From Desulfobacterales bacterium (lineage in GTDB: Bacteria; Desulfobacterota; Desulfobacteria; Desulfobacterales; JALSRD01): a stretch of DNA of 52,094 bases. The position numbers and the translations under genes were made by a program. The stretch lies in contig JALSRD010000063.1 of NCBI GenBank assembly GCA_026984935.1, forward strand, positions 1-52,094. The letters run 5' to 3'. Below, piece after piece: positions 1 through 52,094 of the stretch. Numbering within the stretch: the first letter of the stretch is position 1; each line of letters begins with the position of its first letter. The notes beneath the pieces are model-generated. The model saw only the letters and a program-made list of their open reading frames with translations. It was not told the DNA's origin and made no database searches.

Positions 1-1
1 G

Positions 2-100
2 GTGATCACGCCGATTGCAATGGAGAAAGAGGTCCGGTTCGCCATCCGGGAGGGCGGACGCACCGTCGGCGCCGGCGTGGTTTCCGAAATTATCGAGTAA
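2..100 (+). CDS. tuf: Elongation factor Tu, C-terminal end (5' truncated by window)
   Basis: Only the last 32 codons are present, ending in TAA at 98-100. They read as the end of EF-Tu domain 3 ([28 protein letters not shown]), the part of the GTPase that helps hold aminoacyl-tRNA. The position directly before rpsJ, 18 nt away, is the usual str-to-S10 junction of proteobacteria, so it is probably co-transcribed with the ribosomal genes that follow. The rest of the gene lies outside the window. Confidence 0.95.
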
Positions 101-118
101 GACGAAAAGGCCCTAACC

Positions 119-430
119 ATGATCATGAACACCAAGATACGGATCAGGCTCAAAGCGTTCGACCATAAACTTCTGGACCAGTCCGCCGCAGATATCGTTG
201 ATACGGCCAATAAAACCGGGGCCAAGGTTGTCGGGCCCATCCCGTTGCCGACCACGATCAACAAGTTTTGCGTGCTCAGGTCGCCGCATGTGGACAAAAA
301 ATCGCGCGAGCAATTTGAAATGCGGACACACAAACGGCTGCTGGATATCCTGGAACCGACGCAGCAGACCGTGGATGCCCTGATGAAGCTCGATTTGTCG
401 CCGGGAGTGGATGTCGAGATCAAACTGTAG
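119..430 (+). CDS. rpsJ: 30S ribosomal protein S10
   Basis: A 103-residue protein with the S10 signature ([11 protein letters not shown] near the N-terminus, then GPIPLPT and [19 protein letters not shown]). S10 sits in the 30S head and also binds NusB in antitermination. The length is normal for the family. The ATG at 119 has AAAAGG 8 nt upstream. A second in-frame ATG at 125 is possible and would remove two residues. It is the first ribosomal gene after tuf and opens the S10 segment of the operon. Confidence 0.97.
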
Positions 431-450
431 CCTGCAGGAACGCCGAAATT

Positions 451-1083
451 ATGTGTAATGGACTGATCGGAAAAAAAATTGGCATGACGGCCGTTTACGA
501 CGCCGAGGGCAGACGCATACCGGTAACGGTGATCCAACTGGGGCCCTGCGTGGTGACACAGGTCAAAACCGATGCTTTAGACGGCTACAACGCCCTGCAG
601 CTGGGGTTCGGCACGCGCCATAAATCCCGGCTGAACAAGCCCATGGCCGGCCATTTGAAAAAAAGCGGCCAGGGGCCCTTTGAGGTGCTGAAGGAATTTC
701 CCAGCGCCGCCGCATCGGATTATCAGGTGGGCCAGACTGTCCCGCTGGATATATTCAAGGTGGGTGAAAAGGTGGATGTCACCGGTACCATCAAGGGCCG
801 CGGCTATCAGGGAGTGATCAAGCGGCACGGGTTTTCCGGCGGCAAGAAAACGCATGGCAGCCGCAGCCACCGTGTGCCCGGCTCCATCGGCTGCAGCGCC
901 TGGCCGGCCAAGGTGATCAAAGGCAAGAAACTGCCCGGACAGTACGGCAATACGCGCAAGACCGTCAGCAACCTGGAAATCGTCGACATCCGGCCGCAGG
1001 AAAACCTGGTGATGGTCAAAGGCGCTGTACCCGGCTTTGCCTCCAGCCTGCTGACCGTCAGAAAATCCAGAGGCAATCGATAA
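451..1083 (+). CDS. rplC: 50S ribosomal protein L3
   Basis: A 210-residue L3, an early-assembly 23S rRNA-binding protein near the peptidyl transferase centre. It shows the N-terminal [10 protein letters not shown] motif and the central loop with [14 protein letters not shown] and [13 protein letters not shown] that reaches into the rRNA core. The length is typical. It starts 20 nt after rpsJ. The 113 nt that follow before rplD are longer than the other gaps in this part of the operon and hold no gene. Confidence 0.97.
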
Positions 1084-1196
1084 GCGGGGATGTCCGGGAC
1101 GGGGGGTGGACTGCCGGGACGCATCCCGTTTTCAGCGTTCAAGCCGCAACATTCAATTCAGGGGACCAGACCCTTTTCTGACGAAATGGAAATACG

Positions 1197-1820
1197 ATGG
1201 CTGTTGCAGACGTCATAAACAGTAAAGCGGAAAAAGTAGCGCAAGTCGATCTTGCGGATGAGATATTCAGCGTCCCTGTGAAGACCGGGATCTTGCATGC
1301 CGTGGTGACCGCACAGCTGGCCGCCCGGCGATCCGGAACGGCCAGCGTGAAAAACCGTTCCGATGTCACCGGCAGCCGCAAGAAGCTTTTCCGGCAGAAG
1401 GGAACCGGCCGCGCCCGGCGCGGTGACGTCAAATCCCCCCTGCTGCGCGGCGGCGGGGTCATTTTCGGACCGGTGAAGCGCAGCTATGCCCACAAGGTTC
1501 CCAAAAAGGTCAAACGCCTGGCGCTGAAAATGGCGCTGAGCAGCAAACGTGATGCCCAGGCGCTGTTCGTGGTGGATCAGCTTGAGATGGAGCAGCCCAA
1601 GACTAAAATCTTCGTCGAGACGCTCCGTACCCTGGGGCTCGACAATGCCCTGATTGTTATCGACAAGCCCAATTACGCGCTGGAGCTTTCGGCGCGCAAC
1701 GTTCCGGAGGTCAAGGTGCTGCAAAGCGCAGGCCTGAATGTGTACGACATATTGAAATACGAGCACCTGGTTCTGCTAAAAGACACCATCGGGCAGATCG
1801 AAGGGAGGCTACTCAAATGA
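1197..1820 (+). CDS. rplD: 50S ribosomal protein L4
   Basis: A 207-residue L4, which lines the peptide exit tunnel. The basic extended loop ([18 protein letters not shown], then [13 protein letters not shown]) is intact. In enterobacteria L4 also represses its own operon, but the E. coli regulatory leader cannot be judged here because S10 is preceded by tuf. Its stop overlaps the rplW start by 4 nt (ATGA), so the two are probably translationally coupled. Confidence 0.96.
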
Positions 1821-2104
1821 CGCCGCAGCAGATTGTCATAAAGCCGCTGATTACCGAAAAAACCAGCATACAGAAGGATGATTTCAACCAGCTGACGTTT
1901 GAGGTCGACCGCCGGGCCAACCGCGTGGAGATCAAAAAGGCCGTTGAATCGGCTTTTGATGTGCATGTGGCCAAAGTGCGCACCATGCAGGTCAGAGGAA
2001 AAGTCAAGCAGCGCGGCCGCATCACCGGCAGACGCCGGAACTGGAAAAAGGCGGTGGTGACCCTGATGCCGGGTCAGCGCATTGATTTCTTTGAGGGTGT
2101 ATAA
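1817..2104 (+). CDS. rplW: 50S ribosomal protein L23
   Basis: A 95-residue L23, the tunnel-exit protein that docks trigger factor and SRP. It begins with the typical [12 protein letters not shown] motif followed by [17 protein letters not shown]. The ATG lies inside the end of rplD, giving a 4-nt overlap. The length is normal for a bacterial L23. Confidence 0.96.
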
Positions 2105-2116
2105 GGGGTTTAAGTT

Positions 2117-2938
2117 ATGACGGTAAAAAAAGTGAAACCCACATCACCGGGTCGCCGCTTCCAGGCGTACTCGACTTTTGATGAAATCACGCGGACGACA
2201 CCTGAGAAAAGCCTGCTCCGGAAATTGAAGAAAAGCGGTGGCCGCAACGCCAACGGCCGGATCACCAGCCGGCGCCGCGGCGGCGGGCACAAACGGCACT
2301 ACCGGGTGATTGATTTCAAGCGCGACAAAACCCATATCCCGGCCCGTGTGGCCGCCATCGAGTACGATCCCAACCGGTCGGCGCGCATTGCCCTGTTGCA
2401 CTACCGCGACGGCGAGAAACGCTATATCCTGGCGCCGCTGAAGCTTGCCGTGGGAGATACGGTCATGTCCGGGCCCGAGGCGGAAATCAAACCCGGCAAT
2501 GCGATGCCGCTGGCCAACATCCCGCTGGGTACGCACATCCACAACATCGAGTTGCGGCTGGGCAAGGGCGGGCAGATCGTGCGCAGCGCCGGGACGTTCG
2601 CCCAGCTCATGGCCAAAGAGGACCGCTATGCGCTGGTAAAGCTGCCCTCGGGCGAGGTGCGCATGGTGCTGCTCAAGTGCATGGCCACCATCGGTCAGCT
2701 GGGAAATCTGATGCACGAAAACATTTCTCTGGGAAAGGCGGGCCGCAGCCGCTGGCTCGGCAGACGCCCCAAGGTGCGCGGTGTCGCCATGAACCCGGTG
2801 GACCACCCCATGGGCGGCGGCGAGGGACGCTCGTCCGGCGGAAGACATCCCTGCTCTCCCTGGGGCATGCCGGCCAAGGGGTTCAAAACCCGGCGCAAAC
2901 GGAAATCGAGCAGTTATATCGTCAAAAAACGAAAGTAG
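2117..2938 (+). CDS. rplB: 50S ribosomal protein L2
   Basis: A 273-residue L2, needed for subunit joining and the peptidyl transferase centre. It carries the conserved N-terminal PTSPGRRF, the GGGHKR block and the C-terminal segment [19 protein letters not shown], whose histidine-containing loop lies close to the catalytic centre. Full length and undisturbed. The gene follows rplW by 12 nt. A 58-nt gap separates it from rpsS. Confidence 0.98.
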
Positions 2939-2996
2939 GCTGCCGCATGCGGCCGTTTTCGTCCATGCAGCCATGTCAAGATAAGTAGGAGAAGTC

Positions 2997-3275
2997 ATGC
3001 CAAGGTCGTTGAAAAAAGGGCCCTACATTGAACCCAAACTCATGCAGAAGGTGATGACCGCTCAGGAATCGCGCAGCACGCGTGTTATCAAGACCTGGTC
3101 ACGACGGTCCACCATCATCCCGGAAATGGTCGGCATCACCCTGGCGGTGCACAATGGCAAAAAGTTCGTGCCGGTATTTGTCACCGAAGACATGGTGGGC
3201 CACAAACTGGGCGAATTTTCACCCACGCGGACCTTCTACGGCCATGCCGGCGGGAAAAAATCGAAGGTCAGGTAA
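2997..3275 (+). CDS. rpsS: 30S ribosomal protein S19
   Basis: A 92-residue S19 with [15 protein letters not shown] at the start and the [14 protein letters not shown] motif near the C-terminus. S19 forms a complex with S13 at the 30S head and contacts the A-site finger. An AGGAG-type site precedes the ATG. The length and motif order are as expected. Confidence 0.97.
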
Positions 3276-3296
3276 TATGGCGTTCAAGGTTAAGGT

Positions 3297-3647
3297 ATGG
3301 GGGGCGAAATGGAAGTCAGGGCGGTAGCCAAATATATGCGCATAGCTCCGAGCAAGGTGCGCAAAGTCATTGGTGCGGTGAAGGGGAAACCTGTCGAAGA
3401 GGCGCTAAATGCGCTTAAGTTCATGCCGCAGAAGTCGGCATTTTTGCTTGAAAAAACGATTCGCTCGGCCGTCGCCAATGCCGACCAGAACACCAGCATC
3501 GACATCGACAATCTGATCGTGCGCAACATCACCGCCGATGCCGGCCCGACGCTGAAGCGCTTCAAAGCCCGGGCACGCGGCCGGGGGACCCGTATTTTAA
3601 AACGCACGTCGCATATCACTGTGATCTTATCAGAAAAGACGTTTTAA
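3297..3647 (+). CDS. rplV: 50S ribosomal protein L22
   Basis: L22 lines the exit tunnel and carries the macrolide-relevant beta-hairpin. The core (VAKYMRIAPSKVR at the N-terminus, GRGTRILKRTSHITV at the hairpin end) is complete. Two starts are possible. The ATG at 3297 has AAGG at 3286-3289, 7 nt upstream, and gives 116 residues. The ATG at 3309, just behind a G-run, gives 112 residues beginning MEVRAVAK, which is closer to the usual L22 start. The longer form is listed. Confidence 0.94.
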   Translation: MGGEMEVRAVAKYMRIAPSKVRKVIGAVKGKPVEEALNALKFMPQKSAFLLEKTIRSAVANADQNTSIDIDNLIVRNITADAGPTLKRFKARARGRGTRILKRTSHITVILSEKTF

Positions 3648-3662
3648 AAAGGAGGATCGAGC

Positions 3663-4340
3663 TTGGGCCAGAAAGTCAATCCGGTTGGGATGAGATTGGG
3701 TATCGTCAAGACCTGGGAATCGCGATGGTATGCCGATAAGAATTACGCCAAGTACATTTACGAGGATTACAAGCTGCGGAAGTACATCAAGAAACGGCTG
3801 TACCATGCCGGTATTTCCAGGATTGAGATTGAACGGTCATCCAAGCGCGTCAAACTGCGGATTTTTACTTCGCGGCCCGGAATCGTGATCGGCAAAAAGG
3901 GATCCGAGATCGCCCAACTGAAAAAGGACCTTGAAAAGAGGGTGCCCCAGGAGGTCCTGATCGACATTCAGGAGGTCCGCAAGCCGGAGATCGACGCCCA
4001 GCTGGTGGCAGAGAACGTGGCCACGCAGATTGAGCGGCGCGTGGCTTTCCGGCGCGCCATGAAGCGGGGGCTATCGTCCGCCATGCGGTTCGGCGCCGAA
4101 GGCGTCAAGATCATCTGCTCCGGCCGGCTGGGAGGCGCGGAGATGGCCCGTACCGAATCCTACAAGGAGGGGCGCGTGCCCATGCACACCCTGAGAGCCG
4201 ATCTGGATTATGGCTTTGCCGAAGCCAAGACGACTTACGGCGTGGTGGGCGTCAAGGTGTTCATTTTCAAGGGAGAGATTTTAAAGCAGGATTCCCAGGA
4301 CGCCGAAGCGGGCTCCAAGGCCGCCCATGCGGGCAGATAG
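3663..4340 (+). CDS. rpsC: 30S ribosomal protein S3
   Basis: A 225-residue S3 (helicase-like entry of the mRNA channel) with N-terminal [12 protein letters not shown], a KH domain around residues 38-106 containing [13 protein letters not shown], and the C-terminal domain with [12 protein letters not shown] and [12 protein letters not shown]. The start is TTG at 3663, supported by a strong AGGAGG 8-9 nt upstream and by alignment with the normal S3 N-terminus. The C-terminal tail is rich in Ala and Asp/Glu. Confidence 0.97.
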
Positions 4341-4352
4341 GAGATTGAGAGT

Positions 4353-4769
4353 ATGCTGAGTCCCAAAAAGGTCAAATTCCGCAAGCAGCAGAAAGGCAGG
4401 ATGCGGGGAGTCTCCCGGCGGGGCTGCAATCTGGACTTCGGGCAGTACGGCCTGCAGGCGATCGAGTGCGGCTGGATCAGTGCCAAGCAGATTGAAGCCG
4501 CACGTGTCGCCATGACGCGGCACGTCAAAAGGGGCGGCAAGATGTGGATTCGTATTTTTCCGGATAAACCGATTACCAAAAAGCCGGCCGAAGTTCGTAT
4601 GGGTAAGGGCAAGGGCGCCCCGGAGGCATGGGTTGCCGTGGTACGCCCGGGCAGGGTCCTCTACGAAATGGAGGGGGTGCCCGAAAACCTGGCCCGTGAG
4701 GCCCTGCGGCTGGCCGCGCACAAGCTTCCTCTCAAGACCAAGTTTATTCAAAGGGGTGACGTTTCATGA
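4353..4769 (+). CDS. rplP: 50S ribosomal protein L16
   Basis: A 138-residue L16, which contacts the A-site tRNA elbow. The N-terminal [19 protein letters not shown], the arginine-rich middle, and [17 protein letters not shown] are all present. The arginine that is hydroxylated by YcfD in E. coli falls in a comparable basic segment, but modification cannot be judged here. The stop overlaps the rpmC start by 4 nt. Confidence 0.97.
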
Positions 4770-4960
4770 AACCCGGAGCCATCAGAGATCTGAGCATTGC
4801 CGAGATGGGGGACAAGCTGATCGACCTGCAGCAGGAGCTGTTCAACCTGCGTTTCCAGCACGGCATCGGACAACTGGAGAACCCACGCAAAATGATACTG
4901 GTCAAGCGTGATATTGCACGCATCAAGACGATCCTGCGCGAGTCCGCCGGTAAGAAATAA
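4766..4960 (+). CDS. rpmC: 50S ribosomal protein L29
   Basis: A 64-residue two-helix L29 with the family signature [20 protein letters not shown] followed by [14 protein letters not shown]29 sits beside L23 at the tunnel exit. It starts within the end of rplP (ATGA overlap), implying coupled translation. Confidence 0.95.
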
Positions 4961-5002
4961 CCCGCAATCCCAAGAGAGCACTCTAGAAAAAGAATTGCTG
5001 CC

Positions 5003-5260
5003 ATGAAAAGTAGGGGAATGAAAAGACAGATGGTGGGGACCGTTGTGAGCGACAAGATGGACAAGTCAGCGGTCGTGCTGGTCGAAAAACTGGTCAAACA
5101 TCGCTTGTATAAAAAATATATCAGACGGCGGACCCGGTTTATGGCGCACGATGAGCAGAACGCCTGCAGTGTCGGCGACAGGGTGCTGATCACCGCCTCG
5201 CGGCCCCTGAGCCGCAGGAAGCAGTGGCGGGTCAGCAAGATCATCGAAAAAGCCGTTTAG
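5003..5260 (+). CDS. rpsQ: 30S ribosomal protein S17
   Basis: An OB-fold S17 (early 16S rRNA binder) with VGTVVSDKMDKSAVVLVE and VGDRVLITASRPLSRRKQWRV. From the ATG at 5003 it is 85 residues. The internal ATG at 5018 (giving MKRQMVG) is also plausible, because AGGGG lies just in front of it but too close for ideal spacing, while the upstream ATG has only a weak purine stretch. The core is unaffected by the choice. Confidence 0.94.
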   Translation: MKSRGMKRQMVGTVVSDKMDKSAVVLVEKLVKHRLYKKYIRRRTRFMAHDEQNACSVGDRVLITASRPLSRRKQWRVSKIIEKAV

Positions 5261-5281
5261 CCACGAAGGAACTATGAAAAG

Positions 5282-5650
5282 ATGATTCAGGCAGAAACAA
5301 GATTGACAGCGGCCGACAACTCCGGCGCCAAAGTGCTCTACTGCATCAAAGTGCTCGGCGGGTCCCGGCGCAGATACGCAGGTGTGGGGGATATCATCGT
5401 CGTTAGCGTCAAAGAGGCGATTCCCAATGCCAAAGTCAAAAAGGGGGATGTGCTGAAAGCCGTCATCGTGCGCACCAAAAAAGAGATCCAACGCCCCGAT
5501 GGGTCGTTGATCCGTTTCGATGACAACTCGGCCGTGCTGATCAACGCCCAGAAAGAGCCGGTAGGCACCCGCATTTTCGGGCCGGTGGCCCGGGAACTGC
5601 GCGCCAAGCGATTCATGAAAATTATCTCACTGGCACCGGAAGTTCTATAG
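5282..5650 (+). CDS. rplN: 50S ribosomal protein L14
   Basis: A 122-residue L14 with the canonical N-terminus [17 protein letters not shown] and the C-terminal [14 protein letters not shown]14 forms intersubunit bridges and is the docking site of the silencing factor RsfS. The length is exactly the bacterial norm. It marks the usual start of the spc segment of the operon; no terminator is visible before it. Confidence 0.97.
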
Positions 5651-5676
5651 ATCCGTCTGTCCCGGGAGCAGCCAAA

Positions 5677-6006
5677 ATGCGTAAAAGTAAATGCCATTTG
5701 AAGAAAAACGACAAGGTCAAGGTAATGACCGGAAAAGATGCCGGCAAGATCGGCAAGGTGATCCGCGTGGACCGCAAGAAGCAACGGTTGCTGGTGGAGC
5801 ACATCAATGTTGTGAAAAAGCACACCCGGCCTTCGGCCCAGACCGGTCAGGGCGGAATTCTGGAAAGCGAGGCGCCGATACATTGGTCGAATGTCATGCT
5901 GATGTGCAGCAAATGCGTGACCCCGGCCCGCATCAGGATGAAGCGGCTCGAAGATGGCAAAAAAATCAGGACCTGCAGCCGGTGCGGAGAAATCCAGGAC
6001 GCGTAG
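5677..6006 (+). CDS. rplX: 50S ribosomal protein L24, cysteine-rich C-terminus
   Basis: A 109-residue L24 with an N-terminal KOW motif (KNDKVKVMTGKDAGKIGKV). The C-terminal part contains two CxxC pairs, Cys77/Cys80 and Cys100/Cys103, separated by a 19-residue stretch, which looks like a zinc ribbon; many L24 proteins lack these cysteines. L24 starts assembly of the 50S subunit. Zinc binding is inferred from the motif only. The gene is 26 nt after rplN. Confidence 0.96.
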   Translation: MRKSKCHLKKNDKVKVMTGKDAGKIGKVIRVDRKKQRLLVEHINVVKKHTRPSAQTGQGGILESEAPIHWSNVMLMCSKCVTPARIRMKRLEDGKKIRTCSRCGEIQDA

Positions 6007-6030
6007 CAACCGGTGCCGGAGAGGATTAAC

Positions 6031-6570
6031 ATGGCTGAACTCAAACGCCTTTACGAAGATGAAATCGTCCAAAAGCTGACCGAGAAGTTTCAGTACAAAA
6101 ACCGCATGCAGGTTCCCAAATTGAAAAAGATCGTTTTGAACATGGGAATCGGGGAAGCCATACAGAATATCAAGGTGCTGGATGCGGCCGTGGAAGAGCT
6201 GCAGATCATCGCCGGCCAGCATCCGGTGGTGACGCGGGCCAAACGTTCCATCGCCGCCTTCAAACTCAGGACCGGCATGCCCATCGGCTGCATGGTGACG
6301 CTGCGGCGTGAGCGGATGTATGATTTCTATGAAAAACTGGTCAACATCGCCCTGGCACGCGTACGGGATTTCCGCGGTGTGTCGCCCAGCGGGTTCGACG
6401 GCCATGGCAACTATACGCTGGGGATCAAGGAGCACATCATCTTTCCGGAAATAGACTATGACAAGATCGACAAAGTCAAGGGGATGAACATCACGGTGGT
6501 CACCAGCGCCGAAAACGACGACGAGGGGCGCGAACTGCTGCGGCTGCTGGGAATGCCCTTCAGGCAGTGA
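6031..6570 (+). CDS. rplE: 50S ribosomal protein L5
   Basis: A 179-residue L5, part of the 5S rRNA particle in the central protuberance. It shows [36 protein letters not shown] and [16 protein letters not shown]. The ATG at 6031 is chosen because GGAGAGG lies about 6 nt upstream and the translation begins [10 protein letters not shown], as is usual. The GTG at 6013 would add six residues with no ribosome binding site. Confidence 0.97.
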
Positions 6571-6642
6571 CGGCAATTTTCTACACCGGCCGTAAAAAAC
6601 TCGAATTCGATTGGCGAAAAGTGAAAAATCAAGGAGGAACCC

Positions 6643-6828
6643 TTGGCAAAAAAAGCGTTGCGGATTAAGGCTGCCAAACCGCCGAAATTCAAAGTCAGAG
6701 CCTACAACCGCTGTCCCATTTGCGGCCGCCCCAGAGGATTTTTGCGCAAGTTCGGCATCTGCCGGATCTGTTTTCGCACACTGGCATCCAATGGAAAACT
6801 TCCCGGTGTCACCAAGTCGAGCTGGTAG
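6643..6828 (+). CDS. rpsN: 30S ribosomal protein S14, type Z (zinc form)
   Basis: A 61-residue short S14 of the zinc-binding type, with Cys24-x2-Cys27 and Cys40-x2-Cys43. The start is TTG at 6643, with AAGGAGG immediately upstream, giving MAKKALR. The short C+ form replaces the roughly 100-residue zinc-free S14 found in gamma-proteobacteria. It sits in the normal spc position between L5 and S8. Confidence 0.96.
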
Positions 6829-6900
6829 ACACGGTTGCGGCAGGTTTTTTGATCTGGCAGTGGTTTTAACTTCTTGAACCAAAGGGTAACGGAGATCGTG

Positions 6901-7293
6901 ATGACTGATCCAATTGCGGACATGATGACCCGCATCAGAAATGCTGCCAAAGCAAAGTTCAACCGTGTGGACATCCCCGGGTCCAAGCTGAAGGTCGAGA
7001 TCGCGCGGGTTTTGAAAAACGAGGGATTTATTAAAAATTACAAATTCATACGCGATGACATGCAGGGTGTCCTGCGGGTATACCTGAAGTACCAGGAGGG
7101 GCAGCGCAGTGTGATTATGGGCCTAAAACGCATCAGCAAACCCAGCCGGCGGATCTACGTGAAGAGCAGAGATGTCAAGCCCATTCTCAACGGGCTGGGG
7201 ATTGCCATTCTGTCCACCTCAAAAGGTGTGATGACGGACCAGGAGGCCCGCGCCCAGAATGTGGGGGGCGAAATCCTCTGCAACGTATGGTAG
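6901..7293 (+). CDS. rpsH: 30S ribosomal protein S8
   Basis: A 130-residue S8 beginning [15 protein letters not shown], with C-terminal SRRIYVKS and the block [24 protein letters not shown]8 binds 16S helix 21 and represses the spc operon in E. coli through an L5 mRNA site. An in-frame upstream start at 6874 would add nine unrelated residues. The ATG at 6901 matches the family and has GGAG before it. Confidence 0.97.
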
Positions 7294-7303
7294 GAGTGTA
7301 GCC

Positions 7304-7843
7304 ATGTCACGAGTGGGGAAAAAACCGATCGAGGTGCCGGATAAGACCAAAATCGACTACCAGGGGAAACGGCTGACCGTTTCCGGAGAAAAGGGGAGCC
7401 TCTCGCGTTCCATCCATCCCGAGGTGGACCTGGACATTCAGGATCGATCCATCCACGTCACCCTGGAAAATGACAGCCGCAGCAACCGGGCGCTGCAGGG
7501 ATTGACGCGCAGCCTGGTCGCCAACATGATTACGGGTGTCACCCGGGGGTTCGAGCGCGTGCTTGAAATCAACGGGATCGGATACCGGGCCACGGCGGCC
7601 GGCAGCAAGCTGACGTTCAATATCGGCTATTCAAATCCGGTGGAATTTGCGCTGCCCGAGGGAGTGTCGGGAACCGTGGACAAGAACAACGTCATCAAGC
7701 TTTCGGGGATCGACAAGGAAAAGCTGGGCCAGACTGCGGCCGCCATCCGGCGCCTGAGACCTCCGGAGCCGTACAAGGGCAAGGGGATCAAGTTCGCCGA
7801 AGAACGCATTCGGCGCAAGGCCGGCAAGACCGGAACAAAATAA
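7304..7843 (+). CDS. rplF: 50S ribosomal protein L6
   Basis: A 179-residue two-domain L6 starting MSRVGKKPIEVP and ending with the typical RRLRPPEPYKGKGIKF segment. It lies at the base of the L7/L12 stalk near the factor-binding site. TAGGAG precedes the ATG at 7304. The frame is open further upstream but that part overlaps the end of rpsH and is not L6-like. Confidence 0.97.
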   Translation: MSRVGKKPIEVPDKTKIDYQGKRLTVSGEKGSLSRSIHPEVDLDIQDRSIHVTLENDSRSNRALQGLTRSLVANMITGVTRGFERVLEINGIGYRATAAGSKLTFNIGYSNPVEFALPEGVSGTVDKNNVIKLSGIDKEKLGQTAAAIRRLRPPEPYKGKGIKFAEERIRRKAGKTGTK

Positions 7844-7854
7844 AGGGATGTGAA

Positions 7855-8223
7855 ATGGGCACGCAGAATCCACGCATACAGGCACGCTTGAAGCGCAAGA
7901 AGAGAATCAAAAAGAAAATTTCCGGAACGCCCCAACGGCCCCGGCTGTGTGTGTTTCGCAGTTCGAAACACATCTATGCCCAGGTGATCGATGACCTCAG
8001 CGGCCGCACGCTGGCGGCGGCATCCAGCATCGAACCGGCTTTCAGAAAACAGGCTGATTTCGAAAACAAAATCGCCGCAGCGGCCTTTGTCGGCCAACTG
8101 GTCGGAAAACGGCTGCTGGACCAGGGGGTTCAGCAGGTGGTTTTCGATCGCAACGGATTTTTGTACCACGGGCGCGTGAAGGCCTTGTCCAACGGTGCCC
8201 GTGAAGCCGGCCTGATTTTTTGA
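7855..8223 (+). CDS. rplR: 50S ribosomal protein L18
   Basis: A 122-residue L18, the second 5S rRNA-binding protein. It has the basic N-terminus (ARLKRKKRIKKKISGTPQRPRLCVFRS), SSKHIYAQVIDD, and the C-terminal FDRNGFLYHGRVKALSNGAREAGL. It follows rplF by 11 nt. The next gene is about 100 nt downstream. Confidence 0.97.
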   Translation: MGTQNPRIQARLKRKKRIKKKISGTPQRPRLCVFRSSKHIYAQVIDDLSGRTLAAASSIEPAFRKQADFENKIAAAAFVGQLVGKRLLDQGVQQVVFDRNGFLYHGRVKALSNGAREAGLIF

Positions 8224-8322
8224 ACACCGGCGATTTGCCGGCCGGCAGCACCGGCGGAAACCGACGGCCGGGCAGCATCGACTGCAAACAGGACCTGAAG
8301 CACCAAGCCATAAGGAGGAGTC

Positions 8323-8832
8323 TTGTTTAAAAAAGATACAGACGAAAATCAACTGATCGATAAGGTCGTCTACATCAACCGGGTCGCCAAAGTGGTCAAG
8401 GGCGGCCGCCGGTTTAGTTTCAGCGCCATCGTGGTCGTCGGGGATGGGGAGGGCAGTATCGGTTACGGGTTGGGGAAAGCCGGTGAAGTACCCGAAGCCA
8501 TCCGCAAGGGCGTCGAAAAAGCCAAGAAAAACATGAGCCGGGTGTCGCTGGCGGGCGGCACCATCCCCTACGAGGTGATCGGGAAGTACGGGGCCGGCCG
8601 GGTACTTTTGAAACCCGCCTCCGAGGGAACCGGCCTGATTGCCGGCGGCGCCGTGCGGGCGGTGCTGGAAGCTGTCGGGGTTCAGAACATCCTGACCAAG
8701 TGTATGGGGTCGCACAACCCCCACAATGTCGTCAAAGCCACGCTGCAGGGGCTTTACCAGTTACAGAGCCCCGAGGCGGTGGCCGCCAAGCGGGGCAAAA
8801 AAGTCGAAGAGCTGCAACCAAGGAAGGCATAG
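8323..8832 (+). CDS. rpsE: 30S ribosomal protein S5
   Basis: A 169-residue S5 (decoding accuracy, mRNA entry) with [38 protein letters not shown] and the C-terminal domain ending near [11 protein letters not shown]. The start is TTG at 8323, preceded by TAAGGAGG. Its stop directly abuts the rpmD ATG. The length is normal. Confidence 0.97.
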
Positions 8833-9030
8833 ATGGCGTCTGTACTGAAAATAAAACTGGTGAAAAGCATGATCGGCAGGCCGGAGAAGCACCGGCGCGT
8901 ACTGCGTGCCATGGGCTTGACCAAAATCAACAAGGCGGTTGAACTCGGTGACACCCCCGCGACACGCGGCATGATCCGGAAGGTGTCACACCTGGTCAAC
9001 GTTGAGGAGAGAGTCGATGAAACTGCATGA
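8833..9030 (+). CDS. rpmD: 50S ribosomal protein L30
   Basis: A 65-residue L30, longer than the 58-60 residues of E. coli by a few C-terminal residues. It has [24 protein letters not shown] and the closing [11 protein letters not shown]. Its last 14 nt overlap the 5' end of rplO, and the L15 ribosome binding site lies within its coding sequence, so the pair is tightly linked. Confidence 0.95.
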
Positions 9031-9457
9031 ACTGCATCCCGACCCCGAGTCGCGCAGCAAACGCAAGCGTATCGGCCGCGGTGTCGGGTCCGGTTTCGGT
9101 AAGACCGCCGGCAGGGGTACCAAGGGGCACAACAGCCGATCCGGCGGCGGCGTCCGGCCGGGGTTCGAGGGCGGCCAGATGCCCATTCACCGCCGTCTGC
9201 CCAAACGTGGCTTCTGCAATATTTTCCGGAAAAACTTCGCCATCGTCAACCTGCGTGACCTGAACGCTTTTGAAGACGGCAGCCTGGTAGACGAAAAGGC
9301 GCTTGTGCAGGCCGGCCTGGTTCGGGGAAGGCGGGATGGCATCAAGGTTCTCGGACAGGGTGAAATCGAAAAGGCCCTGACCTTGCGGGTCGATCGGATC
9401 AGCCGCGGCGCCCGTGAAAAAATTGAAGCTTCCGGCGGGAGCATAGAGGTCATTTAA
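9017..9457 (+). CDS. rplO: 50S ribosomal protein L15
   Basis: A 146-residue L15 with a basic, glycine-rich N-terminal extension ([23 protein letters not shown], then [18 protein letters not shown]) that snakes through 23S rRNA. The ATG at 9017 is preceded by GAGGAGAG, while an earlier in-frame start at 9002 lies in rpmD and gives no L15-like residues. It overlaps secY by one base (TAATG). Confidence 0.97.
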
Positions 9458-10770
9458 TGATTGGCGGATTCCAGAACGTCTTCAAGATCCCCGAGCTGAA
9501 AAAGCGCATCCTTTTCACCATCGGGTTGCTGGCCGTATACCGCGTGGGGGTGCATGTGCCGACACCCGGTATTGACGCGGTGGCGCTGGCCTCTTTTTTT
9601 GCGCGCGCCCAGGGGACGTTGCTGGGGCTGTTCGACATGTTTTCCGGCGGCGCTCTGACGCGCCTGTCCGTTTTTGCACTGGGCATCATGCCGTACATCA
9701 GTGCGTCGATCATTTTGCAACTGCTCACCGTGGTGGTTCCGCATCTGGAACGGCTGTCCAAGGAGGGGGAAGAGGGCCACAAGAAGATTACGCAGTACAC
9801 TCGCTACGGCACCGTGCTTTTAAGTGTCATCCAGAGTTTCGGCATCAGCGTCGGGCTGGAGAGCATGACGTCTCCGGGCGGCGCGGCGGTGGTCCTGCAT
9901 CCGGGATGGTCTTTCCGGCTGATGACCGTGATCACGCTGACGGCCGGGACATCGTTTATCATGTGGCTCGGCGAACAGATCACCGAGCGCGGCATTGGAA
10001 ACGGGATTTCGCTGATCATCTTTGCGGGCATCGTTGCCCGTATGCCCTCGGCCATCGGCAATACCTTTCGCCTGATATCCACCGGCGAGATGGGGATCTT
10101 CGCCATTTTGATCATGATCGTGCTGATGATCAGTGTGGTGGCCTTCATCATTTACGTGGAGCAGGGCCAACGGCGCATTCCGGTGCAGTATGCCAAACGG
10201 GTGATCGGGCGCAAGATGTACGGCGGCCAGAGCACCCATCTCCCGCTCAGAATCAATACTTCCGGCGTGATTCCGCCCATTTTTGCATCCTCGATCATCA
10301 TGTTTCCCGCCACCATCGCGAGTTTTATGAAGGTCCCCTGGATGCAGTCGGTGGCATCGGCCATGCGACCGGGAAACGCCGCCTACGAGTTGCTGTACGT
10401 CGGGTTTATTTTCTTTTTCTGCTATTTTTACACGGCCGTGACGTTTAACCCGGTGGACGTGGCGGATAATATGAAAAAGAACGGCGGCTACATTCCCGGC
10501 ATCCGGCCCGGGAAACGGACGTCGGATTACATTGACAAGGTGCTGACGCGCATCACCCTGGGCGGCGCCATTTACGTCTCGGCCGTCTGTGTCTTGCCGT
10601 CCATCCTGATTACGAAGTTCAACGTGCCTTTTTATTTCGGCGGCACGGCGTTGTTGATTGTCGTGCAAGTGGCCATGGACACCATTGCACAGATGGAATC
10701 GCACATGATCAGCCGCCACTACGAAGGGTTTCTGAAAAAGGGCGGCGGCGGCCGTAAAAGCCCTTTTTAA
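9457..10770 (+). CDS. secY: Preprotein translocase subunit SecY
   Basis: A 437-residue, ten-helix SecY, the channel of the Sec translocon in the inner membrane. Motifs include the plug-region [20 protein letters not shown], the second cytoplasmic loop, [14 protein letters not shown] in loop C4, and [18 protein letters not shown] near the C5 loop that binds SecA and ribosomes. It overlaps the L15 stop by one base. In many bacteria adk and/or map follow; here infA comes next after 30 nt. Confidence 0.98.
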
Positions 10771-10800
10771 CGCCTCGAGCAACATACGGGAGTCAGACTC

Positions 10801-11019
10801 ATGGCAAAGGAAGAGGCCATCAAGGTTGAGGGGATTGTGCTGGAAACGCTGCCCAATGCCATGTTCAAGGTCGAGCTGGAAAACAAGCATCAGGTATTGG
10901 CGCACATTTCCGGTAAAATGCGCATGCATTTTATCAAGATTCTGCCCGGTGACCGGGTGACCGTCGAATTGTCACCCTATGACCTTTCCCGGGGGCGCAT
11001 TACCTATCGTTCGAAGTAA
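10801..11019 (+). CDS. infA: Translation initiation factor IF-1
   Basis: A 72-residue OB-fold IF-1 beginning [22 protein letters not shown] and containing [28 protein letters not shown]. It occupies the 30S A site during initiation. The length is the exact family norm. It lies between secY and rpmJ. Confidence 0.97.
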
Positions 11020-11099
11020 CGTGTGTCCGGCCGGCCGGACATCTTTGCCCGCAAGACCGGCCGGGTGCAATGACTGTGCAGTCAGGGAGAATGGATTCG

Positions 11100-11213
11100 A
11101 TGAAAGTCCGCGCATCGGTTAAAAAGATTTGTAACAAATGCAAAATCGTCCGCAGAAAAGGGGTTGTCCGAGTCATCTGTGAAAACAAGCGGCACAAGCA
11201 GCGTCAAGGATAG
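11100..11213 (+). CDS. rpmJ: 50S ribosomal protein L36 (zinc form)
   Basis: A 37-residue protein starting [14 protein letters not shown]. Ligands Cys11, Cys14, Cys27 and His32 form the zinc knuckle of the C+ form of L36. The ATG at 11100 has a GGGAGAATGG purine stretch upstream. The stop TAG is followed at once by the AGGAGG that serves rpsM. Confidence 0.95.
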
Positions 11214-11225
11214 AGGAGGCGAACT

Positions 11226-11609
11226 TTGGCAAGAATTGCAGGAGTAGATCTGCCCAAGCGCAAGCGGATTGAGGTGGGGCTGACCTATATATATGGCATC
11301 GGTCGCACCACTTCCAGGAAGATACTCGCAGAGGCGAACATCGACCCGGAAACCAAAACTGACGATTTGTCGGAATCCGAAATCAACAGTATCCGCAAGC
11401 TGATCGACACGCGATACAAAGTGGAGGGCGAGCTGCGGACTGAAGTGTCCATGAATATCAAGCGGTTGATGGATCTGGGCGCCTACCGCGGACTTCGTCA
11501 TCGCAAATCACTCCCGGTACGGGGGCAGCGCACCAGCACCAATGCGCGCACGCGCAAAGGCCCGCGACGGTCGGCCGTAAAGAAAAAGGGCGCCGCCAGA
11601 AAGAAATAA
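11226..11609 (+). CDS. rpsM: 30S ribosomal protein S13
   Basis: A 127-residue S13 beginning [26 protein letters not shown] with a helix-two-turn-helix element and the basic tail [18 protein letters not shown]13 bridges to the large subunit and contacts P-site tRNA. The start is TTG at 11226, behind GAGGAGG. It opens the alpha segment of the operon. Confidence 0.97.
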
Positions 11610-11633
11610 ACAACAGAGCATAGGGGCAGTCTC

Positions 11634-12020
11634 ATGGCAAAGAGAACGCGTGCCAAGAAAAAGGAAAAAAAGAATATCCCCAGTGGGGTAGTTCATATTC
11701 AGTCAACCTTCAACAACACCATCGTGACGATTACCGATGCCGGCGGCAACGTGGTCGCTTGGTCCAGCGCCGGGATGCAGGGGTTCAAGGGCTCGCGCAA
11801 GAGTACCCCTTTCGCCGCTCAGCTGGCCGCCGAAGATGCCGCCAAAAAAGCGATGGAACACGGGATGCGCAATGTGGAAGTTTACGTCAAGGGCCCGGGT
11901 GCCGGCAGGGAATCTGCCTTGAGATCGCTGCAGGCCGCCGGATTCAATATTCTGATGATCAAGGATGTGACTCCGGTGCCGCACAACGGCTGCCGACCCC
12001 CCAAACGGCGCCGGGTGTAA
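11634..12020 (+). CDS. rpsK: 30S ribosomal protein S11
   Basis: A 128-residue S11 on the 30S platform with [16 protein letters not shown], the [17 protein letters not shown] block and the C-terminal [18 protein letters not shown]. Length and ends are standard. Unlike its neighbours it is followed by a long gap of 332 nt before rpsD. Confidence 0.97.
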
Positions 12021-12352
12021 TGCCCGTTGACGCCCGGTTGAAGCTGATTCGAACGGGCTCGTCCGTGGGGTGCCGCAGGAGTGTCAAGGGGCCGCAGGGC
12101 AGCGCACTTTTACCTGCGGACGGCGGGGCGCAAGAATCCCCCGGGAGTATGATTTCTTAGTGGCCAGATTCGGAAATACGGTGAGGCACCGAAGCTGTCA
12201 GGGCGGCCGTCGTGCGGCAAGGGGCGCAAAATTCGGCGTAGCGGAAACATGCCGTGGTTTGCGCACCGCAGCCAGGCGGGATGCGTTGAGGGATGAACGC
12301 CATCGTATTGATGGATCGGACCACTTGGCAAGCCACAGGTAAGGAGGAAACT
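12021..12352 (+). other. 332-nt non-coding gap between rpsK and rpsD
   Basis: This stretch sits inside an otherwise compact operon. A frame is open from about 12070 to 12342, but it has no ribosome binding site and its arginine-rich translation resembles no family I recognise. No U-tract terminator or clear promoter is visible. Around 12160-12185 the text TGGCCAGAT, followed by a VARFxxxV-like reading, echoes the start of rpsD (12353-12380). It may be an S4-responsive mRNA leader or just decayed sequence; both are inference. Confidence 0.4.
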
Positions 12353-12982
12353 TTGGCCAGATATACAGGTTCGGTATGTCGGCTGTGCCGACGTGAAAAC
12401 TTAAAGCTGTTTCTGAAGGGAGACCGCTGCTACTCTGATAAATGTGCTTTCGACCGCCGCGGCTTTCCCCCTGGAGACCACGGGCAGCGACGGGGGAGAA
12501 AACCCTCGGACTACGGGATTCAGCTGCGTGAAAAGCAAAAGGTCAAGCGCATGTACGGTCTGACGGAGAAACAGTTCCGCCTTTTTTTCGACAAGGCCAA
12601 CCGCCAGCAGGGAATCACCGGCACCAATCTGCTGGTGATGCTCGAACGGCGCCTGGACAACGTGGTGTACCGTATGGGGTTTGTAAATTCCCGCACCCAG
12701 GGGCGGCATTTTGTACGCCATAACCACTTCCGGGTCAACGGGAAGAAAGTCAACATCCCGTCTTTTCTGGTGAAAACGGGGGACGTTGTTGAAGTCCATG
12801 AAAAGAGCCGCAGCATCCAGTCCATTGCCGATTCCCTGGATGCCGTTGTGCGCCGTGGTGTGCCGCAGTGGCTCGACCTGGACAAAGAAAACTTCAAGGG
12901 TATCGTCAAGGGCATGCCGGTGCGTGAAGATCTGACCATGCCGATTCAGGAACAGCTGATCGTTGAACTTTATACCAAATAG
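12353..12982 (+). CDS. rpsD: 30S ribosomal protein S4 (zinc form)
   Basis: A 209-residue S4, a primary 16S rRNA binder and, in several bacteria, a translational repressor. The N-terminus [15 protein letters not shown] carries Cys9, Cys12, Cys26 and Cys31, the four-cysteine zinc site. The S4 RNA-binding domain follows ([14 protein letters not shown]). The start is TTG at 12353 after AAGGAGG; an in-frame ATG at 12293 would add 20 residues unlike any S4. Confidence 0.97.
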
Positions 12983-13023
12983 GATGTATTCGAAAGAATC
13001 CATCAGGATTTGGAGACTACGCT

Positions 13024-14058
13024 ATGTCATCGAATGAAATCATGTACATGAACTGGCAGGATATGATCCGGCCGGAAAAAGTCGAAGTGACCGGCACGTC
13101 TTCCTATGGCAAGTTTGTATGCGAACCTCTGGAGAGGGGGTTCGGTATCACCATCGGCAATGCGCTGCGGCGCATTATCCTGTCTTCGTTGTATGGTGCG
13201 GCCATCGTATCGGTTAAATTCGATGATGTGATGCACGAGTTTACGACCATCGACGGTGTCCTCGAGGATGTTTCCGAAATCATACTGAACCTAAAGGAAG
13301 TGCGCTTCAAGCTGGCCGATGCTGAGCCGCGGACCATCCGCATAGAAGCCACCGGCGAGGGAGAAGTCAAGGCAGGGGATATTCTCAGCCCGGACGGCGG
13401 TTGTGAAGTCCTCAATCCGGAGCAGCACATTGCGACGCTTTCCGAGGGCGCCAAACTCGGTGCTACCATGACTGTCAAACTCGGCAAGGGATATGCTCTG
13501 GCGGAAGCCAACAAGGACCCGGATGCTTCTGTCGGCACCATCCCCACGGATGCCGTCTTCACGCCCATCCAGCGCGTGGTTTATGTCGTTGGTAATGCGC
13601 GTGTCGGACAGCGCACGGACTATGACAAGCTGACGCTGGAGGTATGGACGGACGGCTCCATCCTGCCGGCGGACGCCGTTGCCTATGCCGCCAAAATTCT
13701 CAAGGACCAGATGTCCATCTTCATCAATTTCGATGAGGATTCCGTGCCCGAACCTGAAAAAGCCGTTGAAGAAGAACTCCAGCCGGTGATCAACGAAAAT
13801 CTTTACCGGGGTGTGGATGAGCTGGAGCTGTCGGTGCGCAGTGCCAACTGCCTGAAAAACGCCAATATCAACAAGCTCTATCAGCTGGTAAGCAAAACCG
13901 AACAGGAGATGCTCAAAACCAAGAACTTCGGCCGCAAGTCACTCAATGAGATCAAGGAAGTACTGGCCGAACTCGACCTTTCGCTGGGCATGAAACTCGA
14001 CGGCTTTGTACCTCCCGAGGAGGAAGAGGCCGCAAAAGGAGAACAGGACGTCCGATGA
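13024..14058 (+). CDS. rpoA: DNA-directed RNA polymerase subunit alpha
   Basis: A 344-residue alpha subunit. The N-terminal dimerisation domain has [22 protein letters not shown]-like sequence (here RIILSSLYG), and the C-terminal domain (about residues 260-325) has the [16 protein letters not shown] and [12 protein letters not shown] motifs that bind UP elements and activators. It ends in a short acidic tail. The stop overlaps the rplQ start (ATGA). Confidence 0.98.
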
Positions 14059-14717
14059 GACATCGCAAAGCCGGGGTAAAACTGAACCGAACTGCAAGTC
14101 ACCGTAGCGCCATGTTCCGCAACATGGTGACTTCCCTGTTGAAGCATGAACGCATTCAAACCACTCACGCCAAGGCCAAGGAAGTCCGCCGCTGGGCGGA
14201 CCATATTATCACCTTGGCCAAGCGCGGCGACCTGCATGCCAGGCGGCAGGCGCTTTCCATCCTGCGCGAAAAAGATGTCGTCTACAAAATATTTGATACG
14301 GCCGGCGAACGCTTTGGCGCTTTGAACGGCGGCTATACGCGCGTGATCAGAATCGGCCGACGGCCGGGTGATGCCGCGCCGATCTCCATCGTTGAACTGG
14401 TCGGTCCGCACGAAGGTAAAAAGGGCAGGCGTGTGAAAAAGAAGAAAAAGCGTGCCGCAGAGCCCCAGGCGAGCGCCGTGCCTGCAACGGCTGTCGCCGG
14501 GGAGGAACTGGCTGCCGAAGCAGGCGTCCCGGCGGAGCACGCGGAAACCCCGGATGAGCCGGCGCAAAAATCGCCGTCCGCCGCAGCGGCCGAAGACGGA
14601 CCGGCGGCGGCCCCGACGGATGACCCGTCGGACGGCACACCCGACCCTGTGTCGGGCGCCGATGAATCCCCTGCCGCTGTTGACGCTACAGGCGAAAAAC
14701 CGCATACCGAAAAATAA
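14055..14717 (+). CDS. rplQ: 50S ribosomal protein L17 with long C-terminal extension
   Basis: Residues 1 to about 118 are a normal L17 ([58 protein letters not shown]). After a lysine cluster ([10 protein letters not shown]) the protein continues for roughly 100 residues of Ala, Pro, Glu and Asp, a low-complexity and probably disordered tail. Usual L17 length is 115-130, so 220 is unusual. The reading frame through the tail is unbroken and ends 36 nt before a terminator, so it is unlikely to be a sequencing error. Confidence 0.95.
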
Positions 14718-14752
14718 CCTTCTGCCATTGGACATGCGTTTTTGATGTACGG

Positions 14753-14784
14753 GCCCCGTCTCGCCGCGACGGGGCTTTTTTTTT
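14753..14784 (+). terminator. Intrinsic terminator of the ribosomal operon
   Basis: An 8-bp perfect stem, GCCCCGTC pairing with GACGGGGC, closes a 7-nt loop and is followed by nine consecutive T. It begins 36 nt after rplQ and is the clear end of the S10-spc-alpha transcript. Confidence 0.93.
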
Positions 14785-14856
14785 CGTTTCATGGCACCCT
14801 CAGCCGCCTTGGGCCGAAAGCCTGCCGCCCGGCTTCCGCGTCGGTGCATTTTATGC

Positions 14857-14929
14857 TTGACAAAAAATGAGATAGCTGCAATGTAGCTTATAAATCCTCT
14901 TTGACAACTGAACGGGGTTTATTTTATAG
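14857..14929 (+). promoter_or_regulatory. Promoter region of the TRAP transporter operon
   Basis: The best sigma70 match is TTGACA at 14901-14906, a 17-nt spacer, and TTATAG at 14924-14929. A second TTGACA lies upstream at 14857-14862, followed 18 nt later by ATGTAG, a weak -10 or a regulator site. The element ATGTAG also recurs in the tandem repeats at 18170-18202. The leader to dctP is about 50 nt and ends in AAAGGAGG. Confidence 0.7.
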
Positions 14930-14987
14930 CTTCGGTTATGGCCCGCGGCGATTGTCCGATAACTTGTGCAACTGAAAGGAGGAGCAG

Positions 14988-16073
14988 ATGAACGTGAAGC
15001 GAATGTCGATTCTGGCGGTGTTTTGTATTGGGATTCTGGGTCTGCTGGTCGGCCCGGCGCTGGCCAGGAAAGCGCCCTCGTTGGCCAAATGGAAAGCCAG
15101 TTTCGATCCCTCCGGTGCCAAGTACCGCTGCATCGTATCCAACGTGTCCCATCCCGTCATCAAAGGCGTTTACGCCGGATTTGCCATTCGGGACGAACTG
15201 TGGAAACGCTCCAAGGGCCAGATCTACCTGGACTACAAGCCCTTTTCCATGCTGGGCGGTGAGGTCGAGGTCCTCAACCAGCTGCAGATGGGCGCCATCC
15301 AGGGCATGGGGGTCAGTTCGGTGGCCGCCACCAACCTGGGCCCGCGGTTCGGTCTGATCAACCTGCCTTTCCTGGTGAACTCATTTGAAAAACTCGACAA
15401 GTTCGTGGCCAGCGGAAAACTCTTCGACCACTTCATGATGGCCATGGACCACCAGGGCATCATGGGGCTGGACATCACCGGCTACGGCAACTACGGCTGG
15501 GCGACCACCAAACCGGTGCACTCCATCGCCGATGCCAAGAAGATCAAATTCCGCATCGCCGAAGCCGCCGTCAACCGTCTCAATTACAAGAACTGGGGGC
15601 TCAATGCCGTGGTCATGCCCTGGCCGGATGTGCCCGTGGCCCTGAAACAGGGGGTTATCGAGGGTCTCGACCATACGCCCATGGTCTGCAACATCACCAA
15701 GAAGTTTGAGGTCTGCAAGTACTACACCTATGTGAACTACGCCCAGGGCCTTTTCATATGGATATTCAACAAGGCCTGGTTCAACACCCTGCCGCCGGAC
15801 CTGCAGAAGACTTTCAAGGAAGTCGTCCACGATGTCTGCGCCAAGATCCGCAAGCAGACCAAGCAGCAGGAACTGGACCAGATCGCCGATGCCCAGAAAA
15901 AGGGCATCAAATTCTTCAAGCTCTCCAAAAAGGACCTGGATACCCTGCGCCGGGAAGGCGACAAGACCCACAAGGCCTTTGCCGCCGAGATCAACAAACT
16001 CTACCCCGGTGATACCTACCGCCCCAAAAACTACTTGAAGGAAGTTGAAGATTACATGGGCTACAAGCCGTAA
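14988..16073 (+). CDS. TRAP transporter substrate-binding protein, DctP family
   Basis: A 361-residue periplasmic solute-binding protein. Residues 1-27 form a Sec signal peptide (basic MNVKR, hydrophobic core, cleavage near ALA-RK). The mature part has the DctP fold, including GEVEVLNQLQMGAIQGMG and a KFRI segment whose Arg189 matches the arginine that binds the substrate carboxylate in this family. It follows its promoter directly and is separated from the permease genes by a hairpin, which would favour excess binding protein. The substrate is an organic acid of unknown identity; the neighbours suggest one degraded through CoA esters. Confidence 0.93.
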   Translation: MNVKRMSILAVFCIGILGLLVGPALARKAPSLAKWKASFDPSGAKYRCIVSNVSHPVIKGVYAGFAIRDELWKRSKGQIYLDYKPFSMLGGEVEVLNQLQMGAIQGMGVSSVAATNLGPRFGLINLPFLVNSFEKLDKFVASGKLFDHFMMAMDHQGIMGLDITGYGNYGWATTKPVHSIADAKKIKFRIAEAAVNRLNYKNWGLNAVVMPWPDVPVALKQGVIEGLDHTPMVCNITKKFEVCKYYTYVNYAQGLFIWIFNKAWFNTLPPDLQKTFKEVVHDVCAKIRKQTKQQELDQIADAQKKGIKFFKLSKKDLDTLRREGDKTHKAFAAEINKLYPGDTYRPKNYLKEVEDYMGYKP

Positions 16074-16095
16074 CACCGGTGACCGGGGAGTACCA

Positions 16096-16125
16096 AGAGG
16101 GCTTGGCGGACCAAGCCCTCTTTGT
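16096..16125 (+). terminator. Intercistronic hairpin between dctP and dctQ
   Basis: A perfect 11-bp inverted repeat (AGAGGGCTTGG / CCAAGCCCTCT) with a CGGA loop, followed by only two T before TTGTC becomes mixed. The U tract is short, so it is more likely a partial terminator or mRNA-stabilising structure that raises dctP expression above the permease than an operon end. Confidence 0.65.
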
Positions 16126-16154
16126 CTACCCGTCAACGCTTAAAGAGGTAGCGT

Positions 16155-16658
16155 ATGATCGGCAAGGTGTTTAACGTTATCGACAAGATATTCGGTTTTT
16201 TTGAAGAGTGGACCCTGTTTGTCACGACCTTTGTGGCCATGATCGCCCTGTTTATCGAGGTCGTTTTGCGTTACGGCTTCAATCATTCGCTGCCCTGGTC
16301 CGAAGAACTGGTGCGCGAGGTCATCATCTACACCACCTTGATCGGCTGCAGCGCGGCCATCAGGAACCGGTCCATGATCAAGATCGATGCACTGGTGCAA
16401 CTGGTGCCGCGCCTGAAGACGCCGCTGAATATTTTCAGCGACTTCGTCACCTTGATTTTTTCCGCCATGATGATGTACTACGGCTGGCTGATGGCCGCCC
16501 TGCAGGTGACGACCCATCAGAAGACCATCATCCTGCGTATTCCACTGGTTTACCTGTACGCTATCCTGCCGCTCATGGGGGTGATGATGTTTATCCGCAC
16601 GCTGCAGGTCATGTACCTGGACTATGTGGAACTGAAAGCTTCCAAACAGAAAGTCTAG
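16155..16658 (+). CDS. TRAP transporter small permease subunit, DctQ family
   Basis: A 167-residue inner-membrane protein with four predicted helices. Helix 1 is at about residues 17-40 and is followed by LRYGFNHSLPWSEELVR, the typical DctQ motif. Further family features are the RNRSMIKIDALV segment and the last helix near residues 133-155. DctQ forms the scaffold beside DctM. It lies between dctP and dctM in the conventional order. Confidence 0.92.
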   Translation: MIGKVFNVIDKIFGFFEEWTLFVTTFVAMIALFIEVVLRYGFNHSLPWSEELVREVIIYTTLIGCSAAIRNRSMIKIDALVQLVPRLKTPLNIFSDFVTLIFSAMMMYYGWLMAALQVTTHQKTIILRIPLVYLYAILPLMGVMMFIRTLQVMYLDYVELKASKQKV

Positions 16659-16680
16659 ATTCTTTTCGGAGAGTGCACGC

Positions 16681-17973
16681 ATGGAGTGGAGCCACCTGAT
16701 TGTCTTGCTGATCCTGCTGGGGACCATGGCCGCTTACGTTCCGGTTTTCATGTGTCTTTTTTTTACGGCGGTACTGAGCTTCATTTTTTTTACGCATCTG
16801 CCGCTGCTGTTGCTCACCCAGACCCTGTTCCGCAGTCTGGACAAGTTCGCACTGGTGGTGGTCCTGTTTTTCATTTTGTGCGGCAACATCATGACGGCCG
16901 GCTCCATCGTCGAAAAGTTGATCAAGGTAGCCAACGCCCTGGTCAGCTGGCTGCCCGGCGGCCTGGGCATGGCCGGCGTGATCGCCTGCGGCCTGTTCGG
17001 CGCCATATCCGGGTCCACGGTGGCCACGGTGGTGGCCCTGGGCGGCTTCATGATACCGGCGCTGATCGAAAACGGCTACCAGGAGAAGTACACCCTGGGG
17101 CTGATGACCACGTCGCCCAACCTGGGGGTCATTATCCCCCCCAGCATCAGCATGATCCTCTACTCGATGATCAGCAACGTTTCGCTGGAGGGCCTCTTCC
17201 TGACCGGTTTCATCCCCGGTGTACTGATTATCCTGGGGGTCTGCCTGTACACCTTTTTCTTTTACCGCAAGAGCACGGCGATCGTGCGCAAGCCGGTGCC
17301 GCGCCCCGGGGAGGTTCTGGGAATTCTGAAAGAGGGCTTCTGGTCGCTGATGCTGCCGGTCATCATCTTCGGCGGTATTTTCTCGGGTGCCTTTACCGCC
17401 AACGAGGCCGCCGTGGTGGCCTGCGTGTACGCTTTTATCGTGGAGCTTTTCATCCACAAATCCATGAAGCTGTCCGATGTCAAAAAAGTCACGGTCAGTT
17501 CGGCGGTGACGTCGGCCACGCTGCTGATCATCGTCTCCGGGGCGACTTGTTTCGGCCGCTACCTGACGCTGGCGAACATCCCCAACCAGGTGACCGAGGC
17601 GGTTTTGTCCAGCATTCACTCGCCCATACTCTTTCTGTTGGCCATGAACATGCTTTTGCTGGTGGTGGGGATGTTCATGGATATCATCTCGGCCACCCTG
17701 ATTTTAGGACCCGTCTTTCTGCCCATGCTCAACGCCTTCGGCATCGATCCCATGCATTTCGGGCTGATCATGACGGTCAACCTGGCCATCGGCTACTGTA
17801 CGCCGCCCATGGGCGTCAGTTTGTATATTACCGGTGCCATCGCCGACCGTGACCTCATTTATGTGTCCAAGTCCGTGCTGCCCTTCCTGGCCATTCAGCT
17901 GGCCGTTTTGATGATGATGACCTACATGCCCAATGTGGTGCTCTGGCTTCCCAGGCTGCTCGGTTTCGAATAG
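16681..17973 (+). CDS. TRAP transporter large permease subunit, DctM family
   Basis: A 430-residue membrane protein with about twelve hydrophobic segments, the sodium-coupled transport subunit of the TRAP system. Characteristic stretches are LVSWLPGGLGMAGVIACGLFGAISGSTVA, the TSPNLGVIIPPSISMILY motif and LAIGYCTPPMGVSLY near the C-terminus. Length is normal. It follows dctQ by 22 nt, and no strong terminator separates it from the next gene 344 nt downstream. Confidence 0.94.
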   Translation: MEWSHLIVLLILLGTMAAYVPVFMCLFFTAVLSFIFFTHLPLLLLTQTLFRSLDKFALVVVLFFILCGNIMTAGSIVEKLIKVANALVSWLPGGLGMAGVIACGLFGAISGSTVATVVALGGFMIPALIENGYQEKYTLGLMTTSPNLGVIIPPSISMILYSMISNVSLEGLFLTGFIPGVLIILGVCLYTFFFYRKSTAIVRKPVPRPGEVLGILKEGFWSLMLPVIIFGGIFSGAFTANEAAVVACVYAFIVELFIHKSMKLSDVKKVTVSSAVTSATLLIIVSGATCFGRYLTLANIPNQVTEAVLSSIHSPILFLLAMNMLLLVVGMFMDIISATLILGPVFLPMLNAFGIDPMHFGLIMTVNLAIGYCTPPMGVSLYITGAIADRDLIYVSKSVLPFLAIQLAVLMMMTYMPNVVLWLPRLLGFE

Positions 17974-18317
17974 CTGCCCCGGGGACCTTATGGGCGGTGA
18001 CCGCGACATCTGCGATACGGGCGGTGTTGCCGCATAACACTGCGAATTCGCACACCCTCTGCCTGTTTTTGCCTGCCGTCCCGCCTGCTTTGGGTTCGGA
18101 GCGGCGGGCTGAAGCGGGTATCCGGAGACCCTGCCGCAAAAATATTTCTTGACATTTTCAGACCGTTCTATGTAGTTAAAATGTAGTTAAAATGTATCTA
18201 AATAATGCTTTGGACAGACTTTCTGCGCCTGCGTGCAGGGGGGCGTCCGGCGAGCCCGCGGGCGGCTGAAATGCGCAATCGGCGGCTGGCGGAAAGACAG
18301 GCCCATGGGGGGGCATT
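17974..18317 (+). other. 344-nt intergenic region upstream of the ACT-domain gene
   Basis: No gene is visible. The first half is plain GC-rich spacer. At 18149-18154 there is a clear TTGACA box, followed by an AT-rich island made of three tandem 11-bp units (18170-18202). The remaining leader to the ACT-domain gene is GC-rich and ends in a G-run that can act as ribosome binding site. Confidence 0.6.
18170..18202 (+). repeat. Three tandem 11-bp repeats, probable operator
   Basis: ATGTAGTTAAA occurs twice without a gap and is followed by a third copy, ATGTATCTAAA, with two substitutions. The 11-bp period is close to one helical turn, so each unit faces the same side of the DNA. The array begins 16 nt after a TTGACA box and overlaps where the -10 element should lie, a place suited to a repressor or activator. 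No ideal -10 hexamer is visible at 17-nt spacing. Confidence 0.7.
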
Positions 18318-18764
18318 ATGAAACTGAAGCAAATCACGATTGCCATCGAAAATTCTCCGGCGCGGCTGTTTGAAGTCACTCGTGCGCTGGGCGATGCCGG
18401 CATCAACCTGCGTGCGCTCAATCTGGTCGACACCGGTCTTTTCGGCCAACTGCGGCTGCTGGTTTCGGACGTGCCGGCGGCCCGCCGGATCCTGATGCAG
18501 CTGCAGATGCCGGCGCGTGTGGACGAGGTGGTGGCCGCCGAGATTGAAGATCGGCCGGGCGCCTTGGCCGATGTCCTCAAACATCTGCTGTCCGCCGACA
18601 TCAAGGTGATTTACACCTACGCATTTATCGGCGCTTCCGCCGGGGCCGTGATGATTTTCCGTTTCGATGACAATGACCGGGCCGTGCAAGTCCTGCAGCA
18701 AAACGGCGTTAAGCTCCTGGATGCCGAAGCCTTCGGGATTCTGGAAGGCGGCGGCCGGGATTGA
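18318..18764 (+). CDS. Tandem ACT-domain protein
   Basis: A 148-residue protein made of two ACT domains: residues about 1-66 (KQITIAIENSPARLFEVTRALGDAGIN) and about 70-140 (EIEDRPGALADVLKHLLSADIKVIYTYAF). There is no catalytic or DNA-binding domain. Free-standing double-ACT proteins bind amino acids or related ligands, and they are often encoded beside CoA ligases of aromatic or branched-chain keto-acid breakdown. It is the first gene of the catabolic block and lies behind the tandem repeats, so a ligand-sensing role for that block is a reasonable inference. Confidence 0.88.
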   Translation: MKLKQITIAIENSPARLFEVTRALGDAGINLRALNLVDTGLFGQLRLLVSDVPAARRILMQLQMPARVDEVVAAEIEDRPGALADVLKHLLSADIKVIYTYAFIGASAGAVMIFRFDDNDRAVQVLQQNGVKLLDAEAFGILEGGGRD

Positions 18765-18829
18765 ATACACGGGCCATGCGATAAGTCCGTGCCGTCTGAG
18801 TAAATAACGCATGATGCAGGGGGGTAGAG

Positions 18830-19771
18830 ATGAGTCGAACCAAATTTGATCCCCGTTCCTTCGCCGTTGTGGGCGCAGGCCCGGTGGGTTGTATCGTGGC
18901 TGCCTTTCTGGCCAGCAACGGCTATGATGTCACTTTGTGTGACATCGTGCCCGAACTGCTGGCCCCGGCCTGCGGGCGCGGCATCATTATTGAAGGCGCC
19001 GAGAGCCTGACGCAGACCGTTTCCCGGACGGTCACGCAAGTCGATGAATTGGCCGACATCGCGCCGGACGTCATTTTCGTCACCGTAAAAGCCAATGCGC
19101 TGCCGCTGATCGCTTCTGCCATCCAGGGCTTTTACCAACCGGGGATGGCGGTGGTCAGCTGGCAGAACGGCATTGACACCGAGCTGGTCCTCGCCGAACA
19201 TCTGGGCAAGGCGGCGGTCCTGCGCGCGGTGGTCAACTGGGGCTGCGGCCTGGCGGCCCCGGGTCATGTGAACATGCCGTTCCACCATCCGCCGCACTAC
19301 ATCCAGGCGTTGGATCCCGAATCGGATACCCTGGCGGCCGGCATCGCCGATGCCCTCAGCGCTTCCGGGCTGCCCACGCGGAGCACAGATCAGATCGTTT
19401 CCATGGTGTGGCGCAAGACCGTCATGAATGCCAGCATGAACCCGGTCTGCGCCGTAACCGGGCTGACCATGTCACGGGCCATGGGTGACCCCATCGTTTT
19501 CCAGATCGTCGATGCGCTCCTGAAGGAGTGTATCCAGGTGGCGCGCGCCAACGAGATCGACCTGGGCTGGGATTACTACCCCTATGCCATCGAGTACATG
19601 CGCACCGCCGGCGATCACAAGCCTTCCATGCTCATGGACATCGAAAATCAACGCCGCACGGAGATTGATTTCATCAACGGCAAGTTCGTTGACTACGGGC
19701 AGCGGGCCGGCATCGCGACGCCGTACAACCACACGCTTTCCGCACTGGTCAAGGGGCTGGAATCCAGATAA
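18830..19771 (+). CDS. Ketopantoate reductase family dehydrogenase (ApbA/PanE-like)
   Basis: A 313-residue NAD(P)-dependent oxidoreductase. The N-terminal Rossmann fold carries GAGPVGCIVAAFLA at about residues 16-29, and the C-terminal helical domain has a VWRKTVMNASMNPVCAVTG stretch with the conserved lysine and asparagine, as well as the NGKFVDYGQ segment. PanE reduces ketopantoate to pantoate, but the family also reduces other 2-keto acids. Its place between an ACT protein and a 2-hydroxyacyl-CoA dehydratase activase suggests a 2-keto/2-hydroxy acid redox step rather than pantothenate synthesis. It overlaps the next start by 1 nt. Confidence 0.85.
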   Translation: MSRTKFDPRSFAVVGAGPVGCIVAAFLASNGYDVTLCDIVPELLAPACGRGIIIEGAESLTQTVSRTVTQVDELADIAPDVIFVTVKANALPLIASAIQGFYQPGMAVVSWQNGIDTELVLAEHLGKAAVLRAVVNWGCGLAAPGHVNMPFHHPPHYIQALDPESDTLAAGIADALSASGLPTRSTDQIVSMVWRKTVMNASMNPVCAVTGLTMSRAMGDPIVFQIVDALLKECIQVARANEIDLGWDYYPYAIEYMRTAGDHKPSMLMDIENQRRTEIDFINGKFVDYGQRAGIATPYNHTLSALVKGLESR

Positions 19772-20559
19772 TGGGAGACCGTGCACCGGCATACATCGGC
19801 GTGGATGTGGGCTCATCGCGCACCAAGCTGGCTGTTTTCGACGCTGCCAAGCAGCTGCTGGGCTGGCACGTGCGCAAATCCGGCACTGATTTTGCCGCCA
19901 CCGCCGACGCCTGCCTCCAAGCGGGCCTGCAGATGGCCGGCCGGACGGCCGGGGACATCGTTTACACCGTTTCCACGGGGTACGGGCGCAAAAACGTGCG
20001 CTTTGCCGATGAAACGCGTACGGAGATCGGCTGCCATGCCAAGGGGTGCTACTATTACTTCCCCATGGCCGTCAGCATTATCGATATCGGCGGCCAGGAC
20101 AACAAGATCATCAAGATCGACGACCGCGGACAGCGCATCAGCTTCAAGATGAACCGCAAGTGCGCCGCCGGCACCGGTGCCTTTCTGGAAGAGATGTCGG
20201 CGCGCCTCGACATCCCGCTGGAAGACATGGACGGCCTGGCCAGAAAGTCCACCGACATGGTCAAACTGGGCAGTTTCTGCACCGTGTTTTCCGGTACCGA
20301 AGTGCTGGAAAATATTCGCCGGGGAAAGCAGGTCAGCGACATCGTCAAAGGGCTCTTTTTCTCGGTGATCAAACGCGTCATGGAGATGGATTCTCTGACC
20401 GAGAGAGTCGTTATGACCGGCGGAGTGGTGGCCAACAACCGTTATCTGGTGCAGATGGCCGAAGAATCCATCGGCCGGAAAATCCTGGTGCCCGAGCACC
20501 CCCAGCTCACCGGCGCCATCGGCGCGGCCCTTTACGCCCTGGAAATCAGTGAAACATAA
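19771..20559 (+). CDS. 2-hydroxyacyl-CoA dehydratase / benzoyl-CoA reductase activase (BadF/BcrA/HgdC family)
   Basis: A 262-residue ASKHA-fold ATPase. Residues 9-19 (IGVDVGSSRTK) form the phosphate-1 loop and IDIGGQDNK the second. Cys131 (RKCAAGTGAFLEEM) and Cys170 (GSFCTVFSGTEV) are 39 residues apart, the same spacing as the two cysteines of HgdC that hold one [4Fe-4S] cluster between two subunits. Such activases use ATP hydrolysis to push a low-potential electron into the partner iron-sulfur enzyme, which is encoded next. The one-base overlap with the dehydrogenase gene implies coupled translation. Confidence 0.93.
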   Translation: MGDRAPAYIGVDVGSSRTKLAVFDAAKQLLGWHVRKSGTDFAATADACLQAGLQMAGRTAGDIVYTVSTGYGRKNVRFADETRTEIGCHAKGCYYYFPMAVSIIDIGGQDNKIIKIDDRGQRISFKMNRKCAAGTGAFLEEMSARLDIPLEDMDGLARKSTDMVKLGSFCTVFSGTEVLENIRRGKQVSDIVKGLFFSVIKRVMEMDSLTERVVMTGGVVANNRYLVQMAEESIGRKILVPEHPQLTGAIGAALYALEISET

Positions 20560-20645
20560 AAGGAAACGTTTAAAGTTCGTAGCTGCCGCCCAGCGGCAAA
20601 ACCCCGGCACCTTCAACCATTGTGTTTATCAACGGAGGATGATCA

Positions 20646-21893
20646 ATGGCCAAAGATAAAACTTCCTGGCGCAAACCGATCAAGGCCACCAAGGAAATGG
20701 GCCGCATCATGGCCGAATATTTTTACGAGCTCAACGATGCGTCCAAGAGCCGCCGCCGCAAAATCGCCTGGTGCACCAGCGTGGGCCCGGCGGAGATCCT
20801 GCGTGCCATGGGCTTTCTGGTGCATTTCCCCGAAAACCACGGGGCCATGTTGGGCGCCTCGCGCATGGCCACCGACATGATTCCGGTGGCCAACGCACGG
20901 GGCTATTCGCCGGACATCTGTTCTTACCTGACCGCTGACGTGGGAGCGTACCTCAAGGGGGTTACGCCGCTGTCCAAAGCCTACCCGGGCATCGACGAAG
21001 TGCCCAAGCCGGACGTGCTGGTCTTCAACACCAACCAGTGCCGTGATGTGCAGGACTGGTTCGCCTGGTACGCCAAGGAGTTCGGCGTGCCCATCGTCGG
21101 CATCCACACCCACCGCGGCATCGTGGACGTCACCGAGGTGCACGTGCCCTCCATCGCCGGGCAGATGGAGGCGCTGATCCCGCCGCTGGAAGAGATTTCC
21201 GGCCACAAGTTCGACATGCAGGAATTAAAGCGCGTTGTGGGCCTGTCACGCAAATGCTCGGACCTGTGGCAGGAAGTGCTGTTCACGGCCGCCAGCGTGC
21301 CCTCGCCGCTGACCTTCTTCGACGGGACCATTCACATGGGGCCGGCGGTGGTGCTGCGCGGTACCCAGCAAGCCATCGATTACTACGAACTCCTGCTGGC
21401 CGAGCTCAAGGAGCGCATCGCCAACGGCGTGGCCGCCGTGGAGGGCGAGCGTTTCCGGCTCTACTGGGAAGGCATGCCGGTGTGGGGCCGGCTGAGCGCG
21501 CACGCCAAGCTGTTTTCCGGCCTGCGGGCCAATGTGCTGGCCTCGACCTACTGCAACAGCTGGATCTTTAAGGACTTCGACCCCGATGATCCCTTCATGA
21601 GCATGGCCAAGGCCTACACCGAGCTGTTCATCGTGCGCGCCGACGACGCCAAGGAGAAGTACATCGAGGAGATGCTGGAGTTTTTCAAAGTCGACGGCAT
21701 CATTTACCACGATGCCAAGACCTGCCCTTACAACACCAACTGCCGCTACGGCATGCCGCAGCGCCTGGAGCAAAAGACCGGCATCCCGAGTCTGATCATC
21801 AACGGCGATCTCAACGACCTGCGCATGATTTCCGATGAGCAGACCCAGACCAACGTGGAAGCGTTTATCGAACAGCTGGAGGAGAGAAAGTAA
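20646..21893 (+). CDS. 2-hydroxyacyl-CoA dehydratase subunit D / BcrC-HgdB family iron-sulfur protein
   Basis: A 415-residue member of the HgdB/BcrC family (RKIAWCTSVGPAEILRAMGF, then PDICSYLTADVGAYL, NTNQCRDVQDW). These enzymes receive an electron from the activase and use it for radical dehydration of 2-hydroxyacyl-CoA or reduction of aryl-CoA. Cysteines are at 43, 92, 132, 204, 303, 360 and 366. Classical enzymes need two such subunits, but only one is encoded here, right after the activase. Alternatives are a homodimeric double-cubane-cluster protein, or a partner encoded elsewhere. Spacing to the activase is 86 nt; the next gene starts 2 nt after the stop. Confidence 0.9.
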   Translation: MAKDKTSWRKPIKATKEMGRIMAEYFYELNDASKSRRRKIAWCTSVGPAEILRAMGFLVHFPENHGAMLGASRMATDMIPVANARGYSPDICSYLTADVGAYLKGVTPLSKAYPGIDEVPKPDVLVFNTNQCRDVQDWFAWYAKEFGVPIVGIHTHRGIVDVTEVHVPSIAGQMEALIPPLEEISGHKFDMQELKRVVGLSRKCSDLWQEVLFTAASVPSPLTFFDGTIHMGPAVVLRGTQQAIDYYELLLAELKERIANGVAAVEGERFRLYWEGMPVWGRLSAHAKLFSGLRANVLASTYCNSWIFKDFDPDDPFMSMAKAYTELFIVRADDAKEKYIEEMLEFFKVDGIIYHDAKTCPYNTNCRYGMPQRLEQKTGIPSLIINGDLNDLRMISDEQTQTNVEAFIEQLEERK

Positions 21894-21895
21894 TC

Positions 21896-23977
21896 ATGCT
21901 GGATTCCCTGTTTAACCCCAAGTCGGTGGCGGTCATCGGCGCCTCCACCAAGGAACTTTCCATCGGCAACCGGGTGCTGAAAAACCTCGTGGATTTCGGA
22001 TTCAAGGGGGACATCTATCCCGTCAACCCCAAGGCCGACGAGGTGCGCGGCATCAAGGCCTACAAGTCCATCCTGGATGTGCCGGCGGACAGCATCGACG
22101 TTGTGCACATGGTCATTCCGGCCAAGTTCGTACCCCAGGCTTTCGAAGACTGCGGCCAAAAAGGCGTCAAGAACGTGATCATCAACTCAGGCGGTTTTTC
22201 GGAGATCGGCCCCGCGGGCGAGGCCATCGAAAAAGCCTTCCTGGAAGTGGCCCGCAGGTACGGCATGCGCGTACTGGGGCCCAATTGCCAGGGGATTATC
22301 AACTCCGATCCGCAATGCCGGGCCTACTGCAACTTCACCTTCACCATGCCCGAGCCGGGGTTTATCTCCATCGTGGCGCTTTCGGGCGGCGTGGCCGAGG
22401 TCATTCATCAGGGCTTTGCGGCCATGGGGGTGGGCACGCGCATTTACGCCTCCAACGGCAATGCCTGCGATATCACCATCCCGGAGATTTTGCGCTACCT
22501 GGGCGACGATGAGAAGACGCGCGTGGTGGTCACCTACGTGGAGGGGCTGCGTGACCCCCAGGGCTTCATGCAGGCAATAACCGAGGTGGCGGCCAAAAAG
22601 CCGGTGCTGGCCATGAAGGCCGGCCGCACCAGGGAAGGCGCCCAGGCCGCGGCCTCGCACACCGGCGGTCTGGCCAAGGAGGATCTGGCCACCGATCTGA
22701 TCTTCAAAAAGGCCGGTGTACTCAGCTTTACCGATGAAGGACAGCTCATCCGGGCGGCGGCCGCCTTTGCCACCCAGCCGATGCCTGCCGGCAACCGCGT
22801 GGGCATCATCACCAACACCGGCGGGCCGGCGGTGATCGCCACCGACGTGCTGGTGGCCGCGGGCCTGGAAATTCCGCCGCTTTCCGAAAAAACGGCCGCC
22901 TTTCTGAAGGAGCGCCTCTACCCGGAAGCCTCGGTGCATAACCCCGCGGACGTACTGGCCACCGGCACGGCGGCGCACTACCGCGCCTGTCTGGACGCCA
23001 TGATGGCCGATGACAATTTCGACGCCGTGTTGGTCAACTTCGTGACGCCTTTTTTCGTGGATACCGACAGCATTGCGCGCGAGATCGTGGCGGTCAACCA
23101 GCTGCGCCGAAAACCCATTGTCTGCAACCTGATGACCGATACGCGCCAGTGGACCGAGACGGTGCGCATCCTGAAGGAAGGGCAGGTGCCCTGTTTCGCG
23201 CTACCCAGCGACGCTGCCCGGGCGCTTGCGGCCCTGGCGGACTACCGGCGGCTGCGCAGCCGCAAGATCGGTGAATCCCGCCGCTTCGATGATGTCGACC
23301 GCGCTGCGGCGGCCGAAATCCTTGCGGCCGCACGCGAAGCCGGCCGCACGGTGCTTGCGGCAAACGAGGTGTACGGCATTCTGGAGGCCTACCGGCTGCC
23401 GCTGCCGGCCTGGGAGATGGCGGACGACGCCGCGGCAGCCGCGACGGCCGCGGATAAAATCGGCTACCCGGTGGTGGTCAAGGCCGATGCCGAGCGCATC
23501 GTCCACAAGAGCGATATGGGCGCGGTGGCCCTCAACCTGACCGACGCCGCGGCCGTGCGCCGTGCGGCGGAGCAGATGGGCCGGCGCCTGGGCGCCGCGG
23601 ACCTGCGCTTTTTCGTGCAGCAGTACCTGCCCGGCGGACGTGAGGTCATTCTAGGGGCCAAGGCCGAGTCGGATCTCGGGCACCTGATCATGTTCGGCAT
23701 GGGCGGCGTCTACGTGGAGGTGCTCAAGGACGTGGTGTTCAACCTCACCCCGGTTACCCCCACGGAGGCGCGTGAGATGATCGCGGCGATAAAACTCGCG
23801 CCGCTGCTTGCCGGCGTGCGCGGCGAAAAAGGCGTGGACCGCGCGGTTCTGGCGGAGCTGATCCAGCGCCTCTCGCAGCTCGTTGGCGACCTGCCACAGA
23901 TCCGCGAGCTGGACTTAAATCCGACTTTGGCTTTTGAAAACGGGGCCTATGTCGTGGACGCGCGCATCAGCCTGTAA
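21896..23977 (+). CDS. Acyl-CoA synthetase, NDP-forming (ADP-forming acetyl-CoA synthetase type)
   Basis: A 693-residue fused alpha-beta enzyme. The N-terminal CoA-binding domain has NPKSVAVIGAS, followed by two succinyl-CoA-ligase-like domains with the phospho-histidine His255 in AASHTGGLAKED. The C-terminal third (about 480-690) is an ATP-grasp domain (YPVVVKADAERIVHKSD, GMGGVYVEVLKD, ELDLNPTL). The usual reaction is acyl-CoA + ADP + Pi to acid + CoA + ATP, a substrate-level phosphorylation step. It starts 2 nt after the dehydratase gene, so it likely recovers ATP at the end of the pathway, or activates the substrate in reverse. Confidence 0.93.
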   Translation: MLDSLFNPKSVAVIGASTKELSIGNRVLKNLVDFGFKGDIYPVNPKADEVRGIKAYKSILDVPADSIDVVHMVIPAKFVPQAFEDCGQKGVKNVIINSGGFSEIGPAGEAIEKAFLEVARRYGMRVLGPNCQGIINSDPQCRAYCNFTFTMPEPGFISIVALSGGVAEVIHQGFAAMGVGTRIYASNGNACDITIPEILRYLGDDEKTRVVVTYVEGLRDPQGFMQAITEVAAKKPVLAMKAGRTREGAQAAASHTGGLAKEDLATDLIFKKAGVLSFTDEGQLIRAAAAFATQPMPAGNRVGIITNTGGPAVIATDVLVAAGLEIPPLSEKTAAFLKERLYPEASVHNPADVLATGTAAHYRACLDAMMADDNFDAVLVNFVTPFFVDTDSIAREIVAVNQLRRKPIVCNLMTDTRQWTETVRILKEGQVPCFALPSDAARALAALADYRRLRSRKIGESRRFDDVDRAAAAEILAAAREAGRTVLAANEVYGILEAYRLPLPAWEMADDAAAAATAADKIGYPVVVKADAERIVHKSDMGAVALNLTDAAAVRRAAEQMGRRLGAADLRFFVQQYLPGGREVILGAKAESDLGHLIMFGMGGVYVEVLKDVVFNLTPVTPTEAREMIAAIKLAPLLAGVRGEKGVDRAVLAELIQRLSQLVGDLPQIRELDLNPTLAFENGAYVVDARISL

Positions 23978-24072
23978 CTTCGAGCGGCGAGTCGTGCGGA
24001 GCTTATCCGGCAGCCCCTGCCGGGACTCCGCACCTGTATCAAGATCCGCATGACGCAACGGAGGTATAAAAC

Positions 24073-25620
24073 ATGGCCTGCTGGATGAACCTGGGACAGC
24101 AGCTCAAAGTCAATGCCGTCAAATACCCGCACACGGTGGCCCTGAAGGACCGTGCGCGCAGCTATACCTACCCGCAGGTCAACTCCCGGGTCAACCGGCT
24201 GGCGCACAGCCTGCTGTCCCTGGGCCTCGCAAAGGGCGACAAGGTGGCGGTCCTGCTGGAAAACAGCATTGAGATCGTGGAAATCTACCTGGCCACGGCC
24301 AAGACCGGCCTGGTGATCGTACCCATCAACTTCCGCCTGGTGGGCCATGAAGTGCAGTACATCGCCGAAAATTCGGACGCGCGTGCCTTTGTCGTGCACG
24401 ACCAGTTCGCGGACACCGTGGACGGCATCAGGGACCGGCTGCCGCACATCGCCGCCGACCATTACGTGGTGGTGGGCGCGCCCAGAGACGGCTATCGCGG
24501 TTACGAGGATTTCATCCGCGACGGCAGCGCGGACGAACCCGATGTGCCGGTGGACGCCGAAGACACCTGGATTCTGATCTACACCTCGGGCACCACCGGA
24601 AAGCCCAAGGGCGTTGTGCGCTCGCACCGCTCGCACATCGCCTTCTACCTGATCAACGCCATCGACTTCGGCTTTAACGAGCACGACGTCTGCCTGAACG
24701 TCATGCCGCTGTGCCACATCAACTCCACCTTTTTCACCTTTACCTTTACCTACATCGGCGCCTCGGTCTACATCCACCCGGCCCAATCCTTCAAAGCCGA
24801 CGAGATCCTTGAAATCGTCGAAAAAGAGAAGATCTCCTTCATCTCGCTGATCCCCACGCACTACAACCTGATTTTGAACGCCTCTGAGACGGCCCGGCGG
24901 CGCGACGTCAGCTCGGTGCGCAAGCTGCTGTGCTCCTCGGCGCCGGTGCGCCGCAACATGAAGCTGGCCATCATGGAATTTTTCCCCGGTGTGCAGCTCT
25001 ACGAGGGCTACGGATCCACCGAGGCCGGCATCGTGACGGTGCTGAAACCTGAAGACCAGATGCGCAAGCTGGGATCCATCGGCTACGAGTCGCTGGGAAC
25101 CGATTTCATCAAGATTCTGGATGAAGAAAAGCAGCCGGTTCCCGACGGGCAGGTGGGCGAGCTGTATTCGCGCGGCCCCATGCTCTTCGACGCCTACTAC
25201 AAGCTGCCTGAAAAGACGGCGGCCGCCTTTGCCGGCCAGTGGTTTTCGGCCGGCGACATGGCGCGCCGCGATGCAGACGGCTTTTACGAGATCGTGGACC
25301 GCAAGGACAACATGATCATCACCGGCGGCGAGCACGTCTACCCCAGCGAAGTCGAGAAGGTGCTGGGCGGCCACCCGGACGTGTTCGACGTGGCGGTGAT
25401 CAGCGAGCCCGATGACAAGTGGGGCGAGATGGTGGTGGCCGTGGTGATCCCCAAACCGGACGGGCGCGTATCCGAAGAGGCGCTCAAAACCTGGTGCCGC
25501 GACAAGCTGGCGGCCTACAAGCGCCCCAAGAAAGTGATCTTCATCGAATCCTGCGACATGCCGCGCACGGCCACGGGAAAGATCCTGCACCGCAAGCTGC
25601 GCGACCGCTTCTGCCGCTGA
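24073..25620 (+). CDS. AMP-forming acyl-CoA synthetase (ANL superfamily)
   Basis: A 515-residue ligase. The A3 motif YTSGTTGKPKG spans residues 170-180, YEGYGSTEAG is the A5 motif, SAGDMARRDADGFYEIVDRKD the hinge region, and GKILHRKLRDR near the C-terminus carries the catalytic lysine. It converts a carboxylic acid, ATP and CoA to acyl-CoA, AMP and PPi. The family is too broad to name the substrate. In this cluster it is the likely activating enzyme for the acid brought in by the TRAP system. It is preceded by a 95-nt gap and a GGAGG site. Confidence 0.92.
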   Translation: MACWMNLGQQLKVNAVKYPHTVALKDRARSYTYPQVNSRVNRLAHSLLSLGLAKGDKVAVLLENSIEIVEIYLATAKTGLVIVPINFRLVGHEVQYIAENSDARAFVVHDQFADTVDGIRDRLPHIAADHYVVVGAPRDGYRGYEDFIRDGSADEPDVPVDAEDTWILIYTSGTTGKPKGVVRSHRSHIAFYLINAIDFGFNEHDVCLNVMPLCHINSTFFTFTFTYIGASVYIHPAQSFKADEILEIVEKEKISFISLIPTHYNLILNASETARRRDVSSVRKLLCSSAPVRRNMKLAIMEFFPGVQLYEGYGSTEAGIVTVLKPEDQMRKLGSIGYESLGTDFIKILDEEKQPVPDGQVGELYSRGPMLFDAYYKLPEKTAAAFAGQWFSAGDMARRDADGFYEIVDRKDNMIITGGEHVYPSEVEKVLGGHPDVFDVAVISEPDDKWGEMVVAVVIPKPDGRVSEEALKTWCRDKLAAYKRPKKVIFIESCDMPRTATGKILHRKLRDRFCR

Positions 25621-25711
25621 GGGGGTTGGAAGTTAGAAGTTGGGGGGCAGATGGATGCTTTGCCGGATGGACAATGATATCCCACCGCAAGCACATCGCA
25701 CGCTTCTGCCG
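25588..25711 (+). repeat. Duplicated 3' end of the acyl-CoA synthetase gene
   Basis: The last coding bases at 25588-25616 recur at 25683-25711: CACCGCAAGC, an 8-nt variable middle, then CGCTTCTGCCG, with equal spacing in both copies. The first copy reads HRKLRDRFCR-stop, and the second would read HRKHIARFCRH in another frame. The second copy lies in the 183-nt gap before the thiolase gene and looks like the remnant of a duplicated or deleted synthetase gene. A short AG/T-rich patch (TTGGAAGTTAGAAGTTGG) lies between the copies. Confidence 0.55.
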
Positions 25712-25803
25712 ACATGGACAGCAATCAGGCCACGCATACCTGCGGGAAGCATTTCGAGGATTCGAGGCATTTAACGTTTACAGGATAACAGGGAGGACGA
25801 TTC

Positions 25804-26994
25804 ATGTTAACTAAAGCATTCATTCCATACCGCGGCTACTACAGCACGCCCTTTGCCCGCTGGCAGGGCAGCCTGGCCAACGAAAACGCCATCGTGCTGG
25901 GGGCCAACACCGCCAAACGCTGGTTCGAGAGCAAAAAGTGGGATCCCGCCATGCTGGACTACCTCTTTCTGGGGATCACCATCGGCCAGCACCGCGTGTT
26001 TTACGGCAGCACCTGGGCGGCCCACATGCTGGGCGCGCCCCACATTCCCGGCGTCACCCTGATGCAGGCCTGCTCCACTTCCACCACCTGCATCTACCAG
26101 GCCAGTCTGGGCGTGGAAAACGACCTTTACGGCAACGCCTACTGCCTGATGGTGGACCGCTGCTCCAACGGCCCGCACACCGTGTGGCCCAACCCCATGG
26201 GCCCGGGCGGCGAGGTGGAGTCCGAAAACTGGCTGATGGACAACTTCGGCCATGATCCGTCGGCCAAAAACGCCATGATCGAGACCGCCGAGAACGTGAG
26301 CCGCGAGGCCGGCATCACGCGCGAAGCCTGCGATGAGCTGGTGCTGCGGCGCTACGCCCAGTACCGCGATGCGCTGGAGGATGACCGCGCCTTCCAGAAG
26401 CGCTACATGTTCGCGCCCGAGTACCGTATCTCGCGCAAAAAGACCGCCCTGCTGGAGGCCGACGAAGGCGTGACGGCCTCGTCGAAAGAGGGGCTGGCGC
26501 GTTTGAAACCGGTGCTGCCGGGCGGCGCGCACACTTTCGGCGCGCAGACCTTCCCGGCCGACGGCAACTGCGGCATTCTGGTGACCACACGCGAACGGGC
26601 TGCCGAGCTGAGCGCCGACGCCGGTGTTTCCATCCAGGTGGTGTCCTACGGCTATGCGCGCGCCAAGAAAGGTTTCATGGCCGCCGCGGTGGTGCCGGCG
26701 GTCAAGATGGCCCTGCAAAAGGGCGGCATCGGCGTTAAGGACGTCAAAACGATCAAAACCCACAATCCCTTTGCCGCCAACGACCTGTACCTGGCCGGCG
26801 AGCTGGGCATCGACGTGAACGGCTTCAACAACTACGGCAGTTCGCTGATCTACGGTCACCCCCAGGGGCCCACGGCCGGCCGCTGCATCATCGAGGGGAT
26901 CGAGGAAACCGTGCTGGCCGGCGGCGGCTACATGCTCTTCGGCGGCTGCGCCGCCGGTGACACCGCCGGCGCGCTGCTGCTCAGGATCAACTAG
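25804..26994 (+). CDS. Thiolase family protein (non-classical acetyl-CoA acetyltransferase)
   Basis: A 396-residue thiolase. The nucleophile is Cys90 (MQACSTSTTC), the active-site histidine is His352 in GHPQGPTAGR, and the second cysteine is Cys382 in GGCAAGD. The classical NEAFA motif is replaced by HNPFA at 320-324, as in divergent, SCP-x-like branches. The N-terminus lacks the usual RTP-type start. It would cleave a 3-ketoacyl-CoA, or condense acyl-CoAs, at the end of the pathway encoded upstream. No DUF35-type acyl-CoA-binding partner, common with such thiolases, is next to it. Two terminators follow. Confidence 0.88.
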   Translation: MLTKAFIPYRGYYSTPFARWQGSLANENAIVLGANTAKRWFESKKWDPAMLDYLFLGITIGQHRVFYGSTWAAHMLGAPHIPGVTLMQACSTSTTCIYQASLGVENDLYGNAYCLMVDRCSNGPHTVWPNPMGPGGEVESENWLMDNFGHDPSAKNAMIETAENVSREAGITREACDELVLRRYAQYRDALEDDRAFQKRYMFAPEYRISRKKTALLEADEGVTASSKEGLARLKPVLPGGAHTFGAQTFPADGNCGILVTTRERAAELSADAGVSIQVVSYGYARAKKGFMAAAVVPAVKMALQKGGIGVKDVKTIKTHNPFAANDLYLAGELGIDVNGFNNYGSSLIYGHPQGPTAGRCIIEGIEETVLAGGGYMLFGGCAAGDTAGALLLRIN

Positions 26995-27033
26995 GGAATC
27001 CGAAACAGTTTTTTCTTCACAACGAAAAAGCAA

Positions 27034-27075
27034 AGGGGACCGCCCGGCCGGCTGCCGGCGCGGTCCTCTTTTTTT
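27034..27075 (+). terminator. Intrinsic terminator after the thiolase gene
   Basis: AGGGGACCGC pairs with GCGGTCCTCT (one G-U pair), with an inner GC-rich arm, and is followed by eight T. It lies 40 nt after the thiolase stop and marks the end of the catabolic cluster. Confidence 0.9.
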
Positions 27076-27080
27076 CGACG

Positions 27081-27113
27081 GCCCGGGTTCTTCGGGGGTT
27101 CTTGGGCTTTTTT
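27081..27113 (+). terminator. Second terminator-like hairpin in tandem
   Basis: GCCCGGG at 27081-27087 can pair with CTTGGGC at 27101-27107 through two G-U pairs, followed by six T. It is weaker than the first but placed right behind it, as in back-up terminators. Confidence 0.55.
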
Positions 27114-27350
27114 GATTCGGCATTCATAAGGCGCAATTATTTTCCTTGGATTGCCGGTGCCTCTGCCGGGGTGCGGGACAGCCCTTGTGCGCAAAGGCGT
27201 TGATAAAAGCCACCCAGTGCCTATAGTAAGCTAAGATCCACTCACAGGATATAAAAATACTTCCAGGTGCACAGACGTTAACCGGGCACATGCGTGCTTT
27301 TCCAGCCCGGGCGCCGTGCCTGGTGGCGATGGAGAAGCCGGAGGTGGAAC

Positions 27351-27836
27351 ATGAAAAAAACATGGACACTGAGCCTGCTGACGCTCTTTCTCTTGTCGAC
27401 GGCACATGCCGCTGCACTTACCAACAAGCAGGCGCTGAAGGGGCTTTCCAAGGTCGACATCGTCTGCGACATTACCGTGGGCGACCCCCAGCGGCTGATA
27501 GCGCGCATGGTTTTTCTGGATGAAACCTACACGCAGCTGCTGGATGCCGGTGTCAAGCCGCGCATCGTGATGGTTTTTCGCGGGCCGGCCAGCCGGTTTG
27601 TCACCCGCACCGACCGGTATATCAAACCGGCCCAGCGCAAATACCGGCTGGAGATGGCGGACTGGATTGCGCACTTCGGCCGGCTGGGGTTCGTGATCGA
27701 GCAGTGCGGCATTGCCGCCAAATCCAACGGCATCGACCGGAAAGATTTTCTGCCGCAGGTCCGGCTCGTGGCCAACGGCTACGTTTCGCTGGTGGGCTAC
27801 CAGAGCCGGGGGTACGCCCTTTTGCCCATGGACTAG
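27351..27836 (+). CDS. Secreted DsrE/DsrF-like protein
   Basis: A 161-residue protein with a clear signal peptide (MKKTWTLSLLTLFLLSTAHA, cleaved near AHA-AA). The mature part resembles DsrE/F-like sulfur-relay folds: KVDIVCDITVGDPQRLIARMVFL, GVKPRIVMVFRGPASRFVT, then WIAHFGRLGFVIEQCGIAAK, with a cysteine at the position where DsrE-type proteins often carry their reactive cysteine. Periplasmic members have unclear roles. It has its own leader and faces no obvious sulfur genes. The ATG at 27351 is chosen because the signal peptide starts there; upstream in-frame codons are not coding-like. Confidence 0.75.
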   Translation: MKKTWTLSLLTLFLLSTAHAAALTNKQALKGLSKVDIVCDITVGDPQRLIARMVFLDETYTQLLDAGVKPRIVMVFRGPASRFVTRTDRYIKPAQRKYRLEMADWIAHFGRLGFVIEQCGIAAKSNGIDRKDFLPQVRLVANGYVSLVGYQSRGYALLPMD

Positions 27837-27962
27837 GGCAACTGGGTTCCGGGAAGCGGAGCCGGAGAAGCGCCGCGTGAGGTGTACCCGGCACCCGCCG
27901 CGGGCACTGCCGGCAGACGCGCATCACCGAACTTTCGGGAAACGACCGCTTGTGGTAAGATC

Positions 27963-28454
27963 ATGCCAATGCCCATGACCAGCGCCGACCTTCAGCAGTT
28001 TATCGATCTGCATCGCATCCGGGCCACGATTTTGCGTATGGACGCGCACACCGCCACCGTTGGTGATGCGGCCCGCGCATTGGGCGTGGCCGACCAGCAG
28101 ATCATCAAGTCACTGGTTTTTCTGGCGGACGGCCGGGGGCTGCTGGTGATCAACAACGGGACGGGGCGCGTGGACCGGCGCAAACTGGCGGCCGCTGTGG
28201 GCGTGGGCCGCCGGCGGGTCAAATTCGCCACCGCCCAACAGGCCCTGGTGCTGACCGGCTATGTGGTCGGCAGCATGCCGCCCTTCGGGCACCGGCAGAA
28301 ACTGCACACCATCGTGGATGCGGCTGTCGCAAAGCTGGGCGTCGTTTTCGGCGGCGGCGGCGATATAGACGCCATGCTGCGGCTGACGCCCGCAGAGCTG
28401 CTGCGCGCCACCACCGCGCAGGTGTGCGCGGTGTCCGAAATCCCGCGGCAATAA
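27963..28454 (+). CDS. YbaK/EbsC family aminoacyl-tRNA deacylase-like protein
   Basis: A 163-residue single-domain protein of the YbaK/ProX editing family. It shows the TVGDAARALGVADQQIIKSLVFLAD motif with the conserved lysine, GRVDRRKLAAAVGVGRRRVKFAT and the GYVVGSMPPFGH loop. Relatives hydrolyse mischarged tRNAs such as Cys-tRNA(Pro) or Ala-tRNA. Three closely spaced ATG codons (27963, 27969, 27975) could serve as start; the first is listed, and no strong Shine-Dalgarno distinguishes them. Confidence 0.88.
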   Translation: MPMPMTSADLQQFIDLHRIRATILRMDAHTATVGDAARALGVADQQIIKSLVFLADGRGLLVINNGTGRVDRRKLAAAVGVGRRRVKFATAQQALVLTGYVVGSMPPFGHRQKLHTIVDAAVAKLGVVFGGGGDIDAMLRLTPAELLRATTAQVCAVSEIPRQ

Positions 28455-28524
28455 GTTTTAACGGCCGCGGGCAGCTGGAGGGCAGTGGCGTTTCCGCGAC
28501 AACCATTTGCCCGCGATTTTTTTG

Positions 28525-29718
28525 ATGCGAGTCTTCGACGTGCCGAAAAAAGATGCCCGACAGGTCGTTGCGCAGCTGCTGGCGACGGCCGATGTGCAAA
28601 TCGACGGCGCCCGGCCCTGGGATATCCGGGTCCGCCGGCCGCACTTTTTCGAAAGGGTGCTGGCCGGCGGGTCCCTGGCCCTGGGGGAGAGCTACATGGA
28701 CGGCTGGTGGGACTGTGCGGCCCTAGACCAGTTCATCGACCGCATCCTGCGGGCGCGGCTGGACAAAGAGGCCCGGCTTTCGGGAAAGGTCCTGTGGGCC
28801 GGCGTGCGTGCGCGGCTAATGAACCTGCAGCGCCGCGCAAAGGCTTTTGACATCGGCCGGCAGCATTACGACATCGGCAACCGCCTGTTTGCCGTGATGC
28901 TGGACAAAGGGATGAACTACTCCTGCGCCTTCTGGGATCACGCCGCAACCCTGGATGCAGCCCAGATCCGCAAACTGGACCTGATATGCGGCAAACTGGG
29001 TTTACAAAGCGGCATGACGGTACTGGATATCGGCTGCGGCTGGGGCGGTTTTGCCCGCTATGCCGCCGAGACTTACGGTGTTGAAGTTACCGGCATAACG
29101 GTTTCCCGGCGCCAGGCGGAGTATGCCAGAACCTACTGCCGGGACCTGCCCGTGCGCATTGAACTGCAGGATTACCGCTCGCTCAAGGAAACTTTTGACC
29201 GCATCGTTTCCATCGGCATGTTCGAGCACGTGGGCGGCAAGAATTACCGCACTTTCATGAAGGTCGTGCACCGCTGCCTGAAGGCAGACGGCCTCTTTCT
29301 GCTGCACACCATCGGCGCCAACACCACGACCCGTTCCACCGACCCCTGGATGGACCGCTATATTTTCCCCAATTACCTGCTGCCCTCGGCGGCGCAGATC
29401 GCCGCGGCCGCCGAAGGGCTGTTCGTTTTAGAGGACTGGCACAGTTTCGGCGCCCACTACGACACCACGCTGATGGCCTGGCACCGCAATTTCACCAGCG
29501 GCTGGCATCAGATCCGCGATGCCTACGATGAACGCTTTTTCAGGATGTGGACCTACTACCTGCTTTCCTGCGCGGGCAGTTTCCGGGCGCGGGTCAACCA
29601 GCTGTGGCAGCTCGTGTTCTCCAAGACCGGCGTGCGCGGCGGCTACCGGCGCCTGGGCGCCGGCGCAGGCCCATCCCCCCTTGTTTCGCAGGACTCCCCC
29701 AAACCGGCGGTAACCTGA
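28525..29718 (+). CDS. cfa: Cyclopropane-fatty-acyl-phospholipid synthase
   Basis: A 397-residue SAM-dependent enzyme that methylenates unsaturated acyl chains of membrane lipids. The N-terminal domain has the typical RVLAGGSLALGESYMDGWWDC, and the methyltransferase domain has TVLDIGCGWGGFARYAAE, the SRRQAEYA segment and SIGMFEHVGGKNY. Lipid-binding residues follow in TTRSTDPWMDRYIFPN. The ATG at 28525 matches the E. coli Cfa N-terminus better than a TTG at 28507. No clear ribosome binding site is seen for either. It probably follows the YbaK gene in one transcript. Confidence 0.95.
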   Translation: MRVFDVPKKDARQVVAQLLATADVQIDGARPWDIRVRRPHFFERVLAGGSLALGESYMDGWWDCAALDQFIDRILRARLDKEARLSGKVLWAGVRARLMNLQRRAKAFDIGRQHYDIGNRLFAVMLDKGMNYSCAFWDHAATLDAAQIRKLDLICGKLGLQSGMTVLDIGCGWGGFARYAAETYGVEVTGITVSRRQAEYARTYCRDLPVRIELQDYRSLKETFDRIVSIGMFEHVGGKNYRTFMKVVHRCLKADGLFLLHTIGANTTTRSTDPWMDRYIFPNYLLPSAAQIAAAAEGLFVLEDWHSFGAHYDTTLMAWHRNFTSGWHQIRDAYDERFFRMWTYYLLSCAGSFRARVNQLWQLVFSKTGVRGGYRRLGAGAGPSPLVSQDSPKPAVT

Positions 29719-29788
29719 CGGCCCGCCGGTGAAAATCCGCGGCCCCCGGCCGCCTGACACCCTCCTATATACCTTCTTGCCCAGCCAC

Positions 29789-29857
29789 GTGGATTTTATC
29801 TGTTGCATGGCCCTTAGCCGGTGCAAATCCACCACCACTGGTGCTGCATATCCACCA
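29789..29857 (+). promoter_or_regulatory. Candidate upstream activator sites for the sigma54 promoter
   Basis: TGCAAATCCACCA (29822-29834) and TGCATATCCACCA (29845-29857) differ at one base and start 23 nt apart, about two helical turns. An inverted copy of the core, GTGGATTT, lies at 29789-29796. They lie roughly 75-145 nt upstream of the -24 element at 29935, the usual distance for enhancer-binding proteins. The adjacent sigma54 activator gene (31463-32785) is the obvious candidate to bind; this is inference. Confidence 0.5.
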
Positions 29858-29932
29858 GTTGCGACAGATGCGCTCCTGCCGAATATTTTCACAACACCCG
29901 AAATTTACTAAAGATCGGTGAGATAGAGCCGG

Positions 29933-29950
29933 TTGGTATTTCTTTTGCTT
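29933..29950 (+). promoter_or_regulatory. Sigma54 promoter of the PEP-CTERM gene
   Basis: The sequence TTGGTATTTCTTTTGCTT has the invariant GG (29935-29936) and GC (29947-29948) with exactly 10 nt between, and agrees with the consensus at TTGG and TTTTGCTT. Only the CAC of the -24 box is changed to TAT. It lies about 66 nt before the ATG of the PEP-CTERM gene. Confidence 0.7.
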
Positions 29951-30016
29951 GGTATCCTTAGATAGTTCGGCAAGACTGCGGCAAACATTCCAAACTTAGC
30001 TATTGAGGAGGAAACC

Positions 30017-30766
30017 ATGAGAAAGATCAGCTTCTACTTATCACTATTTTCACTGTGCTTCTTTGGCACCATAACCTCCTGGGCCACTCCCGTTCAGTGG
30101 TCATCCTCTCTTGGAGGAAATGATCATTATTACGAAATAATCCGTGACAATACACTCGATTGGTCACATGCACGCGACGCTGCCGCGGCTAGTGCATATA
30201 ATGGATGGGAGGGGCATTTGGCCACCATAACCTCCCAGAATGAATTATATTTCTTGTCTTCTTCGTCATTTCTCGGTGATAGCGTCAGTCTTTATGGTGA
30301 TTTGATCTGGTTAGGGGGATATCAGACAGAGGATGTAACTTGGGATTATTCGAACCAACAGTATCAAGTGAATTCAGGTGAAAAAACTGCATTTCAAAAT
30401 TATTACAATGGGTCGGGGACTCTCGATAATTACTGGCTTGCCGCCAAAAGCGACTGGCATTGGATTACGGGTGAAGACTGGTCATCCTTTAATTTGTGGG
30501 ATACTTACGTTCCAAGAAACGGGGCTTCGACCGGTTTGGTCGGTCCGCAGGTATTTGAGGATTTTTTATCGATGCGTAGAGATTGGTGGAATCTAAGTGT
30601 GGATGATTCTGCTGGTAATGCGTCAGCTACCGGTCGTGCAGTACGGGCTTATATTATAGAATATGAGGCCCCGCAGCCCGTCCCCGAACCCACCACGCTG
30701 CTGCTCTCGGGCATCGGGCTGCTGATGGCCGGGGTCTGTCTGCGCAAAAGAAAGGCCCGCTGCTAG
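30017..30766 (+). CDS. PEP-CTERM sorted protein with C-type lectin-like domain
   Basis: A 249-residue exported protein. Residues 1-23 are a signal peptide. Residues about 37-215 resemble a C-type lectin-like domain (YEIIRDNTLDWSHARDAA, WEGHLATITSQNE, then LIWLGGY, WHWITGEDWSSFNLW and a closing YIIEYE). Residues 223-249 form the sorting tag: VPEPTTLLL, a hydrophobic helix and RKRK. Exosortase would cut there for surface or exopolysaccharide delivery; none is encoded here. The ATG has a strong AGGAGG. The lectin part is much more AT-rich than neighbouring genes, while the tag region returns to high GC. Confidence 0.9.
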   Translation: MRKISFYLSLFSLCFFGTITSWATPVQWSSSLGGNDHYYEIIRDNTLDWSHARDAAAASAYNGWEGHLATITSQNELYFLSSSSFLGDSVSLYGDLIWLGGYQTEDVTWDYSNQQYQVNSGEKTAFQNYYNGSGTLDNYWLAAKSDWHWITGEDWSSFNLWDTYVPRNGASTGLVGPQVFEDFLSMRRDWWNLSVDDSAGNASATGRAVRAYIIEYEAPQPVPEPTTLLLSGIGLLMAGVCLRKRKARC

Positions 30767-30995
30767 ATGGCTTTCGCAACCCGCCGCCGGGACGGGGCCG
30801 TCAAACAAACGCGCGTATCCCGTGCGGCGCATCGGAAACGCAAGGGCGCAAAGGCAAGCGCTCTTACGTTCCCGTTTCTGCGCGGCGGTGGGAAGGTGCC
30901 CGCAATGCGTCTTGTGCCGGGACCGGCCGCCGGGCCAAGCCTTGACTTGGCTCCCGGAACCTTTGCCTGCGAAAACATTTTGCCGTGAGGTGCCG

Positions 30996-31304
30996 ATGAA
31001 CCGACACGAACGGCGGCAGGCGCGCCGGTCGGCGGTCGAGCTGGTCGTCAGCCTGAAATGCGGCCCCGCAGAGGATCCCGGCGATCTCTGGCTTTTCGGC
31101 AGGACCCGCAACGTCAGCACGGGGGGCATGTGCCTGCGCACGCGCTCTTTGCCCGCTGCGCTGGAGGCGGGCATGCCCGTCGAGCTGTACTGCCTGCCGG
31201 ATTCCGGCCGGGTCCATGGAAAAGAGCCCATACCGGTACACATCCGGGCGCGGGTCGTCTGGCAGCGGCCCGAAAAGGGGCTGCTGGGACTTCGCTATGC
31301 ATGA
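30996..31304 (+). CDS. PilZ domain protein
   Basis: A 102-residue PilZ domain. The N-terminal RRQAR (RxxxR) and the NVSTGGMCL segment ([D/N]xSxxG) are the two motifs that bind cyclic di-GMP, and the rest (ALEAGMPVELYC, HIRARVVWQ, LLGLRYA) matches the beta-barrel. The start ATG at 30996 is used because the domain begins right after it. A longer frame from 30822 has no family-like sequence. It stands between the PEP-CTERM gene and the two-component genes and could link c-di-GMP to surface or polysaccharide behaviour. Confidence 0.82.
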   Translation: MNRHERRQARRSAVELVVSLKCGPAEDPGDLWLFGRTRNVSTGGMCLRTRSLPAALEAGMPVELYCLPDSGRVHGKEPIPVHIRARVVWQRPEKGLLGLRYA

Positions 31305-31462
31305 TCCCGGTTTGCACCGGGAAATCGATGCCGCCCTGTCGCGCAGCGGCCCGCATGGCAGCGCGACGAAATCGAGGTCTTGGTGGCCGGCGGTGGAATG
31401 CGGCCCGCCCGCACAGGCGCGCCCTTTGGCCCGGTGCTGTTTTGCGCGCCCTGCGGCTGGTT

Positions 31463-32785
31463 TCAGCCCGGCGGCCGGAGGTCGTATTTGTGCATGCGGT
31501 AGCGCAGCGTGTTGCGCGTGATTCCCAGCTGCCGCGCCGCCTTGGACTGGTTCCAGCCGCTTTGTGTCAGCGCCTCGACAATCAGCCGGCGTTCGTGGTC
31601 CGCCAGGTGGGAGGATTCGGCAGCACTCCTGTCTGTCGGCTTCGGGCCGGCTTTGCGGATGCGTTCCGGCAGCGCCGGCGGCCGGATCTCACCGTCGCCG
31701 GCCTTAAGGCAGGTGCGCTCCATGATGCTGCGCAACTCGCGGATGTTGCCCGGCCAGGGGTAGTGCCGCAGCAGTTCTGCCGCCTGCGGATGGATCGCTT
31801 GGTCCCGCTTTTGGTAATGGCGGCAGTATGCGGCCAGGAAATGTTCGGCCAGCGGCAGAATGTCTGCGGGCCGTTCCCGCAGCGGCGGCAGGTGAATGTG
31901 GAAGGTGTTGAGGCGGAAGTACAGGTCCCGGCGAAAACGGTCTTCGTCCACCATGGCCCGCAGGTTGCGGTTGGTGGCCGAAACGATCCTGACCGACACG
32001 CGCTGCATCCTGTCGCCGCCCACCGGTGTAACCGCTTTCCTCTCCACGGCGTGCAGCAGCTTGGGCTGCAGCGGCAGCGGCAGGTCCCCGATTTCATCGA
32101 GAAAGAGTATGCCGCCGTCGGCCTGCAGAAACGCCCCCGAGCGGTTTTGCACCGCGCCGGTGAAAGCGCCGCGGCAGTGGCCGAAAAGTTCGCTTTCCAA
32201 CAGGTCCGCCGGTATGGATGGACAGTTGACGCGGATGAAGGGGGCGTCTTGGCCGCCTGCCGATCGATGAATGGCCTTGGCAACCAGTTCCTTGCCGGTG
32301 CCGGATTCGCCGGTGACCAGCACGGCGGAGTTGCTGCGGCAGACCATGGCGATTTCTTTGCGGATGCGCTGCATGGATGCTGACTCGCCCACCATTTCGT
32401 CGTCCGGCAGCGTTGTCGGCCGGCTCTCGGCCAGCGCCAGGGCGACGATTTCCAGCAGCCGCCGGTTGTCGACGGGTTTGGTCAGGTAGTCGAAAGCGCC
32501 GTCCTTCATGGCGGCCACCGCCGTGTCCACGGTGCCGAAGGCCGTGAGCACGATGAGCGGGATCTCCGGATAGCGCGCGTTGCGCTCGGCCAGCACCTGC
32601 AGCCCGTCCATTTGCGGCATTTTGAGGTCGGTGATGACGGCGTCGGGACGCCACTGCCGCCAGCATGCGAGACCCTGCCTGCCGTCGGCCGCCGTGCGCA
32701 CCTGATAGCCCGCCTTGGTCAGGACCAGGTCCAGCAGACGCCGCATGCGCGTTTCATCTTCCATGACGAGAATCCTGGTGGTCAT
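31463..32785 (-). CDS. Sigma54-dependent response regulator (receiver-AAA-Fis)
   Basis: A 440-residue NtrC-type activator. The receiver (1-120) has Asp10, phosphoacceptor Asp53 (ITDLKMP) and Lys103 (LTKP). The AAA+ domain has Walker A GESGTGKE (159-166), the sigma54-contacting GAFTGA (206-211) and Walker B GGILFLDE. The C-terminal Fis-type helix-turn-helix (NQSKAARQLGITRNTLRYRM) ends the protein. GGAGGAGAG precedes the ATG. It starts 16 nt downstream of the kinase gene, so the two form a two-component pair. The sigma54 promoter upstream of 30017 is its most likely nearby target. Confidence 0.95.
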   Translation of the reverse strand: MTTRILVMEDETRMRRLLDLVLTKAGYQVRTAADGRQGLACWRQWRPDAVITDLKMPQMDGLQVLAERNARYPEIPLIVLTAFGTVDTAVAAMKDGAFDYLTKPVDNRRLLEIVALALAESRPTTLPDDEMVGESASMQRIRKEIAMVCRSNSAVLVTGESGTGKELVAKAIHRSAGGQDAPFIRVNCPSIPADLLESELFGHCRGAFTGAVQNRSGAFLQADGGILFLDEIGDLPLPLQPKLLHAVERKAVTPVGGDRMQRVSVRIVSATNRNLRAMVDEDRFRRDLYFRLNTFHIHLPPLRERPADILPLAEHFLAAYCRHYQKRDQAIHPQAAELLRHYPWPGNIRELRSIMERTCLKAGDGEIRPPALPERIRKAGPKPTDRSAAESSHLADHERRLIVEALTQSGWNQSKAARQLGITRNTLRYRMHKYDLRPPG

Positions 32786-32801
32786 GCTCTCCTCCGTGGC
32801 T

Positions 32802-35318
32802 TCAGCCTGCGGGCACGAGAATGTGTTCGATGGGGTTTTGCGGCAGGATGATGCGCGCAACGGCCCCGCCTCGCTCATGATTTTCAAGGGAAATCCGCCC
32901 GCTGTGGGAGCGGATGATCTGCCGGCATATCGGCAGGCCCAGGCCCAGGCCGTTTTTTTTGGTGGTGAAAAATTTGCTGAAGATCTGCCGCCGATCCTTT
33001 TCGCAAATGCCCGCTCCCGTGTCCCGGACCCGGATCTCCACGCCTTCCCCATGGCGCGAAATGCTGAGGGTAATCCGCCCGTCACCTTGCATGGCATCCT
33101 CGCTGTTTTGCAAAAGATTGGAGATCACCAGGCTGATCTGGCGCAAGTCCGCCTGTACCGGCGGCAGGTTCGGCTCGACGGCCAGATCGATGCTCACGCG
33201 TGCGCTGTGATCCGGGTTCTGTTGCCAGCCTTTGACCAGGGACGTGAGCGCGGGCTTCAGATCCACCTGGGAAAATACCGGCTCCTGGAAGCGCGCCAGT
33301 CCCAGGATACCGGTGATCACCAGATCCAGCTTGTCCACCTCGTCGACGATGTAGTGCAGCATCTCCCGCTGCACGGAAGCCGGCTGCCCGCCTTCCGCCA
33401 GGATCTGTCCGGAACTGCGGATGATCCCCAGCGGCGTTTTCAGCTCGTGGGCCAGGGTGGATGTCATCTCGCCGATGGCCGCCATTTTCTCGCTGTGCAG
33501 GATCTTGCCGAAAAGTTTTTCCATCTGTTTTTTCGACGCTTCCAGGGATTCGTAGTGCAGCGCATTTTCCAGCGCGATGGCAGCCTGGTTGGCGATGATA
33601 GTAAAGATGCGCAGGTCGTTGTTGCGAAACAGGCGGCCGTCCCGGCGGGCGCCCAGCAGCAGCATGCCCGTAAGAGCACTGCTGCTGCGCAGCCCCAGCG
33701 CCAGGCGGTACCCCGCCCGGTCCAGCACTCCGAGTTCTTCCATCAGGATCGGGTCGCTTTCTTCGGTGCGGCAAAAGACGTATTCTTCCTTTTCGCGCAG
33801 GCTCACGGCCAGCCTGCTTTTTCCCCAGAAGCGGGTGCCGATGTGCGGCTGTTCGGGATAGAGCCGGCTTTTGCCGCCCTCGAGAACGAGTATGGCGGCA
33901 CGGGTCACCAGGAAATGCTCGGGCAGGTCGGTGATCAGCAGGTGGACCAGGTCATCCAGGTGCAGTGCGGATACAAGCTTGCGGCTGAATTCCATGAGCA
34001 GCACCGAGTCTTCGGGCAGTGTGCGGAAAAAATAGCGGTCGATGACCTTCCGCAGCCGCTTGAGCATGGGGGCAAAGCCCACCGCGATGGCCAGCAGAAA
34101 GAGCAGGAATATGGGTTCCGAAAACACCTGTCCCTGCCAGAAACGGCGCTTGAGAAGCACCAGCAAGCCGGCGTAGAGCATCATCAGGCCGCCGGTCAGC
34201 ACCACGTAGGCGGCCGCCCGGCTGATCAGCGCATCGACGCCCAGCAGCCGGTAACGCAGCAGCGCCACCATGTAGCTGGCGGGCAGCACCATGAAGGTGA
34301 ACAGCACCACCCGGAAACTGATCAGGGGGTGATCCAAGAGCAGGTTGGGCAGCAGGTAGAGCACCAGGTAGGGGCCGAAGGAGAACCAGTAGGCGGCTAT
34401 CAGGAGCTTGAGCTGGTTGCGCAAAAACAGGGAATCGAGCCGGCGGTAGTCTGTCACGTGCTTGGCATACACCCCCAGGATGAATAGCGGCACGCAGATA
34501 TTGCGTAGCCGCTGCAGCCAGCCCCAGAATGCCGGTGCCAGCCCCGCCTGATACCAAGACCCGCCTGCCGCGACCAGCACCGGGACACCGTAAAACAGGA
34601 AAAGCGGCCAGCGACGCCGGCGCAGCAGGTCGCGCTGGGCGGGGAAGCGGGCGACGAAATGCGCAAAGGCCCCGAAGGAAAACCAGTTGGCGATTGCCAG
34701 CGTCAGGAAGCTGAAGGAGACCACGTGCGGCTGCAGGAGTCCGGCATGGGATTGAGTGGTGGCGGCAATGGAGGTGCTCAGTCCGCAGAGCATGAGAAAA
34801 AACAGGCGCGCCACCGGACCCGGCGGGGCCCGGAAAAGCGCCATGCTGCCCAGAGACATAAAAACGGCGATCAAAAGCAGGTGCGGCCAGACGATTTCAA
34901 GATATCTTCCCGGCGACAGGAAAACGGGCCGCAGCGCCAGGACGACCGTATTTCCGGTACGCTGCACCGTCACGCGGCGTACCCGTTCGCGGGGTGTGGC
35001 CATGAACAGGCTGGACAGCACCCGGTGGTAGCGGATGCCGGAAATGGAAACAATCAGATCGCCGGTTCGCAAAGGTCCATCCGTGCCGTAGACCGAAGAA
35101 ACCAGCAGGCCTCTCTGGGTCTTGTCCAGCCGTACGCCGAAGGTTCCGAAAGAAAAGGCGGCAAAGGACAGGACCGCCAGCACCGATAGGGGGATGCTGA
35201 GACCGCTGAGAAACAAGATCCTATGAAAAGCGCGAGGGCGCATATTCTTCAAAAATGGTGAGATCTGCCAAGCGATATAAGCTGCAGCAGAAATTACGGC
35301 CAGAGGGTACAAAAACAA
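32802..35318 (-). CDS. Membrane sensor histidine kinase with PDZ-like and 7TM-type input domain
   Basis: An 838-residue kinase. After a first membrane segment (about 36-60) comes a PDZ-like domain (about 60-130: GLLVSSVYGTDGPLRTGDLIVSISG), then about eight hydrophobic helices (142-420), a GAF-like domain (about 440-590), HisKA with His624 (TLAHELKTPLG), and HATPase with N734 (ISNLLQNSEDAM), DTGAGI and GLGLGLP. PDZ plus a multi-helix sensor is the layout of Bacillus ComP. PEP-CTERM kinases of the PrsK type share the GAF-kinase half. The start is TTG at 35318; an ATG at 35243 would remove the first 25 residues. Confidence 0.9.
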   Translation of the reverse strand: MFLYPLAVISAAAYIAWQISPFLKNMRPRAFHRILFLSGLSIPLSVLAVLSFAAFSFGTFGVRLDKTQRGLLVSSVYGTDGPLRTGDLIVSISGIRYHRVLSSLFMATPRERVRRVTVQRTGNTVVLALRPVFLSPGRYLEIVWPHLLLIAVFMSLGSMALFRAPPGPVARLFFLMLCGLSTSIAATTQSHAGLLQPHVVSFSFLTLAIANWFSFGAFAHFVARFPAQRDLLRRRRWPLFLFYGVPVLVAAGGSWYQAGLAPAFWGWLQRLRNICVPLFILGVYAKHVTDYRRLDSLFLRNQLKLLIAAYWFSFGPYLVLYLLPNLLLDHPLISFRVVLFTFMVLPASYMVALLRYRLLGVDALISRAAAYVVLTGGLMMLYAGLLVLLKRRFWQGQVFSEPIFLLFLLAIAVGFAPMLKRLRKVIDRYFFRTLPEDSVLLMEFSRKLVSALHLDDLVHLLITDLPEHFLVTRAAILVLEGGKSRLYPEQPHIGTRFWGKSRLAVSLREKEEYVFCRTEESDPILMEELGVLDRAGYRLALGLRSSSALTGMLLLGARRDGRLFRNNDLRIFTIIANQAAIALENALHYESLEASKKQMEKLFGKILHSEKMAAIGEMTSTLAHELKTPLGIIRSSGQILAEGGQPASVQREMLHYIVDEVDKLDLVITGILGLARFQEPVFSQVDLKPALTSLVKGWQQNPDHSARVSIDLAVEPNLPPVQADLRQISLVISNLLQNSEDAMQGDGRITLSISRHGEGVEIRVRDTGAGICEKDRRQIFSKFFTTKKNGLGLGLPICRQIIRSHSGRISLENHERGGAVARIILPQNPIEHILVPAG

Positions 35319-35589
35319 AAATTATGGCATAACGCCGGGTTAAAAGCAACACCGCGGAACGATCATGTTCATCGATGTTTTTGCCGGACATTACGAAGGG
35401 GACTTCCGCTATTTCGGCACCAGACGGCGGGTTGAATTCCGGGAGGCGGCAACCGGACTTGCCCATGGGCGGATGATGGTTACTTTAAAAGGCTCAGCGT
35501 TGATTGTCTGTCTTTGGACAACGGTTGTAAACGGATTGCCCGGCGGGCGCCTTTTCAAGCCGGGCACCACAATTCCAGGGGAAACGGTT

Positions 35590-36750
35590 ATGAACTTTTG
35601 TTTTCTGTCGCCACATTTTCCACCGAATTACGTTCATTTCGCCAGCCATCTGAACCGCCTGGGCGCCAAGGTGTACGGGGTGGCGGATGCTTCCTGGGAC
35701 AGCCTTGATGCGCGGCTCAAAGAGAGCCTGACCGAGTATTACCGCGTGGAGGACATGGAGGACTATGACCAGCTGGTGCGGGCGGTGGGGTACATCACCT
35801 TCAAGGCCGGCAAGGTCGATCGTCTGGAGTCTTTCAACGAATACTGGCTGGAAACCGAGGCCGCCCTGCGCACCGATTTCAATATCTTCGGCATCCGGCG
35901 GGACAGCATTGAGCGGGTGAAACGCAAGTCGGTCATGAAAGCCGTGTTTCAAAAGGCCGGCGTCAAGGTCGCGCCAGGCGTGCTGGTGGAAAGCCTGGCC
36001 GGCTGCCGGGATTTCATCGACCAGGTCGGCTATCCGGTCATCGTCAAACCGGATATCGGTGTCGGCGCCGCTAAGACCTACAAGATCCACGATGACGAAG
36101 CGTTGGCGGCCTTTTTTGCCGACAAACCCGAGGCAACCTATTTCATGGAGGAGTTTGTTTCGGGCCAGATCGTTTCCTACGACGGGCTGACGGACGCCGG
36201 CGGGCAGGTGGTGTTTTGCGCGTCGCACGTCTTTTCCCAGGGCATCATGGAGACGGTGAACGACGACCGCGACATCTACTATTACTCGCTGCGCGAGCTG
36301 CCGGCGGACCTGGTGGCCGCCGGTGAAAAGCTGGTGAAAGCCTTCGATATCAAAGAACGTTTTTTCCACATCGAATTTTTTCGCACGCCGCCGCAGGAAC
36401 TGGTGGCCCTTGAGGTGAACATGCGGCCTCCGGGCGGGCTCACCACGGACATGTTCAACTACGCCAACGATATCGACATTTACCGGGAGTATGCCAACGT
36501 GGTGGTGAAGGGGCGCTTCGAGACCACCGTCACCCGTCCCTGGCACTGCGCCTATGTAGGGCAGAAATTCAGCAAGCGCTACAAACACAGCCATGCCGAG
36601 ATCCTGCATGTGCTGGGCGCGCACGTGGTCCATCACCAGCCCATCAGTGGCGCCTTCGCCAGTGCCCTGGGAAACTACGGTTTTCTCGTGCGGGCCGCGG
36701 ATGTCGATCAGATTCTGCAGATGGCGGCATTCATACAGGAAAAAGAGTAA
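35590..36750 (+). CDS. ATP-grasp domain ligase, unknown substrate
   Basis: A 386-residue protein. The central and C-terminal parts form an ATP-grasp fold: VGYPVIVKPDIGVGAAKTYKI (nucleotide-binding lysine and glycine loop), ATYFMEEFVSGQIVSYDGL, and metal ligands in ALEVNMRPPGG. The N-terminal part (MNFCFLSPHFPPNYVHFASHLNRLGAKVYG) looks like the pre-ATP-grasp subdomain. Such enzymes join a carboxylate to an amine, thiol or phosphate group. The ATG at 35590 has AGGGGAAA before it. It is paired with the esterase gene 106 nt downstream. I do not recognise a specific pathway. Confidence 0.8.
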   Translation: MNFCFLSPHFPPNYVHFASHLNRLGAKVYGVADASWDSLDARLKESLTEYYRVEDMEDYDQLVRAVGYITFKAGKVDRLESFNEYWLETEAALRTDFNIFGIRRDSIERVKRKSVMKAVFQKAGVKVAPGVLVESLAGCRDFIDQVGYPVIVKPDIGVGAAKTYKIHDDEALAAFFADKPEATYFMEEFVSGQIVSYDGLTDAGGQVVFCASHVFSQGIMETVNDDRDIYYYSLRELPADLVAAGEKLVKAFDIKERFFHIEFFRTPPQELVALEVNMRPPGGLTTDMFNYANDIDIYREYANVVVKGRFETTVTRPWHCAYVGQKFSKRYKHSHAEILHVLGAHVVHHQPISGAFASALGNYGFLVRAADVDQILQMAAFIQEKE

Positions 36751-36856
36751 CTCCGAAAGTGGGGGGATATACCGCGCGTGGCCTTGCGCACGGACATGGA
36801 AGTGGCGAAATGCATCCTGTGAGGCGCGCAGCTTCCTGGGAAGAAACAGAGGAACC

Positions 36857-37603
36857 ATGCACAGCGAATATCACAAGTGGTTTTCAAACCACCTGCACAA
36901 GGACATGGAGCTGAAGGTTTACGGCCATGGCGGCAAGCCCATCCTGGTGTTTCCCGCGCAGGGGGGGCGTTTTTTCGAGTTCGAGGATTTCGGGATGGTG
37001 GCGCAGGCGGCCTGGTTTATCAACACCGGACGTATTCAGCTCTTTACCGTGGACAGCGTGGACAACGAGAGCTGGGCCAACGCGCAGGCCGCCCCCCGGG
37101 AAAAGGCCGCCCGCCATGAGGAATTCGACCGCTACATCATGCACGAGGTGCTGCCCTTTATCCGGCAAAAAAACCAGAGCGCGCACGTTTTCACCACCGG
37201 GGTTTCCATGGGGGGCTACCACAGCGGCAACTTCTTTTTCCGCCATCCGCAGGAGTTCGACGGTGTAATTTCACTTTCGGGTCTCTTCCAGCTCAGCTCT
37301 TTTGTCGGCGACTACATGGACGACACGGTCTACTTCAACTCGCCGCTTAACTTTCTCGCCAACCTGGACGACGGGCACATCCTGGAGCTTTACCGCCGCT
37401 CGACCATCATCGTCTGCTGCGGCCAGGGGGCCTGGGAGGACGCCATGCTGCGGGACGTCACCGCGCTGGGGCGGATTCTGGAGGCCAAGCAAGTGCCGGC
37501 CTGGATCGAGCTGTGGGGCCATGACGTCAATCATGACTGGCCCTGGTGGCGCAGGCAGTTTCCCTATTTTCTGGGCAGGCTTTGCGAGCAGCACGTAATC
37601 TAA
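36857..37603 (+). CDS. Alpha/beta hydrolase, esterase family
   Basis: A 248-residue putative esterase (esterase D-like fold) without signal peptide. The nucleophile elbow is GVSMGGY, and near the C-terminus WGHDVNHDWPWW offers the catalytic histidine, with an acidic residue likely just upstream. Substrate unknown. It follows the ATP-grasp gene and has CAGAGGA as ribosome binding site, so the two probably act together. Its stop is only 35 nt from the convergent M24 gene. Confidence 0.82.
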   Translation: MHSEYHKWFSNHLHKDMELKVYGHGGKPILVFPAQGGRFFEFEDFGMVAQAAWFINTGRIQLFTVDSVDNESWANAQAAPREKAARHEEFDRYIMHEVLPFIRQKNQSAHVFTTGVSMGGYHSGNFFFRHPQEFDGVISLSGLFQLSSFVGDYMDDTVYFNSPLNFLANLDDGHILELYRRSTIIVCCGQGAWEDAMLRDVTALGRILEAKQVPAWIELWGHDVNHDWPWWRRQFPYFLGRLCEQHVI

Positions 37604-37638
37604 GCCGGCATTCGGGCGGAAAAATCCACGGCGGAAAC

Positions 37639-38838
37639 TCAGCAGGGCAGCATCAGCAGATCTTCAGCGGCGCTGTTGAGCGACTCGAGGCCGTGATCGG
37701 TGACCAGATAGGTGTTTTCGATCCCGGCGACGCCGATACCCGGCATCACCCATTTGGGCTCCAGGGCGAAGGTCATGCCGGCGGCGAGCGGCATCTGCTG
37801 CCCTTTGGCGATAAAGGGGAATTCATCGACCTCCAGCCCCAGCCCGTGGCCGATGAAGGACACCTTCGCATCGCCGCAGCCCATGAAGTACGCCCCCAAA
37901 GGCGAAGGTGCCGCCAGGGACATCAGGGAATCGTAAACCCCGCCGGCCGGCATGCCCGGCCGCACGTTTTCACGGGCCCACTGGTGCAGGCTACAGCTTA
38001 GACGATAGGCTTCCTTCAAACGGTCATCGACGGATCCCAGGCCGAAATTGCGCGTCTGGTCGTTGAGGTAGCCGTGGTGGTTCACCATGGTGTCGACGCT
38101 GACCAGGTCGCCCTCTTGCATGATCCGGCCACCGGCGCCCTGGCCGAAAGCCGGGCTGACGCCCGGCCCGCCCGTGGGCGAATCGCAGTACGCCGAAACC
38201 GCCGCCTCGGCGCCCGAGAGCACGTGGCCGAAAAATATTTCCATGTTAAACGCGCGCACGCGCGCAAACCCCAGGTGGCCCGCCCGGCGCGCTGCGTGTT
38301 CCAGTTCGATGCAAAGATCCGTTTCGCGCATGCCTTGCCGCAGGATGCCGGGGACGGCCTTTGTGACAGCCTGTGAAATTCCGCCGGCGCGGCGCATCAT
38401 TTCGATTTCCCATTGTGACTTGATCATGCGCACCTGCCGCACCAGGGTGCCGATATCCACGATCTGCTGCCTTTCGAAAAGCTTGCGGTCGTAAAAGAAA
38501 AAGGTGTCCGCCGGCAGCACGTCCAGCTCCATGCCGATGCGCGCAACCGATTCGGTCCCGCAGCATTCGAACAGCTTTGCCGGTACTGCGCGGACGCTTT
38601 TGAGCGCCACGACGGGCCGCAGGCCGGACTGCTGTTCGGCCCGCGCCACGTCGCGGCGCACGAGGAAGCAGGGCGCACCCGCCGCCGGCACGATGAGATG
38701 CGCGTCCTGGACGGTGCCCGTGAAATAGTACAGGTCGGTGTTCTGCCGGATGATGGCGGCGTCAATGTCCTTTTGTGCCAGCATCGCCTGAAAGCGCACC
38801 AGGCGGTCGTTGATTTCGGAAAGGGGGACCTGGAACAT
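37639..38838 (-). CDS. M24 family metallopeptidase (Xaa-Pro peptidase-like)
   Basis: A 399-residue pita-bread-fold protein with an N-terminal creatinase-like domain (1 to about 150) and a catalytic domain. The five metal ligands appear in order: the two Asp of SVDTMVNHHGYLNDQTR, His of GHGLGLEVDEFP, Glu in FALEPKW and Glu in GIENTYLV. It probably removes N-terminal residues before proline or acts on a related small peptide. The ATG at 38838 has AAGGAGG upstream; the frame is open further but that part overlaps thiD. It ends the operon of menaquinone genes. Confidence 0.9.
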   Translation of the reverse strand: MFQVPLSEINDRLVRFQAMLAQKDIDAAIIRQNTDLYYFTGTVQDAHLIVPAAGAPCFLVRRDVARAEQQSGLRPVVALKSVRAVPAKLFECCGTESVARIGMELDVLPADTFFFYDRKLFERQQIVDIGTLVRQVRMIKSQWEIEMMRRAGGISQAVTKAVPGILRQGMRETDLCIELEHAARRAGHLGFARVRAFNMEIFFGHVLSGAEAAVSAYCDSPTGGPGVSPAFGQGAGGRIMQEGDLVSVDTMVNHHGYLNDQTRNFGLGSVDDRLKEAYRLSCSLHQWARENVRPGMPAGGVYDSLMSLAAPSPLGAYFMGCGDAKVSFIGHGLGLEVDEFPFIAKGQQMPLAAGMTFALEPKWVMPGIGVAGIENTYLVTDHGLESLNSAAEDLLMLPC

Positions 38839-38872
38839 GGGGATCTGCGCCTCCTTCGCGGGTGGAGATGGA

Positions 38873-39685
38873 TTACTCCCAGAATTCGTAAAAATGGTGC
38901 ACCGGGCCGCTGCCGCCGCCGATGCGGTAACCTGCCCCGGCGCGGATGGCGCCGCTGATGTACGCCTTGGCGCGCCTAACGGCGGTCTCTGTGGAATCAC
39001 CGCGGGCCAGGTAGCAGGCGATGGCCGACGACAGCGTGCAGCCCGTGCCGTGGTTGTTCGCCGTGTCAATGCGCCGGCCGGGGATGCGACGGAAGCGCTT
39101 GGCGGCGGACAGGTAGAGCAGGTCGTCGCTGGTTTCGCCACGGCCGTGGCCGCCTTTGATCAGCACAGCGGCACAGCCGCCGGCGGCGATTTCGCGGGCG
39201 GCGGCCTGGATTTGCGCGTCGTTATGCAGCCTGCGGCCGGCCAGCACCTCGGCTTCCGGCAGGTTGGGGGTGACCACGTCCGCCATGGGCAACAGGTGCC
39301 GGCGCAGGGCTTCGACGGCGTTGTCTTCAAGCAGGCGGTCGCCGCTCTGGGCCACCATCACCGGGTCTACCACCAGGTACCCGAAAGCGTGCTTTTGCAG
39401 TTCGCCCGCCACGGCGGCGATGAGCGGTGCGGAAAAGAGCATGCCGACCTTGACGGCGTCGGCGCCGATGTCCGTCAAAACAGCCGCGATCTGGGAGACC
39501 GTGAAGTCCGGCGGCAGCGGGAAAATGCCGTCCACCCCGCAGGTGTTCTGGGCCGTTACGGCGGTGATGGCCGACATGCCGTAGCAGCCCAGGGCCGCGA
39601 AAGTTTTCAGGTCCGCCTGGATGCCGGCACCGCCGCCGCTGTCCGACCCGGCGATGGTCAGAACGCGTACATAGGTTTTGGCCAT
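38873..39685 (-). CDS. thiD: Hydroxymethylpyrimidine (phosphate) kinase
   Basis: A 270-residue ribokinase-fold enzyme of thiamin synthesis that phosphorylates HMP and HMP-P. It starts with VLTIAGSDSGGGAGIQADLKTFAALG, continues with VTAQNT and DPVMVAQSGDRLL, and has the anion-hole motif NNHGTGCTLSSAIA near the end. Length is normal for a ThiD without ThiE fusion. AAGGAGG precedes the ATG. It lies about 100 nt after mqnC in the same direction; thiamin genes are not otherwise present. Confidence 0.95.
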   Translation of the reverse strand: MAKTYVRVLTIAGSDSGGGAGIQADLKTFAALGCYGMSAITAVTAQNTCGVDGIFPLPPDFTVSQIAAVLTDIGADAVKVGMLFSAPLIAAVAGELQKHAFGYLVVDPVMVAQSGDRLLEDNAVEALRRHLLPMADVVTPNLPEAEVLAGRRLHNDAQIQAAAREIAAGGCAAVLIKGGHGRGETSDDLLYLSAAKRFRRIPGRRIDTANNHGTGCTLSSAIACYLARGDSTETAVRRAKAYISGAIRAGAGYRIGGGSGPVHHFYEFWE

Positions 39686-39785
39686 GCTCTCTTTCCTCCT
39701 TGAATGCGATAAACCGCCGCGAAGATGTCTGCACCGCCTGCATCGCGGAAACCGGCTGCATTTTCAGCCACGCGCCTTCGGGCCT

Positions 39786-40913
39786 CTATTCAGGCGGCTG
39801 CCCGGACACGTCGAATTCCCGGATGACGGTGTAATACGAGTCCCGCTGTGCCGGCGCAAAGCCCGCGCGGCGGATGATGGTCTTGACGTCCCCGACGGTC
39901 GCCAGGCGCTGGTGCCCGGCCTCTAACAGCACGTTTTCCTCCAGCAGCACGCCGCCGAAATCGTCGGCGCCGGCCACCAACCCCAGCTGGCCGGCGGGGA
40001 TGGACTCCGAAAACCAGGAGGACTGGATGTGGTCGAAGTTGTCCAGCACCAGGCGCGCCAGCGCGATGATGCGCACGTATTTGGCCGGGTGCACCGGCTG
40101 GTGCGCGAGTTCGCGCCCCAGGGGTGAGCCGTCGGGTTTGAAGGACCAGGCGATGAAGCTGGTAAAGCCGCAGGTCCGGTCCTGCAGATCGCGCAGCCGG
40201 AACAGGTGGTCGACGATGTCGGCGTCTGCTTCGATGTGGCCGTACATCAAAGTGGCCGTGGTGCGAAAACCGATGCGGTGGGCGCTTTCACAGGTTTCCA
40301 GCCACTGTTCGGCGCTGGCTTTGGCCGGGGCGATGCGGGCACGCACACGCGGGGTGAGAATCTCGGCGCCGCCGCCGGGGATGGTGTCGACACCCTCATC
40401 AAAGACCGTCTGCAGCACTTTTTCCACGGGCATGTGCTCCCTGCGGGCCATAAAGACGTACTCGGCCGGACTGAAGGGGTGGATGTGGACATCGGGACAG
40501 CTTTCGCGGATGGCGCGGATGTAGGCCAGCCAGTCTTGCAGGCGGACGGCGGGGTTGTGCCCGCCCTGCAGCAAAACGGTGGTGGCGCCCCTTGCTCGGG
40601 CGGCCTGAACCTTGGCCGCCACCTGCTGCGGCGTCAGGGTGTAGGCATCCGGATCCGCTGGCTTGCGGCAGAAGGCGCAGAAGCGGCAGTTCGTCACGCA
40701 GATGTTGGTGTAGTTGGGGTTGGTGTCGCAGACAAAGGTGACCCGCGCTTGGGGCCAACGCCGCATGCGCGCGGCGTGCGCCAGGCCCATCAGCTCTCCC
40801 AGCGGCATGCGGGTGAGCATTTCGAGGGCCTGGCGGCGGTCGTAGCGCTGGGGCGGCGTACCTTCGCCCTGCGAAAAGGCAGGTGGTCGGTGATGATTTG
40901 CGGTACTTTTCAT
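39786..40913 (-). CDS. mqnC: Cyclic dehypoxanthine futalosine synthase (MqnC)
   Basis: A 375-residue radical SAM enzyme of the futalosine menaquinone route that cyclises dehypoxanthine futalosine. The cluster motif is CxxxCxxC in NICVTNCRFCAFCR; further motifs are TTVLLQGGHNPAV and DEGVDTIPGGGAEIL, shared with the MqnE/CofH group. It is distinguished from MqnE by its motif variants and by having MqnE in the same operon. ATGA overlap with mqnA. The first 25 residues are not conserved and may be a start extension. Confidence 0.92.
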   Translation of the reverse strand: MKSTANHHRPPAFSQGEGTPPQRYDRRQALEMLTRMPLGELMGLAHAARMRRWPQARVTFVCDTNPNYTNICVTNCRFCAFCRKPADPDAYTLTPQQVAAKVQAARARGATTVLLQGGHNPAVRLQDWLAYIRAIRESCPDVHIHPFSPAEYVFMARREHMPVEKVLQTVFDEGVDTIPGGGAEILTPRVRARIAPAKASAEQWLETCESAHRIGFRTTATLMYGHIEADADIVDHLFRLRDLQDRTCGFTSFIAWSFKPDGSPLGRELAHQPVHPAKYVRIIALARLVLDNFDHIQSSWFSESIPAGQLGLVAGADDFGGVLLEENVLLEAGHQRLATVGDVKTIIRRAGFAPAQRDSYYTVIREFDVSGQPPE

Positions 40914-41740
40914 GGGGATTCTCCCGCGGGCTGAAACAGCGGGTTGCGCAAGTGGGTGGCAAGTTCGGACAAAAAGCGGTCCTGGCCGGCCTGGTCGATG
41001 GTGTGCAGCCGCCGGCGGATGACCCTAAAGTAGTCGGACACGATTTTGCGGCTGACGCCCAGGGCGGCCGCCGTCTTGGGGACTGAGCGTTCGACCAGTT
41101 GATCTTCCTGGCGGCCGAAATCGTCCAGCCAGTGTTTGAGGGCGCTTTTGGCGTCTTGCGGCGCGTCCTTGCACACCACCCAACGCGCGAACACGAAGGG
41201 CAGCCGGTGGGCCGCATACCAGGCGCTGGCCAGGTCGGTGACGAATTTCCAATCCGACTGGCAGCGCATGGGCCGCACCGCCGGCTGGGGCCGGCATTCC
41301 AGCAGAATGCGTTTGAGCGCCGCGTCGCCGATGACCAGTTCCCCCTGGGCCTGCTCGGGGTGCCCAACCGCCAACGGCAGCCGGTCGAAACCGCGGGCGT
41401 AGCCCAGCAGCAGAAAGAGCAGCCGCACGCTGGATTCCGAATCGCCGGTCAGCCAGATGCGTGCCGGGGCGCCCATTTCGTCCAGGGGGCGCTGCGAGAA
41501 AAACAGGACGCTCATGGATTTTTCGCGCGCCGCGATGCCGTACGGCCCCAGCGGCTCCACCCGGCCGGCAAGGGCGGCCAACCCACCCACCGGCACGGCC
41601 GCGGCGATGACCCGATTTTGCGCAAGCGCCGTGACGCTGGCGCTGGGCAGGCAGGCGACAAAATGGCAGCCGCGCGGCGCACCCAGCTCGCGGTAGGGGG
41701 CCATGTTGGCATACGGGATCATGGCGACGGGATAGGTCAC
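40910..41740 (-). CDS. mqnA: Chorismate dehydratase (MqnA)
   Basis: A 276-residue periplasmic-binding-protein-fold enzyme that makes 3-enolpyruvyl-benzoate from chorismate, the first committed step of the futalosine pathway. The N-terminus YPVAMIPYANMAPYRELG, the ASVTALAQN block with its serine, and the VFARWVV segment are MqnA-like. The start is GTG at 41740, overlapping the mqnE stop as GTGA. Confidence 0.9.
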   Translation of the reverse strand: MTYPVAMIPYANMAPYRELGAPRGCHFVACLPSASVTALAQNRVIAAAVPVGGLAALAGRVEPLGPYGIAAREKSMSVLFFSQRPLDEMGAPARIWLTGDSESSVRLLFLLLGYARGFDRLPLAVGHPEQAQGELVIGDAALKRILLECRPQPAVRPMRCQSDWKFVTDLASAWYAAHRLPFVFARWVVCKDAPQDAKSALKHWLDDFGRQEDQLVERSVPKTAAALGVSRKIVSDYFRVIRRRLHTIDQAGQDRFLSELATHLRNPLFQPAGESP

Positions 41741-42885
41741 GGAGCGCAGGGTCCTTGTGCCGCATGGCGGCCGGCAGCGTCCCGGGCGGCGGCCCTGTCT
41801 GCCGGCGCGTCGCAGGGGTTGAATTTCCCGTCGCGCTCGCAGGGTGTAAAACCGGCCGCGCGAATGGTGTCGACCATGCGGTCGCGCGCCAGGCCCACCG
41901 GGGTGGGTGCGCCGGCCAGATGGGCGATTTTCTCTTCGCTGATGGTGCCGTCCATGTCATCGGCGCCCCAGCTCAGGCCCGCGGCGGCCGTGGCCAGGCC
42001 GGTCATGGGCCAGTAGGACTTGAGGTGCGCGACGTTGTCCAGCACCAGGCGCGATACCGCCAGTACCGTGAGGGTTTCCAGCGGCGTGGGGCCGTGGCTG
42101 ATGAATTTGCCCTTTCCGGGCTGGAAAGGCAGTGGGATGAAGCAGGCAAAGCCGCCCGAACGGTCCTGGGCCGCCCGCAGGGTCAGCAGGTGGTCGATGC
42201 GCTCCTGCCAGGTGTCGCCGAAGCCGAAGAGCATGGTGGCGTTGGTGGTAATGCCCATCTCATGGGCCAGTGAATGGATGCGCAGCCAGTCGGCGGGGCC
42301 GATCTTGTTCTTCCAGTGCCGCTGCCAGAGCCGCTCGGAGAAGATCTCGGCGCCGCCCCCGGGCATGGCCTGCATGCCGGCGTCCCTGAGTTCCGCCAGG
42401 ATGTGCGCGGCGTCGGTTTTTTCGCTTTTGGCGAAATAGTCAATCTCAACGGCCGTGAAACACTTGAGGTGTATGTGCGGCCAGCGGCGGTGCAGTTCGC
42501 GTACCAGCTCCAGATTGCGGCGGTAGGGCCAGATGCGGTTCAGCCCACCCACGATGTGTACCTCGGTGGGCGAAAGGCGCGCCACTTGGCCGAAGATCTC
42601 CTCCTCGTCCATGACATAGGCATGCGGGTCTTGGGGCGAGGCCGCGTAGTTGCAGAAGGTGCAGTGCATACTGCAGATGTTGGTGGGGTTGACCTGCAGG
42701 TTGAAGACATAAGTAGCCCTGTCGCCGAAGCGCCGCCGGCGGTTGGCCAGCGCCGCGGCCCCCAGCTGGTGCAGGCGCGCCGGACCGGCCGCCGCCACCA
42801 GCGCCAGGGCCTGGGCGCGGTCCAGGCGCTGTCCGGCGGCCCCCTTTGCGAGGGCGGCCGCAAGCACGTGCGATGCGTTCGTCAT
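41737..42885 (-). CDS. mqnE: Aminofutalosine synthase (MqnE)
   Basis: A 382-residue radical SAM enzyme that adds the adenosyl radical of SAM to 3-enolpyruvyl-benzoate. The motif NPTNICSMHCTFCNYA carries the CxxxCxxC cluster ligands; EVHIVGGLNRIWPY, AMPGGGAEIFSERLW and LSWGADDMDGTISEEKI are typical. The C-terminal tail is Ala-rich and variable. Four-base overlaps on both sides tie it to the decarboxylase gene and to mqnA. Confidence 0.93.
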   Translation of the reverse strand: MTNASHVLAAALAKGAAGQRLDRAQALALVAAAGPARLHQLGAAALANRRRRFGDRATYVFNLQVNPTNICSMHCTFCNYAASPQDPHAYVMDEEEIFGQVARLSPTEVHIVGGLNRIWPYRRNLELVRELHRRWPHIHLKCFTAVEIDYFAKSEKTDAAHILAELRDAGMQAMPGGGAEIFSERLWQRHWKNKIGPADWLRIHSLAHEMGITTNATMLFGFGDTWQERIDHLLTLRAAQDRSGGFACFIPLPFQPGKGKFISHGPTPLETLTVLAVSRLVLDNVAHLKSYWPMTGLATAAAGLSWGADDMDGTISEEKIAHLAGAPTPVGLARDRMVDTIRAAGFTPCERDGKFNPCDAPADRAAARDAAGRHAAQGPCAP

Positions 42886-44654
42886 AAGCCATATTCCTTC
42901 CAGCGCTGGTCGACCCGCCTTTCCGCGGCCGGGTCGAAGGCCACCGGTTCGGGATACCCCTTTTTCCAGCGTGCGTCAATGACCATGGGAAAGTCGAGGA
43001 CGAGCCGGTTGCCGGCCCTGCGGCGGCCGGCCGGGTGCAGGTCGGCCAGGGGGTCGAAGCGCGTAAACCAGCCCCACAGCAGCTGCGTGGTGTCGTTGAT
43101 ATCCACATCCGGTGAAAGCAGCACCACAAACAGGTATTGGCGCGTGACGGCGTTTTGCAACAGGGCCCGGCGCACCGCCGTGAGCGCCTTGCCTTCGCGC
43201 TTCAACCCCACTGCAAGCACGGCCGGCCCCAGGGTGCGCAGGGCGTTGATGTCCGCATGCACGTCGTCCGGCGGCGGCGGGGCCGGCGGTATGCGGTGGC
43301 GCAGGCGGCGGCCGCCACCGGATGTGGCGATAAGGATCAGGCGGCTGCCCGTGTTCATGGCCGGTCCCGTGAAGTCCAGGGTGTCCTGGGCCGTGGGCGC
43401 CAGCAGGTGCAGGCCGCCGGCGGCATCCAGGTGGTGCCAGAGGGCCCGGCTGACGGCCGCAAAGTCGCGCACGTCCACGCCGTGGTCGACGGTGATCATG
43501 ACCTTGGTCAGCGACACCTGGCCTTCCCCCAGCATGCCCAGGGTGTGTTTGAGCGCCTCCCGCGGGTAGCGCTCTTTGACGGACATGACCGCCAGCGGAT
43601 GGAAGCCGGTCTGCGGGTAGGCCCAGATGGCGGTAACCGCCGGCCGCAGGATCTTTAGCAGCGGCTGGGTCATCTCCTGCAGCGCGCAGCCGATGTGATA
43701 GTCTTCCTGCAGCGGCTTGCCCACCACCGTGGCCGGATAGATGGCATCTGGGCGCGCCAGTATGCGGTGGGCCCTGAAGACCGGGTAGTCGGCGGCCTGG
43801 GAGTAGTGGCCGAAGTGGTCGCCGAAAGGTCCCTCGCGGCGCGTGTCGCCGGGGCTGACCGTACCTTCTATGACGAATTCGGCGCGTGCCGGGATGCGGT
43901 GGCCGCTGGTCTTGCGCAAAATGACGTCCAGCGGGGTGCCCATGATCATGGCGGCGACCAGGCGTTCGTCCATGCCCTCGGGCAGGGGCGCCACGGCGGC
44001 GATTACCAGGGCCGGCGGTCCGCCCAGGATGACACTTACCGGTAGTGCGTCGCCCTGTTCCACGGCCTTTTGGAAATGGAAACCGCCGCCTTTTTCGATC
44101 TGCCAGTGCATGCCGGTGGAGCGGGCGTTGAAGCGCTGCAGACGGTAGATGCCCAGGTTGCCGTGGCGCCCGTCGGGATCGGTGGTGTGCACCAGCGGCA
44201 GCGTGAAAAAGGGACCGCCGTCCTGCGGCCAGCAGGTCAGCACCGGCAGGCGCGTCAGGTCGGCAGGCGCGGCCGTGGTCTGCAGCACGGGGCCGGTGGT
44301 GACGGTGCGCAGTCGGGCGTGCAGCAGTGCGCGCAGATCTGTCCGGCGGTGCCACAGGGCGGGCAGTGTCGGCGGCATCAGGGTTTCGAAGAGGCGCACC
44401 AGGCGGTGGCCGAGTTCGGCCGGCGGCCGGCCGAAGACCTGTCGTACGCGCTGCGGCGTGCCGAACAGGTTGCTCGCCAGGCGGTAGGGCGATCCCTTGA
44501 CCTTTTCGAAGAGCAGCGCCGGGCCGTTTTGCGCCATGACGCGGTGCTGGATGACGGTGATCTCCTGGTCGGGGTCCACGGGCACGTGGATGCGCGCCAG
44601 GTCACCGGCGGCTTCCAGGTGGTTTAAAAATGTGCGCAGGTCGATAAATGGCAT
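42882..44654 (-). CDS. UbiD-family decarboxylase, probable menaquinone decarboxylase (MqnL-like)
   Basis: A 590-residue prenylated-FMN-dependent decarboxylase. UbiD features run from MPFIDLRTFLNHLEAAGDL through NLGIYRLQRF and IEGTVSPGDTRREGPFGDHFG to MNTGSRLILIATSGGG near residue 470. In futalosine gene sets a UbiD homologue removes the carboxylate of 1,4-dihydroxy-6-naphthoate or its prenylated form. The UbiX-type prenyltransferase needed to make its cofactor is not in the window. It is 12 nt after the prenyltransferase fusion and overlaps mqnE. Confidence 0.88.
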   Translation of the reverse strand: MPFIDLRTFLNHLEAAGDLARIHVPVDPDQEITVIQHRVMAQNGPALLFEKVKGSPYRLASNLFGTPQRVRQVFGRPPAELGHRLVRLFETLMPPTLPALWHRRTDLRALLHARLRTVTTGPVLQTTAAPADLTRLPVLTCWPQDGGPFFTLPLVHTTDPDGRHGNLGIYRLQRFNARSTGMHWQIEKGGGFHFQKAVEQGDALPVSVILGGPPALVIAAVAPLPEGMDERLVAAMIMGTPLDVILRKTSGHRIPARAEFVIEGTVSPGDTRREGPFGDHFGHYSQAADYPVFRAHRILARPDAIYPATVVGKPLQEDYHIGCALQEMTQPLLKILRPAVTAIWAYPQTGFHPLAVMSVKERYPREALKHTLGMLGEGQVSLTKVMITVDHGVDVRDFAAVSRALWHHLDAAGGLHLLAPTAQDTLDFTGPAMNTGSRLILIATSGGGRRLRHRIPPAPPPPDDVHADINALRTLGPAVLAVGLKREGKALTAVRRALLQNAVTRQYLFVVLLSPDVDINDTTQLLWGWFTRFDPLADLHPAGRRRAGNRLVLDFPMVIDARWKKGYPEPVAFDPAAERRVDQRWKEYGL

Positions 44655-44666
44655 GGCTTCCTCTGC

Positions 44667-46169
44667 CTATCCTCCCATGGTCCCCAGCATGGGCACCAGC
44701 GCGGCGGCCATGCCGGCGATGGTCGAGATGGGGAAGAAACGCCGCGGCAGCGGGATGGACGGCAGGTACATGAGCCCCAGGGCCGCGGCGGCCACGGCCA
44801 GCGAAACCAGCGCCGCCGGACCGGCCCCGGTCAGGGCGGCCACGAGCAGGATGCACACCGCCGCCGCGATATGCAGCACGGCGGCCACCTCGGTGGCGCG
44901 CCCGGCCCCCAGCTTCGCCGGCAGACTGTGCACGCCGTTAAGCCGGTCGCTGTCGATGTCCATGATAGCGTAGATGATGTCCGCGCCGCTCATCCAGCAC
45001 AGCACGAAAAGCGCGAACACCAATGCCGGCGCGGAAAACCAGGGGTTGCCCGCTGCAGCCACGAAGGCGCACAGGGGGGCGATGGCCAGGCACAGCCCGA
45101 TGCCGAAGTGGCACAGCGCCGTGACGCGCTTCAGAAGCGAATAGCCCAGCAGGAAAATTAATGGCACGGGCGCCAGGGTCAGGCACCAGCCGCCCAGGAC
45201 GGCGCAGGCGGACAGGTAGAGCGTCAGCCCGCCGCCGGCGATGAGCAGGGCCGACCGGACCGAGAGGGCGCCGGTGGGCAGTTCGCGCGCCGCTGTGCGC
45301 GGGTTTTGCGCATCCAGCCGGCGGTCGAAGATGCGGTTGAAGGACATCCCGAAAATCCGCGCCCCGGCGGCGGCGACAATGATCAGCAGCATGATTTTAA
45401 AAGCGGGGAAATGCCCGTAGCCGCCCAGCCAGGCGCCTGCGAACAGCAGCGGCAGGCTGAATGCCGTGTGCTCGATCTTGGTGAAGCGCAGCAGTTTCTG
45501 CCAGGTGCCGGCCGCCGCCGGCTGTGAGCGCTGGCACACGCCGGCCTGTTTCCTGATTTCCGCCAGAAGGCAGTCGGCCACCTTTTGCGACACGCCGTCG
45601 ATGTTGGCCTGGAGCGCCTCGCGGCCGTCGTGGTCGGCCCGGTCGCTGACACCCTTGACGATGGCGCAGGGAAGGCCATACAGGGCGGCCACGCGGGCAA
45701 TGGCGGCGGCTTCCATGTCCACCAGCTGTGCCAGGCGGGAAAGGGTTTCTCTTTTTTGAGCGTCGAAAACCGGCTGGTCCACGGTCACGATGGCCGCGAC
45801 CGGCAGTGCGGGCCACCACGTCTCGTCGCAGGCCAGTGGCTGCGGTGCTGCCTGCGGCGGCGCCGTGTTTTCTTCGACGGCCTTTTGGATCCGCAGCACG
45901 GCGCCCGGGGAAATGCCGTCGTCGCTGACCAGCGCGCCGCAGATGCCGGCATGCACGATGCGCCGGCAGCGGTAGTGCTCGATCAGGCGCTGGGCGGCCA
46001 GGGCGGCGGCGACTTTGCCCATGCCGCTGACGGCCACCAGCAGCGGCGCATGGCTGTTTTGCGGCGCGGCGCGGTAGAGCGCCATCACGCGGTCTTGGAT
46101 GCGCCGGGCGGCCAGCTGCGCCAGCAACGGGGCGGCCTCGGCATGCGTGGCATAGATGATTCCGATCAT
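44667..46169 (-). CDS. Fusion: futalosine hydrolase (MqnB-like) and UbiA-family prenyltransferase (MqnP-like)
   Basis: A 500-residue protein in two parts. Residues 1 to about 205 are a nucleoside-phosphorylase-fold hydrolase: VSGMGKVAAALAAQ (47-60), GICGAL (75-80), the nucleoside-binding DMEAAAIA (151-158) and GVSDRAD (173-179). After a short linker, residues 225-500 form a membrane prenyltransferase with eight or so helices and two Asp-rich motifs, NRIFDRRLDAQ (278-288) and MDIDSDRLNG (403-412). These are two steps of one pathway that are normally separate proteins. The frame is continuous through the junction. ATGA overlap with mqnD. Confidence 0.88.
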   Translation of the reverse strand: MIGIIYATHAEAAPLLAQLAARRIQDRVMALYRAAPQNSHAPLLVAVSGMGKVAAALAAQRLIEHYRCRRIVHAGICGALVSDDGISPGAVLRIQKAVEENTAPPQAAPQPLACDETWWPALPVAAIVTVDQPVFDAQKRETLSRLAQLVDMEAAAIARVAALYGLPCAIVKGVSDRADHDGREALQANIDGVSQKVADCLLAEIRKQAGVCQRSQPAAAGTWQKLLRFTKIEHTAFSLPLLFAGAWLGGYGHFPAFKIMLLIIVAAAGARIFGMSFNRIFDRRLDAQNPRTAARELPTGALSVRSALLIAGGGLTLYLSACAVLGGWCLTLAPVPLIFLLGYSLLKRVTALCHFGIGLCLAIAPLCAFVAAAGNPWFSAPALVFALFVLCWMSGADIIYAIMDIDSDRLNGVHSLPAKLGAGRATEVAAVLHIAAAVCILLVAALTGAGPAALVSLAVAAAALGLMYLPSIPLPRRFFPISTIAGMAAALVPMLGTMGG

Positions 46170-46969
46170 GTCAGGATTTCCGCGGTGCGGGCGCGCGTTT
46201 CAAGCGCGGCCACGGCGGCGCGTCCGGTGGAGCCCAGGTCCAGGCTGAATGCATTGACGAAGGTGCACACGTGCCGCTCGAGCACACCGGCGTCCATCTC
46301 CTGGGCGTGCCGGCGCATGTAGGGCAGGGCGCTTTGCGGGTTCCGGCGGGCGCAGGCGATGCTCTCGCGAATGAGCGTTTCCAAGCGGCGGATGACCGTA
46401 TCCGGCAACGTCTTTTTGGCCGCGATGCAGCCCAGCGGTATGGGCAGTCCGGTTTCGGCTTCCCACCAGGCGCCCAGGTCGACGATCTGCCGAAAACCGG
46501 CAGCGGCGAAGGTAAAACGGTTTTCATGGATGATCACACCGCTGTCGGCCGCCCCGCGCTCCAGCAGATCGAAGATGCGGTCGTAAGGGGCGAACCGCCG
46601 GTCGGCGGCATCCGGCGCCCACAGCCGAAAGAGCAGGTGTGCCGTGGTCCAGCGCCCGGGAAGCAGGGTTTTGCCGGACGTCACCTGCCGGGGCGCCAGC
46701 GCCCTTTTGGCGATCAGCACCGGTCCGCAGCCGTATCCCAGGGCGGCGCCGCTGTTCAAGAGCCGGTAGCGGTCTTTGACCGCCAGCCAGGCGTAAAAGG
46801 ACAGCTTGGTGACATCCAGCCGGCTTTCCATGGCCATGCGGTTCAGCGTTTCGACATCGTGCAGCTCTTCGCTAAACTGCCAGTCGTCCAGCGGCAAAAG
46901 CCCCTTGACCAGGGCGTGGAACATGAACGTGTCGTTGGGGCAGGGTGAATAGCCCAGGGTGAGTTTCAA
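46166..46969 (-). CDS. mqnD: 1,4-dihydroxy-6-naphthoate synthase (MqnD)
   Basis: A periplasmic-binding-protein-fold enzyme that opens cyclic dehypoxanthine futalosine to dihydroxynaphthoate. The start MKLTLGYSPCPNDTFMFHALV is classic, as are DVTKLSFYAW, GYGCGPVL and VIIHENRFTF. The TTG at 46969 is chosen, giving 267 residues. A GTG at 47005 is also in frame, but the promoter at 47019-47048 would place the transcript start within about 10 nt of it, and GGGAAA lies in front of the TTG. It is the first gene of the operon. Confidence 0.92.
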   Translation of the reverse strand: MKLTLGYSPCPNDTFMFHALVKGLLPLDDWQFSEELHDVETLNRMAMESRLDVTKLSFYAWLAVKDRYRLLNSGAALGYGCGPVLIAKRALAPRQVTSGKTLLPGRWTTAHLLFRLWAPDAADRRFAPYDRIFDLLERGAADSGVIIHENRFTFAAAGFRQIVDLGAWWEAETGLPIPLGCIAAKKTLPDTVIRRLETLIRESIACARRNPQSALPYMRRHAQEMDAGVLERHVCTFVNAFSLDLGSTGRAAVAALETRARTAEILT

Positions 46970-47018
46970 GTATATTTCCCGAAATGCCAATGGGTTGCAG
47001 GTCACCGATTCGGCGCAA

Positions 47019-47048
47019 AATATAGGCCAGGGCGACGCGGACTGTCAA
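47019..47048 (-). promoter_or_regulatory. Promoter of the menaquinone operon
   Basis: On the minus strand, TTGACA (47048-47043) is followed by an 18-nt spacer and TATATT (47024-47019). The predicted start is near 47012, giving a 40-nt leader if mqnD begins at the TTG at 46969. Confidence 0.7.
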
Positions 47049-47186
47049 GGGGAATGTGGCTGTGCGGCCGGCGCATGTGGAGGCGCGGCCGGCAGCCGGC
47101 GGAAAAAAAGTGCTTGAAAAGCGCAGCGGCCGCGGGATACAAGACAGCCCTGGCCTGCAAAGCATGATGTAAGAGATACGAAAACT

Positions 47187-47192
47187 ATAATA
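47187..47192 (+). promoter_or_regulatory. Possible -10 box for the purD-like gene
   Basis: A perfect TATAAT lies 25 nt before the ATG of the purD-like gene. The matching -35 region (about 47164-47170, CATGATG) is poor, so an activator or an extended contact may be needed. Confidence 0.45.
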
Positions 47193-47217
47193 ACGATGCG
47201 AAATGAAAGGTAAATAA

Positions 47218-48588
47218 ATGGCTAAAGTCCTGGTGTACGGCAGCGGCGGCAGGGACCACTGTCTGGCGGACAAGTATGCCGACAGTCAGCACGTGGACAA
47301 GGTGTTTTTCATGCCCGGCAATCCCGGTGTAGCGCACACCCCCAAGGGAAAACGCGGACTCATCGAACGGGTCGCGCCGGATGCGGCCGACGACTTCGAA
47401 GCGGTGGCGCGTTTCTGCCGGGAGCAGGCGGTGGACCTGGTGGACATCGGCTCTGAAAATCCGCTGTCGCGCGGCCTGGTGGATGTGCTCAACGCCCACG
47501 GCATCGCCACCGTGGGCCCGCAGCAGGAGTTTGCCAGGATCGAAAGCGACCGTGCCTTTACCGATTTTCTGCTGACAGCCGCCGGTGTGCCCAAGCCGGC
47601 TTACCGCGTTTTCAACGACCCGGACAAGGCCCGGCGTTACGTGCGCAACATCGGCTACCAGGTGGTGGTCAAGGCCAACGGGCTGGCCGCCGGCAAAGGG
47701 GCCCTGGTGTGCGACGACGCGGCGGCGGCGGAAGCGGCCGTGGATGCCATTATGGTGGAGAGGCGCTTCGGCGATGCCGGCCGGCGGGTGGTCGTCGAGG
47801 AGCGCAAGTACGGCAGCGAGATTTCCTTTTTCGCTTACCTGGACGGCCGCCACGTTATGCCGCTGCGCATGTTCTGCCAGGACTACAAGCCGGCCTTCGA
47901 TCCCGAAGACCATGAAACCATTGAGCGCTTCGGCGGCAATTTGAACACCGGCGGCACCGGCTGCTATTGCCCCCACCGGCTGGTGGGCGATGCACTGGTC
48001 AACCGCATCGTCCGGGAGATCGTCAACCCCACGGTGGAGGTGATCTACAACCGGCTTGGCTGGCCCTACAAGGGAGTGCTCTACTTCGGGCTCAACCTGG
48101 ACGACGACAACGCCCTGTCGGTGTTCGAGATCAACGTGCGCCACGGGGACCCGGAGTTCGAAGTCCTGGCGCGCAAGCTCAGCAGCGACCTGTTCGAAAT
48201 CGGCATGGCCGTCTGGGAAGGCAGACTGGACCGCGTGCGGCAGGTCTGGAATGCGCGCCACTACGTGGACGTCATCGCCATGGAGGGCCGCTCCAAGGCC
48301 TCGCGCGGCTGGAACCCGGGCTATCCCAAGCGTTACGGCAAGGGGCACGCCATTACCGGGCTCGACCGCCTGGAGCGCGGGCTGGCGGTATACTTCGCCG
48401 GGGTGGACGAGCACGACGAAAGGTCGCTGGTGACCTACGGCGGACGCGTGCTGCACCTGGTGGCCGGAGGGGATACGCTGGAGCAGGCCCGCCGCACGGC
48501 TTACGCCAACATCGAGAAGCTGGCCTTCGTGGATCACCGCCAAAACGGCGCCAACTGCATGCGCTACCGCCGCACCATCGGGCTGTAG
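47218..48588 (+). CDS. Phosphoribosylamine-glycine ligase homologue, divergent
   Basis: A 456-residue ATP-grasp protein related to PurD, longer than the usual 420-430 residues. It has [52 protein letters not shown] and [23 protein letters not shown]. Typical PurD proteins read GGREHAL, GPEAPL, NTGGMGAYSP and RFGDPE at these sites, so several substrate-loop residues differ and there is an insertion around residue 222-240. It may be a true but divergent PurD or a paralogue with another amine substrate. It stands alone, divergent from the mqn operon. Confidence 0.75.
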
Positions 48589-48601
48589 GGACTGCCGGCG
48601 G

Positions 48602-50902
48602 TCAACCCGCCGCCGGCGCGCTGGCCGGCAATAGCGCACAGGCGCCCTGGCGTGCCAGGTGTCCCAGCAGGTCCTGTTCCGCGCGCATGCGCGCGGCCTG
48701 GGCGGCGTCGGCGCCCACCACCATGACGCCGGCAAAGAAATGCCGGAAGACCAGGGGAACGCAGACGATGCCGGGCTTGTCCAGCAGGTGGGCCAGCTGT
48801 TCGTCCATGATCTCGGCCGGGTCATCGAAGGTGGTGACGATCCTGCGTTCTCGACAGCAGGCGGCCAACAGGCTGCGATCGCGTGCGGCGTGGATGCGCA
48901 GGCCGGCCTTTTCACCGGCCGGCGGGGCTTGGCAGGAAAGCGTCTCTGAACCTGGATCGTAGCGGAAAAACAGCGCCGGCGGCACCGAAAAGAGCAGCTG
49001 CAGCGTGCGGCTGATGGTTTCGCGCGCCATCCCGGGATCTTCGGCCTCCAGCACGGGCTGCAGGGATGCTCCCAGCAGCGCGTGTTCCCGCAGGATGCGC
49101 AGCACGGCGCGCTGGTGTTCGTCGTCCGCAGCCCGCCCGGCCGGTGAAGCCTCTGCCGCAGCCTCGAACCGTATATCCAGCCTGCGGGCGGTGTCGGCAA
49201 CGCTCTCCCAGGACTGAACCGCCAGGCGGCGGGCCGCAGCGGGCTGCATGGCCAGGATATACGCGCTTTCTTCCAGTCCGGCATCCGGCGGAGGCAGGCG
49301 GCGGCTGCACAATCTGTTGGCGGCATAAACGATTTTGACCAGGCCGAAGGCGTTGCGGATGGCGTCAGGCGGCGCGTGGTGGTAGCAGACGGCATCGGTC
49401 AGCAGCGGGGACAGGCCGCAGCGGGCCAGCAGCCGTGCACCGGCGCGTGCATGTTCGGTATGGCCGTGCCGGCATACGGCCTGCGGCGCGTTTTGCGACA
49501 GGCCGGCCGTGCGGCCAGGCGGCAGCAGCTTGCCCACATCGTGCAACAGGCCGGCCAGGTAGGCTGTCCGCCGGTCGTGGAAGCCGGTCTCCTGCGCCAG
49601 CAGGCGTGCCAGCAGGGCGCACTGCAGGCTGTGCCGCCACTGGGTTTTCAGCGCTTCGGGCGTCAATACGGCATCGCCGTCCAGATGCGCAAAGTGCACC
49701 GTGTGCAGCGCCAGGGTTTCCACCGTTTTCCTGCCCAGCCGCGTGACGGCGTCTTCGAGTACAGCTGTTTTTGCATGCGTCTTGCCTCTGCGGATGTGGT
49801 CCAGCGCGAGAAGGTTGGCGCACAGTGCGGCGTCGCGGGCGGCCCGGTGGGTGATTTCCTCCAGCGCGGCGCCCGTGCGGCAGGCGCGCATGCAGGCCAG
49901 TGCCGTTTGCGGCAGCACCGGCAACAGGGGCTCGGGAAGCCGCAGCCGGCTGTGGGCGGCGCCTTCAGGGGCTTGCGCCGGTGGCGGCACGCGGTCTGCG
50001 GCCGGCAGCGGCGGCGGGCGGTGCGCGTCCTTCGGCGGCTGTCGGCGGTCACGGGGCTGGCCGGCGGGCCTGCTGTCTCCGGGCGCCGGCAGCTTCAGGG
50101 GGCGGCCCATGGCCTGGGCCCAGCGCTGCCAGTAGGATCCCGCCGTGATGCCGGGCGCCTGTTGCGGCGGCGTTGCGAGCAGCTTTCCGGCCATGCGGGT
50201 CAGCTCGGCGGACGCCGGACAGTCCGGGTACAGCGAGATGAAAGGCTGCTGGACACTCAGGGCCGCCTCCACCTGCGCATCATCTGCCACAACGCCCAGA
50301 AGGGATGTGTCGGCTTGCAGGTAGTGCCGTACGGCGGCGGCGAACTTGGCGAACACCTGTCTGCCCTGGGATGTCCGCCGGCAGCGGTTGACCACCACGT
50401 GCAGGGCGCCGTCGAAGCCGTTTCCCAAAAGCAGCTTGAGCAGGGCGTAGGCGTCGGTGACCGCCGTGACTTCCGGTGCGATCACCAGCAGCACCTCGGG
50501 CGATGCCAGGCCGAATGCGATCACATTCCTGGAGATGCCGGCCGAGGTGTCGATGAGCAGAAAGTCGTATTCGCGCATGCCTTCCAGCGCCTGGACCAGA
50601 CGCCCGGTGTGCCCGCTGTCCAGGTCGGCCATGGCGGCGATTCCCGAACTTCCCGGGACGATGTCCAGGCCTTCGGCGGCCGGAATGACCACATCCGCCA
50701 GATCCAGGTCCCCGCGGACCACCTCCCTGAGCGTCTTTTCGGGATGCAGCCCCAAAAGCAGATCCACGTTGGCCAGGCCCAGGTCGGCGTCGAACAGGCA
50801 CACGCGCTGCCCCCGCCGGGCCAGGCAAAGCGCCAGGTTGACGCTGATGCTGGTCTTGCCGACGCCGCCTTTGCCGCTGGTGATGGTAATGGTTCGGGCC
50901 AT
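48602..50902 (-). CDS. FlhG/MinD-type ATPase fused to HDOD and GAF-like domains
   Basis: A 766-residue protein. Residues 1 to about 250 are a ParA/MinD ATPase with deviant Walker A SGKGGVGKTS (9-18), DADLGLANVDLLLGL (39-53) and LLIDTSAGIS, which is closest to FlhG, the flagellar-number regulator. A Pro/Arg-rich linker (about 275-330) leads to an HDOD/HD region (about 335-560) with AGLLHDVGKLLPPG and later HGHTEHARAGARLL. The C-terminal 150 residues look GAF-like (LFFRYDPGSETLSC to MVVGADAAQAARM). I know no common family with this order. It faces the sigma28-like promoter divergently and ends 13 nt from the purD-like gene. Confidence 0.82.
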   Translation of the reverse strand: MARTITITSGKGGVGKTSISVNLALCLARRGQRVCLFDADLGLANVDLLLGLHPEKTLREVVRGDLDLADVVIPAAEGLDIVPGSSGIAAMADLDSGHTGRLVQALEGMREYDFLLIDTSAGISRNVIAFGLASPEVLLVIAPEVTAVTDAYALLKLLLGNGFDGALHVVVNRCRRTSQGRQVFAKFAAAVRHYLQADTSLLGVVADDAQVEAALSVQQPFISLYPDCPASAELTRMAGKLLATPPQQAPGITAGSYWQRWAQAMGRPLKLPAPGDSRPAGQPRDRRQPPKDAHRPPPLPAADRVPPPAQAPEGAAHSRLRLPEPLLPVLPQTALACMRACRTGAALEEITHRAARDAALCANLLALDHIRRGKTHAKTAVLEDAVTRLGRKTVETLALHTVHFAHLDGDAVLTPEALKTQWRHSLQCALLARLLAQETGFHDRRTAYLAGLLHDVGKLLPPGRTAGLSQNAPQAVCRHGHTEHARAGARLLARCGLSPLLTDAVCYHHAPPDAIRNAFGLVKIVYAANRLCSRRLPPPDAGLEESAYILAMQPAAARRLAVQSWESVADTARRLDIRFEAAAEASPAGRAADDEHQRAVLRILREHALLGASLQPVLEAEDPGMARETISRTLQLLFSVPPALFFRYDPGSETLSCQAPPAGEKAGLRIHAARDRSLLAACCRERRIVTTFDDPAEIMDEQLAHLLDKPGIVCVPLVFRHFFAGVMVVGADAAQAARMRAEQDLLGHLARQGACALLPASAPAAG

Positions 50903-51311
50903 GGTGCGCTATGGTGCTTTCGGGTGTCCAGAAACCGCTGATCCAGTGCGATGCTGCTGTACCTGGGTCAGGCCGGGCGTTTGCCGGTGGCAAAAGCGGC
51001 CGGCCGTGTCTTTTGGCCAAGTCCCCCTGGCGAGCGCATGCGTGCACGTCCGCCATAACGCTTATCGGCCGCCGTCGCTTGCGGCTTGAGTCGCCGGCAG
51101 GGCAGCTGGGTCCGACGGCAGCCTGCCGCCGCGCCGATTCGCTGTACCGGCTGACGCTGCGGGCCCGTCCGGCGGCCCGCCGTACTTGCGAAAAATACTC
51201 AAGTTTTCATCCGGCTTACAGATAAACTAAGTGAGGCTGTCAAGGTGGAGCGGTCCGGCGGCATGCCCATGTCGCGGACCGCAGCTGCAACAAAAAAAAC
51301 GGGTTTAGGTC
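50903..51311 (+). other. 409-nt divergent intergenic region
   Basis: No gene is visible. The half next to the FlhG-like gene is GC-rich with no clear box. The half next to the kinase gene becomes AT-rich around 51185-51232 and contains the sigma28-like promoter. No riboswitch or attenuator structure was recognised. Confidence 0.55.
51199..51225 (+). promoter_or_regulatory. Sigma28 (FliA)-like promoter
   Basis: TCAAGTTT at 51199-51206 matches 7 of 8 positions of the TAAAGTTT -35 box, the spacer is exactly 11 nt, and ACAGATAA at 51218-51225 matches 6 of 8 of GCCGATAA. It lies 86 nt before the ATG of the receiver-kinase gene. This spacing and match are the pattern of flagellar late-gene promoters. 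Confidence 0.6.
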
Positions 51312-52094
51312 ATGCATATCCTGATCGCCGAAGATGATCCGTCATCGCGGCTGCTGCTCGAAAAAATGCTGGCAAAGCAGGGGCACACCACGGTGGCTTG
51401 TGAAAACGGCCTGCAGGCGCTGTTGGTGTTTCAACAAAAGCCGGTCAGAATGATTATTTCGGACTGGATGATGCCCGAATTGGACGGCATTGGCCTGGTA
51501 ACGAAAATCCGTGGGCTGCAATCGGCGGATTATGTTTACATCATCCTGCTGACCACCAACAGCGAAAAGAGCGATGCCGTGCGGGGGCTCAATGCAGGCG
51601 CCGACGATTACATGACCAAGCCTTTCGATCCCGCGGAGCTTGCGGCGCGCATCCGCTCCGGGGAGCGCATTCTGGCGCTGGAAGACGACCGCAAGAAAGC
51701 GGTGGCACAGATCCTGAAGTCCGAGAAAATGGCCGCCATCGGCACTTTGACGGCCGGCGTGGCCCATGAGATCAACACCCCGCTGCAGTACCTGGCCGGC
51801 AACCTGCGCTTTCTCCGCGAGGCTTTCGGTGAACTGGATACGCTGCTGGCATCCGGTGATACACAGGCCTCGGAGAAGGGTGCGGCGGGCCAAGCCGTCG
51901 ACCTGGCTTATTTAAGGGAGGAAATTCCGCCGGCCCTCGAGCAGTCCCTCGAAGGTGTGGCCCAGGTGACGCGCATCGTGCAGATCCTGCGCGATTACGC
52001 CGCGCACAAACCCGGCGGCCAGGCCGGCACCGTGGACCTGAACCAGCGCATTGAAAATTCGCTGGCCGTGGCCCGCAATGCCTGGCAGCCGGTG
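51312..52094 (+). CDS. Receiver-histidine kinase hybrid (3' end outside window)
   Basis: The first 261 codons of a gene that runs off the window. Residues 1-118 are a receiver domain: acidic EDD at 7-9, phosphoacceptor Asp in ISDWMMPELDG, and Lys in TKPF. A linker helix leads to a HisKA domain with TAGVAHEINTPLQYL, the H-box of histidine kinases. Receiver at the N-terminus and kinase behind it is the reverse of the usual hybrid order. The kinase catalytic domain would follow beyond 52094. The ATG lies behind a weak GGTTTAGG purine stretch. Confidence 0.9.
   Translation, partial: MHILIAEDDPSSRLLLEKMLAKQGHTTVACENGLQALLVFQQKPVRMIISDWMMPELDGIGLVTKIRGLQSADYVYIILLTTNSEKSDAVRGLNAGADDYMTKPFDPAELAARIRSGERILALEDDRKKAVAQILKSEKMAAIGTLTAGVAHEINTPLQYLAGNLRFLREAFGELDTLLASGDTQASEKGAAGQAVDLAYLREEIPPALEQSLEGVAQVTRIVQILRDYAAHKPGGQAGTVDLNQRIENSLAVARNAWQPV

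Follow-up and report, generated by a model that had tools for sequence, protein, structure and literature searches.

A gene on the reverse strand of the window (the whole stretch of 52,094 nucleotides of Desulfobacterales DNA that was analysed) encodes, in one chain, an FlhG/FleN-like ATPase and an HDOD-GAF signalling module. The ATPase is FlhG/FleN-like, yet it belongs to a clade, here given the label X, that is separate from flagellar FlhG, and the pairing of this ATPase with HDOD is conserved between genomes and is not a local accident. The explanation that is tentatively favoured, with somewhat less than even confidence, is that the protein is a membrane-cycling clade-X ATPase fused to a signal module and acting on a partner such as an HDOD-GAF kinase. 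The gene and the parts of its product are as follows.

48602..50902, reverse strand: whole fusion gene, 766 amino acids plus stop; relatives aligned over residues 1-757 or 1-758.
50168..50902, reverse strand: FlhG/FleN-like ATPase, residues 1-245, from Pfam, structure searches, alignment, and the AlphaFold2 model.
50105..50143, reverse strand: predicted helix, residues 254-266, at the position of the FlhG/MinD membrane-targeting sequence, from the AlphaFold2 model and hydrophobic moment.
49949..50074, reverse strand: disordered linker, residues 277-318, with pLDDT below 50.
49178..49924, reverse strand: HDOD domain with helical tail, residues 327-575, from Pfam (327-511), alignment, and the AlphaFold2 model.
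49046..49144, reverse strand: long helix, residues 587-619, from the AlphaFold2 model.
48632..49036, reverse strand: GAF-fold domain, residues 623-757, from models, the match to solved GAF domains, and Pfam on relatives.

The gene is a single open frame with an ATG start and no internal stops; no clear Shine-Dalgarno run was seen upstream of the ATG on inspection by eye. GC content by codon position holds the order 3>1>2 across all four segments, including the linker, where positions 1 and 3 are almost equal. Against Pfam, the window protein matches a ParA/CbiA-type ATPase (residues ~3-241), HDOD (residues 327-511, E 6.7e-24, 84.9 bits with a cut-off of 22.9), and HD (residues 423-524). The AlphaFold2 model of the whole protein, made from 38 sequences (the window protein and its relatives), has a mean pLDDT of 85.5 and a pTM of 0.58, which is low, and the relative placement of the domains is therefore not fixed. 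Pfam, the model, and the relatives all bear out the sequence-only reading in its proposal of one polypeptide with an FlhG-like ATPase, an HDOD, and a GAF-type domain. The same reading had allowed for two genes split near 49,900-50,100; this, like an assembly frameshift, is ruled out because distant relatives keep the identical open frame. The ATPase-HDOD junction is in one frame in G001, in the longer relatives of families f42 and f24, and in family f106, where a kinase is attached.

The ATPase carries the motifs GKGGVGKT (a deviant Walker A, residues 10-17), FDADLGLAN (37-45), and DTSAG (118-122). These ATP-binding motifs are identical across nine aligned fused proteins (the window protein and eight others), an alignment from which L134:651-3158 was left out, a fused relative with GKEGVGKT in place of GKGGVGKT. 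The best solved structures are FleN (2.4e-51) and FlhG (6.1e-44), with solved MinD far weaker (archaeal MinD 3.1e-28, E. coli MinD 2.6e-17), and a fold search agrees with FlhG/FleN (TM 0.92 to 4rz2, normalised to the target length). When 86 ATPases were placed in a tree, the window protein grouped in a 57-row clade (support 96/96) that holds stand-alone and fused relatives and no FlhG rows; it is this clade that is called X, and one protein labelled X, L150, falls outside it. The FlhG/FleN group has 18 rows and weak support (85/68), and the deep branch order is likewise weak. True MinD was also considered and rejected. The window ATPase shares the superfamily and the deviant Walker A of MinD/ParA, and is likely to cycle between forms, but it scores 112.7 bits against a MinD equivalog cut-off of 212.9. 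Grouping with non-flagellar MinD types, which had been raised as a possibility from the sequence, was not seen, the four MinD rows lying outside the window clade in the tree.

In FlhG, an N-terminal helix with DQAxxLR activates FlhF, as described in a review (PMC12826062). An N-terminal extension of this type is absent from the window protein because Walker A begins at residue 10, and X proteins in general begin almost at Walker A, although not all do (L085 is one exception). That the entire extension is missing counts for more than the lack of the motif, because DQAxxLR was found, with a pattern made for this analysis, in just 7 of 16 FlhG-group loci from the genome of the window and its relatives; the FlhG of the same genome as the window has the extension and lacks DQAxxLR. 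Beyond the ATPase, residues 254-270 have a hydrophobic moment of 0.79, which 0.2 % of shuffles reach. The same test gave 2.5-11 % of shuffles in three relatives, and 70 % and 34 % for two FlhG helix controls, which are not distinctive by this measure.

In the HDOD half, H424, HD454-455, H484, HH508-509, and N529 are identical in all nine aligned fused proteins. An active HD-GYP enzyme would need an Asp at the last metal-binding place, which is occupied by N529 here. The conserved His/Asp set with Asn529 suggests that a predicted binding site has been retained, HDOD itself being described as non-catalytic (PMC6543031). The C-terminal part of the window protein is below the cut-off for the Pfam GAF families (GAF_3, E 0.034); relatives approach these families, and L130 is over the cut-off (23.4 bits, with 22.4 required). 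When the last 187 residues were modelled alone (pLDDT 84.4), the best solved matches were GAF domains (5w10, E 2e-7), and the same model also matches an HD-GYP structure (4mcw). In the models, the GAF domain and the long helix suggest that a ligand may be sensed by a dimer. Neither HisKA nor HATPase_c was matched in the window protein by Pfam at E 1.

The genome of the window also encodes a complete HDOD-GAF-HisKA-HATPase kinase (L039:6872-9010, contig C64), the gene of which adjoins a hybrid kinase gene. Residues 326-759 of the window protein share the HDOD-GAF part with this kinase at ~30 % identity; the window protein differs from such kinases in carrying an N-terminal ATPase and in lacking the kinase half. 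The likeness of the HDOD-GAF part to the HDOD-GAF-histidine kinase family had been missed earlier, when the domains themselves were correctly named.

The ATPase-HDOD fusion is present in at least 10 of 291 genomes of the class at E <= 1e-54 (G000, G193, which has it twice, G222, G157, G291, G147, G226, G001, G194, and G206; the frames in G001, G194, and G206 end at contig ends), and in at least 6 of 395 genomes of the phylum at E <= 1e-62 (G000 and five of family f106). Both are minimum counts, since the frame was followed as far as the HDOD only for matches in which it was noticeably long. The protein of G001 is 48 % identical over residues 1-534, up to its contig end, and those of five other class genomes, none of them that of the window, align over residues 1-757 or 1-758 with 37-39 % identity. 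In the five f106 genomes the chain extends into a histidine kinase (HisKA and HATPase_c), giving 1029-1057 amino acids; the kinase half was confirmed by Pfam in four of the five, and the fifth, L142, stops at a contig end. The next gene after three of the f106 fusions belongs to a single similarity cluster, the member at L157 being REC-PAS-HisKA-HATPase-REC. In family f24, the kinase-less fusion adjoins both an HDOD-GAF-kinase gene and a hybrid kinase gene of that same cluster (L128, L129, and L130, with neighbour domains from Pfam on L128 only). A search of a viral contig collection gave no relatives, and a separate genome-contig collection gave one weak relative.

Tree comparisons bear on the number of origins of the fusion. 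One clade of kinase-less and kinase-bearing fusions is rejected in the HDOD-GAF tree (p-AU 0.0066) and not rejected in the ATPase tree (p-AU 0.19), in tests that are affected by long branches and with L109 too short for the HDOD-GAF tree. Kinase-less fusions alone are not rejected as one clade in either (p-AU 0.32 in the HDOD-GAF tree, 0.53 in the ATPase tree), and the window protein and that of G001 sit apart from the f24/f42 fusions in both trees. If the rejection in the HDOD-GAF tree holds, the fusion has arisen repeatedly, and this would argue strongly that the partners act together.

Under the favoured explanation of a membrane-cycling ATPase with a signalling partner, ATP would make the protein dimerise and attach to the membrane by the helix at residues 254-266, by analogy with FlhG and MinD as presented in the review (PMC12826062). 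The HDOD-GAF module would sense a small ligand and set the ATPase cycle, or would be the cargo of that cycle, and the window protein may pair with the complete HDOD-GAF kinase of contig C64, placing or gating it. In its most general form, which is possible if doubtful, this would be a class of spatially cycling sensors, in which a MinD/FlhG-type ATPase moves a two-component sensor (HDOD-GAF, in some lineages together with a kinase) to and from the membrane, making output dependent on position, or in which the ATPase is reset by the signal; in this scheme, the window protein would be the kinase-less partner of a full HDOD-GAF kinase. Cargo placement is the task of ParA/MinD-type ATPases, many of which are termed orphans in a published account (PMC10241942) because their partner is not identified. 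Here, the partner is encoded within the ATPase chain itself or frequently by the adjacent gene, as an HDOD signalling domain and in one family a whole kinase, and the link between sensing and positioning becomes testable within one protein.

The gene neighbourhoods of X were compared at 25 loci, being those for which flanks were fetched and genes resolved (L071, L076, L048, and L164 were dropped, and several reach contig ends); the set is part only of the X matches in the class and phylum lists. An HDOD gene, called with a profile built from an alignment made in this study, is within 3 kb of X at 15 of the 25, on the same strand in 13. From the density in the genome of the window (10 HDOD genes in 3.9 Mb), an HDOD neighbour would be expected at ~2 % per locus, an excess that is only indicative because the loci are partly close kin and not independent. 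At eight of the 25 (L077, L137-L140, and L161-L163, spanning families f2, f35, f42, f106, and f143), the order is a DUF4388-MshEN-T2SSE gene (PilB/GspE-like), X, and an HDOD gene, with Pfam for T2SSE run on L075, L077, and L137. Because X lies between these two genes in part of the relatives, a pilus or type II secretion-like machinery would be the leading guess for the effector, judging from gene order.

Taken further, this arrangement could mean that the role of the ATPase is to position a type IV pilus or a machine of the type II secretion kind (or the PilB/GspE-type ATPase of such a machine), with HDOD-GAF reporting a signal, which is considered rather unlikely for the window protein. In addition to the gene order, fusions of X to PilZ (L078, Pfam) and to cNMP-binding and DUF4388 domains (L079, Pfam; L073 and L082, similarity) and the position of X behind a sub-cut-off MshEN match in L085 are in its favour. 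However, the DUF4388-MshEN-T2SSE partner is absent from the genome of the window and from G001 at E 1e-100. In a sample of 96 genomes of the order, X was scored as present in 16, at E <= 1e-60, with weaker X-like genes (e.g. in G030 and G063) scored as absent; 12 of these 16 are without the partner, the other four being G002, G014, G064, and G080. Eight of the 12 carriers of the partner in this sample are without X at the same threshold. The PilM pilus marker is present in 96 of 96 genomes and is therefore useless for correlation with X. MshEN is reported to be a c-di-GMP receptor (PMC5013675); the complete motif is present in 1 of 17 T2SSE-type partner proteins, and so no c-di-GMP sensing is claimed. 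At three further loci (L083, L084, and L086), a stand-alone X is followed on the same strand by metallo-beta-lactamase-fold and purH-like genes (Pfam on L083 only).

It is unlikely that the window protein is a second, sensor-controlled flagellar FlhG, which upon binding of a GAF/HDOD ligand would set flagellar number or place, or act like FleN on the flagellar master regulator. FleN and FlhG are its closest solved relatives, and the HDOD proteins SadB (PMC6543031) and GsmR (PMC11004494) have reported effects on flagella or swimming. Flagellin is found in 14 of 16 X genomes and in 38 of 80 others of the order sample (Fisher p 0.005), and this enrichment speaks for a link of X genomes, with stand-alone or fused genes, to motile life. 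FlhA is present in all ten X genomes with few contigs, nine of them of family f36; in these same genomes, though, the 13 copies of X are separated by 376-2103 kb from the closest flhA of their contig, with rounded genome sizes taken as the circle length, including for genomes of 2-6 contigs. The genome of the window has a separate flhG on contig C65, the product of which is 38 % identical to the window ATPase. It adjoins an SRP54-type GTPase gene taken as flhF (FlhF-like), and FlhA and a flagellin are also encoded on C65, while there are no flagellar genes beside the fusion gene in the window.

FlhA and Flg_hook are both missing in 5 of 15 fusion genomes (G157, G291, G226, G659, and G374), which are 85-93 % complete; absences in these drafts may be gaps. 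The calls for the two markers were concordant in 18 of 18 genomes tested, and neither marker was found in G035 (stand-alone X, 97 % complete) or in G064 (84 %). Flagella therefore seem to be dispensable for keeping the gene, allowing for draft gaps. Along with the missing extension and the separate clade, these results reject a plain flagellar FlhG: where an FlhG linked to HDOD and GAF had been read from the sequence, the architecture is supported and the flagellar identity is not. As a caution, FlhG-like ATPases of clade X are not all to be called flagellar.

It is highly improbable that the window protein is a decaying by-product, a kinase fusion minus its kinase half and with no separate function, since, although the kinase half is missing from the window and f24/f42 forms, the window HDOD match is the weakest among the fused proteins scanned (others 1e-41 to 1e-63), and Walker A is altered in L134, all nine aligned fused proteins share the same ATPase and HDOD motifs, and three families (f1, f24, and f42) retain the kinase-less form, with two copies in G193.

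Compared with known systems, the window protein shares with FlhG/FleN (YlxH) the sequence, the fold, the Walker motifs, and a helix after the ATPase at the membrane-targeting position, which is predicted in the window protein; it differs in its clade, in lacking the DQAxxLR extension and flagellar neighbours, and in the attached HDOD-GAF. In a 2025 review, FlhG is called a single domain protein (PMC12826062). SadB and other HDOD motility regulators have in common with the window protein an HDOD domain in a signalling protein. SadB, likened here by its published description only, is reported to bind c-di-GMP and carries a YbaK-like domain where the window protein has the ATPase and GAF (PMC6543031). 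A further report (PMC11004494) deals with separate genes in this connection. The arrangement had not been recognised as a described family from the sequence, and this is consistent with the literature searched, in which, with limited reach into subscription journals, no description of an ATPase-HDOD fusion and no experiment on any member of the family was found. As far as searched, the parts are of known kinds, and the joined family, the kinase-bearing form, and the T2SSE-X-HDOD order are undescribed.

Within the window, the fusion gene does not share an operon with signalling genes. A purD-type gene with phosphoribosylglycinamide synthetase domains (47218-48588, forward strand) is convergent with it, with 13 bases between the ends. 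On the other side, a divergent REC-HisKA gene (51312-52094, forward strand), which might be a two-component partner, is cut by the contig end. Elsewhere, a 500-amino-acid frame (44667-46169, reverse strand) combines a phosphorylase-superfamily domain with a UbiA prenyltransferase and adjoins a menaquinone-biosynthesis gene and a UbiD gene; it is presumably a fusion in the futalosine pathway.
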